This document shows positions 1-49,267 of a stretch of 49,267 nt of DNA, one piece after another. The notes under the pieces are model-generated. The model ran no database searches, was not told the DNA's origin, and worked only from the letters and a program-made list of their open reading frames with translations. Position 1 is the first letter of the stretch. Each line of letters opens with the position of its first letter. The position numbers and the translations under genes were made by a program. This DNA is from Coriobacteriia bacterium. GTDB lineage: Bacteria > Actinomycetota > Coriobacteriia > WRKU01 > WQUG01. The stretch is taken from the NCBI GenBank assembly GCA_009784345.1, contig WRBW01000005.1:1-49267 (forward strand), given 5' to 3'.

Positions 1-21
1 CCAGCTTATTGAAAGGAAGAA

Positions 22-471
22 ATGATGCAGTGGTTTGAAATGTATGATGGCAGCTGCGAGCCGAGCAGCGAGGATGTGCTGGGCTTTGTTGACACAGCGC
101 TGTGGGATGAGCTGGTTCAGTATGCGGTCGACGCTTTCAAGGCGCGGCCCGTGCTCGAGTACAGCAAGTGCAAGATGGACGACGGGCTTTTTTTGGGCTG
201 GAACTTGAAGCTGAAGAAGTCGGGTAAGAATTTGTGCACGCTCTATCCGAAGCAGGGCTACTATCTGGCGCTGATTACGGTGGCGGCCAAAGATACGGAT
301 GAAGCTGACATCATGGCGCAGGATTTTTGCCCCTCGACGAAAGAGCTCTACGATAAGGTGGAGACTCACGCGCACTATGGCAAGATGCTGTGCCTTGAGG
401 TGCGCAGTGCAGAGGTTTTGGGAGATCTGAAGCGGCTCGTTGCCCTGCGTGCGACTACCGGAAAGCGGTAG
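22..471 (+). CDS. DUF3788 family protein
   Basis: A 149-residue soluble protein that I recognise as DUF3788-like. The middle part (MDDGLFLGWNLKLKKSGK) and the following LYPKQGYY stretch match the usual pattern of that family, whose function is unknown. Length is normal for the family. The start is the first of two adjacent ATG codons, 4 to 5 bases after a GAAAGGAAG ribosome binding site. There is no signal peptide or membrane segment. It is monocistronic here: the next gene is on the opposite strand and converges with it. The reading frame is certain; the family call is from memory. Confidence 0.75.
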   Translation: MMQWFEMYDGSCEPSSEDVLGFVDTALWDELVQYAVDAFKARPVLEYSKCKMDDGLFLGWNLKLKKSGKNLCTLYPKQGYYLALITVAAKDTDEADIMAQDFCPSTKELYDKVETHAHYGKMLCLEVRSAEVLGDLKRLVALRATTGKR

Positions 472-552
472 TGGGCACTGCAAGTGCGTTAATGTAATGA
501 CCATTAAGTTAATGTCTGTTAAAATAATCTTCACAAGCAAGCCCAATGCTAT

Positions 553-948
553 TCAGTAGCTCACTACAGATTCTGCGGGAATCCACCCCGTGACCCCCGT
601 CGCATTTCGCGCATAGAGCCAAGCATTCACAATCTCTCGAACTTCAAGCACATCACCTTGCTTAGCCACCAATTCCGTAGGATTGTAGTCACGCCGCAAG
701 GTGTCATCATCAACAAAACTCGCAGGCGCATAGGTCTGATGCCCTTCGATTACACAGGCATGCCAATGTAAAAAATGCTCATCTGCGACAGGATTCATCT
801 TCACCTTTGCGCCCATCAAAAAAGTGGGGAACTGGCCTTCTCCCTCATGTGCTTCAACCACTCTAACTTTCACGATCTTCCCCTCACAGTCATGCCTAAT
901 CTTCACGAACGATACACTTGGCAACCCAATAACATATGCTTCCAGCAA
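553..948 (-). CDS. Bacterial SH3-like domain protein
   Basis: A 131-residue protein with no signal peptide. The C-terminal half (about residues 75-131, ending in GVTGWIPAESVV) has the look of a bacterial SH3 domain: a basic-hydrophobic strand, LEVREIVNAWLYARN, then G-x-x-GWIP. The N-terminal half (VKIRHDCEGKIVKVRVVEAHEGEG) may be a second SH3-like or beta-barrel fold. Such domains bind peptides or cell-wall ligands, but without an export signal the role here is open. It lies downstream of the ATPase gene on the same strand, 119 bases away. That gap carries a degenerate piece of the dispersed motif (GTGTGGACGCA near 1042). Confidence 0.55.
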   Translation of the reverse strand: MLEAYVIGLPSVSFVKIRHDCEGKIVKVRVVEAHEGEGQFPTFLMGAKVKMNPVADEHFLHWHACVIEGHQTYAPASFVDDDTLRRDYNPTELVAKQGDVLEVREIVNAWLYARNATGVTGWIPAESVVSY

Positions 949-1067
949 GAATTAACTATATATATATCGGTGCTCAACGCCATCCCCCGAATCGCGCAAG
1001 GTGGGCGTCTCACACCGAGCGCCCTATCTGACTGGTGTGGACGCAGGTCACTTGTTACAGCAGACTT

Positions 1068-2288
1068 CTATTCAGAAATGTCGAGTAGCCAATCAATGGC
1101 ATTTTTTATTTCGATACCACCTTCGTAAGATGAACCATAATCCATTGTCAGCACTGTTTTTGGATAGCTATCATTTACCCGAAGAAGCGGAGTCAGCTCT
1201 CGGCTCAAGGTGGCACTATCCTGAACCGTTTGTGAAACCTGGTAGTATGCCCGCCTACCTGAATTTGTAGTAACGAAATCAATCTCTCTATCTTGTTGTT
1301 TGCCGATATTGATTTGACTGTTACGGCGGGCAAGCTCAAGATAGATGATGTTTTCGAGCCTTCTACCAACGTCGCCCTGACTTTTTCCCAAGAGCCAGTA
1401 GCGAAAGCTCAAATCAGCCAAATAGTACTTTTCGTGAGTCTTGAGATATGCCATACCTCGAAGATCAACGCGACCAACTTTGTACAAGAGATAGCTCTCA
1501 AGGAGAGAATACACAATTTCAGAGACATTTTGACGCGAAACATCCTTGTTGTCGCGCTCAAGACCTTCGGATATACGTCTCATTGAACTTACATTGCCAA
1601 TGTTGTCAGCCAAAAACGAAGCTGTTGCTTTAAGGGCTGGCACGTCTATTTTCGGCCTTCTTGTTGCAATGTCTTTCACTATGATTGAAGCATATACACC
1701 GTCAAGGTAAAGTGTGATTTCACGTTCCGTCTCAAGTGCTGTCACATAAGGCATTGCACCATAGGTCCGATAGCGCTCGAAGGCTGCTTCAAGGGTTGCC
1801 GGCTGCCAATCAGGAAGAATAGATGCATACTCTTTGAAGGAGAGTGGGTGTGCCTGAATTTCAATATATCTACCTGTGAGAAAAGTCGCAAGCTCCCCCG
1901 AAAGAAAGTATGCGTTTGAACCTGTCAGGTAGAGGTCAACGTCTTCCCGTACATTAAGGGCTGCTGCAACCTTTTCAAAACTCTCGAGGTTTTGAATCTC
2001 GTCGAGAAATACATAATTCATGCCATGAGGTGCCAGCTTTTGAACGACATACCTGTAGAATTCTCGCTGCTCTTGGGGGTACGCTTCCTCAAGACTCTCA
2101 AGATTAATAGATACAATGTTTTTTTCAGGCACCCCTGAATCTAAGAGTTCCTGCTGGAAGAGCTTCATAATGGTGGACTTTCCGCAGCGCCGCATTCCCG
2201 TAATGATCTTTATGAGGTCTCGATCTTTCCAAGCGTTAAGCCACTCCACATATTGGGGTCTCGCTATGATGTTTTGACGACTGACCAT
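1068..2288 (-). CDS. AAA ATPase with DUF4143 domain (copy 1)
   Basis: A 406-residue ATPase of the AAA_14/DUF4143 family. Walker A is GMRRCGKST (residues 31-39) and Walker B is FLDE (94-97). The sensor-like LTGSNAYFLSGELATFLTGR follows, and the C-terminal part holds the DUF4143 region with a D-x(n)-EIDFV motif like that of PD-(D/E)xK nucleases (REIDFVTTNSGRRAYYQVS). The family is common in anaerobes and gut bacteria; its function is unknown, and links to toxin-antitoxin or defence roles are only conjecture. I place the start at the ATG at 2288, five bases after AGAGGTGGG, not at the upstream ATG at 2312. The GTGGC/GCCAC inverted repeat just upstream may be its operator. This is one of three such genes in 7 kb, all diverged from each other. 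Confidence 0.85.
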   Translation of the reverse strand: MVSRQNIIARPQYVEWLNAWKDRDLIKIITGMRRCGKSTIMKLFQQELLDSGVPEKNIVSINLESLEEAYPQEQREFYRYVVQKLAPHGMNYVFLDEIQNLESFEKVAAALNVREDVDLYLTGSNAYFLSGELATFLTGRYIEIQAHPLSFKEYASILPDWQPATLEAAFERYRTYGAMPYVTALETEREITLYLDGVYASIIVKDIATRRPKIDVPALKATASFLADNIGNVSSMRRISEGLERDNKDVSRQNVSEIVYSLLESYLLYKVGRVDLRGMAYLKTHEKYYLADLSFRYWLLGKSQGDVGRRLENIIYLELARRNSQINIGKQQDREIDFVTTNSGRRAYYQVSQTVQDSATLSRELTPLLRVNDSYPKTVLTMDYGSSYEGGIEIKNAIDWLLDISE

Positions 2289-2334
2289 TTTCCCACCTCT
2301 TCGACTGAACAATCGGATAGGTGAATACTAACAT

Positions 2335-2356
2335 AGTGGCTAGAATTTATGCCACT
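2335..2356 (-). promoter_or_regulatory. Inverted repeat upstream of ATPase copy 1
   Basis: AGTGGC (2335-2340) and GCCACT (2351-2356) are perfect inverted arms around a 10-base AT-rich centre, about 50 bases upstream of the ATPase start. Position and symmetry fit an operator; no regulator is known. The other two DUF4143 ATPase genes in the window also have symmetrical or iterated upstream sites, each with a different sequence. Confidence 0.4.
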
Positions 2357-2404
2357 TTTTGTCATTTCGACAACTTTGGACTATTTTCGTGCCAAAAATT
2401 AAAT

Positions 2405-2462
2405 AGCGGCGGAGTGCGTCCAATCCAGTTAGTCACTGCTGGTGTGGACGCACTCCCCCGCT
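2405..2462 (-). terminator. Terminator made of two inverted motif copies
   Basis: AGCGGCGGAGTGCGTCCA (2405-2422) and TGGACGCACTCCCCCGCT (2445-2462) are complementary at 17 of 18 positions. The loop can fold again (CCAG/CTGG). Read on the minus strand the hairpin is followed by CTATTTAATTTTT and so can end transcription of the helicase gene; on the plus strand it is followed by TTTTT. Both arms are copies of the 15-bp dispersed motif. Inverted pairs of uptake sequences serve as terminators in Neisseria and Haemophilus in the same way. Confidence 0.75.
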
Positions 2463-2501
2463 TTTTCAGAAGTCCCCTGCCAGTCCGCCTTTTATGCAGA
2501 G

Positions 2502-3740
2502 CTATCTTCTGCGGCCGCGACCTCTGCCACCCCCGCCTTTTCTGTGAGAGAAGGGAACAGCTTTTTTCTTGACAGCTTTGCGGTCCTTTGCGGGCACAAT
2601 ACGCTCGGGGTTGTAGGCAAAACCTTTCAGATCCGACACCGGAATGACGGCTTTCGTCAGGTATTCGATGTCGCGAAAGGCAGAGATTTCTTCAGGCGCC
2701 ACAAAGGTGATGGCGTCGCCACTTTGGTCGGCGCGGCCCGTGCGGCCGATACGGTGCACGTAGTCTTCGGGCGTGACGGGCACGTCATAGTTGATGACCG
2801 TGTCGATGTTGTCGACGTGAATGCCGCGCGCCATGACGTCAGTCGTGACCAGAATGTCGATGCGATCCTTCATAAAGTCGCCCAGGGCACGGGTGCGCTG
2901 CGACTGGTTACGGTCGCCGTGAATCGCCTGATTCTTGATCTTGTTCTTGCCCAGAATGCGCGAGACCATGTCGGCCCGGCGCTTTGTGCGGGTAAAGACG
3001 AGCGTCTTGCCGGTTGACTTGCTTTCAAGTAGTGCTAGCAGCAGGTCAGCTTTTTGGTTGAAGACCACGGGCATGCAGGTCTCGGTTATCTGGCGTGCGG
3101 TTTCGCCCTTGCGTGCGATCTCGACAGTCACCGCACCCTTCATGTGCGTGCCGACGACTTTGTTTATTTCGCTGCCGATGGTCGCGCTGAACAGCAGCTT
3201 TTGCGAATCTGCCGGAATCATACCCAGGATCTTTTTCATAGGGGGCCAAAAGCCCATGTCCAGCATACGGTCAGCTTCATCAAGTACCAACACCTGAATC
3301 TGGCTCAAGTCGATGCGCTTGTCGTCAATCAGGTCGATGAGGCGACCAGGCGTTGCCACCAGCACATCTACGCCGCGCGCCAGACGCTCCAGCTGTGGCT
3401 TGTACTTGATACCACCCACGACGCTGCGCACCTTATACTGCGATGGCTGAGCCACCACGCGTGCCACCTTTTCCACCTGTGCGGCAAGCTCGCGCGTAGG
3501 CACAACAATCAGGGCATGGGGCACGGGGCGCTTGCGCGAAGCCCGCGTGATATTTTGCATCAGCGGCAGCACGTAGGCCGCCGTCTTACCCGTACCCGTT
3601 TGCGCACAGGCCACGACATGCTTGCCGTCAAGCGCAGGCGGAATCGAACCCTCCTGCACCGGCGTTGGCTCGCTGTATCCGAGGTCTGAAACGGCACGCA
3701 AAACCTGGCTGTTCAGACCCAATTCTTCAAATGTTTTCAT
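2502..3740 (-). CDS. DEAD-box ATP-dependent RNA helicase (RhlE-like)
   Basis: A 412-residue DEAD-box helicase that unwinds RNA with ATP, probably in ribosome assembly or RNA decay. The Q motif region is at residues 7-32, motif I is AQTGTGKT (46-53), motif Ia PTRELA, motif II DEAD (154-157) and motif III SAT. Motif VI is HRIGRTGR in the second RecA-like domain. The C-terminal tail is short and basic (GGGGRGRGRRR), as in RhlE proteins, with no DbpA-type RNA-binding domain. The start at 3740 follows AGAAAGAGACAT, a GA-rich binding site. It ends at the motif-built terminator. Family is sure; RhlE rather than CshA/DeaD is a judgement from the short tail. Confidence 0.9.
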   Translation of the reverse strand: MKTFEELGLNSQVLRAVSDLGYSEPTPVQEGSIPPALDGKHVVACAQTGTGKTAAYVLPLMQNITRASRKRPVPHALIVVPTRELAAQVEKVARVVAQPSQYKVRSVVGGIKYKPQLERLARGVDVLVATPGRLIDLIDDKRIDLSQIQVLVLDEADRMLDMGFWPPMKKILGMIPADSQKLLFSATIGSEINKVVGTHMKGAVTVEIARKGETARQITETCMPVVFNQKADLLLALLESKSTGKTLVFTRTKRRADMVSRILGKNKIKNQAIHGDRNQSQRTRALGDFMKDRIDILVTTDVMARGIHVDNIDTVINYDVPVTPEDYVHRIGRTGRADQSGDAITFVAPEEISAFRDIEYLTKAVIPVSDLKGFAYNPERIVPAKDRKAVKKKAVPFSHRKGGGGRGRGRRR

Positions 3741-4043
3741 ATGTCTCTTTCTGTAATGAGGGCTCTTTTGAGCATACTCTTAGTTGGTTCTGTAAGGGGT
3801 GTGCTCTGCTTGAAGGGCAGTAACGGGCGGAGTGCGCCCATGCCTCGAGCAAAGAAAGAGCGGGGAACCCCCGCTTTCAGTACATACCAGTATAGCACCT
3901 GCAGCCGAGCACCATCAGAGCTGCGGCAGATTCTGCTTGAGCCTCGGGTACAGAAAGCAAGTGAATGCACCATAAAACATGGTGCTAATACCATAATTTG
4001 TGGTTTCATGGCGGAGTGCGCCCATACCAGACACAGGGTAGTG
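3741..4043. repeat. Intergenic region with two motif variants and hairpins
   Basis: No gene seen in these 303 bases. GGCGGAGTGCGCCCA occurs twice (3826-3840 and 4010-4024), the dispersed motif with one change (T to C). Between them AGCGGGG/CCCCGCT (3859-3865 and 3869-3875) is a perfect 7-bp stem that on the minus strand is followed by CTTTCTTTG, a likely terminator for the TM2 gene. GCACCAT/ATGGTGC (3967-3985) is a further perfect 7-bp stem. The two motif copies are in the same orientation, so they do not pair with each other. Confidence 0.6.
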
Positions 4044-4628
4044 CTAGCCCTGAACGCTCATCCCTAAGACCATGACCATGAGGATATAGCCAAGCCACAG
4101 GGCAGATAGAATCCAGGGTAACTTGCTGGAAGGATTATAGCCCACAAGCTCGCGCCCCTCGCGGTCACGCATGCGACCCGTCAGGATTTGGAATAGGTCA
4201 TACAACCACCAGATCGTGAATCCACCATACGTAAAGAGCTTAAGCAGCCCCAGTCCCGGCTGTCTCAAATAGAACCTGTCAGCACCAAGCATTCCAAAAA
4301 GGAGCGCCCACAAAAAAGCGGGCCAGAATTTCTTCACTGGTGTAGGTCTTGCAGCGGGTACTGGCACAGGCGCTGGCACAGGAACTGGAGGTGCAGCAGC
4401 AACTGTCGTGGCAGCACCTACTGCATCATTATTGATGGTGATATTGATATGAGGGGCAGCTGCCTCTACCTGGCTGACCGCATCCCCGTGTATGGGACCT
4501 ACCTCAGACCGACACCAGGGACAAATCCCCGCGGGCACCACAGCTCCGCATCCCGGACAGCGATAAAGCTCTGCTGGCGCAGATCCACCGGCACCGACCG
4601 TTGTCCCACTTGCAGCATTCGAAGTCAT
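4044..4628 (-). CDS. TM2 domain membrane protein with N-terminal zinc ribbon
   Basis: A 194-residue membrane protein. The N-terminus carries a zinc-ribbon-like CPGCGAVV...ICPWC pair. A low-complexity linker rich in Pro, Val and Ala follows (VPVPAPVPVP). The C-terminal TM2 domain has the typical pattern FLWALLFGMLGADRFYL, GLLKLFTYGGFTIWWLYDL and a last hydrophobic segment. TM2 proteins are small membrane proteins of unknown function. The ATG at 4628 follows GAGGTGTGAC and is preferred to the ATG at 4640. The gene has its own terminator downstream. An iteron block lies about 110 bases upstream. Confidence 0.85.
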   Translation of the reverse strand: MTSNAASGTTVGAGGSAPAELYRCPGCGAVVPAGICPWCRSEVGPIHGDAVSQVEAAAPHINITINNDAVGAATTVAAAPPVPVPAPVPVPAARPTPVKKFWPAFLWALLFGMLGADRFYLRQPGLGLLKLFTYGGFTIWWLYDLFQILTGRMRDREGRELVGYNPSSKLPWILSALWLGYILMVMVLGMSVQG

Positions 4629-4740
4629 GTCACACCTCACTTTTAGCCCTGTAGTGCACGCACTGCCAAAAAAGTAACTACTACTTCAACATACCACAAG
4701 CCCCCGACACAGCATCTACGCCCCCCTCTATTGGACAAAT

Positions 4741-4800
4741 TACTCAATACGTTTCACTATTTACTCAATATATCGCACTATTTACTCAATAGACTTACAA
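4741..4800. promoter_or_regulatory. Three 21-bp iterons (TTACTCAATA type)
   Basis: TACTCAATA occurs at 4741, 4762 and 4783, a regular 21-bp period, with the spacers also similar (TTTCACTAT, ATCGCACTAT). A 21-bp period is two turns of the helix, so a protein could bind all three on one face. The block lies between the minus-strand TM2 gene and the plus-strand methyltransferase remnant. A similar block with the same period and a different word lies at 6475-6537. Confidence 0.55.
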
Positions 4801-4828
4801 TACGCGAAGTGCATTGGGGAAACTCGAC

Positions 4829-4861
4829 TTACTGCAGGACGGGTTGCCAGCACACACCAAG
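4829..4861 (-). pseudogene. Remnant: C-terminus of a VOC (PhnB-like) gene
   Basis: Read on the minus strand these 33 bases give FGVCWQPVLQ and a stop, the typical end of PhnB-like VOC proteins (FGVSWQ). The 28 bases at 4833-4860 recur exactly at 6556-6583, where more of the same gene survives. The two copies lie in the same orientation on either side of the methyltransferase remnant and ATPase copy 2, as left by a duplication or insertion. Confidence 0.55.
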
Positions 4862-4918
4862 CTAGACGCAGCGCAGGCACTGTGTTCTTATACATAAGAC
4901 TTTGAGGAGAGAACTACC

Positions 4919-5192
4919 TTGACGAACACTTTTTCAAATAACTTCATTAAATACGAAAAGAACCTCGCGCTACTGCAAGAAACCATGTGGGGGCCAAACG
5001 CTATCAGGCAAGCAGAAGAGCTGGCATCGCACTTCCCCCTCAAGCGAGCAAAAGTGTAACGACATCGCCTGGGAAGAATACCTCGCCATCCAGGACCCAA
5101 CTAGCGAAGATGGCAAATGGACCCTGGATATGATGGAGGCTGAAGCTGGCAAGTACTACAACACCATCCAGCTGGTCGCCAAAGTCCTCTAG
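4919..5192 (+). pseudogene. SAM-dependent methyltransferase remnant with internal deletion
   Basis: From a TTG at 4919, 10 bases after GAGGAG, the frame reads through MWGPNAIRQAEELASHFPLK, the classic N-terminus of a class I methyltransferase, and stops at 5057-5059 where the glycine-rich SAM site should follow. In another frame from about 5058 to 5192 the text NDIAWEEYLAIQDP then EAEAGKYYNTIQLVAKVL is the usual C-terminus of the same family. Some 450 bases of the middle, including the SAM-binding motif, are missing and the two ends are out of frame. It cannot encode an active enzyme. Confidence 0.75.
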
Positions 5193-5225
5193 CCAAACGC
5201 CAGCGAAATATCTGCGGCTTCCTCC

Positions 5226-6431
5226 TTAGGCCTCATAAAGCGAGAAAAGGGGATATTTACCCAAGAGGAAATCTTCGAGCGATCTCGACGAACCACCTAT
5301 TACCAGCGAATTGGCTTCTGGGTAACGTTTTTTGAAGGCCGCAACACCATCAAGCGATTTTACGCGCCCACTTTTCACCTCGATACAAGTCAACTGGTTA
5401 CCTTTTTTCAAAACGAAGTCAACTTCATTTCCGCGGTCACGCCAATACTGAACGGTAAAACCTTCTGATTTTGAGCGCGCAAGAAGATAAGCACCCACAG
5501 CACTTTCTACCAGATGCCCCTTCCAGGAAGGATCGCTTTCGAGCCGCCCACGCTGAGATGCTGTCGAAAAGCTCATGAGCGAAGTGTCAAAGGTCATAAA
5601 GCGCGGGGAGCTCTTTCGGCTTCTCACTAACTGAGGGCTGTATTTCTCAAGGCCGCACAGCATACCTGCCTTGCCCAGCAATTCCAAGTAGTGCGCAAGC
5701 GTTGCTGTGCTGCCAGCATCTTGAAGCTGTCCCATAATTTTCGTGAGCGATAATTCTTGAGCGGAATAACTCGTGCCGAGCAAAAACAGGGACCGCAGTA
5801 GTGCCGGTTTTTGAACGCTCTCCATCTGAAGTACATCAAGAGAGATTGTTGGTTCAACAATCGCATCTCGCATGAAATCCATCCATCGCTTGCCCTGCCC
5901 TATGAGACTTGCAGAGCCCGGATAGCCTCCGTAATAGAGAAAATCCTCAAGTGAGTACCCAAAGGCATCGCGGCATTCCTCGAAGCTCCAGTGGGTCGAG
6001 TAGAGAACTTCAAAGCGCCCCATAAGTGACTCATTCATTCCCTTCCGAAGCATCAGGGTTGATGAACCTGTGAGTACAACACGCAGATTAATATCATTGC
6101 GCGCGTCTTCATCCCACAACAGCTTTACATATGCAGACCAATTCTCTATCTTTTGAATTTCGTCAATAACAAGCAGTGCCCCTGTACCCCCGTCTGATTG
6201 CGGGCCAAGCGCTAAAGAGCGTGCCGCCGCCCACTCGCTCTTAATCCAGTCACCCGAAACCGCAAGCGGATCATCTGCACTTGCAAAGTAAACAACTTGC
6301 TGAGTTTTTGCCATAGCCTGTTCAACTGCGGTAGTCTTTCCCGTCTGACGAGGCCCAATTACTATTTGAATGAATTTGCGCGGCTCTTCTATGCGCCTTG
6401 CAAGTTCGCCCACCAGCTCACGTTGGTACAT
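5226..6431 (-). CDS. AAA ATPase with DUF4143 domain (copy 2)
   Basis: A 401-residue AAA_14/DUF4143 protein. Walker A is GPRQTGKTT (26-34), Walker B is VIDE (88-91), followed by VVLTGSSTLMLRKGMNESLMGR. The C-terminal region has YWRDRGNEVDFVLKKGNQLTCIEVKSG, with E-VDF and E-V-K spaced like a PD-(D/E)xK nuclease core. This subfamily is of unknown function. The ATG at 6431 stands 12 bases after an AAAGAGATAG stretch, a plausible binding site. It is the only complete gene between two copies of the VOC remnant, and a triple 21-bp iteron lies 44-106 bases upstream. It shares only the general fold with copies 1 and 3. Confidence 0.85.
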   Translation of the reverse strand: MYQRELVGELARRIEEPRKFIQIVIGPRQTGKTTAVEQAMAKTQQVVYFASADDPLAVSGDWIKSEWAAARSLALGPQSDGGTGALLVIDEIQKIENWSAYVKLLWDEDARNDINLRVVLTGSSTLMLRKGMNESLMGRFEVLYSTHWSFEECRDAFGYSLEDFLYYGGYPGSASLIGQGKRWMDFMRDAIVEPTISLDVLQMESVQKPALLRSLFLLGTSYSAQELSLTKIMGQLQDAGSTATLAHYLELLGKAGMLCGLEKYSPQLVRSRKSSPRFMTFDTSLMSFSTASQRGRLESDPSWKGHLVESAVGAYLLARSKSEGFTVQYWRDRGNEVDFVLKKGNQLTCIEVKSGRVKSLDGVAAFKKRYPEANSLVIGGSSRSLEDFLLGKYPLFSLYEA

Positions 6432-6474
6432 AACATTCCTATCTCTTTAAATGCTTACCACACAGTTATTCTAT

Positions 6475-6537
6475 TTTACTATTTGTGAAGTGTATTTTAC
6501 AAATTGCGAAATGAACTTTACTATTTGTAAAAAGTAT
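6475..6537. promoter_or_regulatory. Three 21-bp iterons upstream of ATPase copy 2
   Basis: The 63 bases divide exactly into three 21-bp units starting at 6475, 6496 and 6517, each opening with TTTAC. Units 1 and 3 begin TTTACTATTTGT; unit 2 begins TTTACAAATTGC, its centre partly inverted. They lie in the promoter region of the minus-strand ATPase gene, so an autoregulatory or repressor-binding role is likely. Period and position parallel the block at 4741-4800. Confidence 0.55.
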
Positions 6538-6551
6538 TGAGAAGCTTTACC

Positions 6552-6670
6552 TTATTGCAGGACGGGTTGCCAGCACACACCAAAGCAGTCGATAACCCAG
6601 GCGACTTTCTGGAACTGCATGAAAGGCTCTTCGTGCATCATGACGCTGCCGCCTTCTGAGAACTTGAACG
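6552..6670 (-). pseudogene. VOC family (PhnB-like) protein remnant
   Basis: On the minus strand this stretch reads FKFSEGGSVMMHEEPFMQ, then VAWVIDCFGVCWQPVLQ and a stop: the C-terminal third of a PhnB-like glyoxalase-fold (VOC) protein. No start or N-terminal half is found upstream, where the ATPase copy 3 operator begins instead. Its last 28 coding bases are duplicated at 4833-4860. It is a gene remnant and not expected to be functional. Confidence 0.6.
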
Positions 6671-6717
6671 GCCATCACATCCCAGCAAGAGTGTGAATCT
6701 TGACCGCTATCCAGCAT

Positions 6718-6754
6718 GTCTAGTAATATGGAATGCAACTCCATATTACTAGAC
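6718..6754. promoter_or_regulatory. Perfect 15-bp inverted repeat before ATPase copy 3
   Basis: GTCTAGTAATATGGA (6718-6732) and TCCATATTACTAGAC (6740-6754) are perfect inverted arms around ATGCAAC. The repeat ends one base before the AAGGA binding site of the ATPase gene at 6768. It could be a dimeric repressor operator over the promoter, or a leader hairpin that hides the ribosome binding site. There is no T-run, so it is not a terminator. Confidence 0.65.
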
Positions 6755-6767
6755 AAAGGATACTGCG

Positions 6768-7979
6768 ATGTATATTGAGCGCGAAATCGAAGGCACCATA
6801 ACAGCGCTGCTCACCCAGTTCAAAGTTGTGTTGATTACCGGCCCCCGACAGGTGGGCAAAGCCACTATGCTTCAGCATGTGCTTTCTAGTACGCACGCCT
6901 ATGTGACACTCGACAATATCCTTGCCCTCAAAACAGCTCTTGATGACCCGCCACTGTTTTTCTTAGAAAATCCGCCTCCTCTCATCATTGATGAAGTCCA
7001 ATATGCCCAAGACATATTTCGTCAGATAAAGCTGATTGTCGATCAGAGCGATGCACGTGGCTCTATTGTCCTCACTGGTTCGCAGCCCTATCACCTAATG
7101 CAGCACATTAGTGACTCGCTTGCAGGCCGCATTGCCATACTTGAAATGAGCGGCTTGTCACAAAGAGAGCTCACAGGACACATCACCCGCAAGCCTTTCA
7201 TTCCTCACGAGTCAATGCTACAAAAAAACTCAAGGCTCAAAGATGCACACCAGCTGTGGGCGCGCATCCACAGAGGCTCAATGCCCGAGCTTCAAAATGA
7301 AACAATCGACTGGGCCACCTACTACCAGGGCTATGTTCGCTCTTACATCGAACGCGATGTTCGCGAGCTCATAAGACTCAAGGATGAAATCAAATTCTAT
7401 AACTTCCTTGTTGCCATGGCGGCACGTACCGGGCAGATTTTCAACGCAGCAAGCATCGCAAACGACTTGGATATTTCGCTCAAGACCGTCCAAAGCTGGG
7501 CCTCGATACTTGAAGCGTCAAGTATCATGCGCTTCGTTCGACCCTACCACGAAAATATCAATAAGCAGCTCATTAAGGCCCCAAAGCCTTACTTCTACGA
7601 TACGGGGCTCGTGTGCCACCTCTTGGGGTGGAACAGTCCCGAAGTCTTGCAGAGTGGCGCTATGGCAGGACAACTCTTCGAAACCTTTGCCGTCAGCGAG
7701 ATACTCAAGAGCCACCAAAATGCAGGTGAAGACTTTCGCAACATCTTCTTTTACCGTGACACCGAAAAGCGTGAAATAGACCTCGTCATACGTTCAGGCC
7801 GCTCACTTCACCCCATAGAAATAAAAAAGACCGCCAACCCGCGACGCGAGATGACGAGCAGCTTCAAAGCACTGGATGCTTTCAGCCTCGATATTGGCAT
7901 AGGTGCCCTCGTTTGCATGACAAACAAATCGAACCTCCTGGCTCAAGACGTGCTTGCCCTGCCCATTGATCTCATTTAG
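6768..7979 (+). CDS. AAA ATPase with DUF4143 domain (copy 3)
   Basis: A 403-residue AAA_14/DUF4143 protein on the plus strand. The P-loop is GPRQVGKAT (25-33): the residue after Gly-Lys is Ala, not Thr or Ser, which normally ligates magnesium, so ATP hydrolysis may be weak. The next residue is Thr. Walker B is IIDE (73-76). SIVLTGSQPYHLMQHISDSLAGR follows. The middle has a winged-helix-like stretch (FNAASIANDLDISLKTVQSW), and the C-terminus has FYRDTEKREIDLVIRSGRSLHPIEIKK, a nuclease-like core. Start ATG follows AAGGA with seven bases between. Probably autoregulated through the 15-bp inverted repeat just upstream. Function unknown. Confidence 0.85.
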   Translation: MYIEREIEGTITALLTQFKVVLITGPRQVGKATMLQHVLSSTHAYVTLDNILALKTALDDPPLFFLENPPPLIIDEVQYAQDIFRQIKLIVDQSDARGSIVLTGSQPYHLMQHISDSLAGRIAILEMSGLSQRELTGHITRKPFIPHESMLQKNSRLKDAHQLWARIHRGSMPELQNETIDWATYYQGYVRSYIERDVRELIRLKDEIKFYNFLVAMAARTGQIFNAASIANDLDISLKTVQSWASILEASSIMRFVRPYHENINKQLIKAPKPYFYDTGLVCHLLGWNSPEVLQSGAMAGQLFETFAVSEILKSHQNAGEDFRNIFFYRDTEKREIDLVIRSGRSLHPIEIKKTANPRREMTSSFKALDAFSLDIGIGALVCMTNKSNLLAQDVLALPIDLI

Positions 7980-7994
7980 ATAGCCACCTCTACG

Positions 7995-8056
7995 GGACGC
8001 TCAGTAAACGGCGGAGCACGCGAAGCGTGGCCTGCCCCGCACTTGATGCGGGGTCC
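7995..8056. repeat. GC-rich repeat with hairpin downstream of ATPase copy 3
   Basis: GGCGGAGCACGCGAAGCG starts like the dispersed motif and then departs. CCCCGC/GCGGGG around ACTTGAT (8035-8053) forms a strong stem and is followed by TCCACACCCGCC, again motif-like on the other strand. It probably terminates both converging genes, the ATPase and the small antitoxin gene, though no T-run is present. Confidence 0.45.
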
Positions 8057-8066
8057 ACACCCGCCA

Positions 8067-8312
8067 CTACATCGCTGCGCGATTCAGCAAGTCGATGCGC
8101 TCTGCAATCCAAGTCTTGATTATTGATTGGCGCGTAACACCGATACGGGCAGCCTCTTGATCGAGCGAATCAACCATCCATTGAGGGAAGTCCACATTGA
8201 CGCGCTTCGCCTCATGCCTAGGGCGCCTAAACGTCGACATGTCGAGATAAGGCGTCATGTCGACCTCCCCACTATCAAACATTTCATCAAATTCCTCAAC
8301 ACTTATCTTCAT
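8067..8312 (-). CDS. CopG-family antitoxin, apparently without toxin
   Basis: An 81-residue protein of the CopG/BrnA-like antitoxin kind. The N-terminal EEFDEMFDSGEVDMTPYLD and following RRPRHEAKRVNVDFP are typical. The C-terminal ribbon-helix-helix part is WMVDSLDQEAARIGVTRQSI followed by KTWIAERID. It would bind operator DNA and neutralise a toxin. The ATG follows GAGGAGGTG with seven bases between, a strong site. The usual toxin gene (BrnT-like) should lie directly upstream on the same strand; instead there is only 30 bases of AT-rich DNA and then a truncated unrelated gene. So this is an orphan antitoxin or one whose toxin has been lost. Confidence 0.75.
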   Translation of the reverse strand: MKISVEEFDEMFDSGEVDMTPYLDMSTFRRPRHEAKRVNVDFPQWMVDSLDQEAARIGVTRQSIIKTWIAERIDLLNRAAM

Positions 8313-8343
8313 AGCTCAACACCTCCTCGAAATAGCATAGTTA

Positions 8344-8760
8344 TTATATAATTTTTATACTTATTGTACTGCAGAGAGTATCTTGTCGGCGGAGTGCGTC
8401 CAGCATCCCAAACACTTCCACTAGGCTGGCAAAATTTGCAGCTCGCGCGCCTACAGTCGAACCAAGGTCCCAAAACGCACGTATCTCCCCCTCCGCAAAT
8501 TGCTCGATGATAGGCAGCATGGACTTGCGTCGAGAATAAGTATGCACGATGCAGTCGCTGGAAAGCCTAAAGGTGCCTAGCTTTGAGCTGTGATGCAAGT
8601 AAAAAGGCGGGGCTGCATCAGCCACCAAATCAAAGGACTTTCCACATGGTAGCTGCTTGCTCCACAACAGGCAATGGTAATCACGCAGAGTCGGGCTGTA
8701 AGTGTCAGGATCCTTACCCCCAATCGCATCCGAATAACTCACAAATGATGTATCAATCAT
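8344..8760 (-). pseudogene. Truncated DUF6994-like protein, 3' end replaced by repeat
   Basis: The start MIDTSFVSYSDAIGGKDPDT, the middle LRDYHCLLWSKQLPCGK and FYLHHSSKLGTFRLSSD look like a family I recall as DUF6994 (function unknown). In that family a longer C-terminus follows; here the match stops after IEQFAEGEIRAFWDLG and the rest runs into an exact copy of the dispersed 15-bp motif (8388-8402, read as DALRR) before stopping. The ATG at 8760 follows GGAAAAGGA; the open frame further upstream is unlikely to be used. I judge it a 3'-truncated gene of 138 codons. The family name is from memory and unsure; the truncation by repeat is an inference. Confidence 0.5.
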
Positions 8761-8908
8761 TTCCTTTTCCCTTCGAATCTGCGGAGAAACCCCTACCCGC
8801 CCACACCAGTAATCAGGTGGAACTTGAGGTACTTCGGAAATCTCATAAAGTAGCAATGTGGGGCAAGCGCCCGATGGAGTACATTAATTCCCAAATCATC
8901 AGGCTCAC

Positions 8909-10456
8909 TCAATCACCATTAAGGTCGATGTCTGAAGCCAGATATTTTCCGCTCAACCAAAAAGCTGGCTTTGGAAGCCACCGCCCATCTGGAAGAACGG
9001 ACCCGAATCTCTTGCCGCGGACAGTATCTTCAAAGCCATCGACTTCTACATATCTATATTTTGCCCTATTTCTGACAAAGACAAATTTGAAATCTCTTGC
9101 TTTTGGAAGATTATGCTCTACTTTAACGCCGTTTTTCTGCATCTTCAAATTGGTCTCGACACCATCATTTATCACACGTCTTGTTGCTGCCCATAGCTTT
9201 TTTCCCTCGCGCTCGACTATTTCAGCCGGCGGCTTCCAAAAGATTACCTCTCTTAACACTCTATCTACCTCAAGTCCGTTTTTGTCAGGCTCATCTTTTT
9301 GAAAAATAACCAACATTAACCTTAGGCTATTTAGATATTCGCGAAGTTCAGAAGCCTCCCAAGATTCTTCAGCTACCAAATCCATGAACTCAAATGTCAA
9401 AAGTGGCAAATCTTCCGCAAGCCTTCCGTCATGCTCAAGACAGATTGTTCTCGATGATGCACCCTGCTTTTTAAGTTCCTCTGCCTCATTCTGGTCAACC
9501 CCAAGTATGAGGTTGGTGATGCTTCTCCAGTGACTCTTGTTCCGAGTATGCTTAATTCCAAAATATAGGCAAATATCTCTGTCCGTCATCCCAATAAAGG
9601 GCACAAACAAATCGCGAATACTATTATCGAGGCCGTTATCACGCAAAATGCTAATATCACTTACAATTGGCTTATACTCAATGTCGTCTAAGTGACTCTT
9701 GAGTACTGCCTTCATATAGCTACTCTTAAAAGCAAAAGCTCTGCTTCTCGCCTTCTTCTTGCCGTCTAATGAAGGATAGTATTGAAGCTTCCAACTCTTC
9801 TCCAATGTACTACCTTTTGTACAAGCCCCTAAGTAGAGTGTATCGCCCTCTCTCAACATGTGAGCTAGACCATTTCTTACCATTGTCGAAATGTCTTCAT
9901 AGTCTTGGCGAATTATTTCTAGGTCTTTCTCAGTAGGCGTGTGTATCCACACGTTTCGTATACCCTGCTTCAACCGATTATCCCTCAGCTCATCCTCGTG
10001 CTCATAGAATACAAGAAGGATTTTTTCCATCTTCTTCCACAAGGAAGAGTCTTCTAGAGTTCTAGCAATAGGCTCTCTATACGAAATCATGCAAATGACT
10101 ACTCGCTCTTTGGCGGATGGCTTCCCACTCTTCAACATTTTATACGGGGTTGATTTAAGCTCGACTCCCGCTGCTGGAAAATCAGGTTCAGTCTCGGAAT
10201 TCCTATAGTAGCCAAAAAACCTCTCCTCAATTAATTGTCCTAAATTCCCCTTTCCTTTCCCCTGCCCAAAATATCTATCTTCTTCAAAAAAGTTCTTAGG
10301 TTTTTCTGTATCAGTCGGAAAGCGATTTAGTGAAAGTATGTCATTGAAAGTAAGTCCTTCAAGGAGCTTACCTACTGATTCGATGCTTTGAGGACATGAC
10401 TCATCCATGGATTCAAGTGCATCAAGAATTCTCTTTCTCTCAGCAGCTTGAAGCAT
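8909..10456 (-). CDS. Sau3AI/MutH-family type II restriction endonuclease
   Basis: A 515-residue endonuclease of the Sau3AI kind. The catalytic core matches MutH spacing exactly: E78 (LIEERFF), D92 (PDFP), E99 and K101 in VELKSTPY, the same intervals as E56, D70, E77 and K79 of MutH. Sau3AI enzymes have a MutH-like catalytic N-terminal half and a similar non-catalytic C-terminal half (residues about 250-515) that acts as allosteric effector; the length fits. The expected target is GATC or a related site, but specificity is not readable from sequence. The gene starts three bases after the methyltransferase stop, so the two are translationally coupled. The region is visibly richer in A+T than the flanking core genes and lacks the dispersed motif. 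Confidence 0.85.
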   Translation of the reverse strand: MLQAAERKRILDALESMDESCPQSIESVGKLLEGLTFNDILSLNRFPTDTEKPKNFFEEDRYFGQGKGKGNLGQLIEERFFGYYRNSETEPDFPAAGVELKSTPYKMLKSGKPSAKERVVICMISYREPIARTLEDSSLWKKMEKILLVFYEHEDELRDNRLKQGIRNVWIHTPTEKDLEIIRQDYEDISTMVRNGLAHMLREGDTLYLGACTKGSTLEKSWKLQYYPSLDGKKKARSRAFAFKSSYMKAVLKSHLDDIEYKPIVSDISILRDNGLDNSIRDLFVPFIGMTDRDICLYFGIKHTRNKSHWRSITNLILGVDQNEAEELKKQGASSRTICLEHDGRLAEDLPLLTFEFMDLVAEESWEASELREYLNSLRLMLVIFQKDEPDKNGLEVDRVLREVIFWKPPAEIVEREGKKLWAATRRVINDGVETNLKMQKNGVKVEHNLPKARDFKFVFVRNRAKYRYVEVDGFEDTVRGKRFGSVLPDGRWLPKPAFWLSGKYLASDIDLNGD

Positions 10457-10459
10457 ATT

Positions 10460-11782
10460 CTATTCGACCGCCTGATGTCGTCTGGCAATCTCTTTTCCAA
10501 TTTGGCGAACGATGCCTACAACCAGTGCGTTCCCAATGCAGAATGCGCGCTGCGCATCTGTCATGCCTGTGCCAGTCCACCCTTTGGGAAATCCACTCAA
10601 TACATCAAGTTCGTCAGGTACTAGACGACGAAATTTTCCTGATTCGGTAACTACAGCGTGTTTTGCTCTAGATGCAGACCCCCCCCCCTCAGATGTGAGG
10701 ATAGTACGTGCAGGCCTGTTGAGTGGATCAGGGAAAACCATACTTCCCTCTGCGTAAATGTATTCGTGCCCCGTAGTCTTATTCATGCGGGGTATCTTTT
10801 TACCACCCTTGTGATATTTCCACTTTTCGATGGCATCTTCTGAAAGGTAAAACTCTTCTGGAACTTCATCTTCACAGACAAGAGCGCTTTCCAGGGTATG
10901 ACTCTTCCCAGAATACTTTGCTTGAACTCTCGCCGTAACGATGTGGCAGTGTTGCATTACGCCGGCATTAAGAAAGGGTGATGTACTTTTGCCATGTCCA
11001 AAGCTAGTGCTCACCTCATAAGGATCATTAGGGATTTCGAATTCACTGTAGCATAGGTTTTCTGAGGTGATGGGCAGAGCTTTTGCCTCGACACCATCAG
11101 CAGATAGCCTCTTTTCTAAATCCCATTTCTCGTCTGTCAGCTCTGCATAGATAAACACGCGGCGCCGGCGCTGAGGGTAACCATAGTCAGCAGCATTGAC
11201 GTCGCGCCACTCTACGGAATATCCCAGGTTCGCTAGACAGCTGAGCATGATAGCAAAGTCTCTTCCGCGCTGATCTTTAGGGGACTTGAGCATTCTGTCG
11301 ACGTTTTCCAGAAGTAAGTACTTGGGTCGCTTGTCGCCATATAGCGACAGCATACGATAGATTTCCCACCACAGTACACCCTTTTTGCCACGCAGACCTT
11401 TAGCCTGTGGCAAGGGTCGCGCCACGGAGTAATCTTGACAAGGAAACCCACCCACCAACATCTCGCACTCGGGAAGCTGCCTGACACCAGCTTCAACCTC
11501 ATCGAGGACAACCGCCAAATCTTCATTAATCATGTTTTCAGCAGGAATTTTCTTAGCGAAACGCTCTTGATAGCACTCGAAAGCATATTGCTTCTTTGGT
11601 GAGCCAGGAGGCTCCCATTGGTTCGCCCAGACGACTTTGAAGCCGTTATTCTTCCACTTGGCTCCCCGAAAGTTCACACCCTCGAGCCCAACATGAAAGC
11701 CTCCCACGCCAGCAAAAAGCTCCACAACCCGAATGGGTTGCACTAGATTTTTAACAGTATTTGCTGGTTTTTTGATCGCCAT
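10460..11782 (-). CDS. DNA (cytosine-5-)-methyltransferase of the same R-M system
   Basis: A C5-cytosine methyltransferase of 440 residues. Motif I is FAGVGGF (23-29), motif IV is PCQ with catalytic Cys115 (GGFPCQDYS), motif VI is ENV (159-161), motif VIII is QRRRRVF, and motifs IX-X are in the last 90 residues (LSGFPKGWTG then IGNALVV). The target recognition domain lies between. It protects host DNA from the adjacent endonuclease; M.Sau3AI-type enzymes make C5-methylcytosine in GATC, so that is the first target to test. The ATG at 11782 is my choice; a TTG two codons earlier is also open, and no strong ribosome site marks either. It follows the DUF262 gene by 99 bases. Confidence 0.9.
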   Translation of the reverse strand: MAIKKPANTVKNLVQPIRVVELFAGVGGFHVGLEGVNFRGAKWKNNGFKVVWANQWEPPGSPKKQYAFECYQERFAKKIPAENMINEDLAVVLDEVEAGVRQLPECEMLVGGFPCQDYSVARPLPQAKGLRGKKGVLWWEIYRMLSLYGDKRPKYLLLENVDRMLKSPKDQRGRDFAIMLSCLANLGYSVEWRDVNAADYGYPQRRRRVFIYAELTDEKWDLEKRLSADGVEAKALPITSENLCYSEFEIPNDPYEVSTSFGHGKSTSPFLNAGVMQHCHIVTARVQAKYSGKSHTLESALVCEDEVPEEFYLSEDAIEKWKYHKGGKKIPRMNKTTGHEYIYAEGSMVFPDPLNRPARTILTSEGGGSASRAKHAVVTESGKFRRLVPDELDVLSGFPKGWTGTGMTDAQRAFCIGNALVVGIVRQIGKEIARRHQAVE

Positions 11783-11881
11783 AACCAAAGCATTTTAGCG
11801 ATCTATTCACCCTATTTGATTAATACCCTCTAAGATCTCACAATCCGTAGATCAGAGAGGGGGATCCAGCTTTTGCACTCA

Positions 11882-13723
11882 TTATGAATACATATTGTTC
11901 AGCAATGAGTTTATCAAGGAGCTGCCTCTCGAAGAAATGAGTCTGATTGCTGGTGCTGGATTAACCAGCGCCGACTCAAGACCACTCTTTGCTTCTTCCA
12001 GCTCATCCTTGGTGGGGTATAACGCTCTTTCAAGATATGTTTGGCAGTATGACTGACCCTCTTTCTCATACTCATATAGCGTCTTTAGACCCTTGCCGCG
12101 ATTGGAGGGCAAGTCTAAGAACATTATATTTCCAATGGCTCCACCTGGGATTTTATACCTTTTGTAGAATTGGTCGAGAAAGCCTCTTCTGGTAAGAATA
12201 TGTTCATATTCATATCTTTGTTCGTTGAGAGTACATGCATAATAGGATGTGAAAACAGCCACTATTAGTTTTTGCACCTTTCCGATGTTGATTGAGGGTC
12301 TCTCAACTTCATCACTGTGCCACTCAATCAGTGCATTCTCCAACCTTTGCCTGTCTAATGACCTTAGGTATCTATTCTCTCCACCATCAACGTATATTTG
12401 TGCAATCTTTGAATCCCCTGTGCCGGACCAATACCCTGTTACGGCATCAAATAGCAGGTAGAATATGAAATTTCTGCGAGCCTTATCATAATTCACCATA
12501 TAATGAGATGTCGGCTCGAGCACTTGCACATCTGAAAGATTTCTGTACTTTATGGTCCAAAGGGATGCGAACATAGAAATGACCTGAAAGTCAGAGATAG
12601 CCGATGACTCATAGGCATCATTTACACCAGGCTTCCGAAGCTTCTGCTTGAGGGTATCGTTGATATCTTTATAAATATTTAGCACCTCATTCGTAAGCCT
12701 TTCAACAAATTGCTCATCCTTCAATAAGTCAGCTTTATTCACCAATTCATGAAGCTTTCGATTGTCTACTTTTAGCGCGATTGCAGCACTTGTGAAGCCG
12801 ACTACATTTTTTAACTCTCCGGTCTCGCTGCTTTTCCCGAAAAACAGCGCTGGGTTCTTTGATACTATAAGCGACCCTAGCGCTCCACAGAATTCTGAAA
12901 GATTGATCTCTCTATCTTCTTGCATCTGAAGTGGATCGTAATCGACAATTTCCAGCTCGCGATCGGAAATTAAAGAATCGTAACGATGTATCACATTATC
13001 AAGGAGCTCTTGGCTTGCTGGCCCCTCACTTAGCTTTACAGTGTATCCATACCACTGTGCCGCAAAAACCTGATACTTAGTCAGCTTTTTTCCACCACGG
13101 TTTAGGTTTGAAAAGACCTCAGCAAGCTGCGTCTCATCTCCCAAAAACTCAATGTAAGGTATGTCCACATTATCAATGTTCAAATATGACTTTACGTCAG
13201 AAATTAGCTCACCCTGGAGTCTGGTCAGCTCATCACCCTTCGCTGCAGTCACCATATTCGAAAATTCACTATTTATCTGATCCCTAAGATAGAATGTATC
13301 AGAATCATCAAGCGAAATTACAACCTCTCTAAGTACTGCTGATATCTTTGCCTCATACTCGCTCATTGTTGCCTGAGGAATTTTCTCCCGCTCATCAAAC
13401 AGTATACTGAGTACCTTTTGTAGAAATTCACCCTTAATCGGATAATACAACGACGGATTTGACTCAAAGTCCATCATCGTCGAATACCTCTGCAGTCCAT
13501 CAATCAATGTGAACCTGTCGGAATTATCGTTTTCGTCAGCACCATATTTGTACAATAAGATTGAGCCGAATGGAAAGCCATTGTGAAGCGTCTCGATAAA
13601 CTCTCTCTTTTCATTCTTGCTCCATACAAGTCTTCGCTGGTATTTTGGAAGCTTAATTTTGCCCCTCAGCATGCTTAAACTCATTTTGTCTGCACGATAT
13701 AAAGCATGGCGATCGTTAGTCAT
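11882..13723 (-). CDS. DUF262 and HNH-type (GmrSD-like) protein
   Basis: A 613-residue protein whose N-terminal DUF262 domain shows PKYQRRLVWS (about residues 26-35), then GFPFGSILLY and LIDGLQRYSTM (about 73-83), the ParB/Srx-like fold. The C-terminal part has YEYEHILTRRGFLDQFYK followed by NIMFLDLPSNRGKG, matching the H-x(n)-N pattern of DUF1524-like HNH nucleases. This DUF262 plus HNH design is that of GmrS/GmrD and BrxU-type restriction factors that cut modified phage DNA. Placed upstream of a restriction-modification pair on the same strand, it probably belongs to the same defence block. Whether it acts alone on modified DNA or with the pair is unknown. Confidence 0.8.
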   Translation of the reverse strand: MTNDRHALYRADKMSLSMLRGKIKLPKYQRRLVWSKNEKREFIETLHNGFPFGSILLYKYGADENDNSDRFTLIDGLQRYSTMMDFESNPSLYYPIKGEFLQKVLSILFDEREKIPQATMSEYEAKISAVLREVVISLDDSDTFYLRDQINSEFSNMVTAAKGDELTRLQGELISDVKSYLNIDNVDIPYIEFLGDETQLAEVFSNLNRGGKKLTKYQVFAAQWYGYTVKLSEGPASQELLDNVIHRYDSLISDRELEIVDYDPLQMQEDREINLSEFCGALGSLIVSKNPALFFGKSSETGELKNVVGFTSAAIALKVDNRKLHELVNKADLLKDEQFVERLTNEVLNIYKDINDTLKQKLRKPGVNDAYESSAISDFQVISMFASLWTIKYRNLSDVQVLEPTSHYMVNYDKARRNFIFYLLFDAVTGYWSGTGDSKIAQIYVDGGENRYLRSLDRQRLENALIEWHSDEVERPSINIGKVQKLIVAVFTSYYACTLNEQRYEYEHILTRRGFLDQFYKRYKIPGGAIGNIMFLDLPSNRGKGLKTLYEYEKEGQSYCQTYLERALYPTKDELEEAKSGLESALVNPAPAIRLISSRGSSLINSLLNNMYS

Positions 13724-13765
13724 ATTGCACTCCCAAGAATCTGGATGAACACTTATCCTATTAGA

Positions 13766-13890
13766 TCATGACGTTTGCGACGGATCAAGATCTGCGAAAA
13801 AAATGCATGAGACATAAATGCTCGCTTCCGCCACCAATGCCACCTGTGCTGAAGTGAGATTGCCGAGTTCGAGCGTGATTTTTTTGAGCG
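13766..13890 (-). pseudogene. Possible gene remnant before a repeat
   Basis: On the minus strand one frame reads KKITLELGNLTSAQVALVAE then ASIYVSCIFFADLDPSQTS and a stop, which looks like a real protein end with a hydrophobic segment. No start codon or upstream part is found, because a composite repeat begins at 13901. I do not recognise the family. It may be a remnant cut off by the repeat. Confidence 0.3.
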
Positions 13891-13900
13891 ATCATAAAAG

Positions 13901-14131
13901 AAGGTCAAGGGCGAGATTCCGCGTCGGGGTGCAGCGAGTGTGGTCATGATATTGACAGACGCTGACGCGAGGCACTTCGGTGACGATTAGATTGACTGCG
14001 TCATCACTGCGCTCCGTTCGCCAGGGCATGCGCAAGCGATGCCCGCTCACTATGCTTGCGTTGCGGGTTAAGCCCGCAATGACGGGAATGGATGTCGCGC
14101 TGGTGGGTGGGTGGTGTGGGCGTGCTCCCCC
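13901..14131. repeat. Composite intergenic repeat (modules B, C, D)
   Basis: Begins AAGGTCAAGGGCGAGATTCC (module B), continues with a long module C from GACAGACGCTGACGCGAGG through GCAAGCGATGCCC, and ends with module D, TGGGCGTGCTCCCCC (14117-14131), two bases before the stop codon of the next gene. Module C recurs with few changes at about 16730-16842 and in shorter form near 22210. Module D is a variant of the dispersed 15-bp motif. No coding potential is seen. Confidence 0.75.
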
Positions 14132-14133
14132 AA

Positions 14134-14847
14134 TTAAGCTTTATTTGTTAATGCCAGTTGAGATGAGAGAGCGTGTATACTTGCCAGCTTTTCGTAACTT
14201 ACAAATTCGACTCTCTGGCGAATGTCGTCGAAGATAGTTCGATTGATGACATCGTGGAATTTGCTTTCTCGATACTCATCGGCAACAATCTGAAACGATG
14301 CGTTGAAGTCCTGTAGCTCATAGAATTTTGTCAGCGAATTGAGTATATCGGTCGAGTGCTCGATTTCGATAAAGGCGCTGGGCATACGCCTTTCGTTAAA
14401 CCAGACAACGTCAACTGTTTTCGCATATCTGAGCAGCTCTGGGTAGGCGAAGGGCTCGATGTCATTTAGTGAGCTTACGCTAGAGAGCGGCTTTCCCACG
14501 AAAAGCCGGTTCTTGTCCTGGTTCGGCACGTAGGTTGACTGGTCTTTGTAGTTCCCGACCTCGACCGCCAGACCCTGATAGTAGGAGTGTGAAAAGTCTT
14601 CTTTTTGCGCGTCTGCAACGGTGGCGATGTTGAGCTTGCTGAGGACCTCTGGTTTTTGTTCTTCGAGGGCCCAGAGCCCTGGCTTTATCTTGAAGAACGC
14701 AGGATTGTCTTGAACGATTCTTCTGACTGAGGCCTCGGGTGTTTTTGACTTCCAGCGCGAGTAGTCCATCGCTGCATTGAGTTGCCCGAAGGTGGCAAAG
14801 CCGCCGAGCTCCTTCATTTTTGCTATGACCTGTTGTGCCTGCGTCAC
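14134..14847 (-). CDS. Winged-helix plus nuclease-like protein, restriction-associated
   Basis: A 237-residue protein from the GTG at 14847, which follows GAGGTGATGTCACA. Residues about 1-60 (QQVIAKMKELGGFATFGQLN then NPAFFKIKPGLWALEE) resemble the HARE/HB1-type winged helix often fused to restriction enzymes. The C-terminal half has VDVVWFNERRMPSAFIEIEH, with D and E-x-E spaced as in PD-(D/E)xK nucleases, followed by FQIVADEYRESKF. I infer a DNA-binding nuclease or nuclease-fold protein tied to defence. No methyltransferase is next to it; the small DpnD-like gene lies 119 bases upstream. The family is not firmly recognised. Confidence 0.55.
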   Translation of the reverse strand: MTQAQQVIAKMKELGGFATFGQLNAAMDYSRWKSKTPEASVRRIVQDNPAFFKIKPGLWALEEQKPEVLSKLNIATVADAQKEDFSHSYYQGLAVEVGNYKDQSTYVPNQDKNRLFVGKPLSSVSSLNDIEPFAYPELLRYAKTVDVVWFNERRMPSAFIEIEHSTDILNSLTKFYELQDFNASFQIVADEYRESKFHDVINRTIFDDIRQRVEFVSYEKLASIHALSSQLALTNKA

Positions 14848-14966
14848 TGTGACATCACCTCGCTGGTTGCCGCTATTCGTATGTGGCAAGTTTACCCTAT
14901 GACGAGCGCATGGTGGCTGGGCTAGAGGAGCAGGCGGTAGGGTCATTGAGTCGATATTTGTTTTGC

Positions 14967-15161
14967 TTAGAGTTCGTGCCATTCGAGTTCGTTGTTGTTG
15001 GCGACCGCCATTTGGGATGATGTGATGTTGCCGGGTTCGAGGACGAATTCGCAGTCGCGGTATTTCTGGCGGGCGATGTCGAGTGCTTCTTCGGGTGATT
15101 GTGCAATGACGGTAAATGCTTCTGAGATGGTTTCTTCGATTATGATTTCGTATTCTTTCAT
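14967..15161 (-). CDS. DpnD/PcfM-like small protein
   Basis: A 64-residue protein. MKEYEIIIEETISEAFTVIA then SPEEALDIARQKYRDCEFVL is the pattern of the DpnD/PcfM C-terminal domain, a small fold found on plasmids and next to restriction genes, of unknown function. The ATG at 15161 is preceded by GGAG at a spacing of nine; an upstream in-frame ATG at 15179 lacks a site. It lies upstream of the winged-helix protein gene on the same strand, possibly one transcript. Confidence 0.6.
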   Translation of the reverse strand: MKEYEIIIEETISEAFTVIAQSPEEALDIARQKYRDCEFVLEPGNITSSQMAVANNNELEWHEL

Positions 15162-15209
15162 GGGGGTTGCTCCAATCAATTTTTGATCGATCGTATCAGA
15201 ATGGCGCGT

Positions 15210-15451
15210 AAGGTCAAGGGCGAGGTTGCGGGCGAGCGGGGGCGCTCGCCCCTACAGATGGGCGTACGCGGCAAGGGTTTTCGGGTGCTGTGCGCCCGTT
15301 TCTGGTCCTGTGGCGTGAGCCACAGGTGCATGGGGTTAAGGGCGAGGTCAAGGTCAAGGGCGAGATGCTGCGTCGGAGTGCGGTATGACAAGGCACGGGC
15401 CGCAATGACGTGACTACAACCGGCGGGTTGCTGGATTGGACGTGCTCCCCC
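15210..15451. repeat. Composite intergenic repeat (modules B, A, B, D)
   Basis: Starts AAGGTCAAGGGCGAGGTTGC. Then GGGCGAGCG/CGCTCGCCC (15230-15251) is a perfect 9-bp stem with loop GGGG. Module A follows with CCTGTGGC/GCCACAGG around GTGA (15307-15326), then AAGGTCAAGGGCGAGATGC, a GTCGGAGTGCGGTATGAC stretch, and module D, TGGACGTGCTCCCCC (15437-15451). The same order is seen with variations at 16610, 20395 and 22195. Nothing coding is seen in this gap. Confidence 0.75.
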
Positions 15452-15477
15452 GCTTGAGCAGTTGGATTAAATGCGTA

Positions 15478-16333
15478 CTACTCATCCCTTAGCGTGTTCG
15501 CAGGTAGACCATTGATATCCTTTGCATTAAGATGACTGATAACAGGCTTTCCTGTATCTTTTTCAATCTGTTCACGAGCGACCTTTGCGGCAGTAGAACC
15601 TTTGACAGCAACTTGAGCACTTTCATCAAAGCCATCTGGCTGCGTCTCGACTGAGATGTCGGTTGTCGCTGCTTCGGCTAGCATGTTGAGGATTAATTCC
15701 GTGTTGGTCATATTATCGCGCAGGCTTTCTTTACGGAGACCTTTGTGATGTTTATAATCGCGGGTAGTCATCCCGCTCCATGTTTTGGTCATCAGGTCAG
15801 TCAAGATGGCATATTCTTTACCCTGTTTGACCGCTTTCATCCCACTGGTCAGTAAGCGCTTTGCGAACTTCGATCGATTTGATGCGCTGATTAATCCAAC
15901 ACTCACTGTGTCCGAGGCGACGATAGTTCATGATGGCTTTGTCGATTGACAGTTCTGGATCGACCGCTTCATCAAGAGCCGCGCTGCCCATTTTGGCAAG
16001 CCAAAGCTTGAAGGATTCGGCCTTTGGCGAGGGAATTGATTGGATGAGTCGGAGGACTTGCTCGGTGTCTGCAACGTCTGTTTTGTATCGCTTACCGTCT
16101 GCAGCCTCTAGCTTCAGTTGCCTACAATTTGTAAGCAACTGGTTTGCTCCCTCATTTTTCAGCCTCTTTTTTAAAACAGCCCAGTATGTACTCGCACCCC
16201 TTTGAGTGTCTTGATCGGTGAGCACTGAAACAATGTCTACGATTGAGAAGTAATACTTTTGAGCCCCCTCATCCCAGACGGCCCGAACGGGTTGATCTTC
16301 AAAAAGCTTGATTTTTTGGCTGGCATTTTCCAT
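15478..16333 (-). pseudogene. BRO-N/phage antirepressor-like gene, frameshifted
   Basis: Two overlapping frames together give one BRO-family protein. The 5' frame (16333-15818) starts with MENASQKIKLFEDQPVRAVW and has the Bro-N region (FSIVDIVSVLTDQDTQRG, then YWAVLKKRL) up to RRLGHSECWINQRIKSIEVR and LTDQW. The 3' frame (from about 15840 to 15478) continues with VKQGKEYAILTDLMTKTWSG as the family does. The shift lies near 15830-15850. A one-base deletion explains it; a sequencing error cannot be excluded. BRO proteins are phage and mobile-element DNA-binding regulators. A KilA-N remnant lies just upstream, so this is probably the rest of a prophage. Confidence 0.7.
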
Positions 16334-16433
16334 AATATCGATCCCAACTGACCCCAGTTATTATTGATAAGTTTAATTGTCACTGATTCTGAAACACATT
16401 GTAAGCGAACAAGCTGTGGAGATTTAACGCATA

Positions 16434-16556
16434 CCTGTTTCGCACAAAAAGGTGTGTAGAGTATCGGGATTACTGCTTCGCCACTGGGCGGCTGTAGTCC
16501 CAAAGAGTGCAACATTGAGGAGGTCTGCTTCACTGGCGTGACGTGATGTAATGAGA
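16434..16556 (-). pseudogene. KilA-N domain protein remnant
   Basis: On the minus strand one frame reads ASEADLLNVALFGTTAAQWR then SSNPDTLH, which matches the well-conserved core of KilA-N phage proteins (SEADLLNxALFGxTAKxWRxxNPD), and then stops. The start and the end of the gene are missing. With the frameshifted BRO gene beside it this points to a decayed prophage or satellite. It is too short for a functional domain. Confidence 0.6.
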
Positions 16557-16609
16557 ATGGAGGGCGAGCGGAGTTGTGCTCAGGAAAAGACGGTTGGGGA
16601 CTAGAGGTT

Positions 16610-16909
16610 TTCGGGTGCTGTGCGCCCGTTACTGGTCCTGTGGCGTGAGCCACAGGTGCATGGGGTTAAGGGCGTGGTCAAGGTCAAGGACGAGATTCCG
16701 CATCAGGCGCGGCGAGCGTCGTCATGATATAGACAGACGCTGACGCGAGGCGCTTCGGTGACGATTAGATTGACTGCGTCATCACTGCACTCCGTTCGCA
16801 AGGGCATTCGCAAGCGATGCCCACTCACTACGCTTGCGTTGCGGCTCGGGGGCCGCAATGACGGGAGTGGACATCGCGCTGGCGGGGGCTGGTGTGGGCG
16901 TGCTCCCCC
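16610..16909. repeat. Longest composite repeat (modules A, B, C, D)
   Basis: About 300 bases with all four modules in order: A (TTTCGGGTGCTGTGCGCCCG, stem CCTGTGGC/GCCACAGG at 16637-16656), B (GACGAGATTCCGCATCAGGC), C (from GACAGACGCTGACGCGAGGC to GTTGCGGCTCGGGGGCCGC) and D (TGGGCGTGCTCCCCC, 16895-16909). It ends three bases before the stop codon of the toxin gene. Related copies: 13901, 15210, 20395, 22195. No gene is seen between 16557 and 16912. Confidence 0.8.
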
Positions 16910-16912
16910 GCT

Positions 16913-17188
16913 TTATTTCTTGTATATGTTGGCGCGTGAGCCAACCTTTACGACAAGCACCCTGAACTGACCATCATTGATGTCTGCGATAATGCGGAAC
17001 TTGCCCACTTTGTAGCGCCAGAGGTTTTCATATTCCCCTTCGAGGGCGCGACCGAAGAGTCGCGGATTTTCGCAGTCGTGGATATTGGTTTCGAGCCACC
17101 TTAAGAGACGTTTTTGTACGGGCGCGTCAAGCTTCTTAAATTGTTTTTCAGCCTTAGGGTCGAAGCTCCACGTGAACTTAGGCTCCAT
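16913..17188 (-). CDS. RelE/ParE-family toxin (TA pair 1)
   Basis: A 91-residue type II toxin of the RelE/ParE superfamily. The order FDPKAEKQFKKLDAPVQKRL, then GRALEGEYENLWRYKVGKFR and IADINDGQFRVLVVKVGSR is diagnostic: the YKVGKFRIIA and VLVVKVGSR strands form the RelE sheet, and the basic residues there are the usual RNA-contacting ones. It probably cleaves mRNA on the ribosome, with the antitoxin as inhibitor. The ATG at 17188 overlaps the antitoxin gene by 11 bases; a longer open frame to 17296 lies within the antitoxin and is not used. Confidence 0.85.
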   Translation of the reverse strand: MEPKFTWSFDPKAEKQFKKLDAPVQKRLLRWLETNIHDCENPRLFGRALEGEYENLWRYKVGKFRIIADINDGQFRVLVVKVGSRANIYKK

Positions 17189-17396
17189 ACTGCCTGAGCA
17201 TTTCTTCGCGGCTGATAGGCTTATTGTTTTCGCGAATAACAGCGACGGCATCGTGATAATCCTCTTCGTCCTGCAGCTTTTCTGTGAGTAAGTCAACGAC
17301 GTAGGCGTTAAATGACACGCCCTGGAACTGAGCCTCTTCTTTTACGCGGTTGAAGAGGGAGTCCTTCATTCTGAGAGATGTATTGACTGTTGCCAT
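17178..17396 (-). CDS. RelB/DinJ-like antitoxin (TA pair 1)
   Basis: A 72-residue antitoxin. The N-terminal part (MATVNTSLRMKDSLFNRVKE then GVSFNAYVVDLL) is a ribbon-helix-helix DNA-binding domain; the acidic C-terminal part (DEEDYHDAVAVIRENNKPIS) wraps the toxin. Start ATG at 17396 follows GAAAGGTGCAAC. It comes first in the operon and overlaps the toxin, the standard antitoxin-toxin order with translational coupling. It would repress its own promoter. Confidence 0.8.
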   Translation of the reverse strand: MATVNTSLRMKDSLFNRVKEEAQFQGVSFNAYVVDLLTEKLQDEEDYHDAVAVIRENNKPISREEMLRQYGA

Positions 17397-17439
17397 AGTT
17401 GCACCTTTCGTTAAGCAAGTTGTGAGAGTATTGTACCAC

Positions 17440-17493
17440 ACCTGTAATACTCCATCGTGACAGGACGCGTGGGTGGCTTGGACGTGCTCCCTC
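17440..17493. repeat. Short repeat ending in motif variant
   Basis: A short intergenic piece ending in TGGACGTGCTCCCTC (17479-17493), the dispersed motif variant, two bases before the stop codon of the second toxin gene. Preceded by GCGTGGGTGGCT, as in other D modules. It separates the two toxin-antitoxin operons. Confidence 0.55.
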
Positions 17494-17495
17494 GC

Positions 17496-17768
17496 TTATT
17501 CGTAAATTTTTCCTCTGTGTCCAATGTCGATGATGTAGATGGTGACCTCGTTATCTTTGATGTTTGCGATGACTCGGTAATTGCCAATACGATAGCGCCA
17601 AGCGCCCGCTTGCTTGCCCGTGAGGCTTTTGCCCTGGAGGCGCGGATCTGCAGTTTCAGCAAGGTTCTTTCTTATCCAGCGCAGAATGCGAGCCCTAACC
17701 TGGTGGTCCATTTTGGACAGTGCCTTATCTGCTCTTTTCGAGAAGACAACGTGATAATGCTGCGTCAT
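17496..17768 (-). CDS. RelE-family toxin (TA pair 2)
   Basis: A 90-residue RelE-family toxin. VVFSKRADKALSKMDHQVRA, LTGKQAGAWRYRIGNYRVIA and IYIIDIGHRGKIYE give the full RelE pattern, including the final RxxxxY that is catalytic in many RelE proteins. Likely a ribosome-dependent mRNA endonuclease. Its ATG overlaps the antitoxin stop (ATGA). It is only distantly similar to the neighbouring pair 1 toxin, so the two pairs are not a recent duplication. Confidence 0.9.
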   Translation of the reverse strand: MTQHYHVVFSKRADKALSKMDHQVRARILRWIRKNLAETADPRLQGKSLTGKQAGAWRYRIGNYRVIANIKDNEVTIYIIDIGHRGKIYE

Positions 17769-17989
17769 GCGAGACCATACTTTTGCTCGATTTCATCGAG
17801 TGAATAGCTGATGGGGTCTTTTTCGAATTCCGCCTTTGCCTGTTTGTAAGCTTCAAGGTCGTATTCATCCTCGATGCGGTCGAGTATGGCGAGCCGAATG
17901 ACGTCGGAAACAGAGCGCCTTTCCTGAGCGGCGTATTCTTTTATGATGCGCGCATCTTCTTCGTTGAGTCTAAGTGTGATGACTGACAT
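17765..17989 (-). CDS. RelB-family antitoxin (TA pair 2)
   Basis: A 74-residue antitoxin: ribbon-helix-helix at the N-terminus (MSVITLRLNEEDARIIKEYA then RRSVSDVIRLAIL), acidic tail (KDPISYSLDEIEQKYGLA) that binds the toxin. This is the DUF6290/RelB arrangement. The ATG at 17989 follows AGAGGAG; the much longer open frame upstream has no such site. It overlaps the toxin gene by four bases. It should autoregulate through an operator between 17990 and 18060, but no clear symmetry was found there. Confidence 0.85.
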   Translation of the reverse strand: MSVITLRLNEEDARIIKEYAAQERRSVSDVIRLAILDRIEDEYDLEAYKQAKAEFEKDPISYSLDEIEQKYGLA

Positions 17990-18074
17990 GGTGCTCCTCT
18001 GCGGCTGGATGATTACATTGTAAGCGATTGCATACATTGTATTCATTTTGTCTCTTGAAGTCAAAATTGGGTGA

Positions 18075-18162
18075 GGATTTGGGTCAGAGCGAGATTCCGC
18101 ATCGAGGGGTGGCATGACAGAGTTGAGGCGGCGTGACAAAGCTTGTGTGGACGTGCTCCCCC
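18075..18162. repeat. Short composite repeat (modules B, D)
   Basis: Contains GCGAGATTCCGCATCGAGG and a TGACA-type stretch of module B, and ends in TGGACGTGCTCCCCC (18148-18162), nine bases before the stop codon of the ParB-like gene. No coding sequence is seen here. Confidence 0.6.
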
Positions 18163-18170
18163 GCTTAGCA

Positions 18171-19085
18171 TCATTTCCTGGATGGCTGGTTGAGGAGGGA
18201 TTCAAGGTGGGTGATGTGGATGCGGGTGGCAGCTTTGAGGCCTTGTGTCGTCGTGCTTGATTTGAGGCGCGTGCGATAGTCAGTCGTAGCTGTGAGGAGC
18301 TCGTGTTCGAGTGCCGTGGTGGATGGCGGCTTGCTGGGATTGGTTGTTGTGTCCGCGTCGGTGCTCTTGCCGAAGGTTCCCGCATCGATGGAGCGTGCGA
18401 CGTCTTTGACTTCTGGGCTTGGTGCGGTTCCCAGCTGGGTGAGCCGTTTGCGGCTGATGCGGGCTTCGCCGTCGATTATCTTGCGCTTTGCTTCTTTTGA
18501 AGTCTTGCCGATGGCCGTGATTCCGTCGGCAACCTTTTCTGCAGCAACAACGGTTGATCTTGCTAGGCCATGCTGGTTTCCCAGTATTTCTGCGGTTCTA
18601 CCTTGCTGTGAATTAATCAAGTTCCGATTTTCGGAACTTGATTCTTCTGCGCCTGTGACCTGCGTGTTTTCGTTCTCTCCTCCCTCTTTTTTGCGACCGG
18701 CACCTGTGCGTAGACCGCCGCGCACCTTTTTGGCTGCTTTATACTGCAGCCCGAGGAAGTAGGTAAACTGCAAGGGTGAGAGGTTTCGGCGTGCGATCTG
18801 GGTGGTGATCATCCAGATGATGACGTCTTCGCGGGTGGGGAATTCAAGTTCAGTTGTTTTGAAGGGCAGGTCGTGTTTTTGTGCGATGCCGTAACGGTTA
18901 TGACCATCGATAAGTATGTCGTGGCCTTTCCAGATGACGATGGCATCGCGGATGCCATGCTCAAGGATGCTTGCTTCAAGCGCTGTATGCGATTCTGGGT
19001 CGAGGCGTGGTAGAAGGAACTTGAACTCTTCATCGATGATGATTTTGGGGGCTGCGCTGTGGGTGGTGACGGCACTTGGTGACAT
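18171..19085 (-). CDS. ParB-like N-terminal domain protein
   Basis: A 304-residue protein with a ParB/Srx-type N-terminal domain: FKFLLPRLDPESHTALEASI then WKGHDILIDGHNRYGIA, where DGHNRY corresponds to the ParB box that binds CTP in ParB proteins. A basic GRKK segment follows, and the middle (AEILGNQHGLARSTVVAAEK) is a helix-turn-helix, then a Ser/Thr-rich tail. Such stand-alone ParB-like proteins are common on plasmids and integrative elements of gut anaerobes. No ParA lies beside it, so partition is unlikely; a regulatory or replication role for a mobile element is more probable. Start ATG follows GAGGTAGCCCC. Confidence 0.75.
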   Translation of the reverse strand: MSPSAVTTHSAAPKIIIDEEFKFLLPRLDPESHTALEASILEHGIRDAIVIWKGHDILIDGHNRYGIAQKHDLPFKTTELEFPTREDVIIWMITTQIARRNLSPLQFTYFLGLQYKAAKKVRGGLRTGAGRKKEGGENENTQVTGAEESSSENRNLINSQQGRTAEILGNQHGLARSTVVAAEKVADGITAIGKTSKEAKRKIIDGEARISRKRLTQLGTAPSPEVKDVARSIDAGTFGKSTDADTTTNPSKPPSTTALEHELLTATTDYRTRLKSSTTTQGLKAATRIHITHLESLLNQPSRK

Positions 19086-19171
19086 GGGGCTACCTCACAA
19101 TCTGGTGGAGGCGGTCCATGGATTTGATGATTTGATTATACGCCTTATTGGGATGCGGGAGGCGAGGGCTA

Positions 19172-19262
19172 GGGCATAAGGTCAAGGACGAGATTCCGCA
19201 TCAAGTGCGGAATGACAAGGATGGGGTGCGGAATGACGATGCAGGTGTGGACGTGCTCCCCC
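19172..19262. repeat. Short composite repeat (modules B, D)
   Basis: AAGGTCAAGGACGAGATTCC then GCATCAAGTGCGGAATGACA, a second GTGCGGAATGAC, and TGGACGTGCTCCCCC (19248-19262). CCGCATCAAGTGCGG is a self-complementary stretch that can form a small hairpin. It lies in the divergent region between the ParB-like gene and the RhuM-Fic gene, so here the D module is not next to a stop codon, unlike most other copies. Confidence 0.6.
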
Positions 19263-19283
19263 GCTTGAAAAGGCGAACAGGAC

Positions 19284-19397
19284 ATGTCTGAGGAGCGTGA
19301 TACAGTAGTTGTGTTGGTTGACTGGCTTGCAGTTCGAGCCGTAAGCCTAACTCTTTTCTACGGAAGACAGTTAGCCAGCTTCATTGATGGTGGCTGA
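19284..19397 (+). CDS. Possible 37-residue leader ORF
   Basis: An open frame MSEERDTVVVLVDWLAVRAV then SLTLFYGRQLASF ending 19 bases before the RhuM-Fic start. It has a hydrophobic middle and no clear ribosome site or known match. It could be a leader peptide or the remnant of another gene. Included only because it is the sole open stretch in this intergenic region. Confidence 0.2.
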   Translation: MSEERDTVVVLVDWLAVRAVSLTLFYGRQLASFIDGG

Positions 19398-19416
19398 ATC
19401 GAAGGAGTTGAGGGTT

Positions 19417-20355
19417 ATGAGCAAGAGCACTCAAGTTGCAATTTTTCAAAGCGGAAATCAAGATGTCGTACTGACGGTCGACCCAAGCGGAAGCACAATA
19501 TGGGCTACGCAAGCGCAGATAGTTGACCTCTTTGGAGTTGATCAATCGGGTGTTTCTAGGCATATCAGGAATATTTTCTCTGACGGCGAAGTGAACGAGA
19601 AATGCAATATGCAAATAATGCATAATAGCAGCTCAGACAGGCCGGTTAGTCTCTACAGCCTCGATGTGATACTTTCTGTTGGGTACAGGGCAAGTTCAGC
19701 AAGAGCGATTGAGTTTCGCAAGTGGGCTAATGCTGTTCTGGGCAACTACATCATCGATGGAGCTGCTGTTAATGCGAGACGACTTGAAGAGATCGGCAAA
19801 GTCGTGAGCATCTTGAACCGTTCAAATGAGGAGCTGATTTCTGGTGTTGCTAGCGTGCTTGAGCAGTATTCTGATGGCCTGAAACTGCTTGAAAGCTATG
19901 ATGCAAAGTCGCTGGTTGCCCCCAAGGGTACTACTGACTTGCGAGAATTAAACTACGAAGAGGCCCGCGAACTAATAGATAGCATGCCCTATATGCGAGA
20001 GAGTGACTTATTTGGACGCGAGAAGGATGACTCCTTCAAAAGTGCATTAGCGACCGTATATCAGACCTTTGGCGGGCATGACCTCTACCCTTCGGTACAG
20101 GAAAAGGCTGCCAACTTACTGTACCTGATTATCAAGAATCATCCCTTTAATGACGGCAATAAGCGTATTGCAGCCACGATGTTCGTATACTTTTTGAGCC
20201 TCAATGGGGCTTTGATTGATGAAAGCCAGCGACCCTTGATTGCAAATAATACTCTTGCGGCGATTACTCTGATGATTGCCCTGAGCAAGCCTGACGAAAA
20301 AGAGATGATGTGCTTGCTGGTGATGAATATGCTCAAGGGTGAACTTGCGGCTTAG
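19417..20355 (+). CDS. RhuM-Fic (virulence RhuM plus Fic/DOC) protein
   Basis: A 312-residue two-domain protein. The N-terminal RhuM domain (about residues 1-110) has the DNA-binding pattern WATQAQIVDLFGVDQSGVSR then SLYSLDVILSVGYR. The C-terminal Fic domain carries HPFNDGNKR, the full Fic motif HPFx(D/E)GN(K/G)R, so it can be catalytically active: Fic proteins transfer AMP or related groups from nucleotides to protein targets, and Doc phosphorylates EF-Tu. No inhibitory (S/T)xxxE(G/N) helix and no adjacent Phd or VbhA-type antitoxin was seen. The ATG at 19417 follows GGAGTTGAGGGTT. The RhuM part may recognise DNA and regulate its own gene. Confidence 0.85.
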   Translation: MSKSTQVAIFQSGNQDVVLTVDPSGSTIWATQAQIVDLFGVDQSGVSRHIRNIFSDGEVNEKCNMQIMHNSSSDRPVSLYSLDVILSVGYRASSARAIEFRKWANAVLGNYIIDGAAVNARRLEEIGKVVSILNRSNEELISGVASVLEQYSDGLKLLESYDAKSLVAPKGTTDLRELNYEEARELIDSMPYMRESDLFGREKDDSFKSALATVYQTFGGHDLYPSVQEKAANLLYLIIKNHPFNDGNKRIAATMFVYFLSLNGALIDESQRPLIANNTLAAITLMIALSKPDEKEMMCLLVMNMLKGELAA

Positions 20356-20394
20356 AAGAAGATTCCCAGGCTGAGCTCGATGGTGATGCAGTTG

Positions 20395-20557
20395 GGTTTC
20401 GGGTGCTGTACGCCCGTTACTGGTCCTGTTGCGTGAGCCACAGGTGTATGGGGTTAAGGGCGTGGTCAAGGTCAAGTCAAGGGTGAGATGCCGCGTCGGA
20501 GCGCGGCATGACAATGCTGGGTGCGGCATGTGATGGGTGGCTTGGACGCACTCCCCC
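20395..20557. repeat. Composite repeat (modules A, B, D)
   Basis: Module A (TTTCGGGTGCTGTACGCCCG, stem CCTGTTGC/GCCACAGG with one mismatch), module B (GGTGAGATGCCGCGTCGGAG and GCGCGGCATGACA) and TGGACGCACTCCCCC (20543-20557), the core motif with one change. A partial copy TGGACGTGCT follows at 20565. It ends 15 bases before the stop codon of the secreted metallo-hydrolase gene. Nothing else is seen in the gap. Confidence 0.75.
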
Positions 20558-20571
20558 CGTATATGGACGTG

Positions 20572-21912
20572 CTATTTAACCTTGCCGACTGTTTTCACTG
20601 TGCTCCAGGGTCCGTAGTTCTTTATTCCTGACACTGTTTTGTAGGCGCGGACTTTTGCATAGTAGGTCTTGCCCTTTTTGAGTTTTGGGACAAGGGCTGT
20701 GGTCGCAGTTTTCTTATTAATGGTGTAGGTTTTTTTGTTTTGAGTGCAAGCTTTGTTGGTGCCCAGCTGGACTTGGAATCCGCTGGCTCCTGACATGGCT
20801 GCCCAGGTCACTTTTACTTTAGAGGCACCGGCGGGCTTTGCCGATTTGATGCCGACTTTTTTGGGCTTTGGTGCAGGCTCCGGTGCTGGTTTTGGTGCGG
20901 GTGCTGGTGCGGGTGAGGGTGCGGGAGCGGGCTTTGCAGCGCCTCCTGCGAAGCTGTCAATGCTGCCAGATCGCCCGACGTCGATTCTGCTGCTGCCGTT
21001 ATAGCCCAGCGTTATGACCGTTGTGCCGTTAGCGCAGGTTCCATATTTGGTGTAACCATGTGCCGTCATGCGGTCAAGTACTGCCCTTGCAGGAAAGCCA
21101 TATTGGCTGGCGGGAGATCCCACCGTAGACATGACGGCGTAGCCTTTTGTAGAACCGTTTTTGAGCGCAGACAGCAAGGCGTCAGAAGAAGAGGTGTTTG
21201 ATCCATGGTGACCAGCAATGTAGAAGCATATGGGTGCATTACCCCTTTGCGCACGATAGCTGGCAATTTTTGCCAGGGCATCCGCGCGAGCGTTCGCATT
21301 GTTGTTGTCCTCGAGATCGCCCGTAATGAGAATGCGGTTTTGACCGTATTCGAGTATGGCGATTACCGAATTGTCGTTGGTGTTGGGGTAATTGTGCTTT
21401 GTGTCGAGAATGGTGAGGGTGACGTTATCCCACAAGGAGACTACTTCGGCTTTTGCTTGGTCATAGGCCCTTCCCTTTGCCGTTGCAGATGCTTCGAAGT
21501 TTTTGAAGGCGTTGCTACTGCCCTTATCCCCGTAGATAGTTCTGTCGACATTGAAGGTGTTGTAAACGCCGGGAAAGCCGCCCACGTGGTCTGCGTGGGA
21601 GTGTGTGGCGATGGCCAGCTCGATAGAGCCCTCGACGTAGGGGCGAATATAGCTTTCTATGCTTGTGTATTTCGAGCTGGGGACATCGCCCGCATCGACG
21701 AGCACTTCTTTGCTTCCCGCCTTGATGAACACAGACTGTGCGTCGCCGCATTCAATGACATGCAGCTTTACCTCGCCCGTGTGAGTCACGGCAATTGCCG
21801 TAGTGGCGCAGACGACGTTGCCTGCAACTGCGGCAAGGAGCAGTGCTGCGGCTATTGCAGAAGTGACGAATCTGGGGCGAAGCTTTGTTGCTGCGTTCAT
21901 GCTTGTGTTCAC
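20572..21912 (-). CDS. Secreted ComEC-like metallo-beta-lactamase fold protein with FnIII domain
   Basis: A 446-residue secreted protein. After a basic N-terminus a signal segment (SAIAAALLLAAVAGNVVCA) leads into an MBL-fold hydrolase like the C-terminal domain of ComEC: ATHSHADHVGG holds the HxHxDH metal motif, ILITGDLED the second, and FYIAGHHGSN the third. These are the marks of the ComEC/Rec2-like group, often DNA- or phosphodiester-acting. A Pro-Ala-Lys linker (PAPAPSPAPAPAPKP) and a fibronectin type III domain (ASKVKVTWAAMSGASGFQVQ to YGPWS) follow. The GTG at 21912 follows AAGGTCAC; an ATG at 22023 is also open. Secreted phosphodiesterase or nuclease activity is an inference, but notable beside possible uptake sequences. 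Confidence 0.75.
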   Translation of the reverse strand: MNTSMNAATKLRPRFVTSAIAAALLLAAVAGNVVCATTAIAVTHTGEVKLHVIECGDAQSVFIKAGSKEVLVDAGDVPSSKYTSIESYIRPYVEGSIELAIATHSHADHVGGFPGVYNTFNVDRTIYGDKGSSNAFKNFEASATAKGRAYDQAKAEVVSLWDNVTLTILDTKHNYPNTNDNSVIAILEYGQNRILITGDLEDNNNANARADALAKIASYRAQRGNAPICFYIAGHHGSNTSSSDALLSALKNGSTKGYAVMSTVGSPASQYGFPARAVLDRMTAHGYTKYGTCANGTTVITLGYNGSSRIDVGRSGSIDSFAGGAAKPAPAPSPAPAPAPKPAPEPAPKPKKVGIKSAKPAGASKVKVTWAAMSGASGFQVQLGTNKACTQNKKTYTINKKTATTALVPKLKKGKTYYAKVRAYKTVSGIKNYGPWSTVKTVGKVK

Positions 21913-22047
21913 GTGACCTTCTTTCGCACTGTTCGAAGATTCTGTCTTTTTGGCGCGGAGCGTGCCTGCACACTGAGTGAGGGGAGTTGCAGCGTGCGCG
22001 CCCATGGGTTTGTTGGCTAGCATAGTTGTGATGTTGTTATTGATAAG

Positions 22048-22086
22048 TTGTGTGTATTATTTGCAGACGAACTATATTACACACAA
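22048..22086. promoter_or_regulatory. Inverted repeat upstream of the secreted hydrolase
   Basis: TTGTGTGTA (22048-22056) and TTACACACAA (22077-22086) are inverted arms 20 bases apart, about 140 bases upstream of the minus-strand hydrolase gene. TTGTGT with an AATAAT 18 bases on could also be a promoter on the minus strand. An operator is plausible; no regulator is identified. Confidence 0.35.
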
Positions 22087-22194
22087 TTTCTGCCGTGCGC
22101 AAGCCGCTAAACATACTTTTTCCCGAGTGCATGATCGCTAAAGCGCGCATGTCGTCTGACGAGGGATCTTTGTGTACGAAGTACCGCAAAATAT

Positions 22195-22528
22195 GCGGCG
22201 AGTGTCGTCATGAAATAGGCTGATGCTGACGCGAGGCGCTTCGGTGACAATTAGACTGCGGCTCGGGGGCCGCAGTGACGGAGTTGAAACAGCCTGCCCG
22301 TTGCGAAGCACCGGATACTGGTCCTGTGCGTAAGCACAGGTGCATGGGGTTAAGGGCGTGGTCAAGGGCGAGACCCAGCATCAACGACACGTAGTGAGGA
22401 AAGTTCGCTTGCGAAACTTTCAGAGCGAAGTGCAGTGATGGCGAAGCCAAGTCCGGGGTGACAATGCTGGAACAGCATGACAGGTGTAAGCTCGCGCTGG
22501 CGGGTGGGTGGTTTGGACGTGCTCCGCC
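22195..22528. repeat. Composite repeat (modules C, A, B, D)
   Basis: Module C in short form (GCTGACGCGAGGCGCTTCGG, then CGGCTCGGGGGCCGCAGTGA), a module A variant with stem CCTGTGC/GCACAGG, a module B stretch, a local inverted repeat GAAAGTTCGC/GCGAAACTTTC (about 22399-22421), and TGGACGTGCTCCGCC (22514-22528). It ends 17 bases before the stop codon of the MBL-fold gene. No gene is seen from 22024 to 22545. Confidence 0.75.
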
Positions 22529-22545
22529 GCTTTGCTTGAAGCTGA

Positions 22546-23136
22546 TTAAAGGTCGATTTCCTGGCCGGGCTCGATGATGATGCGGTTGGGGGCGGTGAAC
22601 TTTTCGGCTTTTGCGCGGTCGAAGAGGGCGCCTGGTTTCATATGGACGGGGATGTTGTGGGCGGCGCCGATGAGGGCTGCGGCTTTGGCGGCTTCATCGG
22701 GCCCCATGTTGAAGATGCCGTCGATGGGCAGGAGCGCGTAGTCCAGCTTGAGAGCAGCGAAGTCTTTCATCTGGTCCGTCGTTGAGGTATCGCCGGATGC
22801 ATAGATTTTCGTGTCATCGACCGTGATGAGGTAGCCGACGCATTTTTTGGGGTTGTGCATGAGGTTTTTCGCCATGACTGATTGGATGTGGACGCCGTGG
22901 CTATCAAAGCTGTTGTGGGTGCCGCCTGCCAGGGCTTCAAAGTTGGTGATAACGCTGCAGCCCGGCTTTTGCGTGACGAGCTCTATTTTATTGTGGTCAC
23001 GGTGCTGATGGGTGACGAGGATAAGATCTGCGGGTAGCTCGTAGCCGTCGCCTGCAAAGGGGTCGACGTAGATGACGGTGCCGTCTGCGGCGGTGATGCG
23101 ATAGCTGCCGTGTCCTTGGTAGTAGAGTTTTGCCAT
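22546..23136 (-). CDS. MBL-fold metal-dependent hydrolase (UPF0173-like)
   Basis: A 196-residue cytoplasmic metallo-beta-lactamase fold protein. YYQGHGSYRI and VIYVDPFAGD start the fold, LVTHQHRDHNK is the metal motif (H-x-H-x-D-H), GTHNSFDSHGVHIQSVMAKN continues, and IYASGDTSTTDQMKDF holds the bridging Asp. This is the YtkL/UPF0173-type group, whose substrates are unknown, some acting on cyclic phosphodiesters or RNA. The start ATG follows GAAAGGCAGCACC. Between two repeat-bearing gaps it looks like a normal chromosomal gene. Confidence 0.85.
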   Translation of the reverse strand: MAKLYYQGHGSYRITAADGTVIYVDPFAGDGYELPADLILVTHQHRDHNKIELVTQKPGCSVITNFEALAGGTHNSFDSHGVHIQSVMAKNLMHNPKKCVGYLITVDDTKIYASGDTSTTDQMKDFAALKLDYALLPIDGIFNMGPDEAAKAAALIGAAHNIPVHMKPGALFDRAKAEKFTAPNRIIIEPGQEIDL

Positions 23137-23196
23137 GGTGCTGCCTTTCGTTGTGGGTTCAAAGGAATAGCTCCAGCGGATGCTGGACTCTCACGA

Positions 23197-23400
23197 CTAT
23201 TCGAAGGTAGGTTTTAGCTTCTTTTTTACGCAGTCAGCAAGATAGAGATTAATCAGCGTTTGATAGGGAACGCCGGTTTCTGCTGACTGCTCTTTGAAGT
23301 AGTCTATCGTACTGATATTGAGGCGAATCGTTATTTGCTTCTGCATTTTTTTTGGAATAGGGCTCGGTTGGGCATTTGAAAAATCGTATTCACTTCTCAT
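23197..23400 (-). CDS. BrnA/CopG-type antitoxin
   Basis: A 67-residue antitoxin. MRSEYDFSNAQPSPIPKKMQ then KQITIRLNISTIDYFKEQSA and GVPYQTLINLYLADCVKKK is the BrnA-like ribbon-helix-helix pattern. It would bind its promoter and neutralise BrnT. The ATG lies after AAGGACAGAGT and overlaps the stop of the toxin remnant by two bases. Because the toxin is gutted, it can only act as an anti-toxin against other BrnT proteins or as a DNA-binding regulator. Confidence 0.8.
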   Translation of the reverse strand: MRSEYDFSNAQPSPIPKKMQKQITIRLNISTIDYFKEQSAETGVPYQTLINLYLADCVKKKLKPTFE

Positions 23401-23511
23401 ACTCTGTCCTTTCTGAAATTCTGATATTGAACCCGCTCATTCTTTGTTGCTTTTCTGGCAGAGATTATTCTTGTTGTCGTCCCACTCGAAAATAATTGCT
23501 TCTGTAAACAT
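23397..23511 (-). pseudogene. brnT: brnT toxin remnant with internal deletion
   Basis: From the ATG at 23509-23511 the minus strand reads MFTEAIIFEWDDNKN, the N-terminus of BrnT, a RelE-fold ribonuclease toxin. In another frame, ending at the stop at 23397-23399, the text ISARKATKNERVQYQNFRKD is the normal BrnT C-terminus, which leads directly into the antitoxin start. About 150 bases of the middle are missing, and the two ends are out of frame. A full toxin is about 90 residues; here only 115 bases remain. The gene order brnT-brnA and the overlap with the antitoxin are preserved. Confidence 0.75.
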
Positions 23512-23665
23512 ATTATACATCTCCTGTAAATATCATTGCAAGAGTCTTTGCAGGAAGATTAACATGCAGACATTTACGCGGGATTAAACGAAGATGAAAG
23601 ATAGATTAAAAGATCATTAACTATTCCTTAAAGAAAGATGAAAGAAGATGAAAGAGCGTCGTGAA

Positions 23666-24211
23666 CTAGCGGTTGTACAGTTGGTCGCGTAGGCTTTGGA
23701 TTTGCTCGTCTGTCAGGCCCAGTTCGTGTGCTTTGGCTAGAGCCTCCTCGCGACTGGCACCCTGCATATCCCGGTACAGCATCAGCAACTGCCAGTAAGA
23801 CAGCCCCGTTTCATCCATGACCATTTGAATGGCCGACTGCTGCGCGCTGTCACCTGCCGCATCACTGCCGTCTGCACTACTGTCGCCTGAATAGCTGCTA
23901 ACCGCCGTGGTCAGCTGCGTGTGGGTGCTGTAAAGAAAAGTCGCCGCAATCGCTACGGGCACCAGAATGATGGCAAGTGCAATAGCAAGCCCAATCCACA
24001 GACCTTTGCGGCTCTTTGGCGGATGCGCATCAAGCCCTCGCAGCTCGCGGCGACGCTGCTCTTGCTGCGAGCTGGTACCCCATCCCTGCTGACTTTCAGG
24101 TGTGGACGCCCTCCCCCGCTGGCGCGACGGCGCGGATGATGTACGTCCTTCAGAGCGATCACCATGAGTACGAATGGGTCCTCTGCTTCTGGTATGGGGG
24201 TCTTGCGACAT
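23666..24211 (-). CDS. Single-pass membrane protein of unknown function
   Basis: A 181-residue protein: a basic, Ser/Gln/Arg-rich cytoplasmic N-terminus (about 60 residues), one membrane segment GLWIGLAIALAIILVPVAIA, then an extracellular Asp/Ser/Ala-rich part and a C-terminal helical region MVMDETGLSYWQLLMLYRDM with LGLTDEQIQSLRDQLYNR. No family recognised. The N-terminal disordered part contains GRASTP, encoded by a copy of the dispersed motif (24103-24117). The ATG at 24211 follows GAGG with nine bases between. Just downstream of the histidine kinase gene's end on the same strand, but 99 bases separate them. Confidence 0.55.
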   Translation of the reverse strand: MSQDPHTRSRGPIRTHGDRSEGRTSSAPSRQRGRASTPESQQGWGTSSQQEQRRRELRGLDAHPPKSRKGLWIGLAIALAIILVPVAIAATFLYSTHTQLTTAVSSYSGDSSADGSDAAGDSAQQSAIQMVMDETGLSYWQLLMLYRDMQGASREEALAKAHELGLTDEQIQSLRDQLYNR

Positions 24212-24309
24212 GGGGTATGCCTCTTTCGGGGTTTGGGTGCAGGGGATTAATTTAAGCATGCTACTGCGAGAAACGCCAGACTAAGATCTGTACTGCAGGT
24301 GCAGGCGAG

Positions 24310-25527
24310 CTAGGCTGCTTGCAGCAGGATGCTAACCTCGAAGAGGTCGCCGCTGACGGCTACGGCAAGCTCGCCGCCCATGAGCTCGGTCAGGCTTTTG
24401 GCGATGTGCAGACCAAGGCCGCTGCCTTCAGACTGGCGGGCTGCGTCGCCGCGAATGAACTGCTCGGTTAGATCGCCGCCCGTTTGGTCCAGGTGCTGCG
24501 CCGATATGTTTTTCAGGGTGAGTTTGACCACCTGTGCCGCGGTTTCGGTCGCTTCAAGATTTGAGCCTGCTGCTGTAGCGTCTGCCATCTTATCTACTGT
24601 TGCATCTGCCGCGACCTGGTCGATTGCAGCAAAGATGCGGGTGCCTGGCAGTGCATATTTGCTTGCATTGGCGTAGAGGTTTTCGAGCACGCGCCACAGC
24701 TGCTGCGGGTCTGCACTGACCGTGAGGCCTTCATCGTCGGGGTCGAAAACGAAGCTCAAGTCCTTTTCTGCAAAGCGGTCATCGAATTCACCTGCTACCT
24801 GCCAGACCGCTTCTGCCAACTTGACAGGACGGACCACCACAGCGACGTTGCCCGTAGACGCCTTTGATGCTTCCAGCAAGTCAGCAGTCAGGGTCTTCAG
24901 GCGGGCAGATTTGCGGTCAAGTACCTCGGTGTATTCTGCGAACTTCTGGTCAAACTCCGCATCCTGTGGTGACAGCTTTTTTAGCAAGTCGCTGTAATTG
25001 ATAATCGAGGTCAGTGGGGTTTGCAGGTCGTGTGACACGTTAGTGATGAGCTCTGATTTGAAGCGTTCGGCGCGCAGCTTTTCTTCGTTTGCCCGCTGGT
25101 ACTTGCGGTCGTATTCTGACGAAAGCGAATACAGAAAGCTGTTCAGGTAGCAAACGCCGACAATCAGCAAGGCCGTCACGCTGGCACTGGGGAGGTCAAA
25201 ACGGCCCCAGAAAGCCTGATTTGCCTGCGACCAGAACATGACGATGCTGTAAACAAAGAGGAGCGTTATCAGCACCGTGATGGTCATGTTGATGGGCTTG
25301 CGGATGAAATGAATCACGCGCGACCACAGGGCTAGAAAGTACAGCACGGGCATGGCGGCAATAGTCGCCATCATCACAGCTGCCTCGCGACTGAAGGTCG
25401 ATATGAAGGGAGACCTCTCTGCCGCACCCAGCATGGCGTAGGAATTAATCACCAGCAGTGCCGCCACAACGGCAATCATGATGGCTGCGACCTGCAGGGT
25501 ATTTTTGTCAATCTTGTAGTTGTTCAT
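24310..25527 (-). CDS. Sensor histidine kinase (VanS-like context)
   Basis: A 405-residue membrane histidine kinase. Four membrane segments fill the first 130 residues (LQVAAIMIAVVAALLVINSY, MATIAAMPVLYFLALW, ITVLITLLFVYSIVMFW, VTALLIVGVCYLNSFLYSL). The dimerisation domain has the phospho-His in LITNVSHDLQTPLTSIINYS. The ATPase domain has ENLYANASKYALPGTRI (N box) and SEGSGLGLHIAKSLTELMGG (G2 box). There is no large extracellular sensor, so the signal is probably sensed in the membrane. It overlaps the response regulator gene by four bases and follows the VanY gene: a VanY-R-S operon. Confidence 0.9.
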   Translation of the reverse strand: MNNYKIDKNTLQVAAIMIAVVAALLVINSYAMLGAAERSPFISTFSREAAVMMATIAAMPVLYFLALWSRVIHFIRKPINMTITVLITLLFVYSIVMFWSQANQAFWGRFDLPSASVTALLIVGVCYLNSFLYSLSSEYDRKYQRANEEKLRAERFKSELITNVSHDLQTPLTSIINYSDLLKKLSPQDAEFDQKFAEYTEVLDRKSARLKTLTADLLEASKASTGNVAVVVRPVKLAEAVWQVAGEFDDRFAEKDLSFVFDPDDEGLTVSADPQQLWRVLENLYANASKYALPGTRIFAAIDQVAADATVDKMADATAAGSNLEATETAAQVVKLTLKNISAQHLDQTGGDLTEQFIRGDAARQSEGSGLGLHIAKSLTELMGGELAVAVSGDLFEVSILLQAA

Positions 25528-26288
25528 GTGAGTTTTACCACCTTATAACCCAGGCCGTAGATCATCTTCAGGTACTGCGGCTCTTTAGGGTTGACTTCGA
25601 TTTTTTCGCGGATGCGACGGACGTGGACCGATACGGTTTTCGATACTTCAAACGCGGGCTCATTCCAGACGGATTCATAGATTTGATTAGCGGAAAAGAC
25701 CTGTTCGGGGTGTGAGATCAGCAGCTTCAGGATTTGGTATTCTAGGGCTGTCAGCTTGACTTCGGCCTCTGCCAGAGTGACGCGCTTTTTCACGTCGTCC
25801 AGTATGAGGTCGCCGGTTTGATAGATGCCTGCTTGCGGCTTGCTGGTCTGATCGCCCTCGCCCGTTTTGCTGTCGGCCGCACCCGCATCTGCACCTGCGT
25901 CCAAGCCACCCAGGCGCGCATAACGGCGCAGCGTCGCCTTGACCCGCGCAATCAGCTCGACGGGATTGAAGGGCTTCGTGATGTAGTCATCCCCTCCCAT
26001 GTTCAGCCCCAGAATGCGGTCCGTGTCTTCGGCTTTGGCCGACAGAAAGACGATGGGCACATTGCTGCGGTCGCGAATACGCACAGCCGTCTGAATGCCA
26101 TCAAGCTGCGGCATCATGACATCCAGCAGCACCAGATGCACGTCAGTATCACCCAGCACCTGCAAGGCCTCCAGCCCGTCTTGCGCCTGCACAACGCCGA
26201 AGCCCTCCTGGCTCAGATAAATCTCGAGCGCATTGCGAATGTCTGCGTCGTCGTCAGTGATGAGTATCGTGTAGTCGCTGTTGTTCAT
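25524..26288 (-). CDS. OmpR-family response regulator (VanR-like context)
   Basis: A 254-residue response regulator. The receiver has the acidic pair ITDDDADIR, the phospho-Asp in VLLDVMMPQLDG, and the conserved Thr/Lys in IVFLSAKAEDTDRI and DDYITKPFNPVELI. A linker of about 30 residues rich in Ala, Gly and Asp (DAGADAGAADSKTGEGDQTS) is longer than usual. The C-terminal winged helix (LTALEYQILKLLISHPEQVF, VHVRRIREKIE, YGLGYKV) binds DNA as OmpR does. It lies eight bases downstream of the carboxypeptidase stop and overlaps the kinase start. Confidence 0.9.
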   Translation of the reverse strand: MNNSDYTILITDDDADIRNALEIYLSQEGFGVVQAQDGLEALQVLGDTDVHLVLLDVMMPQLDGIQTAVRIRDRSNVPIVFLSAKAEDTDRILGLNMGGDDYITKPFNPVELIARVKATLRRYARLGGLDAGADAGAADSKTGEGDQTSKPQAGIYQTGDLILDDVKKRVTLAEAEVKLTALEYQILKLLISHPEQVFSANQIYESVWNEPAFEVSKTVSVHVRRIREKIEVNPKEPQYLKMIYGLGYKVVKLT

Positions 26289-26296
26289 GTCGTCTC

Positions 26297-27439
26297 TTAT
26301 TCCCAGGCGGTCACGATGTGGCCGCCTCTATTGTCGGTCGAATAGCTAAAGCCAGGCGCATCATCAGAGGGAGTGCGTCCATTGCTGTTGCTGCTGCCAG
26401 CTTCAGTCTTGTTGTTAGGCACATATACTACGCCATTTTCTGCTGCCTGATAACGAACCTGATAGCTTCGTGCACCAATAGTAAGGTCAAAGCCACCCCT
26501 TTCTGCTAGCTGCTGCAGGTACTCCTCGAGCGTCAGATTGTGCTGCGCCATGTACCAGGCGTGCGGGACGCCAACGTAACGAAAGTGCCAGGGCTCGAAG
26601 GCGATACCGGTGATGTCTTTCGTCCCAGCTGGATAGCGCAGAATCAAACCGTAGCGCCAGGCGTTGTCTGCCAGAAACTGCTCTTCTGCCGATGTGCCGT
26701 CGAGCTGCTCGCTCAAGGGGGCATGGCGCTGTGCCAAATTGGTCGGGACGATGTCTGCTGCAAGACCACTGTGATGCTCACTGTGACCAGGAGGCTGCAC
26801 GAGGCTAGGGTCTGCCATCTGCTGGTACAGTTGATTCTGACGCTCGAGGCTGCGAAAGCCGCTGGCGATGTGAAAGGGTCCGTATCCTGCTGCTCGCGCA
26901 GAATCCAGCAAGCCTGCGACTGCTGCCAGCGCATCTGGGCGCATCAAGATGCCGTCTTGCGCCACAGGTAATAGGGGTGCAACGGGGACCAGATCTGCCT
27001 GAACAGGAATAGTGCTGATGGCGTGATCTGTGTTTATGAGCTCGAAGGTGTGCGTGTTAGTGAGCTCGCTTACCGGGACAGCCGTATTAAAGGGTGCGTT
27101 GTTGTGCGCGAAGTCTGTTGCATCGCCCTCTACATCTTCCGGTGCCAAATCACCCGCAGTAGCAGCCGCTGCCGCGACACGGTAGCTGCCGTCGCCTGGG
27201 CGCAGTGCCGAAATGAGAGCAGGAGTATCAAGGGCTGATGTGAGGCTCGCCACACCTGATGCGATGACAACCGCTATGACAGCTGCCAGCAGAATCTGGC
27301 GCAAGCTTCGTGTCTGGGCTGCCTTTTGGCGACGCCTGCGAATGCGCTCGCGCCTCGCCGGACTGAGCTCGCAGCTCAAATCCGCATGCCCTGCAAAGGA
27401 GCCTGATTGCCGCCCTGTTATGTGAGTACTGTTTTCCAT
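26297..27439 (-). CDS. VanY-like D-alanyl-D-alanine carboxypeptidase
   Basis: A 380-residue membrane-anchored protein. A basic N-terminus and one membrane segment (LRQILLAAVIAVVIASGVAS) put the rest outside the cell. The VanY domain has FHIASGFRSLERQNQLYQQM, the zinc site GHSEHHSGLAADI (His and Asp), and FEPWHFRYVG (catalytic Glu, zinc His). It trims the terminal D-Ala from peptidoglycan stem peptides. A tail after the domain includes GRTPSDD, encoded by a motif copy (26367-26381). The start at 27439 is chosen for GGGGTG just before it; a TTG at 27466 is also open. First gene of an operon with the response regulator and histidine kinase. Confidence 0.85.
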   Translation of the reverse strand: MENSTHITGRQSGSFAGHADLSCELSPARRERIRRRRQKAAQTRSLRQILLAAVIAVVIASGVASLTSALDTPALISALRPGDGSYRVAAAAATAGDLAPEDVEGDATDFAHNNAPFNTAVPVSELTNTHTFELINTDHAISTIPVQADLVPVAPLLPVAQDGILMRPDALAAVAGLLDSARAAGYGPFHIASGFRSLERQNQLYQQMADPSLVQPPGHSEHHSGLAADIVPTNLAQRHAPLSEQLDGTSAEEQFLADNAWRYGLILRYPAGTKDITGIAFEPWHFRYVGVPHAWYMAQHNLTLEEYLQQLAERGGFDLTIGARSYQVRYQAAENGVVYVPNNKTEAGSSNSNGRTPSDDAPGFSYSTDNRGGHIVTAWE

Positions 27440-27702
27440 GCACCCCAGACTAGAGGGCAAAGTCAAAGTTGGAGCACCAGAAATATTACAACAATGTTAA
27501 GAAGTCCCTGGCGGAGTGCGTCCATGCTATCGCGACTCATCACACTGAGTGAGCGGACGGGCGGGGACGCACGCCCCTACAAACTCTGCATGCGTCTCAA
27601 GCCTTGTATCTGCGCCATTTTGGCATATTTGGAGTAGATATTTTTTGAGTGGCGTGGATAAAGGTGGCGGAGGGAGGCGGAGTACGTCCATGCTATCGCA
27701 TT
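27440..27702. repeat. Intergenic region with two motif copies and a hairpin
   Basis: No gene is seen. An exact GGCGGAGTGCGTCCA is at 27510-27524 and GGCGGAGTACGTCCA at 27676-27690. Both are followed by TGCTATCGC, so the two copies share 24 bases and are likely duplicates. Between them GGGCGGGGACGCACGCCC (about 27559) folds into a short stem, followed by CTAC as in the other GC-rich hairpins at 15230. The second copy is 13 bases after the stop codon of the next gene, on its 3' side. Confidence 0.6.
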
Positions 27703-28062
27703 TTAGTTGACCTCGAAGGGGTTGAGGCGCCGTGTGAGGTGCCAGCCGCTGCAGTCATTGCAGCGATATTTGGCAAGGGGCGGTGTCGTGAGGTCACGGG
27801 CCGCTTCTGCGATGGCAGCATCTGCCTGTTGTGCCGTGTAGACGCGCTTGCCTGAGGTGCGACAATACATCCCTTCGCGCGAGGCGCTCCAGTATTCGCA
27901 GCTGGTGTCCTTCGGCGATGCAGCCTGTTTGCGGACAGGCTTTGCACCGTCGTCTTTTTTGATTTGAGTCGGCGTCGCATCAAGCAGCTGATTCATTTCA
28001 TCATCTGACAGATCAGATCGCTCGAAGCTGACACCGAAATCCATCTCATCCACGCTGCTCAC
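27703..28062 (-). CDS. Small zinc-binding protein of unknown function
   Basis: A protein of up to 119 residues, acidic in the first third (MSSVDEMDFGVSFERSDLSD), with CEYWSASREGMYCRTSG in the middle and KYRCNDCSGWHLTRRLNP near the end. The C-x(n)-C and CNDCxGWHLT pattern looks like a small zinc-binding fold often found in phage and mobile-element proteins. Function is not known. The start is unsure: GTG at 28062, GTG at 28053 or ATG at 28044 all lie near a GAGAGG site. The motif copy at 27676-27690 lies directly 3' of it. Confidence 0.5.
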   Translation of the reverse strand: MSSVDEMDFGVSFERSDLSDDEMNQLLDATPTQIKKDDGAKPVRKQAASPKDTSCEYWSASREGMYCRTSGKRVYTAQQADAAIAEAARDLTTPPLAKYRCNDCSGWHLTRRLNPFEVN

Positions 28063-28149
28063 CTCTCTTCACTGAAGTCGTCTTGCACACCTACCATCTT
28101 ACCCTGAAAGACCAAGATCCCTCGCCAGAGGTCTCATTATCACAGAAAC

Positions 28150-28243
28150 AAACTGCGCTAGGGAAATAGGAGTTTGGAATGACGTTGATCTAGCGCAAGA
28201 CCCCGGATCGAGGGTCATGGTGGGATGCTGGGTGCACTCCGCC
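28150..28243. repeat. Repeat fragment in the divergent region before the GTPase
   Basis: A module B-like stretch (CAAGACCCCGGATCGAGGGT) and TGGGTGCACTCCGCC (28229-28243), the dispersed motif with two changes. It lies between the divergent small zinc protein gene and the GTPase gene, about 80 bases before the GTPase start. Nothing coding is seen between 28063 and 28293. Confidence 0.5.
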
Positions 28244-28320
28244 AATTAATTAAGAGTGGTATGATGAATTCTTATCTGAGGTACAGGTGAGCTTTGGTGG
28301 ATAGTGTGCGGGGAGGCATC

Positions 28321-29538
28321 ATGGCGCTGAAGGACAAGCTGGGTAGTGCGAAAGACGGTGCGCTGGATGTGGCGGGGCTGCTGCTGGCAAAGAAGGGTCG
28401 CAGTCGCGTTGCGAGCGGTGGGATGAGCGAACACGACCGTGTCAATATTTTGATTGCGGGAAAGACGGGCGTGGGAAAGAGCAGTCTCATTAATGCGGTG
28501 TTTGGCAAGGATCTGGCGCGCACGGGGATTGGTGCGCCGGTGACTCAGTACTATGAGCGTTTCGAGCGCGCGGGCATCCCGCTGACGGTCTATGACTTCA
28601 AGGGGCTGGAGCTTGATCCGCAGGTTCAGCGCAGTGTGCGTTCTGATATCAAGAAGCTTATTGCGGCGAATCGGCGCAATGTGAGTCGCAATGATGACAT
28701 TCATCTGGTGTGGTACTGCATTTCATCTGAGGGCTCGAAGGTCGAGGATTTCGAATTCGAGTTGATTCAGGATATTTCCAAATATGTTGACGTGATTATC
28801 GTTATTACAAAGAGCTATGACGGGGCTGATGCGAGTGAGCTGATGGCTTACATCGAATCACAACGTGAAGTGCGCGGGCTTGATTATCGCGGTCTGGTGC
28901 CCGTGGTATCTTTTGACAAGAGTATCGGGGATGTCGTCGTGGCACCCGCCTGTGGCATCGAAGAGCTGACCGAGCTGTCCTATGAACTGTTGCCAGAGGT
29001 GCAGCGCCGCGCCTTTGCAGAGGCTCAGCGAGCATCTGCGCTTTTGCGCAAGCGTGCCGCCTATTCTGCCATTGGACTTGCGAGCGCGTCTTCTGCTGCC
29101 ATTGGTGCGATTCCCATAAAGAAGGCAGATGCTGCACTGTTGGTACCCATACAGATGGCTATGCTGGGCAAGATTGCGAATCTTTACGAATTGGACTTTC
29201 ACAAGGATGACTTTTCAAAGGTCATTGCGGCTGTTGCGCCTGCCGCCCTGCCAACAGCTGGGAAGTATGGCGTCCAAACGCTGCTGGGCTTTGTGCCTGC
29301 TGGCAGGGCTGCGACGGCTGTAATTAGTGGCTCTGTTGCTGCGGGGCTGACCGTTGCATTGGGTGCCGCCTTTGTGAAAGCACTGGAGGCCGGCCTGTCT
29401 GAAGTTGACTTGAGCAATGGCATTCCGCCCGAGTTTGCCGACCTGATGCGCGCGACTTTTGGCGCATCAATCGCTGACTCGCTGAAGGGCGCCGTGGGTG
29501 CTGATTCTAGCGCTGGCGCTGCACCCGTGGTGTCTTAG
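28321..29538 (+). CDS. GTPase with Era/TrmE-like G domain and DUF697-like C-terminus
   Basis: A 405-residue GTPase. The P-loop is AGKTGVGKSS (about residues 41-50), switch II is YDFKGLEL in place of DxxG (DFKG), and the G4 position is VITKSYDGAD, with TKS instead of the usual NKxD, so nucleotide specificity may be altered. The C-terminal half has long hydrophobic, Ala-rich stretches (YSAIGLASASSAAIGAIPIK, LPTAGKYGVQTLLG, AAVISGSVAAGLTVALG-like) that could be membrane-associated, as in DUF697/YcjF-type GTPases. The ATG at 28321 follows GGGGAGG, so the TTG at 28294 is not used. Its stop overlaps the tyrS stop on the other strand by four bases. Confidence 0.75.
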   Translation: MALKDKLGSAKDGALDVAGLLLAKKGRSRVASGGMSEHDRVNILIAGKTGVGKSSLINAVFGKDLARTGIGAPVTQYYERFERAGIPLTVYDFKGLELDPQVQRSVRSDIKKLIAANRRNVSRNDDIHLVWYCISSEGSKVEDFEFELIQDISKYVDVIIVITKSYDGADASELMAYIESQREVRGLDYRGLVPVVSFDKSIGDVVVAPACGIEELTELSYELLPEVQRRAFAEAQRASALLRKRAAYSAIGLASASSAAIGAIPIKKADAALLVPIQMAMLGKIANLYELDFHKDDFSKVIAAVAPAALPTAGKYGVQTLLGFVPAGRAATAVISGSVAAGLTVALGAAFVKALEAGLSEVDLSNGIPPEFADLMRATFGASIADSLKGAVGADSSAGAAPVVS

Positions 29539-30770
29539 TTTAGCTTGAGGTATTTGCGCTTGCCGACCTGCAGAACCTTGCCCTGTAAGGCTGCCGGTTC
29601 AAGCTCATAGCTTTTGGCGGCAAGTGCCTCACCGTCAATTTTGACTCCGCCGCCGTCAATCAACCTGCGAGCCTCGCCAGATGAGCTGGCTAGACCGTGC
29701 TGATTCATCAGTGCTGGCAAGAAGATGCGGCCTTCGTCATTGGACGCACTCCCCCAGTCGATAGTGACCTCAGCTATATCAGTGGGCATGGCGTGCTGCT
29801 TGAAGATGCGGTCAAAGGCGGCTTCTGATTCTGCGGCCGCCTCTATGCCGTAGTACAGTCCGACGATGTCGCGTGCGAGGCGACGCTTAAGCTGACCAGG
29901 GTGCAGGCTGCCGTCTGCGAGGCCCGCTTCAATGGCCTTGATTTCGCCCAGGGACTCTGCCGTTGCCAGGCGGAAGTAGCTGGGCATCAGCTCATCGGGA
30001 ATCGACATGACTTTGCCAAACATATCTGCTGGATCGTCTGTTAACCCGACGTAGTTTTGATAGGATTTGCTCATTTTTTGCACGCCGTCGGTGCCCACCA
30101 GCAGCGGCATGGTCAGCGCAATCTGTGGCTCCATGCCTGATTTTTCCATAAGCTCGCGGCCTGCCAGCAGGTTGAACAGTTGGTCAGTTCCCCCCAGCTC
30201 GACGTCTGCTTCAATGGCGACGCTGTCGTAGGCCTGTGCCATGGGGTACAGCAGTTCGTGCAGCGAGATGGGTTTTTGTTCTTTCAGGCGTTTGTCAAAG
30301 TCATCGCGCTCGATGATGCGCGCGACCGTAAATTTCGACGTGATTTTCAGCAGGTCGGCAAAGCCCAGGGGGGACAGCCACTCGCTGTTGTGGCGTAGCT
30401 CGGTCTTTTCGGGATCGAGAATCTTGAAGGCCTGTTCGATGTAGGTCTCTGCGTTTGCCGCGACCTCTTCTGGTGTCAGGGGGGGGCGCGTGACGCTACG
30501 CCCTGAGGGGTCGCCAATCAGTGCCGTAAAGTCACCAATAATCAGTACGACGGTATGTCCGCAGTCCTGAAACTGGCGCAGCTTGCGCAGGGGCACGGCG
30601 TGACCCAGGTGCAGGTCGGGAGCCGTAGGGTCAACACCCAGCTTGATGCGCAGGGGTGCGCCGCTTGCCTGCGAGCGCTCGAGCTTTTTGCGCAGGTCAG
30701 CCAGGGGGACAATCTGTTCTGCCCCGGACTCGATTATTTCTAACTGTTCATCAATTCCAAAATTAGACAC
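29535..30770 (-). CDS. tyrS: Tyrosyl-tRNA synthetase
   Basis: A 411-residue class I synthetase that charges tRNA-Tyr with tyrosine. The HIGH-type motif is DLHLGHAVPLRKL, the KMSKS motif is VQKMSKSYQNYVG, and the C-terminal S4 RNA-binding domain runs from HGLASSSGEARRLIDGGGVK to the end. The start GTG at 30770 lies inside the last codons of efp, so the genes overlap by eight bases and translation is coupled. An intact motif copy (29741-29755) is read as WGSASNDEG in the region between the catalytic core and S4 domain. This is a bacterial TyrRS of the TyrZ-like, longer-HIGH (HLGH) type. Confidence 0.95.
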   Translation of the reverse strand: MSNFGIDEQLEIIESGAEQIVPLADLRKKLERSQASGAPLRIKLGVDPTAPDLHLGHAVPLRKLRQFQDCGHTVVLIIGDFTALIGDPSGRSVTRPPLTPEEVAANAETYIEQAFKILDPEKTELRHNSEWLSPLGFADLLKITSKFTVARIIERDDFDKRLKEQKPISLHELLYPMAQAYDSVAIEADVELGGTDQLFNLLAGRELMEKSGMEPQIALTMPLLVGTDGVQKMSKSYQNYVGLTDDPADMFGKVMSIPDELMPSYFRLATAESLGEIKAIEAGLADGSLHPGQLKRRLARDIVGLYYGIEAAAESEAAFDRIFKQHAMPTDIAEVTIDWGSASNDEGRIFLPALMNQHGLASSSGEARRLIDGGGVKIDGEALAAKSYELEPAALQGKVLQVGKRKYLKLN

Positions 30771-31323
30771 GAGTTACATACCTGCCATCCCTCGTGTCAA
30801 TCCGTAACACATCACCAATCTCGACGAAGTTAGGCACGCTAATAGTCGCACCGGTCTCGAGCGTGGCTGGCTTGCCACTGCTATTGACGGTATCGCCCTT
30901 GAAACCAGGCTCGGTTTCAGTCACTTCAAGCTCGACAAACATCGGAGGCTCGACACCCAAGTAGTCGCCATCAGCGGTCAGCACCGTGACCTCGTCGTTT
31001 TCCTTCAGCCACTTCTTGCCTTCACCCACAAAGTCTGCGTCCATTTCGACCTGGTCATAGGTGTCGGTGTCCATAAAGTGATAACTATCGCCGTCGTTAT
31101 ACAAATACTGCATACCACGACGCTCGACACGCACGCTGTCAAACTTTTCACCACTGCGGAAGGTATAGTCAACAATGCGACCATCCTCGAGGTTCTTTAG
31201 CTTCGTGCGTACAAAAGCAGGACCCTTGCCCGGCTTGACGTGCTGAAACTCGACGATAATCCAACGCTTGCCATCATGTAAGATAGCCATGCCGTTTTTG
31301 AATTGAGCAGTTGAAACTGACAT
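30763..31323 (-). CDS. efp: Translation elongation factor P
   Basis: A 186-residue EF-P that relieves ribosome stalling at polyproline. The three beta-barrel domains are present; the modification loop is VKPGKGPAFVRTKLKN, with lysine at the tip (EF-P K34 position) and the usual G-K-G-x-A. The modification system is not in the window. The ATG at 31323 follows GAGAGGACATACTT. The last codons overlap the tyrS start, so efp and tyrS form an operon. The Pro-rich proteins in this window (DUF948, sortase tail, MBL linker) would be among its clients. Confidence 0.95.
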   Translation of the reverse strand: MSVSTAQFKNGMAILHDGKRWIIVEFQHVKPGKGPAFVRTKLKNLEDGRIVDYTFRSGEKFDSVRVERRGMQYLYNDGDSYHFMDTDTYDQVEMDADFVGEGKKWLKENDEVTVLTADGDYLGVEPPMFVELEVTETEPGFKGDTVNSSGKPATLETGATISVPNFVEIGDVLRIDTRDGRYVTRV

Positions 31324-31387
31324 AAGTATGTCCTCTCACCCGGCGCCCCCGCAGAAGCATCCGTATAGTCATTTTTCATGCTGAACC

Positions 31388-31393
31388 ATTATA
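31388..31393 (-). promoter_or_regulatory. -10 box of the efp-tyrS promoter
   Basis: On the minus strand TAGTATAATGG gives a perfect TATAAT, 65 bases before the efp start codon. A TACCTC-like -35 lies 17-18 bases upstream and is weak. Transcription would start near 31381. Confidence 0.5.
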
Positions 31394-31474
31394 CTATCTC
31401 GCTATTCAATAGAGGTAGTCTACTTTTTACACAAAAAGGACTGGGACGATCCTCACTTTGGTTGACAGCATGTC

Positions 31475-32017
31475 TTATGCAGAATGACTCTTTTCACGTT
31501 CAGTATTGTCAAAAAAGACTGCATCACCTAATGTTCCATCACTATATATACACTGCGGATGCGACTTCACGAGCCTATACTGGCCAGCCATATATTCGTC
31601 TATAGCTTTACCCCAAAAATAAGCGGATGCCGTATTTTTCGGGCTGTAGTATAAATGCCACCTCCCCCTTTGTCTGTCAAATATTTCAAACACGGCTTTT
31701 CTTCCGATGCCTAATCTGCGGTATTTATGCATCACAAAGAAGTCACACAGACAGTAGTCGATCTTTTCGTCAGTTACTTCCGGCATATCATGAATCAACG
31801 CGAAGCCTGCCAACTTATCGTCAGCCTCAATAAAATACGCGATGCACTTTCTGTCGGCCTGCATGAAGCAATCGAAATCATAGCGCTCATCACAGTAAAG
31901 TCCGAATTCATTTACATCCTCAGGGACATATTGAGACCACTCATACGCATATTTTTCATATAAATTGATAAGAATTTGCAATTCATCAACATTAACTTCC
32001 CGTAATGTCATTTTCAT
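31475..32017 (-). CDS. GNAT family N-acetyltransferase
   Basis: A 180-residue acetyltransferase. The acetyl-CoA pocket is FFVMHKYRRLGIGRKAVFEI, matching the GNAT motif A (R/Q-x-x-G-x-G/A). KLAGFALIHDMPEV and WHLYYSPKNTASAYFWGKAI are the other expected strands and helices. The substrate is unknown; similar stand-alone GNATs acetylate amines or antibiotics. The ATG at 32017 is preferred, with a GGAATGG site before it; the frame extends to 32086 without a better site. It sits in the gap between the core genes efp and MerR. Confidence 0.8.
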   Translation of the reverse strand: MKMTLREVNVDELQILINLYEKYAYEWSQYVPEDVNEFGLYCDERYDFDCFMQADRKCIAYFIEADDKLAGFALIHDMPEVTDEKIDYCLCDFFVMHKYRRLGIGRKAVFEIFDRQRGRWHLYYSPKNTASAYFWGKAIDEYMAGQYRLVKSHPQCIYSDGTLGDAVFFDNTEREKSHSA

Positions 32018-32107
32018 TTTTGCACCATTCCAATTGTAAAAAAAATTGACTTTGCCACGAGAGCGCAAGCTTTGGTCGTTTAACAAAAATACCCTACAAG
32101 CCTTGTA

Positions 32108-32881
32108 CTAGTCTTGCTGGGCAGCGGCTGCGCGAAAAGCCGTCGCCATATAGTCAGACAGGCCCTCGCCCGCCTTGTCGATGTTTTCCTTGAAGCGCGG
32201 GTCGGCCTCCCACATGGCTCCAAAGTTTGCGTGCATTTCAGGCGAGCAGTCATAAAACCAGCGGCTAATGAGCTCGCGATGCTCTTCAGCCAAGGCTCGC
32301 GCATCAGGCCCGTCGGCAGGCTCGCCTTCGTTCATCAAGGCCACAAAGTCATGGTTGATATCAGCGGCCTCTTCTTTGTAGCGTTCCCAGTCCGCCGGCG
32401 TATAGCCCTTCACGCGCCGCGCGCTCTGGGCGTAAGCATCAGTGTGACCCCACTTTTCGCGGGCCTCGTCCTCATAGGGGTCGTTGGCAAAACCATTCAG
32501 TTCATCAGTGGTGCTCATGGGAGCTCCTTCCAATTCAGCGTAAATCATGTCTTCAAGGTGGTGAATCAGGCCATCGATCTTGCTGCGTTCTTGCTTCAGC
32601 AGCTCAAGGTGACTGATAAGGCGACGGGATCTGTCAAAACAGTCGGCGGAGTGCGTCCCATCCATGAGACCCGCAATCTGCTCCAAAGGCATATCCAGTG
32701 CCCGGTAGGCTAGTATTTCTGCTAGCCTGCGCGCGTCACCTTCCTGATACAGGCGGTAGCCCGCCTGGCTACGAGCACTGGGCTGCAAAAGCCCGATGCG
32801 GTCATAATGACGCAAGGTCTTTGTCGTGACCCCTGCCAGTCCCGCCAGCTGACCTACGGTATAAGTGCTTGATTCATCCAT
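32108..32881 (-). CDS. MerR-family regulator with TipAS-like domain
   Basis: A 257-residue regulator. N-terminal MerR helix-turn-helix: YTVGQLAGLAGVTTKTLRHY then QAGYRLYQEGDARRLAEILA; the coiled-coil dimer helix follows (LELLKQERSKIDGLIHHLED). The C-terminal TipAS-like domain (about residues 130-257: EKWGHTDAYAQSARRVKGYT, EHRELISRWFYDCSPEMHAN) binds hydrophobic or thiopeptide-type ligands in TipA. A motif copy (32645-32659) is read as GTHSAD, between the helix-turn-helix and coiled coil. The targets are unknown. Confidence 0.85.
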   Translation of the reverse strand: MDESSTYTVGQLAGLAGVTTKTLRHYDRIGLLQPSARSQAGYRLYQEGDARRLAEILAYRALDMPLEQIAGLMDGTHSADCFDRSRRLISHLELLKQERSKIDGLIHHLEDMIYAELEGAPMSTTDELNGFANDPYEDEAREKWGHTDAYAQSARRVKGYTPADWERYKEEAADINHDFVALMNEGEPADGPDARALAEEHRELISRWFYDCSPEMHANFGAMWEADPRFKENIDKAGEGLSDYMATAFRAAAAQQD

Positions 32882-32960
32882 GCCACCATAGTAAACCTTA
32901 CCCTTAGGGCAAGGTCAACACCCAGTTGGCAAATAATTGCGCAGAGGGGGTCCATGGTGG

Positions 32961-32982
32961 GGGGCGAGTGGGTGCTCGCCCC
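32961..32982. terminator. GC-rich hairpin after pepP
   Basis: GGGGCGAG (32961-32968) and CTCGCCCC (32975-32982) form a perfect 8-bp stem around TGGGTG, 18 bases past the pepP stop. There is no T-run, so a factor-independent terminator is doubtful. The same hairpin type, GGGCGAGC/GCTCGCCC, occurs at 15230. Confidence 0.45.
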
Positions 32983-33000
32983 GCTGGTGTGAAAGCAGTT

Positions 33001-34158
33001 TTAGATGGTGATGAGATGTTTGGGAGAGCTGGTAATGTTTTCGCTACCATCCTCTGTGACAATCACCATGTCTTCGATGCGCACACCCAATACACCGGGT
33101 ATGTATATCCCGGGCTCGCAGGTGATGACGGCACCGGCGGGAAGGGCTTCCTCGCTGCGCGTTGAAGCATTGGGTAGCTCGTGAATATCAAGTCCGACCC
33201 CGTGTCCGGTGCCGTGAGTAAAGTACTCGCCGAAACCTGCGTGTTCAATGACTTTACGTCCTGCTGCGTCCACTTCGATACCAGTGGCACCTGCCACGAA
33301 GGCAGCAAGGCTCGCCTCTTGAGCTGCGAGCACGGCATCGTATACCGCTACCTGCTGGTCGGTGGGATGGACGCACTCCGCCGTATCAGTTTTTCCGCCA
33401 ATAAAGATAGTGCGGGTCATATCGCTGCAGTAGCCACGGTAGGCTGCTCCAAAATCAAGGGTCAGCAGGTCACCGGGTTCGATAATGCGCTCGCCGGGGT
33501 GCGCATGTGGCAGCGAACCGTTGGGACCAGAGGCCACAATGGGTGGAAAGGCGAGGCCTTCAGCACCCAGCTTGCGCGCGGTGAACTCGAGCTCGAGGGC
33601 GATTTCTGCTTCAGACATGCCCGGCTTTATAAAACTGCACAGGTGATCAAAAGTCTGGTCGGTGATGGCCTGAGCCGTCTTGATGCGGGCCAGTTCTGCT
33701 CGGTCCTTGGAAGCGCGGACATCTTCGACCCAGTTTTTGGCGGGCGTGATGGTGGCATGAGCTGCGCTCTCTTTGAGCTGTTCGAAGAGGCGGTAAGGAA
33801 TCGTGTCCTCAAGCGCGATGGTCTTGAAACTTGTGAGGTCCCAGATTTCGTGCATGTCCTTGAAGACGAGCTTGCCTGCAGGGTCGTCGACGGTCCAGAG
33901 GGGACTTGCTACCGGCGCGTCGCCCGCTGTCTGCGCTGCCTGCGTTTGGGCCACTTCAAGATAGCGGCCGTCAGTGAGCAGGCGGGCCTGATCCTGAGTT
34001 ATCAGTACAGCATGAGGATTCCCCTCATCGCGTAGGTAGTCAAAGCCCGTTAGGTATTCGACATTGACGGACTTGATGGCGATAAAGGCATCGATGTTTT
34101 CTGCGGCAAGGCGGGTGCGGATCTGTGTGATGCGGTTGGTGATGTCAAAGTGGGGCAT
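33001..34158 (-). CDS. pepP: Xaa-Pro aminopeptidase (M24 family)
   Basis: A 385-residue creatinase/prolidase-like M24 metallopeptidase that removes N-terminal residues before proline. The metal ligands are all seen: LTLDFGAAY (Asp), GYCSDMTRT (Asp), THGTGHGVGLDIHE (His), ITCEPGIYIPG (Glu), VRIEDMVIVT (Glu). The N-terminal creatinase-like domain is residues 1-130. It could be PepP or PepQ (prolidase), which cannot be told apart here. A motif copy (33368-33382) lies inside, read AECVHPTD, in a surface-loop insertion between two strands. It is 11 bases downstream of aroQ on the same transcript. Confidence 0.85.
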   Translation of the reverse strand: MPHFDITNRITQIRTRLAAENIDAFIAIKSVNVEYLTGFDYLRDEGNPHAVLITQDQARLLTDGRYLEVAQTQAAQTAGDAPVASPLWTVDDPAGKLVFKDMHEIWDLTSFKTIALEDTIPYRLFEQLKESAAHATITPAKNWVEDVRASKDRAELARIKTAQAITDQTFDHLCSFIKPGMSEAEIALELEFTARKLGAEGLAFPPIVASGPNGSLPHAHPGERIIEPGDLLTLDFGAAYRGYCSDMTRTIFIGGKTDTAECVHPTDQQVAVYDAVLAAQEASLAAFVAGATGIEVDAAGRKVIEHAGFGEYFTHGTGHGVGLDIHELPNASTRSEEALPAGAVITCEPGIYIPGVLGVRIEDMVIVTEDGSENITSSPKHLITI

Positions 34159-34169
34159 GGTAGCGGCTC

Positions 34170-34598
34170 CTAAGGTAACAAATGGTCGAGGGCGGATTTG
34201 TATGAACCTGCGCCGTCTCCGGCGAAGTGTGCTGCACAGACCTCGCGGATGACATTGTTGCGGCGAAAGTCTTCGCGGCTGTCGGGGTCTGAAAGGTGCA
34301 CCTCGACGACGGGCACATCGATGGCAGCTATCGCATCGCGCAGTGCAATCGAATAGTGTGTGTAAGCAGCAGCATTTAGAATGACAGCATCATAGTTACC
34401 CGTCGCGTCTTGCAGCGTGTCGACCATGACTCCCTCGTGATTTGTTTGCACAAAGTCGAGTGTGCCTTCCGTTACCTGCTCGAACCAGTATTCTGTCAAC
34501 AGGTCGTTGATCTCTTCTAAGCTCAGCGTGCCATAGATTTCAGGTTCGCGGGTTCCCAAGAGGTTCAGGTTGGGGCCATTTAAGATGAGGACTCTCAT
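34170..34598 (-). CDS. aroQ: 3-dehydroquinate dehydratase, type II
   Basis: A 142-residue type II dehydroquinase, step three of the shikimate pathway. MRVLILNGPNLNLLGTREPE then YGTLSLEEI gives the start with the catalytic Tyr (EIYG) and the Arg lid. NAAAYTHYSIALRDAI and VEVHLSDPDSREDFRRNNVI hold the other active-site residues (His, Arg). Length is exactly right. The start overlaps the aroB stop by four bases. With aroB, aroK and aroE upstream this gives a shikimate operon lacking aroA, aroC and aroF. Confidence 0.95.
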   Translation of the reverse strand: MRVLILNGPNLNLLGTREPEIYGTLSLEEINDLLTEYWFEQVTEGTLDFVQTNHEGVMVDTLQDATGNYDAVILNAAAYTHYSIALRDAIAAIDVPVVEVHLSDPDSREDFRRNNVIREVCAAHFAGDGAGSYKSALDHLLP

Positions 34599-36046
34599 GT
34601 TGTGGGCTCCTTTGGTGCTGACGCAGTGCTCTCTTCCGGGTGCAGAGACCCCGGCTCGGGGGCCGGGGTGACGGGGGTGGAGTCAGGAGTGACGGGGGTG
34701 GATTCAGTGTCAGGAGAGGTGCTGGCCTGGTCAGACTCCGCCAATTCTGCTGCCTGAGCTTCACTTCTCTTTGGGACTGCGAGCCAGGCGCGCAGATGAT
34801 CGCACAGTACCTCGCGGGAAACGGTCACTATTTCTGGCTGGCCAGGTGCCGGCAGCAGGATGAAGCGCAGGTCAGAATCCTGCGTCTTTTTATCGCGATA
34901 GAAGACCTCAAGCATGGCGTCCCGATTGCTGCCCATGATGGACGGGTCAAGGGCCGGTAGCCCCAGCGCATCAAGTAGCGCATCTTGTCGCAGGACGAAA
35001 TCTGCCGGGGCATCGACTAGTTGCATGGCAATGCGTGCTTCAAAGCGCATACCCTGCGCCACAGCAATACCGTGAGGCACGGCGTCGATGGGCACGATGG
35101 GTGTTGCTGTTGACGCAGACTCTTCCACGTACTGCGCCTGCTGCAGCTGCTCTTCATGGCGCTGAGCCGTGATTGTTTCGATGACGTGACCCAGGGTGTG
35201 GCCGTAATTCAGCGACAGGCGCGTCGAGGGCACCATATCTTCTGTCGGGTCTGCAGCCACCACTTGCGCCTTAAAAGTGATGCAGGCTGCAATCAATTCT
35301 TTCAGCGTCACCGGATCGCGACGGCGCAGCCCTTCGGCATTGATCTCCATCCAGGCGGTGAAGTCCTCGCCCGCTAGAAGGGCTGTTTTGGCAGCCTCTG
35401 CAAGGCCGCATTGGTAGTCTGCTTCTGGCAAGTCCTGCAGGTAGGCAAGGTCAGTAGCTATGACTAGCGGGTGCTTATACAGACCAATTTGATTCTTGCC
35501 CGTCGGTAGGTTCACGGCTGTCTTGCCCCCAACGGCCGCATCTACCAGCCCCAAAAGCGTCGTCGAAATATGCACCAAATGCATGCCGCGCTTATAGATT
35601 CCTGCGACAAAACCGGTCAGGTCACTGACGACTCCCCCACCTAGCGAGCACAGCACGGTGTCACGGGTGGCACCCAGGGTGCCCAGGGCTTCGCACAGCT
35701 GCTCGACAACGGCGAGCGACTTTGCTGCTTCTCCTGCTGGTACAGTCAGGGCATCTACCCGCCAGCCTGCTGAAATAAACTGTGTCTCGACATCGATCCC
35801 AAAAAGCTCAGCCGTATTTTCATCGCACAGGATGATGACACGCGGGGGCTCGTTAAAGCGCAGGGCAGCGCGTTCGACACTGGGCTTGCCAATAAGGGTC
35901 TCGAGGTATTTTGCCAGCATGCGCCCGGGCTTTTCCATCATAAAGATGGGATAGGCAGCAACGCCTTTCCCTAGGTTCACATCGAGGCGCAGACCATCAG
36001 GATAGTCATGTCTTACCACGACTTCATTAGGCGAGGATGTAGTCAT
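34595..36046 (-). CDS. aroB: 3-dehydroquinate synthase with extended C-terminal tail
   Basis: A 483-residue enzyme making dehydroquinate from DAHP with NAD and zinc. The NAD-binding GGGVVSDLTGFVAGIYKRG and VDAAVGGKTAVNLPTGKNQI, and the zinc His in LNYGHTLGHVIE, are present; a normal AroB is about 360 residues. An insertion of about 20 residues sits between GHVIE and HGIAVAQGM. The last about 60 residues (from AVPKRSEAQAAEL) are a Ser/Thr/Pro-rich tail not found in AroB. Its DNA includes a repeat module (34645-34672) and TGGTCAGACTCCGCC (34728-34742). The tail is probably disordered. The start overlaps the aroK stop by 20 bases. Confidence 0.9.
   Translation of the reverse strand: MTTSSPNEVVVRHDYPDGLRLDVNLGKGVAAYPIFMMEKPGRMLAKYLETLIGKPSVERAALRFNEPPRVIILCDENTAELFGIDVETQFISAGWRVDALTVPAGEAAKSLAVVEQLCEALGTLGATRDTVLCSLGGGVVSDLTGFVAGIYKRGMHLVHISTTLLGLVDAAVGGKTAVNLPTGKNQIGLYKHPLVIATDLAYLQDLPEADYQCGLAEAAKTALLAGEDFTAWMEINAEGLRRRDPVTLKELIAACITFKAQVVAADPTEDMVPSTRLSLNYGHTLGHVIETITAQRHEEQLQQAQYVEESASTATPIVPIDAVPHGIAVAQGMRFEARIAMQLVDAPADFVLRQDALLDALGLPALDPSIMGSNRDAMLEVFYRDKKTQDSDLRFILLPAPGQPEIVTVSREVLCDHLRAWLAVPKRSEAQAAELAESDQASTSPDTESTPVTPDSTPVTPAPEPGSLHPEESTASAPKEPTT
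34645..34672. repeat. Module B hairpin inside the aroB coding sequence
   Basis: GAGACCCCGGCTCGG then GGGCCGGGGTGAC. The arms ACCCCGGC (34648-34655) and GCCGGGGT (34662-34669) are perfect. The same 28 bases occur, with one change, inverted at 46081-46108 behind the antiporter gene. Here it is coding, read on the minus strand as VTPAPEPGS, and the neighbouring TPVTPDSTPVTP comes from a short duplication. Confidence 0.7.
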
Positions 36047-36596
36047 AACCTGCCTCTTTCAGTCTTCTGACCACGCAATCTGCAACCTCATCGATGCTGC
36101 GCTGGTCGGTTTTGACACTAAAATCGCTGGCCGCCTCATACAGTGCGAGGCGCGATTGTGCTAGGGCATAAATGGCATCGGTGCTGCCAGCAAGGCTCAG
36201 CAGCGGACGGCTGGTCCAGTCATCAATGCGGGCAAGCGCGCGCTCAGGCGAAACCGCGAGGTAGACCACTACCGCAGATCGCCGCAGCGCCGCAAGACTC
36301 TCGGGATTAGTGACCGTGCCACCACCACAGGCTATGATGCAGTTCCCTGGGCTTGCCAATGCTGACTGCAGCGCCTCGCGCTCGAGCTCGCGAAAACGAC
36401 GCTCCCCGTCCTCTTGAAAAATCGCAGAAACCTTTTTCCCGGTCAACTCTTCGATAGAATCATCCAAGTCGATGCGCGCCCGCCCATAGCGCGTCGCAAG
36501 CTCACGGGCAACACAGGTCTTGCCTGCGCCCATAAAGCCAACCAGCGCAATATGACGTCGCTCATCGCTTGCGGTATGTACTGTTGAATCACTCAT
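36027..36596 (-). CDS. aroK: Shikimate kinase
   Basis: A 189-residue kinase that phosphorylates shikimate. The P-loop is GFMGAGKT (about residues 20-27), then RIDLDDSIEEL (shikimate-binding Asp), FRELEREAL (Arg) and IACGGGTVTNP (Gly-rich shikimate site). The LID and the adenine loop are in RIDDWTSRPLL. The start ATG at 36596 follows GGGGGTCAC. The stop lies within the start of aroB, overlapping by 20 bases. Confidence 0.95.
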   Translation of the reverse strand: MSDSTVHTASDERRHIALVGFMGAGKTCVARELATRYGRARIDLDDSIEELTGKKVSAIFQEDGERRFRELEREALQSALASPGNCIIACGGGTVTNPESLAALRRSAVVVYLAVSPERALARIDDWTSRPLLSLAGSTDAIYALAQSRLALYEAASDFSVKTDQRSIDEVADCVVRRLKEAGYDYILA

Positions 36597-36669
36597 GTGA
36601 CCCCCGTATCTTTCAAATCTCTTGCGTATTACCAGCAGACCATCAGCGCCCTAGCAAAGACCCACAACT

Positions 36670-37560
36670 CTATTCGAAACTCGCTGCTGTGACCTGCGTC
36701 AAAGAAGCATCTATGATACTACGAAGCTCGCGCGAATCTGCGTCGACCCCCCAGAATCGCATGCCCAAAATGGCCTGCTCGACCAACATGCTGCGCCCGT
36801 CTGCAGCAGGAATATTCAAATAGTGAGCCGCACCCACCAGCGCCGTCGTGCCATCCTTGCGATACACGGCATCATAGACCGCAGCAACATAGTTACCCAA
36901 AAAGACCTCAGACACAGGCATACGATTGTCGGCCATCCCCAGCGGAGTCGCGTTAACCAGCAGGTCAACGGGCGATTCCAGCATCTCAAGCCCCTGATAC
37001 GACAGCGGTAAAATCCGATCTTTGTCACCAATACTCGTATCCTCAAGCTGCCAATCCTGCACAACGCGCCGCGGATCACGGGTGACCAATGCAATTTGGT
37101 CAGCACCCCCCTGGAGGAGTGCGTCCACTATAGCCCGCGATGCGCCGCCACTGCCGCAGACGACGGCGGTACACTCTAGCATGTCGAATTCGAGCTCGCG
37201 CGTCAGCGCGCGGGCAAAGCCGCCAGCATCGGTATTGTCCCCAAAGAGACTGCCATCTGCTTCACGGCGGATGTAGTTTACTGCGCCCGTTCTGCGGGCA
37301 GCTGTGGTCGTGCGGTCACAGGCCTCAAAGGCGGCAAGCTTGTAGGGAATGGTGACGCAGGCTCCAGCAAAAGCCCCGCTGCGCAAGGCATGCACGATGA
37401 CCTCAAAACCGGCCTCGTCCCCCGGGTCAAGGGCTTCGAGCTCACGCGGCAGCTTCAACTGCTGGTACACCGCATTGTGCAGCAGCGGTGACAGCGACTG
37501 AGTGATGGGCGTACCCACTACCAGATACTTTTGCACTTTATGTGTCGTATAGTCAGTCAT
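36670..37560 (-). CDS. aroE: Shikimate 5-dehydrogenase
   Basis: A 296-residue NADP-dependent enzyme reducing 3-dehydroshikimate. GTPITQSLSPLLHNAVY binds shikimate, CVTIPYKLAAFEACD has the catalytic Lys, GDNTDAGGFARAL has the Asp, and VVCGSGGASRAIVDALLQGG is the nucleotide-binding turn. The canonical N-R-T motif is replaced by VTRDPRRV. A motif copy (37113-37127) is read as VDALLQGG in that turn's helix. The ATG directly follows another copy (37560-37574) whose GGAG serves as ribosome site. Part of the shikimate operon, 24 bases after yqeG. Confidence 0.95.
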   Translation of the reverse strand: MTDYTTHKVQKYLVVGTPITQSLSPLLHNAVYQQLKLPRELEALDPGDEAGFEVIVHALRSGAFAGACVTIPYKLAAFEACDRTTTAARRTGAVNYIRREADGSLFGDNTDAGGFARALTRELEFDMLECTAVVCGSGGASRAIVDALLQGGADQIALVTRDPRRVVQDWQLEDTSIGDKDRILPLSYQGLEMLESPVDLLVNATPLGMADNRMPVSEVFLGNYVAAVYDAVYRKDGTTALVGAAHYLNIPAADGRSMLVEQAILGMRFWGVDADSRELRSIIDASLTQVTAASFE

Positions 37561-37574
37561 GGACGCACTCCGCC
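37560..37574 (-). promoter_or_regulatory. Motif copy serving as aroE ribosome binding site
   Basis: On the minus strand the exact motif GGCGGAGTGCGTCCA ends in the first base of the aroE ATG. Its GGCGGAG is 8 bases from the start codon and is the only purine-rich ribosome site. So this copy of the repeat is doing a job in translation, whatever else it does. Confidence 0.6.
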
Positions 37575-37584
37575 TCTTGGTCTC

Positions 37585-38100
37585 CTACTTGATGGGTGCA
37601 GGCTGCCTGTCGCGCATAATAAGCTTCTCCACATGACGCAACAGCAGCGTATGCGTGAGGTCTTTTTTCGCCAGCGGCAGCACCATAACGCAGGGGATGC
37701 CCAGCAGTGCTGAACCCAGTACGTCGGTAAAGAGCTGGTCGCCAATCATGATGGTGTTTTTGCGGCGGCCGCGTGTTTCGCCAGATTTCGAATGGGCGCG
37801 CTTGATGGACAGCCAGAAGGCAAAGGGTAGCGGTTTGACGGCCTTTGACACCAGTTCCATATCCAGTTCTTTTGCGGCGGTGTGGACGCGCTCGTGCCAG
37901 TTGTTGGATATCAGGCAGACTTTCAGGCCGGCGTCATACAGCGACTGGCACCAGGCCAGTATTTCAGGGCTGAACTGACTGGTATCGCGGGGCAACAGGG
38001 TGTTGTCCAGATCGACCAGTACCGTGTCCTTGCCCTGCGCGACAATCCACGCGGGGTCAATATCAAGGACGGATTCAACGTACTGTGCAGGTATTTTCAT
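37585..38100 (-). CDS. yqeG: YqeG-family HAD phosphatase
   Basis: A 171-residue HAD-superfamily phosphatase of the IIIA/YqeG group. VLVDLDNTLLPRD is HAD motif I (Asp-x-Asp), CLISNN is motif II, AVKPLPFAFW holds the motif III Lys and MIGDQLFTDVLG is motif IV. YqeG proteins are small and of uncertain substrate, linked to aro and RNA genes in Firmicutes. The ATG at 38100 is one base beyond the mltG stop; the frame extends upstream into mltG but no better start is seen. Confidence 0.85.
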   Translation of the reverse strand: MKIPAQYVESVLDIDPAWIVAQGKDTVLVDLDNTLLPRDTSQFSPEILAWCQSLYDAGLKVCLISNNWHERVHTAAKELDMELVSKAVKPLPFAFWLSIKRAHSKSGETRGRRKNTIMIGDQLFTDVLGSALLGIPCVMVLPLAKKDLTHTLLLRHVEKLIMRDRQPAPIK

Positions 38101-38101
38101 G

Positions 38102-39187
38102 TTATTGTCCAAACACTTCGCGGGACAGCTGGCGGGCGCGGTTGAACTCTGCGGTGTTGCTGGCAAAGGTCTGCGAGCCGTCAGTCCCGGTCAGGACAAA
38201 GTAAATGTAGTCAGTGCTTGCCGGATGCAGGGCCGCGTCCAAGGCCTCGCGTCCTGGGTTCGAAATGGGCCCGGGGGGCAGACCGTCATTCATGTAGGTA
38301 TTCCAGGGGCTGGGCACCTCGGTCTGGGCATAGGTCAGGCGCAGGCGTTGACGTTCCTCACCGGGCAGCAGGTACTGCACGGTCGAACAAAACTGCAGCT
38401 TGCGATTAATCGCCAGGCGATTGTAGACCACAGATGACACCAGCGGACGCTCGCTTGACAGTGATGACTCCATCTCGACCAGCGAGGCAATCGTCACCAG
38501 CTGCGCAGGGCTCATGTCGGCAGCAGGACCTGTGGGCGCGTCCAAGGTATTCCAAACGGCCTCGAAACGACGCAACATCTGCGTGATGACGTCTTCTACC
38601 GTGGCATCTTCGAAAAACTCATAGGTATCAGGAAAGAGGTAGCCCTCCATCGAATCATTAAAGGCACCCACCAGGAAAGGAAACTCGCCGGCAAACTGCG
38701 CGGCACCAGTCTTACCCAGGGTCGTGAACTCTTCGGCACTAAAGCTCATGCCGGCTTCTTCAAGCAGCGTCCCCATGCGGTCGATACTGCGTCCCTCGGG
38801 CAAGGTCACCTTCACCACGTCTTGACGCGGCGGGCCTGCCTGCAGCATGGCAAAAATCTCATCCTTGCTCATGCCGGTGTGCATCTGATAAGTACCAGCC
38901 ATAAAGCTGCCGTCAGCACCCGCAAGTCTTGCCTGTACACGAAAACTCAGCGCAGAGTTCACCATGCCCGAATCATACAAAATGTCGGCAATCGCCGAAG
39001 TCGAGCTACCGCTGGGAATGACAATCGTCTTCTCAACGCCAGCCTCACCAGCAGCGGTCGCCGCCGGGCCTCCGCTCATCAGCACATAGTAGCCCACACC
39101 AACGCCCGCCAAAGTTAGTATTATCAGCACCGACAACAAGACAATGCCAAAAGGAAATTTCTTAGTCTGTTTACTTCTACGACCCAT
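38102..39187 (-). CDS. mltG: Endolytic murein transglycosylase
   Basis: A 361-residue MltG (YceG) that cuts nascent glycan strands and limits peptidoglycan chain length. A membrane anchor (FGIVLLSVLIILTLAGVGVG) is near the N-terminus and the YceG domain fills the rest: VIPSGSSTSAIADILY is the LysM-like start, and SLVEMESSLSSERPLVSSVVYNRL carries the catalytic Glu. YKV-type ends (YIYFVLTGTDGSQTFASNTA) are as in the family. Between ruvX and yqeG on one operon, a common order. Confidence 0.95.
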   Translation of the reverse strand: MGRRSKQTKKFPFGIVLLSVLIILTLAGVGVGYYVLMSGGPAATAAGEAGVEKTIVIPSGSSTSAIADILYDSGMVNSALSFRVQARLAGADGSFMAGTYQMHTGMSKDEIFAMLQAGPPRQDVVKVTLPEGRSIDRMGTLLEEAGMSFSAEEFTTLGKTGAAQFAGEFPFLVGAFNDSMEGYLFPDTYEFFEDATVEDVITQMLRRFEAVWNTLDAPTGPAADMSPAQLVTIASLVEMESSLSSERPLVSSVVYNRLAINRKLQFCSTVQYLLPGEERQRLRLTYAQTEVPSPWNTYMNDGLPPGPISNPGREALDAALHPASTDYIYFVLTGTDGSQTFASNTAEFNRARQLSREVFGQ

Positions 39188-39220
39188 AACGAGGTTTGAC
39201 TCCCCTCAGATTTGAAAACA

Positions 39221-39691
39221 CTAGCCGTTCATTGTATCAAGATAGCGTGCCAAAATCACCGCAGCCGCCTGCCCGTCAAGCTTGCCCCGCATGTCTCTTT
39301 CGCTCATGCCCATGCTGTGACCTGCACGTTTAGCCTCACTACTGGACTGTCGCTCATCAAAATAGACCACTTCAAGACCTTGGCGGAGTGCGTCCATATC
39401 TGTACAGCCTGTGATGGCTTCGAGCATTTTCGATGACAGCGAGCGTGTCCGCCTGGCCTGCTGCCCCTCGCTGCCATCAGCAAGCAGCGGCAATCCAATG
39501 ACCAGCGTGTCGATCTCATAGTCTGCAATAAGCCCTGACAATTCCTTGCCGATGGCAAGCAAGCCCTTGGTATCGAGCACACTCAAGGGCGAGGCATGTC
39601 TGCGATCCGCACTGGACACAGCGACCCCTGTCCGAGTCTCGCCCACATCAAGAGCAAGAACACGCCCCTGCCTGTCGCGGTCACTAAGCAA
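39221..39691 (-). CDS. ruvX: Putative pre-16S rRNA nuclease / Holliday junction resolvase RuvX
   Basis: A 156-residue YqgF-fold protein. RVLALDVGETRTGVAVSSAD is the first catalytic Asp strand, LVIGLPLLADGSEGQQARR the second, VVYFDERQSSSEAK with Asp/Glu the third. YqgF matures the 16S rRNA 5' end in several bacteria. A motif copy (39382-39396) is read MDALRQGL between the second and third motifs, a spot where the family tolerates change. It overlaps the alaS stop by eight bases. Confidence 0.9.
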   Translation of the reverse strand: MLSDRDRQGRVLALDVGETRTGVAVSSADRRHASPLSVLDTKGLLAIGKELSGLIADYEIDTLVIGLPLLADGSEGQQARRTRSLSSKMLEAITGCTDMDALRQGLEVVYFDERQSSSEAKRAGHSMGMSERDMRGKLDGQAAAVILARYLDTMNG

Positions 39692-42332
39692 GGCGTGCCC
39701 GAAGCTCCGTGATGACTTCTTCGAGACGTGCGGGGTCTACGGGGTCTGCCCCGCCCTGAGCCATGCCAGGCTTTCCGCCCCCGCGACCATCCAGTGAGGC
39801 CGCGATATCTTTGACGAGGTTGCCGGCATGAAAACCTGCCGTCGTAGCCTTGTCGTTTGCAGCTGCCATATATATCGCCTTGCCGCTTTCCTTGTCAGCG
39901 GTCACAATGACGGCAGCATCGATACCGGCCTGGCGCAGTCTATCCCACAGTTTGCGCAAGTCAGCCGTTGCCACATCATCGGGGCTGGCAATGGCCAGCT
40001 GGTAACCGCCGGCATCAAAGGCGTCTTCAAGCAAAGCCTCCGTGCCCTTGCCCACAGGTCCCGCCTCAACGGCAGCTTTAAGTTGTACCTTGAGCTTGCG
40101 CTGGTTTTCCAGCAGGTTCTCGACTTTTGCGCACAGATCCTTTGGCTGCGCCTTCAGTAGTGCCGCTGCAGCTTCAAGTTCATTTTGATAGCTGCGTGTC
40201 AGGCGGTAGGCAGCCATACTGGTGACCGCTTCAATGCGGCGCAGGTTAGCACCCACGCTTTCTTCAGCAACTATTTTGAAGAGCCCGATTTCAGAACTGC
40301 GTCCAATATGCGTGCCACCACAGAGCTCTTTACTGGTGGTGCCTATTTCCAGTACGCGCACGTACTCACCATACTTTTCACCAAAAAGGGCAGTGACACC
40401 CAAATCTTGAGCCTCTGCAAGCGTTGTCGTAAAGGCGCGCACGGGCAGGTCGTCAGATATTTTTTGATTCACCAGTTCTTCGATTTCTGTCAGCTGTGAT
40501 GAGGTCAGACGCTCGAAATGCGTAAAGTCGAAGCGCAAACGGGTGTCAGTGACCAGCGATCCTGCCTGCGTTACGTGTGAACCTACGACCTCGCGCAAGG
40601 CCCAGTGCAGCAGATGGGTGGCCGTATGGTTGCGCCTAATGAGGCTTCTGCGATCAACATCAATGGCTGCCTCGACGCCTTCTTCAACCGCAAGTTTACC
40701 GGCTTTCATCTGACCCTTGTGAATAATCAGGCCATCCTTGACCTGCGTGTCACTGACGCTAAATACCGCGCCAGAAGGCGTCGTTATAGTGCCTGTGTCT
40801 CCGACTTGGCCACCCTGTTCGGCGTAGAAAGGGGTGTAGTCCAGAATCACTTCGCCTGCTTCGCCTTCTTGCAGCTGCTCTCCCTGCTTGCCCTCGCCAT
40901 CAATAATTGCTAGGACAGCGGCCTCGAGACGATCTTTCGCATAGCCTTCAAAGTAGGTCGGTCCGAACTCTTTCAGGATGTCAGTGTAGCTACCGCCAAA
41001 GGTAGACCAGCTGACATCTTGCACCTGAGCCCGAGCACGCTCTTTTTGCTGCTTCATGCAGGATTCAAAGCCCTCGCGATCAACGCGGTAGCCCTTTTCT
41101 GCACAAACCTCGAGAGTCAAGTCGATGGGAAAGCCGTAGGTGTCATGCAGCTTGAAGGCCGCCTCACCAGAGAGCTCTCCGCCTTCGGGGACTTGCGTTA
41201 GCCCCTCGTCTAGATATTTAAGCCCCTTGGTCAGGGTCTGCAAGAAACTCTCTTCTTCTGCCGTGACGATGCCGGCAATCAAATCTTTGTGCGTGCTGAG
41301 CTCGCGGTAGTGATCTGACATAAGCTCGATGACCTTGTCGACAATGCTCAACAGGAATGCTTCGTCATGGCCCAGCTTGTGACCATTCAAAACAGCTTTT
41401 CGCAGCAGACGACGCAAGACGTATCCGCGACCCTCATTTGCAGGCAATACGCCGTCGGCAATCATAAAGGCGACCGATCTGGCGTGGTCTGCAATGATAC
41501 GCAGCGACACATCATCCGCACTGGGCACAACGGCACCCGTATAGCTGCTGTTCGTGCAGTCTTCTGCCACAGCAATCAGGGCGCGCATCAAGTCGATATC
41601 ATAGTTAGTTGGCACATCTTGCATGATTGCTGCCATGCGCTCGAGCCCCATGCCCGTGTCAACGCTCTTCTTAGGCAGAGGGTGCAAAACACCGTCCTTG
41701 TCACGGTTGTACTGCATAAATACTAGGTTCCAGTATTCGACAAAGCGGTCACATTCGCATCCCACGGTGCAGTCAGGACTGTCGCAGCCAAAGGCTTCAC
41801 CGCGATCATAAAAGAGCTCTGCACACGGACCGCAGGGACCCGTAGGGCCTGCTGCCCAAAAGTTATCAGCCTCATCAAAGCGGCGCACGCGATCAGCAGG
41901 CAGGCTTGTCTCCTGCAGCCACAGCTCGACCGCCTCATCATCATCACGAAAGGCCGTGGCGTAAATACGCTCGGGGTCAAGACCTAAAACTTCTGTCGAG
42001 AACTCCCAAGCCCAGGCAATGGCCTCGCGCTTAAAATAATCACCAAAGCTAAAGTTACCCATCATCTCAAAGAACGACAAGTGGCGTCCCGTAGTGCCGA
42101 TGATGTCAATATCGGTCGTGCGCACACATTTTTGCGCCGTGGTGGCACGCAAGGTGTCAGGCTTTTTCGCACCCAGAAATATCGGCTTAAACTGCACCAT
42201 GCCCGCAGCCGTCAAAAGTAGCGAGGGGTCATCAGGTATCAGTGACGAAGAGGGCAGACGGGTTGCGCCGCGCTGCTCAAAAAAGCTCAAAAATTGTTCG
42301 CGAATATCAGCGGTACTTACAGGAGGATTCAT
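39684..42332 (-). CDS. alaS: Alanyl-tRNA synthetase
   Basis: A full-length 882-residue class II enzyme. The catalytic domain has FLSFFEQRGATRLPSSSLIP and GRHLSFFEMMGNFSFGDYFK; the editing domain has the zinc-binding HTATHLLHWALREVVG and CGGTHIGRSSEIG. The C-terminal DHHA1 part ends with DGRGGGKPGMAQGGA. It edits Ser- and Gly-tRNA-Ala. It is the first gene of the minus-strand operon alaS-ruvX-mltG-yqeG-aroE-aroK-aroB-aroQ-pepP. No T-box or leader was found in the 25 bases before the start. Confidence 0.97.
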   Translation of the reverse strand: MNPPVSTADIREQFLSFFEQRGATRLPSSSLIPDDPSLLLTAAGMVQFKPIFLGAKKPDTLRATTAQKCVRTTDIDIIGTTGRHLSFFEMMGNFSFGDYFKREAIAWAWEFSTEVLGLDPERIYATAFRDDDEAVELWLQETSLPADRVRRFDEADNFWAAGPTGPCGPCAELFYDRGEAFGCDSPDCTVGCECDRFVEYWNLVFMQYNRDKDGVLHPLPKKSVDTGMGLERMAAIMQDVPTNYDIDLMRALIAVAEDCTNSSYTGAVVPSADDVSLRIIADHARSVAFMIADGVLPANEGRGYVLRRLLRKAVLNGHKLGHDEAFLLSIVDKVIELMSDHYRELSTHKDLIAGIVTAEEESFLQTLTKGLKYLDEGLTQVPEGGELSGEAAFKLHDTYGFPIDLTLEVCAEKGYRVDREGFESCMKQQKERARAQVQDVSWSTFGGSYTDILKEFGPTYFEGYAKDRLEAAVLAIIDGEGKQGEQLQEGEAGEVILDYTPFYAEQGGQVGDTGTITTPSGAVFSVSDTQVKDGLIIHKGQMKAGKLAVEEGVEAAIDVDRRSLIRRNHTATHLLHWALREVVGSHVTQAGSLVTDTRLRFDFTHFERLTSSQLTEIEELVNQKISDDLPVRAFTTTLAEAQDLGVTALFGEKYGEYVRVLEIGTTSKELCGGTHIGRSSEIGLFKIVAEESVGANLRRIEAVTSMAAYRLTRSYQNELEAAAALLKAQPKDLCAKVENLLENQRKLKVQLKAAVEAGPVGKGTEALLEDAFDAGGYQLAIASPDDVATADLRKLWDRLRQAGIDAAVIVTADKESGKAIYMAAANDKATTAGFHAGNLVKDIAASLDGRGGGKPGMAQGGADPVDPARLEEVITELRARLA

Positions 42333-42357
42333 TTCTTAGTAGTCCTTGCTCTAGGGT

Positions 42358-43032
42358 TTATGGTTGTTGTGTCGGTATCGTTTGAGGCACATAGGCTGGT
42401 GCAGGTGCAGGTGCTGGTGCCGCAGCTGGTACTGGTGCAGGTGCCCCAGATGACGCAGATGCTACAGCAGGCGCAGCCATAGGTGCAGGTGCCACCGTAG
42501 GTACTGGCGCAGGTGCCGCCGTAGGTGCAGGCGCAGCTGCAGGTGTCAGCGGCACAGATACATCGTCGGGCATGCGAATCGGAATCTCTGTCGCGTCGGC
42601 GGCAGCTTGAGTAGCGCTGGCTTGGCTCGCATCTTCGGCCCGCGCCTTGCGCTCTTTCCAGTTGCGCATCAACTTGTCGGTAAAGCCCGTGACAAAATCA
42701 ACCGGCGTCTGGACGACATTGGTCGCCTGCTCTGCCGTATGGGCAACTTTATTTGTTGTCGATTCGAGATTGCTCATAATGCTATCAAGGTGAGCCATCT
42801 GCGCATTAACCTGCTCGACCGTCGAGTCCACATTGTTCAGTATTGGCACGACAGAAACACGCAGCTCGGCCACGGTCTTTTCAGCTTCATCCATGGTGCG
42901 CTTCGTACTCTCAAGCAAGCGGGCCAGATTACGCAGTACAAAAACAAAAACAACGAGGGCAGCAACGCCACCAACAAACAAAAGGAAACGCATAAAAGGA
43001 AACAGACTTTCCCAGTTAAAAGACTCAAACAT
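42358..43032 (-). CDS. DUF948-like membrane protein with Pro-Ala tail
   Basis: A 224-residue protein. One membrane segment (FLLFVGGVAALVVFVFVLR) is followed by a DUF948-like amphipathic helix (LARLLESTKRTMDEAEKTVA, NNVDSTVEQVNAQMAHLDSI) likely to form a coiled coil, and a tail of about 75 residues of alternating Ala and Pro (APAPTAAPAPVPTVAPAP). DUF948 proteins are short membrane proteins of unknown function near cell-wall and translation genes. The tail is a simple repeat; it may reach through the cell wall. It lies 25 bases upstream of alaS on the same strand. Confidence 0.75.
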   Translation of the reverse strand: MFESFNWESLFPFMRFLLFVGGVAALVVFVFVLRNLARLLESTKRTMDEAEKTVAELRVSVVPILNNVDSTVEQVNAQMAHLDSIMSNLESTTNKVAHTAEQATNVVQTPVDFVTGFTDKLMRNWKERKARAEDASQASATQAAADATEIPIRMPDDVSVPLTPAAAPAPTAAPAPVPTVAPAPMAAPAVASASSGAPAPVPAAAPAPAPAPAYVPQTIPTQQP

Positions 43033-43131
43033 AAAGCCCTCCTCATTTTTTGTTATCTCGACCTAGCTACAAATCAAATATGCAACTCTCTATTCTATCA
43101 AAGGGCAGCTTAAAAACGATAGAATAGAGTC

Positions 43132-44307
43132 ATGGATACCAAGTGCGGAAACGATAAGAGCATCACGCGCCTGGGCTTTGGCTGTATGCGCTTCCCGCGC
43201 TCAGATGAGGCCGCAGAAGAGCTGGTTGTTGCAGCCGCTGCTGCCGGCATCACCTACTTTGATACAGCGATCATCTACCCAGGCAGCGAGGCAAAACTGG
43301 GGCGCGCCGTCAACAAGCACGGCTTGCGCGAACAGCTACAAATAGCGACAAAGATTCCCCCTTATCTGTGCAAAAAACCTGGCGACTTTGACAAGCACTT
43401 TGAGGGCTCACTAACGCGCCTGCAAACCGACTACATCGATGACTACCTGGTTCACATGATTAGCGACGTCAAGGTCTGGGAACGCATGAAGCGCCTGGGC
43501 ATCATCGAGTGGGCGCAGGCTCAAAAAGAGGCTGGCCGCATACGCAACTTTGGCTTTTCTTTCCACGGCGGCTTTGAAGAATTCAAAAAGGTCGTCGACG
43601 CCTACGACTGGGACTTTTGCCTGATTCAGTACAACTACTTGGATAAGAATGCCGCAGGTCAAGCAAGCGACGACGGTCTGCACTACGCAGCAAGCAAGGG
43701 CTTGCGCGTCAACATCATGGGCCCGCTCAAGGGTGGCCGCCTCGCAGACAGCCTGCCCAAAGCGGCCCTGCAAGCCTTTGCCCGCCCCAGCAGCAACGGC
43801 GAAGTCTACACGCCCGAGGCCTGGGCCCTGCGTTGGCTTTTCAACCAGCCAGAAGTGTCCGTAGTGCTTTCCGGCATGAAGACCATGGACGTACTCCGCG
43901 CCAATATTGAAACAGCGAAAGAATCCTATCCGGGCATGTTGGCGGAGTCTGACCATGAAATCATCGCAGACGCGAGGCGTGCGATAACTGATGTCATGAA
44001 GGTGGCCTGTACGGGCTGCAACTACTGCATGCCTTGTCCGCAGGGCGTTGATATTCCAACCTGTCTGATCGCCTACAACAACATTGGTGTTGAGGGGCGC
44101 ATCGGTGCCTTGAAAAACTATATCAACCACACCAGCTTGAAAGAGCAACCAACCGTTGCGTCTCGCTGTAACCAGTGCGGACGCTGCGAGTCCAAATGTC
44201 CGCAACACATTGCCATTCGCACGGAACTCGGGCGTGTGAAGCGCAGTTTCGAAGGCTTTTACTACCGACCCATTGTATGGATAGCACGGCGCATCCTCAA
44301 AGTATAG
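43132..44307 (+). CDS. Aldo/keto reductase with C-terminal 4Fe-4S domain
   Basis: A 391-residue oxidoreductase. The aldo/keto reductase barrel is residues 1-280: KSITRLGFGCMRFPR, FDTAIIYPGSE (catalytic Asp/Tyr) and YIDDYLVHMI. The C-terminal part has two cysteine clusters, ACTGCNYCMPCPQGVD and SRCNQCGRCESKCPQHI, i.e. 4Fe-4S binding. This is the common anaerobe-type AKR, substrate unknown, that may take electrons from ferredoxin. Two motif-like words are read here: TMDVLRAN (43886-43900) and LAESDHE (43941-43955). Divergent from the DUF948 gene. Confidence 0.9.
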   Translation: MDTKCGNDKSITRLGFGCMRFPRSDEAAEELVVAAAAAGITYFDTAIIYPGSEAKLGRAVNKHGLREQLQIATKIPPYLCKKPGDFDKHFEGSLTRLQTDYIDDYLVHMISDVKVWERMKRLGIIEWAQAQKEAGRIRNFGFSFHGGFEEFKKVVDAYDWDFCLIQYNYLDKNAAGQASDDGLHYAASKGLRVNIMGPLKGGRLADSLPKAALQAFARPSSNGEVYTPEAWALRWLFNQPEVSVVLSGMKTMDVLRANIETAKESYPGMLAESDHEIIADARRAITDVMKVACTGCNYCMPCPQGVDIPTCLIAYNNIGVEGRIGALKNYINHTSLKEQPTVASRCNQCGRCESKCPQHIAIRTELGRVKRSFEGFYYRPIVWIARRILKV

Positions 44308-44373
44308 CGATGCCAAAGCAAGCTAGAGCATGCACTTTGCAAGAGTCGGGAGCACAGGGAAAGAGGTATCCTC

Positions 44374-46062
44374 ATGGCGCGTAGCGTACAAGCTGCAGCT
44401 GCAAAAAAGAGTCTGACCATGCTGGGCTTCTATGGCCTCACGGTCGCTATGACCATGGATTTGCATATCTACCCTGCCTTTGCCCAGTCCGGCCTAAGCC
44501 TGGTTTTCTTCTTGCTGGTAGGCGGTATTTTGTGGTTTATCCCAACGGCCTTGGTTTCTGCAGAGATGGCTACGGTTGAATCATGGGAATCAGGTGGCAT
44601 CTACGTCTGGGTCAAAAACACCTTAGGTGAACGCTACGGCTTTGCTGCCGTCTTTTTCCAGTGGCTGCAAGTCACGGTCGGCTTTATCGCCATGCTGTAC
44701 TTCATCCTGGGTGCTGTCGCAAGTGTGACCGGCTGGGCTGCTCTGAACAACGACCCCGTGGTCAAGGCACTTGCTGCCATCGGTCTTTTTTGGGTTGTCA
44801 CCATTTTGCAGTTTCGCGGCACCAAGGTCGCCGAGCGCATGGGTGACATCGGCGGTGTCGTAGGAATCATCGTCCCAACGATTGTCTTGACCGTGCTGGC
44901 CTTGCTGTTTTTGGCGACGGGAGGTCAATCAGCCACACCGCTCACGACTTCGGCGCTCCTGCCAGACTTCACAAAGATCACGACGCTTGTGGTCTTTGTG
45001 TCCTTCATGTTGTCCTACATGGGGGTCGAGAGCTCTGCCTCTTATGCAAATGACCTGCAAAACCCGGGGCGCAACTACCCCATCGCCATGTTTTTGATGG
45101 TCATTACGGCCATTGCTTTGAACACCATCGGCGGCATGTCAGTCGCCCTGACTATTCCGACAGAAAAAATATCGTTGAACACGGGCATTATTGACGCACT
45201 TTCTGCCCTCTTTGCCCATGCGGGCGTTCACGCAAGCTGGGCTGCCAACGTCATAGCGCTGATGATTGCCGTCGGAGTGAGTTCACAAGTCGCCAGCTGG
45301 GTCGTTGGTCCTGCGCGGGGTATCTACATGGCAGCCCAGCAAGGTCTTTTGCCACCCATCTTTAGAAAAGTCAATCAGCACGACATCCCGATAGTGCTGA
45401 TTGTTGCCCAGGGCATCATCGTAAGCCTTTGGGCTGTGGTCTTGACCCTTGGTGGTGGTGGCAACAACCTGTCCTTCTTGATTGCCATTGCCTTGACGGT
45501 GTGCATCTACGTTGTCGCCTATGTGCTGATGTTTGCCGGCTACTTCAAGCTCGTATTCAAGCAGCGTGATCTGCCGCGCAAATATCAAATCCCCGGTGGT
45601 GTCTTTGGCAAGACCATCGTTGCAGGCATCGGTCTGTTCACGACGCTTTGCGCCTTTGCCATATCCTTTGTGCCTCCCGCTGGTCTGCAAGCCGGACAAT
45701 CATCCACCTACCTAATTATCCTGGCAGCCTGCTTTGTCCTCGCCTTCATTACACCCTTCTGGATTTATGCACGTCACGACAAAAGCAAGCACAAAACCAT
45801 CGTGTTGCCCTCGCTGATTCGCTCACACGAACTGGGACAGCACCGCTTTAGCCTGCCGCGCTTTCGCGCGAAGTACCACCTGCGTCCAGCGCCCGAAGAC
45901 TACCTGCCCTTTTCCTGGAATCGTAAAGTGCGCCGCGAGCAGCATGAGGACATGATGGCAGCTTATGAGGCGCGTCAGCAGCAGAGTGTTGAACCTGCTG
46001 CCTACGACGGACCAGAAACGGTTGTTGAAGCCGAAGACATCGAATACGTCGAAACCCCCTAA
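44374..46062 (+). CDS. APC-family amino-acid antiporter (GadC-like)
   Basis: A 562-residue transporter of the APC superfamily with about 12 membrane segments. The N-terminus (LTMLGFYGLTVAMTMDLHIY) and the GIYVWVKNTLGERYGFAAVF stretch resemble glutamate:GABA antiporters of the GadC/YjeM type. The soluble C-terminal tail of about 100 residues is basic then acidic (VRREQHEDMMAAYEARQQQS), as in GadC, where the tail closes the path at neutral pH. The substrate is not certain. The ATG follows AAAGAGGTATCCTC. Its end is followed by an inverted module B hairpin that probably terminates it. Confidence 0.8.
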   Translation: MARSVQAAAAKKSLTMLGFYGLTVAMTMDLHIYPAFAQSGLSLVFFLLVGGILWFIPTALVSAEMATVESWESGGIYVWVKNTLGERYGFAAVFFQWLQVTVGFIAMLYFILGAVASVTGWAALNNDPVVKALAAIGLFWVVTILQFRGTKVAERMGDIGGVVGIIVPTIVLTVLALLFLATGGQSATPLTTSALLPDFTKITTLVVFVSFMLSYMGVESSASYANDLQNPGRNYPIAMFLMVITAIALNTIGGMSVALTIPTEKISLNTGIIDALSALFAHAGVHASWAANVIALMIAVGVSSQVASWVVGPARGIYMAAQQGLLPPIFRKVNQHDIPIVLIVAQGIIVSLWAVVLTLGGGGNNLSFLIAIALTVCIYVVAYVLMFAGYFKLVFKQRDLPRKYQIPGGVFGKTIVAGIGLFTTLCAFAISFVPPAGLQAGQSSTYLIILAACFVLAFITPFWIYARHDKSKHKTIVLPSLIRSHELGQHRFSLPRFRAKYHLRPAPEDYLPFSWNRKVRREQHEDMMAAYEARQQQSVEPAAYDGPETVVEAEDIEYVETP

Positions 46063-46080
46063 GAACCGTTCTTCAGATTT

Positions 46081-46221
46081 GTCACCCCGGCCTCCGAGCC
46101 GGGGTCTCGCCCTTGACCTTATTGTCATGCAACACGCCGATGCGGGGTCTCGCCCTTGACCTTGAACTGTGGCAGTGAAGCAGCCTTCTTAGTCCCTGCG
46201 CGCAAGCGCAGGTACATGGCC
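46081..46221 (+). terminator. Hairpin repeat after the antiporter gene
   Basis: ACCCCGGC (46084-46091) and GCCGGGGT (46098-46105) form a perfect 8-bp stem, but no T-run follows. GTCTCGCCCTTGACCTT is repeated twice (46103 and 46147). It is the reverse complement of module B seen in the 13-23 kb region and inside aroB. CCTGCGC/GCGCAGG-type stem (46195-46212) follows. The stretch fills the gap to the next, converging gene. Confidence 0.55.
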
Positions 46222-46737
46222 CTAGTGCAGAGAAGTACCTTGGCCGTGGTACCAGGTTTCGAGACCGTCAATGCTGGTGTAGTGCCCCACGATGCGATGC
46301 TTCCTACCGCTGCGGCTGCGCATGGTGACGTATGACAGGACACGGTTTTCCTCGCGGTTGTCATCGAGCTGCGCGATGTAGTCGCGACGCACGGCAACGA
46401 TGCGATCGCTGGACACACTCACATAGAAATCATCATCCTGGTACTGCGGCATCTGGGCACGGCGCCTTTTCATCTCAGCATTGAAGCTAAAGCCGAGCTC
46501 CTTTTCCTGACGCTGCAGCAGCATAAGCCCGCGCAGGGGCGCAAACATGCCGATGAAGCAAAAACTGACAAAAATGAGAAAAGCGACAAAGCCGACCGTT
46601 GATGCAACTTCAAAAAAGCCGTAATTCGTTTCTTGCAGATTTATCAAGGTAATGGCGGCAAAGAACACTAGGGCGAGCGCTCCCCCAACGATGAAGGGCA
46701 TGCGCATGCCGCGCAGAAAAAGGCGCAGTCGGGTCAT
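46222..46737 (-). CDS. Two-helix membrane protein, sortase-linked
   Basis: A 171-residue protein with two membrane segments (FIVGGALALVFFAAITLINL and VASTVGFVAFLIFVSFCFIG) and a cytoplasmic C-terminal part of about 90 residues (QDDDFYVSVSSDRIVAVRRD). It looks like the YcxB-like group, function unknown. It overlaps the sortase gene by four bases, so it is in one operon with it. Confidence 0.55.
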   Translation of the reverse strand: MTRLRLFLRGMRMPFIVGGALALVFFAAITLINLQETNYGFFEVASTVGFVAFLIFVSFCFIGMFAPLRGLMLLQRQEKELGFSFNAEMKRRRAQMPQYQDDDFYVSVSSDRIVAVRRDYIAQLDDNREENRVLSYVTMRSRSGRKHRIVGHYTSIDGLETWYHGQGTSLH

Positions 46738-47804
46738 TTTGCGGTCGTCTGAGGCGGGCTCGGTACTACAGGTGTACCCGGCGCGGCAGGCGGTTTAACT
46801 GCTGTCTTTGCCTTGGCACCCTCTTTGCAGAGCTTCTCATAATGTTCGCGCACGGCTGGCTCATGCTTTACTTTGTCCCAGGTGTCTTCGAAGCTCCAGC
46901 GGCGGCGCTTCTGAATAGTCCAATAGGCAATGACGAGGACGGCAACGATCAGCAGGGCGGGAAAACAAATCTGTCGCAGGATGGGCAGCAACTGTCCGTC
47001 AACAAAGGTGCTGCGCTCGAGCTCTGCAGCCTCGCCTTCAGCAAAGGGGTTCGGAAAGGGCGTGTCATGCAGTTTTGCCACCAGCAAATGTCTGCCGTTG
47101 GTGAACTCATTGGTGCAGGTTGCCAGCAAGACGATGTTGTCATCGGGTGTTATCGGACCGATGTCGCGGGTATGGAGGGCAGTCTCTATCAGCATGTTCA
47201 CGTAGGCCTGCTGGTTGTCGCGCCCCTGTACGGCAGGGTTGAAAACCTGCCAGTTGTAGCCGCTGGTTTCGACAAAGGCAAAAAACTCGAGGCCGTGGTC
47301 TTTGTCATTAAACATGAGGTTGCCGTACTTGCGGCTGTCGAAAAACTCGCGGTCTGCAAAGAGATCAATGTTGCCAAACATGGCACCTTGGTCCATGTGA
47401 TGGCCGTGGATGATGCTGTTAAAGTCAGTAAAGTTGGGGTCGTTATCTGCATCGAGAAAGATGGCGCCTGCCAGTGAGTGTTCGCCCAGGGCATTGTGGT
47501 TCAAGTAATGCGAGTTGTTCGTGCCCTGCAGCAAGGGAAAGTCAATCATGGTTCCGTAGACCGTAATCCAGCCAAAGACATCGGGGTTTAAGGCGCGCAG
47601 CTCTGCAAAGGACAGGGGGTCTTCTGCAGGATTATAGATGGTGTACTGGTCTGACATCGCATTGTTGTGCATCTGGTCAGTATCCCAGGTAGCATAGAGC
47701 GAGAACGCCAGCAAGAACATGACGATGGCAACGATTATCGTATCGAGGCCACTATCAAATATCTTTACCGCCTTTGGCGTTTGGTACGCTGCATGAGTAT
47801 TCAT
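46734..47804 (-). CDS. Class B sortase
   Basis: A 356-residue membrane transpeptidase that anchors proteins or pilins. N-terminal membrane anchor (TIIVAIVMFLLAFSLYATW), then the class B domain: NPDVFGWITVYGTMIDFPLL, the catalytic His in SIIHGHHMDQGAMFGNI, the Cys in VLLATCTNEF and the Arg in GRHLLVAKLHD. A second membrane segment near residue 270 (LLPILRQICFPALLIVAVLVI) and a basic, Pro-rich tail (KPPAAPGTPVVPSPPQ) follow; two membrane segments are unusual for sortase B. No sorting-signal protein is seen in the window. The start lies in an AT-rich stretch with no strong ribosome site. Confidence 0.85.
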   Translation of the reverse strand: MNTHAAYQTPKAVKIFDSGLDTIIVAIVMFLLAFSLYATWDTDQMHNNAMSDQYTIYNPAEDPLSFAELRALNPDVFGWITVYGTMIDFPLLQGTNNSHYLNHNALGEHSLAGAIFLDADNDPNFTDFNSIIHGHHMDQGAMFGNIDLFADREFFDSRKYGNLMFNDKDHGLEFFAFVETSGYNWQVFNPAVQGRDNQQAYVNMLIETALHTRDIGPITPDDNIVLLATCTNEFTNGRHLLVAKLHDTPFPNPFAEGEAAELERSTFVDGQLLPILRQICFPALLIVAVLVIAYWTIQKRRRWSFEDTWDKVKHEPAVREHYEKLCKEGAKAKTAVKPPAAPGTPVVPSPPQTTAK

Positions 47805-47844
47805 TATCTTTGATTATACCGTGAGCGCCCTTTCTGACAAATTA

Positions 47845-47879
47845 ACAGACCCCGCGAACAGCTTCGTCGCAGGGTCTGT
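47845..47879 (-). terminator. Terminator hairpin after metA
   Basis: ACAGACCC (47845-47852) and GGGTCTGT (47872-47879) form a perfect 8-bp stem, with an inner GCG/CGC. Read on the minus strand it ends in TTAATTTG. It stands 30 bases past the metA stop codon, between metA and the start of the sortase gene. Confidence 0.65.
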
Positions 47880-47908
47880 CTGTTAAAGCTTCAAGTGACT
47901 TGATGTCT

Positions 47909-48826
47909 CTAGCGCAGCTCGCTTAAGTCATAAGGGGTTTCTTGGTAGACGCAGTAATTCAACCAGTTGCTAAAGAGCAGGTTCGCGTGTGCGCGCCAGC
48001 GAACAAGGATGCCCTTTTCTGGGTCATCGTCTACAAAGTAGTTTGCAGGCACGTCAATGTCGAGGCCCTTGCCGATGTCACGATCAAACTCTGCCTTCAG
48101 GGTCTCTGCGTCATATTCGCTGTGGCCCGTTGCAAAGACCAGGCGTCCATCAGTCGAAGCTGCCAGATACAGACCGACCTCGGGCGAATCTGCCAGTACG
48201 TCAATGCTGCGGCAAGCCTTGACCGCATCAACATCAATAGTCGTATGGCGGCTGTGTGGCGCCCAAAAAACATCGTCAAAGCCGCGGGTCAATTTGTTCT
48301 TTGAATCGCTGACATAGTGCTCAAAGACGCCGAAAACCTTTGAATCTACCGGTTCTTTTTCAATGCCATAGTAGTAGTAAAGCGCCGCCTGAGCCGCCCA
48401 ACAAATACAAAAAGTTGAAAAGACATTGGTCTTTGCCCATTCAAAGATGCGCACCAGTTCATCCCAGTAATTGACCTGTCCAAAGGGCAGCTGCTCGACA
48501 GGTGCACCGGTGATAATCAAGCCATCCCAACGATCTTCCTTGACCTCATCAAAGGTGCGATAAAAGGAATCTAGGTGCTGGGGATCAACATTTTTGGACT
48601 GGTAGCTGCCGGTCTTGAGAAAGCGTACCTCGACTTGCAGGGATGTATTTCCCAGCACGCGCAAGAGCTGTGTCTCCGTCGTAATTTTGGTGGGCATCAA
48701 GTTCAGCACTAAGATACGCAGAGGTCGAATGTCTTGCGTCAATGCGCGCTCTTCGGTCATGACAAAGACGTTTTCACGCCCTAGGGTACGTATGGCAGGC
48801 AGTCCAGCTTGAATCTTTACAGGCAT
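47909..48826 (-). CDS. metA: Homoserine O-acyltransferase, predicted acetyl-specific
   Basis: A 305-residue MetA-family enzyme, first step of methionine synthesis. The catalytic Cys is in [16 protein letters not shown], the His in [13 protein letters not shown] and the Glu a few residues on. At the specificity position [10 protein letters not shown] has Glu, as in the acetyl-using MetA of Bacillus cereus; E. coli, with succinyl-CoA, has Gly (TGAPLG). So acetyl-CoA is predicted. The ATG follows GAGGAGCACCAC. Upstream are an inverted repeat and a hairpin likely to regulate it. Confidence 0.9.
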
Positions 48827-48855
48827 GTGGTGCTCCTCGATCTACTATCCGAATC

Positions 48856-48934
48856 TGCGCAGATAATTGCTGCGCAAGGCATTAGTATAACGATTAATGA
48901 GTGCTTTTTGTTTGCATGTAACGAGCTGTTACAT
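48856..48934 (-). promoter_or_regulatory. metA promoter region with two inverted repeats
   Basis: TGCGCAG (48856-48862) and CTGCGCA (48870-48876) form a perfect 7-bp hairpin in the leader. TATACT at 48884-48889 (minus strand) fits a -10 box, with transcription starting just before the hairpin. ATGTAAC (48916-48922) and GTTACAT (48928-48934) are a further perfect 7-bp palindrome upstream, a possible operator or terminator of the deacetylase gene. No SAM-riboswitch core was recognised. Confidence 0.45.
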
Positions 48935-48956
48935 CTTTTTCGAATTGAGCGACTTT

Positions 48957-49267
48957 TTAAGGAGTGCGTGCGTAAAGCTCTTCTACCGTCAGAAATTGAT
49001 AGCCTTGTGCGCGCAGAGCCTGAATGATGCTGCGCGTTGCCATGACGGTCTGTTCGCGGTTACCCCCGCCGTCATGCATCAGCACCACAGAACCGGGCTT
49101 TGCGCGCTCGATGACGCGGTCGGCAATAGTGCTTGCCCCTGGTCTGCGCCAGTCAACAGGGTCCAGGTTCCAATTGGCCATGCGCACGTCCAGCGCACCA
49201 AAGAGCGACATCGTGGATGCGTTCCACTGACCATAGGGGGGACGTACCCAACCTGGACGTACTCCCG
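48957..49267 (-). CDS. Polysaccharide deacetylase, C-terminal part (window edge)
   Basis: The last 103 codons of a CE4 (NodB) deacetylase, cut by the window edge at its 5' side. RPPYG is motif 3, WNLDPVDWRRPG holds the motif 4 Asp/Trp, VVLMHDGGGNREQTV is motif 5 (LxH). It removes acetyl groups from peptidoglycan or surface glycan. The fragment begins in a motif variant (49254-49267), read GVRPGW, and the last codons (GCACGCACTCC on the minus strand) resemble the motif again. The N-terminus with the signal and the metal site is outside. Confidence 0.85.
   Translation of the reverse strand, partial: GVRPGWVRPPYGQWNASTMSLFGALDVRMANWNLDPVDWRRPGASTIADRVIERAKPGSVVLMHDGGGNREQTVMATRSIIQALRAQGYQFLTVEELYARTP

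Follow-up and report, generated by a model that had tools for sequence, protein, structure and literature searches.

Short sequence words that direct DNA uptake are stated to be known from only two families, the Neisseriaceae and the Pasteurellaceae (PMC12616744). In Neisseria and the Pasteurellaceae, facing copies of uptake words act as terminators equipped with A-tails and T-tails (PMC1852404; PMC3630211). Neisseria meningitidis Z2491 carries 226 facing versus 5 back-to-back DUS pairs (PMC1852404, Table 5); about 55% of the best Neisseria terminators contain the word, and the corresponding share of Pasteurellaceae terminators is 17–29% (PMC1852404). A first-pass annotation of the DNA analysed here had described inverted uptake-word pairs as common terminators in Neisseria and Haemophilus. 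In the actinobacterium Micrococcus luteus, a Tad-type pilus is needed for transformation (PMC6370729). When uptake sequences and Coriobacteriia were searched for jointly in the open literature, nothing was found.

Here we describe a dispersed word in the assembly of a Coriobacteriia bacterium (1.48 Mb) and a facing pair of this word at positions 2405–2462 of one contig stretch of 49,267 nt, referred to as the window. Like the DUS terminators of the Neisseriaceae (PMC1852404, PMC2397512, PMC3630211), the system consists of a short non-palindromic word present in hundreds of copies, with facing pairs far more frequent than back-to-back ones, hairpins with A-tails and T-tails where pairs lie at gene ends, and different dialects among genera of one family. 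It differs from them in that the word is unrelated and belongs to another phylum, the pilus found is of the Tad type, and uptake is something that we infer. The word is also sparser (175 exact copies in 1.48 Mb, versus about 1,900 in N. meningitidis), and its pairs make up a few percent of terminators, compared with about 55% of the best ones in Neisseria. The Pasteurellaceae USS (AAGTGCGGT) shares with it a firm core with long, weakly conserved flanks, copies within genes, and the placement of a minority of copies in terminator pairs. However, the flank of the present word is A-rich on the 5' side, whereas the USS, from a different phylum, has strong A/T-rich blocks on the 3' side; the AGTGCG common to both cores is short and probably coincidental. 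REP/BIME and similar intergenic palindromes also place repeated hairpins at gene 3' ends, but their unit is an intergenic palindrome, whereas here the unit is a single word that is mostly unpaired and, in over half of its copies, located in genes, where one frame is preferred.

The facing pair downstream of the helicase gene

The pair is situated between two genes of the minus strand, a DEAD-box RNA helicase gene (positions 2502–3740, with Pfam matches to DEAD and Helicase_C), which is transcriptionally upstream of the hairpin, and the next gene on the same strand, encoding an AAA_14/DUF4143 ATPase (positions 1068–2291, start codon uncertain). The left arm (2405–2422, plus strand, AGCGGCGGAGTGCGTCCA) is a forward word copy with its core GGAGTGCGTCCA at 2411–2422 and an AGCGG 5' extension, and the right arm (2445–2462, minus strand, TGGACGCACTCCCCCGCT) is an inverted copy with its core at 2445–2456 and the same 5' extension, so that both arms carry the exact 12-mer. 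Direct reading bore out the first-pass description of two facing copies paired at 17 of 18 positions, the sole mismatch being C:C at 2410/2457. In the predicted fold, the 22-nt gap between the arms (2423–2444) contains an inner helix of CCAGT (2425–2429) with GCTGG (2438–2442) and an 8-nt loop; this helix is a product of the word's weak 3' flank, which likewise faces itself and has the approximate consensus ACCWGC in a profile of 312 word copies. The segment 2395–2475 folds with −42.0 kcal/mol on the minus strand and −43.7 kcal/mol on the plus strand (z of −8.5 and −8.2, respectively), and no shuffled sequence folds as well.

The T-rich flanks reported on both sides are likewise present, as TTTTT on the plus strand (2462–2466) and TATTTAATTTTT on the minus strand (about 2393–2404). 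The tail in the helicase direction is moderate, broken up by A and the weaker of the two. Approximate terminator scores, computed with ViennaRNA energies in the published d'Aubenton-Carafa formula, are +19.3 for the helicase direction and +37.6 for the opposite one. The locus therefore presents what an intrinsic terminator displays, a stable G+C-rich stem-loop located 3' of a stop codon (39 nt from the helicase stop to the outer stem end) with a U-rich tail after the stem, and RNA polymerase would be expected to stop there.

An Rfam scan of the hairpin yielded just two sub-threshold matches to eukaryotic microRNAs, which were dismissed because any long hairpin yields such matches. A mobile element was considered and rejected, as the loop sequence CCAGTTAGT does not recur beside the word elsewhere in the assembly. 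This sequence is abundant in a related genome (G007), where it forms part of an unrelated tandem protein repeat: long arrays of about 153 bases per unit (L193, L197, L199 and L200), spread over several contigs, contain CCCCATGCCCAGAG and CCAGTTAGT and are probably repeats of a large surface protein.

The closest relatives of the helicase in the genome collection (72–78% identity) come from Coriobacteriia MAGs of the samples Lab288 and Emb289, which are gut samples of Labiotermes labralis and Embiratermes neotenicus (PMC7024585); the organism is related to termite-gut actinobacteria. We rejected a conserved terminator of the helicase gene, since the relatives carry other sequence at this place, one of them (L033) with a different hairpin. 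Two single copies of the variant GGCGGAGTGCGCCCA occur 5' of the helicase gene, at 3827–3840 and 4011–4024, on the same strand and 184 bases apart.

Abundance and placement of the word

In the whole 1.48-Mb assembly, GGAGTGCGTCCA has 175 exact copies, 99 on one strand and 76 on the other, compared with none for the reversed control. In the first 1.04 Mb sampled, this word is the commonest 12-mer and GAGTGCGTCCA the commonest 11-mer, and 313 copies are found within one mismatch. The profile of the word extends into an A-rich stretch followed by GYGGCGGAGTGCGTCCATACCWGC; 5' of the core, single copies contain 3.3 A per 10 nt versus 2.3 at random. Pattern counts cover all 1.48 Mb, and statistics on gene context cover 1.04–1.18 Mb and use approximate gene calls from a simple, purpose-made hexamer-based finder.

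The sampled contigs contain 130 exact copies, of which 75 lie in called genes, 47 are intergenic and 8 fall at edges, which corresponds to an approximately threefold intergenic enrichment given that 13% of the sample is non-coding by these gene calls. Within genes, one frame is dominant for each strand: peptides of the AECVH or AECVQ kind are encoded by 75 of the 96 copies on the same strand, and peptides of the MDALR kind by 64 of the 81 copies on the opposite strand. Both types of word-encoded peptide recur in unrelated proteins. For 60 copies a homologous stretch was available in relatives, and 42 of these align gap-free; this points to substitution rather than insertion as the origin of many copies.

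The word is spaced more evenly than at random, with 43 distances of 100–1000 bases versus about 76 expected (at most one mismatch). Neighbouring words 100–500 bases apart tend toward opposite strands; the strand alternation (164 versus 106) was seen at the level of at most one mismatch and did not reach significance among exact copies or at distances over 1 kb. Both strands are mixed along contigs of 33–100 kb, a length too short for a full test of strand bias.

Facing pairs across the assembly

Within the window, a scan for word copies with at most one mismatch revealed no other close facing pair, and at the two-mismatch level a single weak candidate appeared at 27513/27564 (gap 39). The first-pass view that the paired use is visible once, the other copies being single, is thus accurate for the window, but it does not extend to the genome, where the strict pattern gives 12 facing versus 1 back-to-back pair in the whole assembly. 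When pairs within 60 nt and with at most one mismatch per arm were counted in 1.04 Mb, 15 were facing, 1 back-to-back and 2 on the same strand, and random placement that preserved the genic and intergenic numbers produced a mean of 2.2 facing pairs and at most 8 in 300 trials. Exact facing pairs at gaps of 3–33 nt numbered two, compared with about 0.16 expected from the copy numbers.

Gaps of 4 and 11–12 nt are dominant among the facing pairs; the gap of 22 nt is that of the pair at 2405–2462, which is the longest and most stable of them. Facing pairs with a gap of 45 nt or less are absent from the interior of called genes. Where neighbouring genes are co-directional, 12 of the 14 facing pairs between them are nearer to the stop than to the following start (p 0.013); single copies display no such preference (36 of 70 nearer to the stop). 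The genome-wide count of inverted pairs, which the first-pass annotation had put forward as a check of its terminator reading, accordingly turned out in its favour: facing pairs recur, far outnumber back-to-back ones and sit at gene 3' ends.

As a class, the facing pairs also fold strongly, and the hairpins with a 4-nt gap display modest covariation between their arms (9 of 500 shuffles reach the observed score). A good U-tail accompanies only about half of the pairs, and about half score above 0 in some direction. Other genera of the family also contain facing pairs: four lie in G003, and among those in G007 one (L217) is followed by TTTTT. A simple scan detected terminator-like hairpins at 189 of 547 gene ends, of which facing word pairs account for only 3–4.

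Dialects within the family

A survey of 400 genomes from the class showed background numbers of GGAGTNNGTCCA (0–10 copies) outside the family of the window. Inside the family, it reaches 296 copies in the genome of the window (G000), 216 in G007, 53 in G010, 27 in G008 and 26 in G009, the others being near background. Three genera of this family favour three dialects, GAGTGCGTCCA, GAGTACGTCCA and GGAGTYTGTCCA: G003 has 223 copies of GAGTACGTCCA and 3 of GGAGTGCGTCCA, G007 has 97 copies of GGAGTYTGTCCA, and G000 has its 175 copies of GGAGTGCGTCCA. Two genomes of the window's own genus, G009 and G010, contain few word copies along with the same competence genes, and in samples of 140–160 kb no replacement word stood out in either; this scarcity needs explaining, for example by loss.

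Competence genes

The assembly encodes a ComEA-ComEC-HolA operon (G000:C8:11547–15620, L131), DprA, and a Tad/Flp pilus cluster with CpaB, a CpaE-like protein, TadA and two TadB/C-like genes (G000:C2:7704–12975, L118). A PilB-class ATPase outside the Tad/Flp cluster was not found in the assembly, and a crude search detected no classical type IV pilin N-termini. This gene set resembles that of M. luteus (PMC6370729), in which actinobacterial ComEA and ComEC are likewise combined with a Tad/Flp pilus and a ComG-type pilus was not found; it differs in that competence of the present organism is predicted from its genes, and that review mentions no uptake word for M. luteus. Because the same competence genes occur in relatives devoid of the word, they permit, rather than prove, a role in uptake.

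Discussion

We consider it probable that the facing pair at 2405–2462, which separates the DEAD-box helicase gene from the next one, serves as an intrinsic (Rho-independent) terminator in both directions and is built from a dispersed word resembling an uptake sequence. Since single copies are already A-rich 5' of the core, two facing copies would bring together a stem, formed by the words, and U-rich tails in both directions, provided by the flanks; the gain of one inverted copy would then be enough to make a terminator. The first-pass proposal that the pair terminates the helicase transcript is favoured by the short distance to the stop codon, the U-rich tail and the recurrence of pairs at gene 3' ends. 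Counting against it are the convincing U-tail in only about half of the pairs, the predominance of single copies, the location of more than half of all copies in genes, the A-interrupted tail in the helicase direction, the small share of facing pairs among terminator-like gene ends, the modest covariation of the arms, the scarcity of the word in G009 and G010, and the fact that the hairpin is not kept after the helicase gene in relatives. The pair is thus a plausible terminator at this site, and facing pairs would form a minor terminator class genome-wide.

The pairs lacking a good U-tail, which are nevertheless strongly folded and placed at gene 3' ends, would also suit a mainly post-transcriptional hairpin that, in the manner of REP elements, blocks 3' exonucleases or marks a processing site where the helicase mRNA ends, with transcription itself stopping further downstream or through Rho. 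The pair at 2405–2462, however, is flanked by U-tails in both directions and scores positively as a terminator, and we regard this explanation as improbable. Somewhat less probable still is that the copies are binding sites only, recognised in double-stranded DNA by an uptake receptor or by a protein that organises the chromosome, with the facing arrangement serving as a dimer site or arising as a by-product, without consequence for RNA. The mostly single and often genic occurrence of the word is consistent with such a role, and the preferred gaps of 4, 11–12 and 22 nt could reflect helical phasing; yet random placement predicts as many facing as back-to-back pairs, against the 15 versus 1 seen, and a role in DNA alone does not predict that close facing pairs avoid genes and sit near stops. 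As for a chance encounter of two copies, the word is indeed common, but the excess of facing pairs over expectation, both for exact copies and at one mismatch, refutes this idea for the pairs as a class and makes it very improbable for this one. The terminator reading remains the one that we prefer.

Regarding the word itself, it occurs far above chance, in genes and between them and on both strands, has genus dialects, forms facing pairs at gene ends and coexists with an uptake machinery. By analogy with Neisseria and Haemophilus, it is best read as an uptake-sequence-like motif of a Coriobacteriia family, and it would promote DNA uptake; we describe it as working like an uptake sequence, without filing it as a proven one. 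The occurrence of the competence genes in relatives without the word would also fit a signal for replication, recombination or segregation (Chi-, KOPS- or parS-like), or else a restriction/methylation site, the facing pairs of which happen to act as terminators. Chi and KOPS are biased toward one strand, whereas the present word is found on both strands of the longer contigs, and a non-palindromic 12-mer with extended flanks, even spacing, a preferred frame and genus dialects matches uptake sequences better. We hold a signal of this kind to be possible but rather unlikely, and it bears on the word, not on the terminator.

Uptake words are not known from the phylum of this organism, and finding a dispersed word in different dialects within an actinobacterial family is more surprising than the terminator itself. 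We give roughly even credence to the wider proposal that an uptake-word system evolved here for a third time, independently and outside the Pseudomonadota, that its words differ by genus within one actinobacterial family and are read by a competence machine based on a Tad/Flp pilus, and that its facing pairs were taken over as terminators, as in Neisseria. If true, the word and its dialects would represent a third, convergent origin of such systems, with another envelope and another pilus, and recurring facing-pair terminators would follow predictably, as a by-product, wherever such a word has an A-rich flank. The word also provides a testable prediction on DNA exchange in uncultured gut bacteria.
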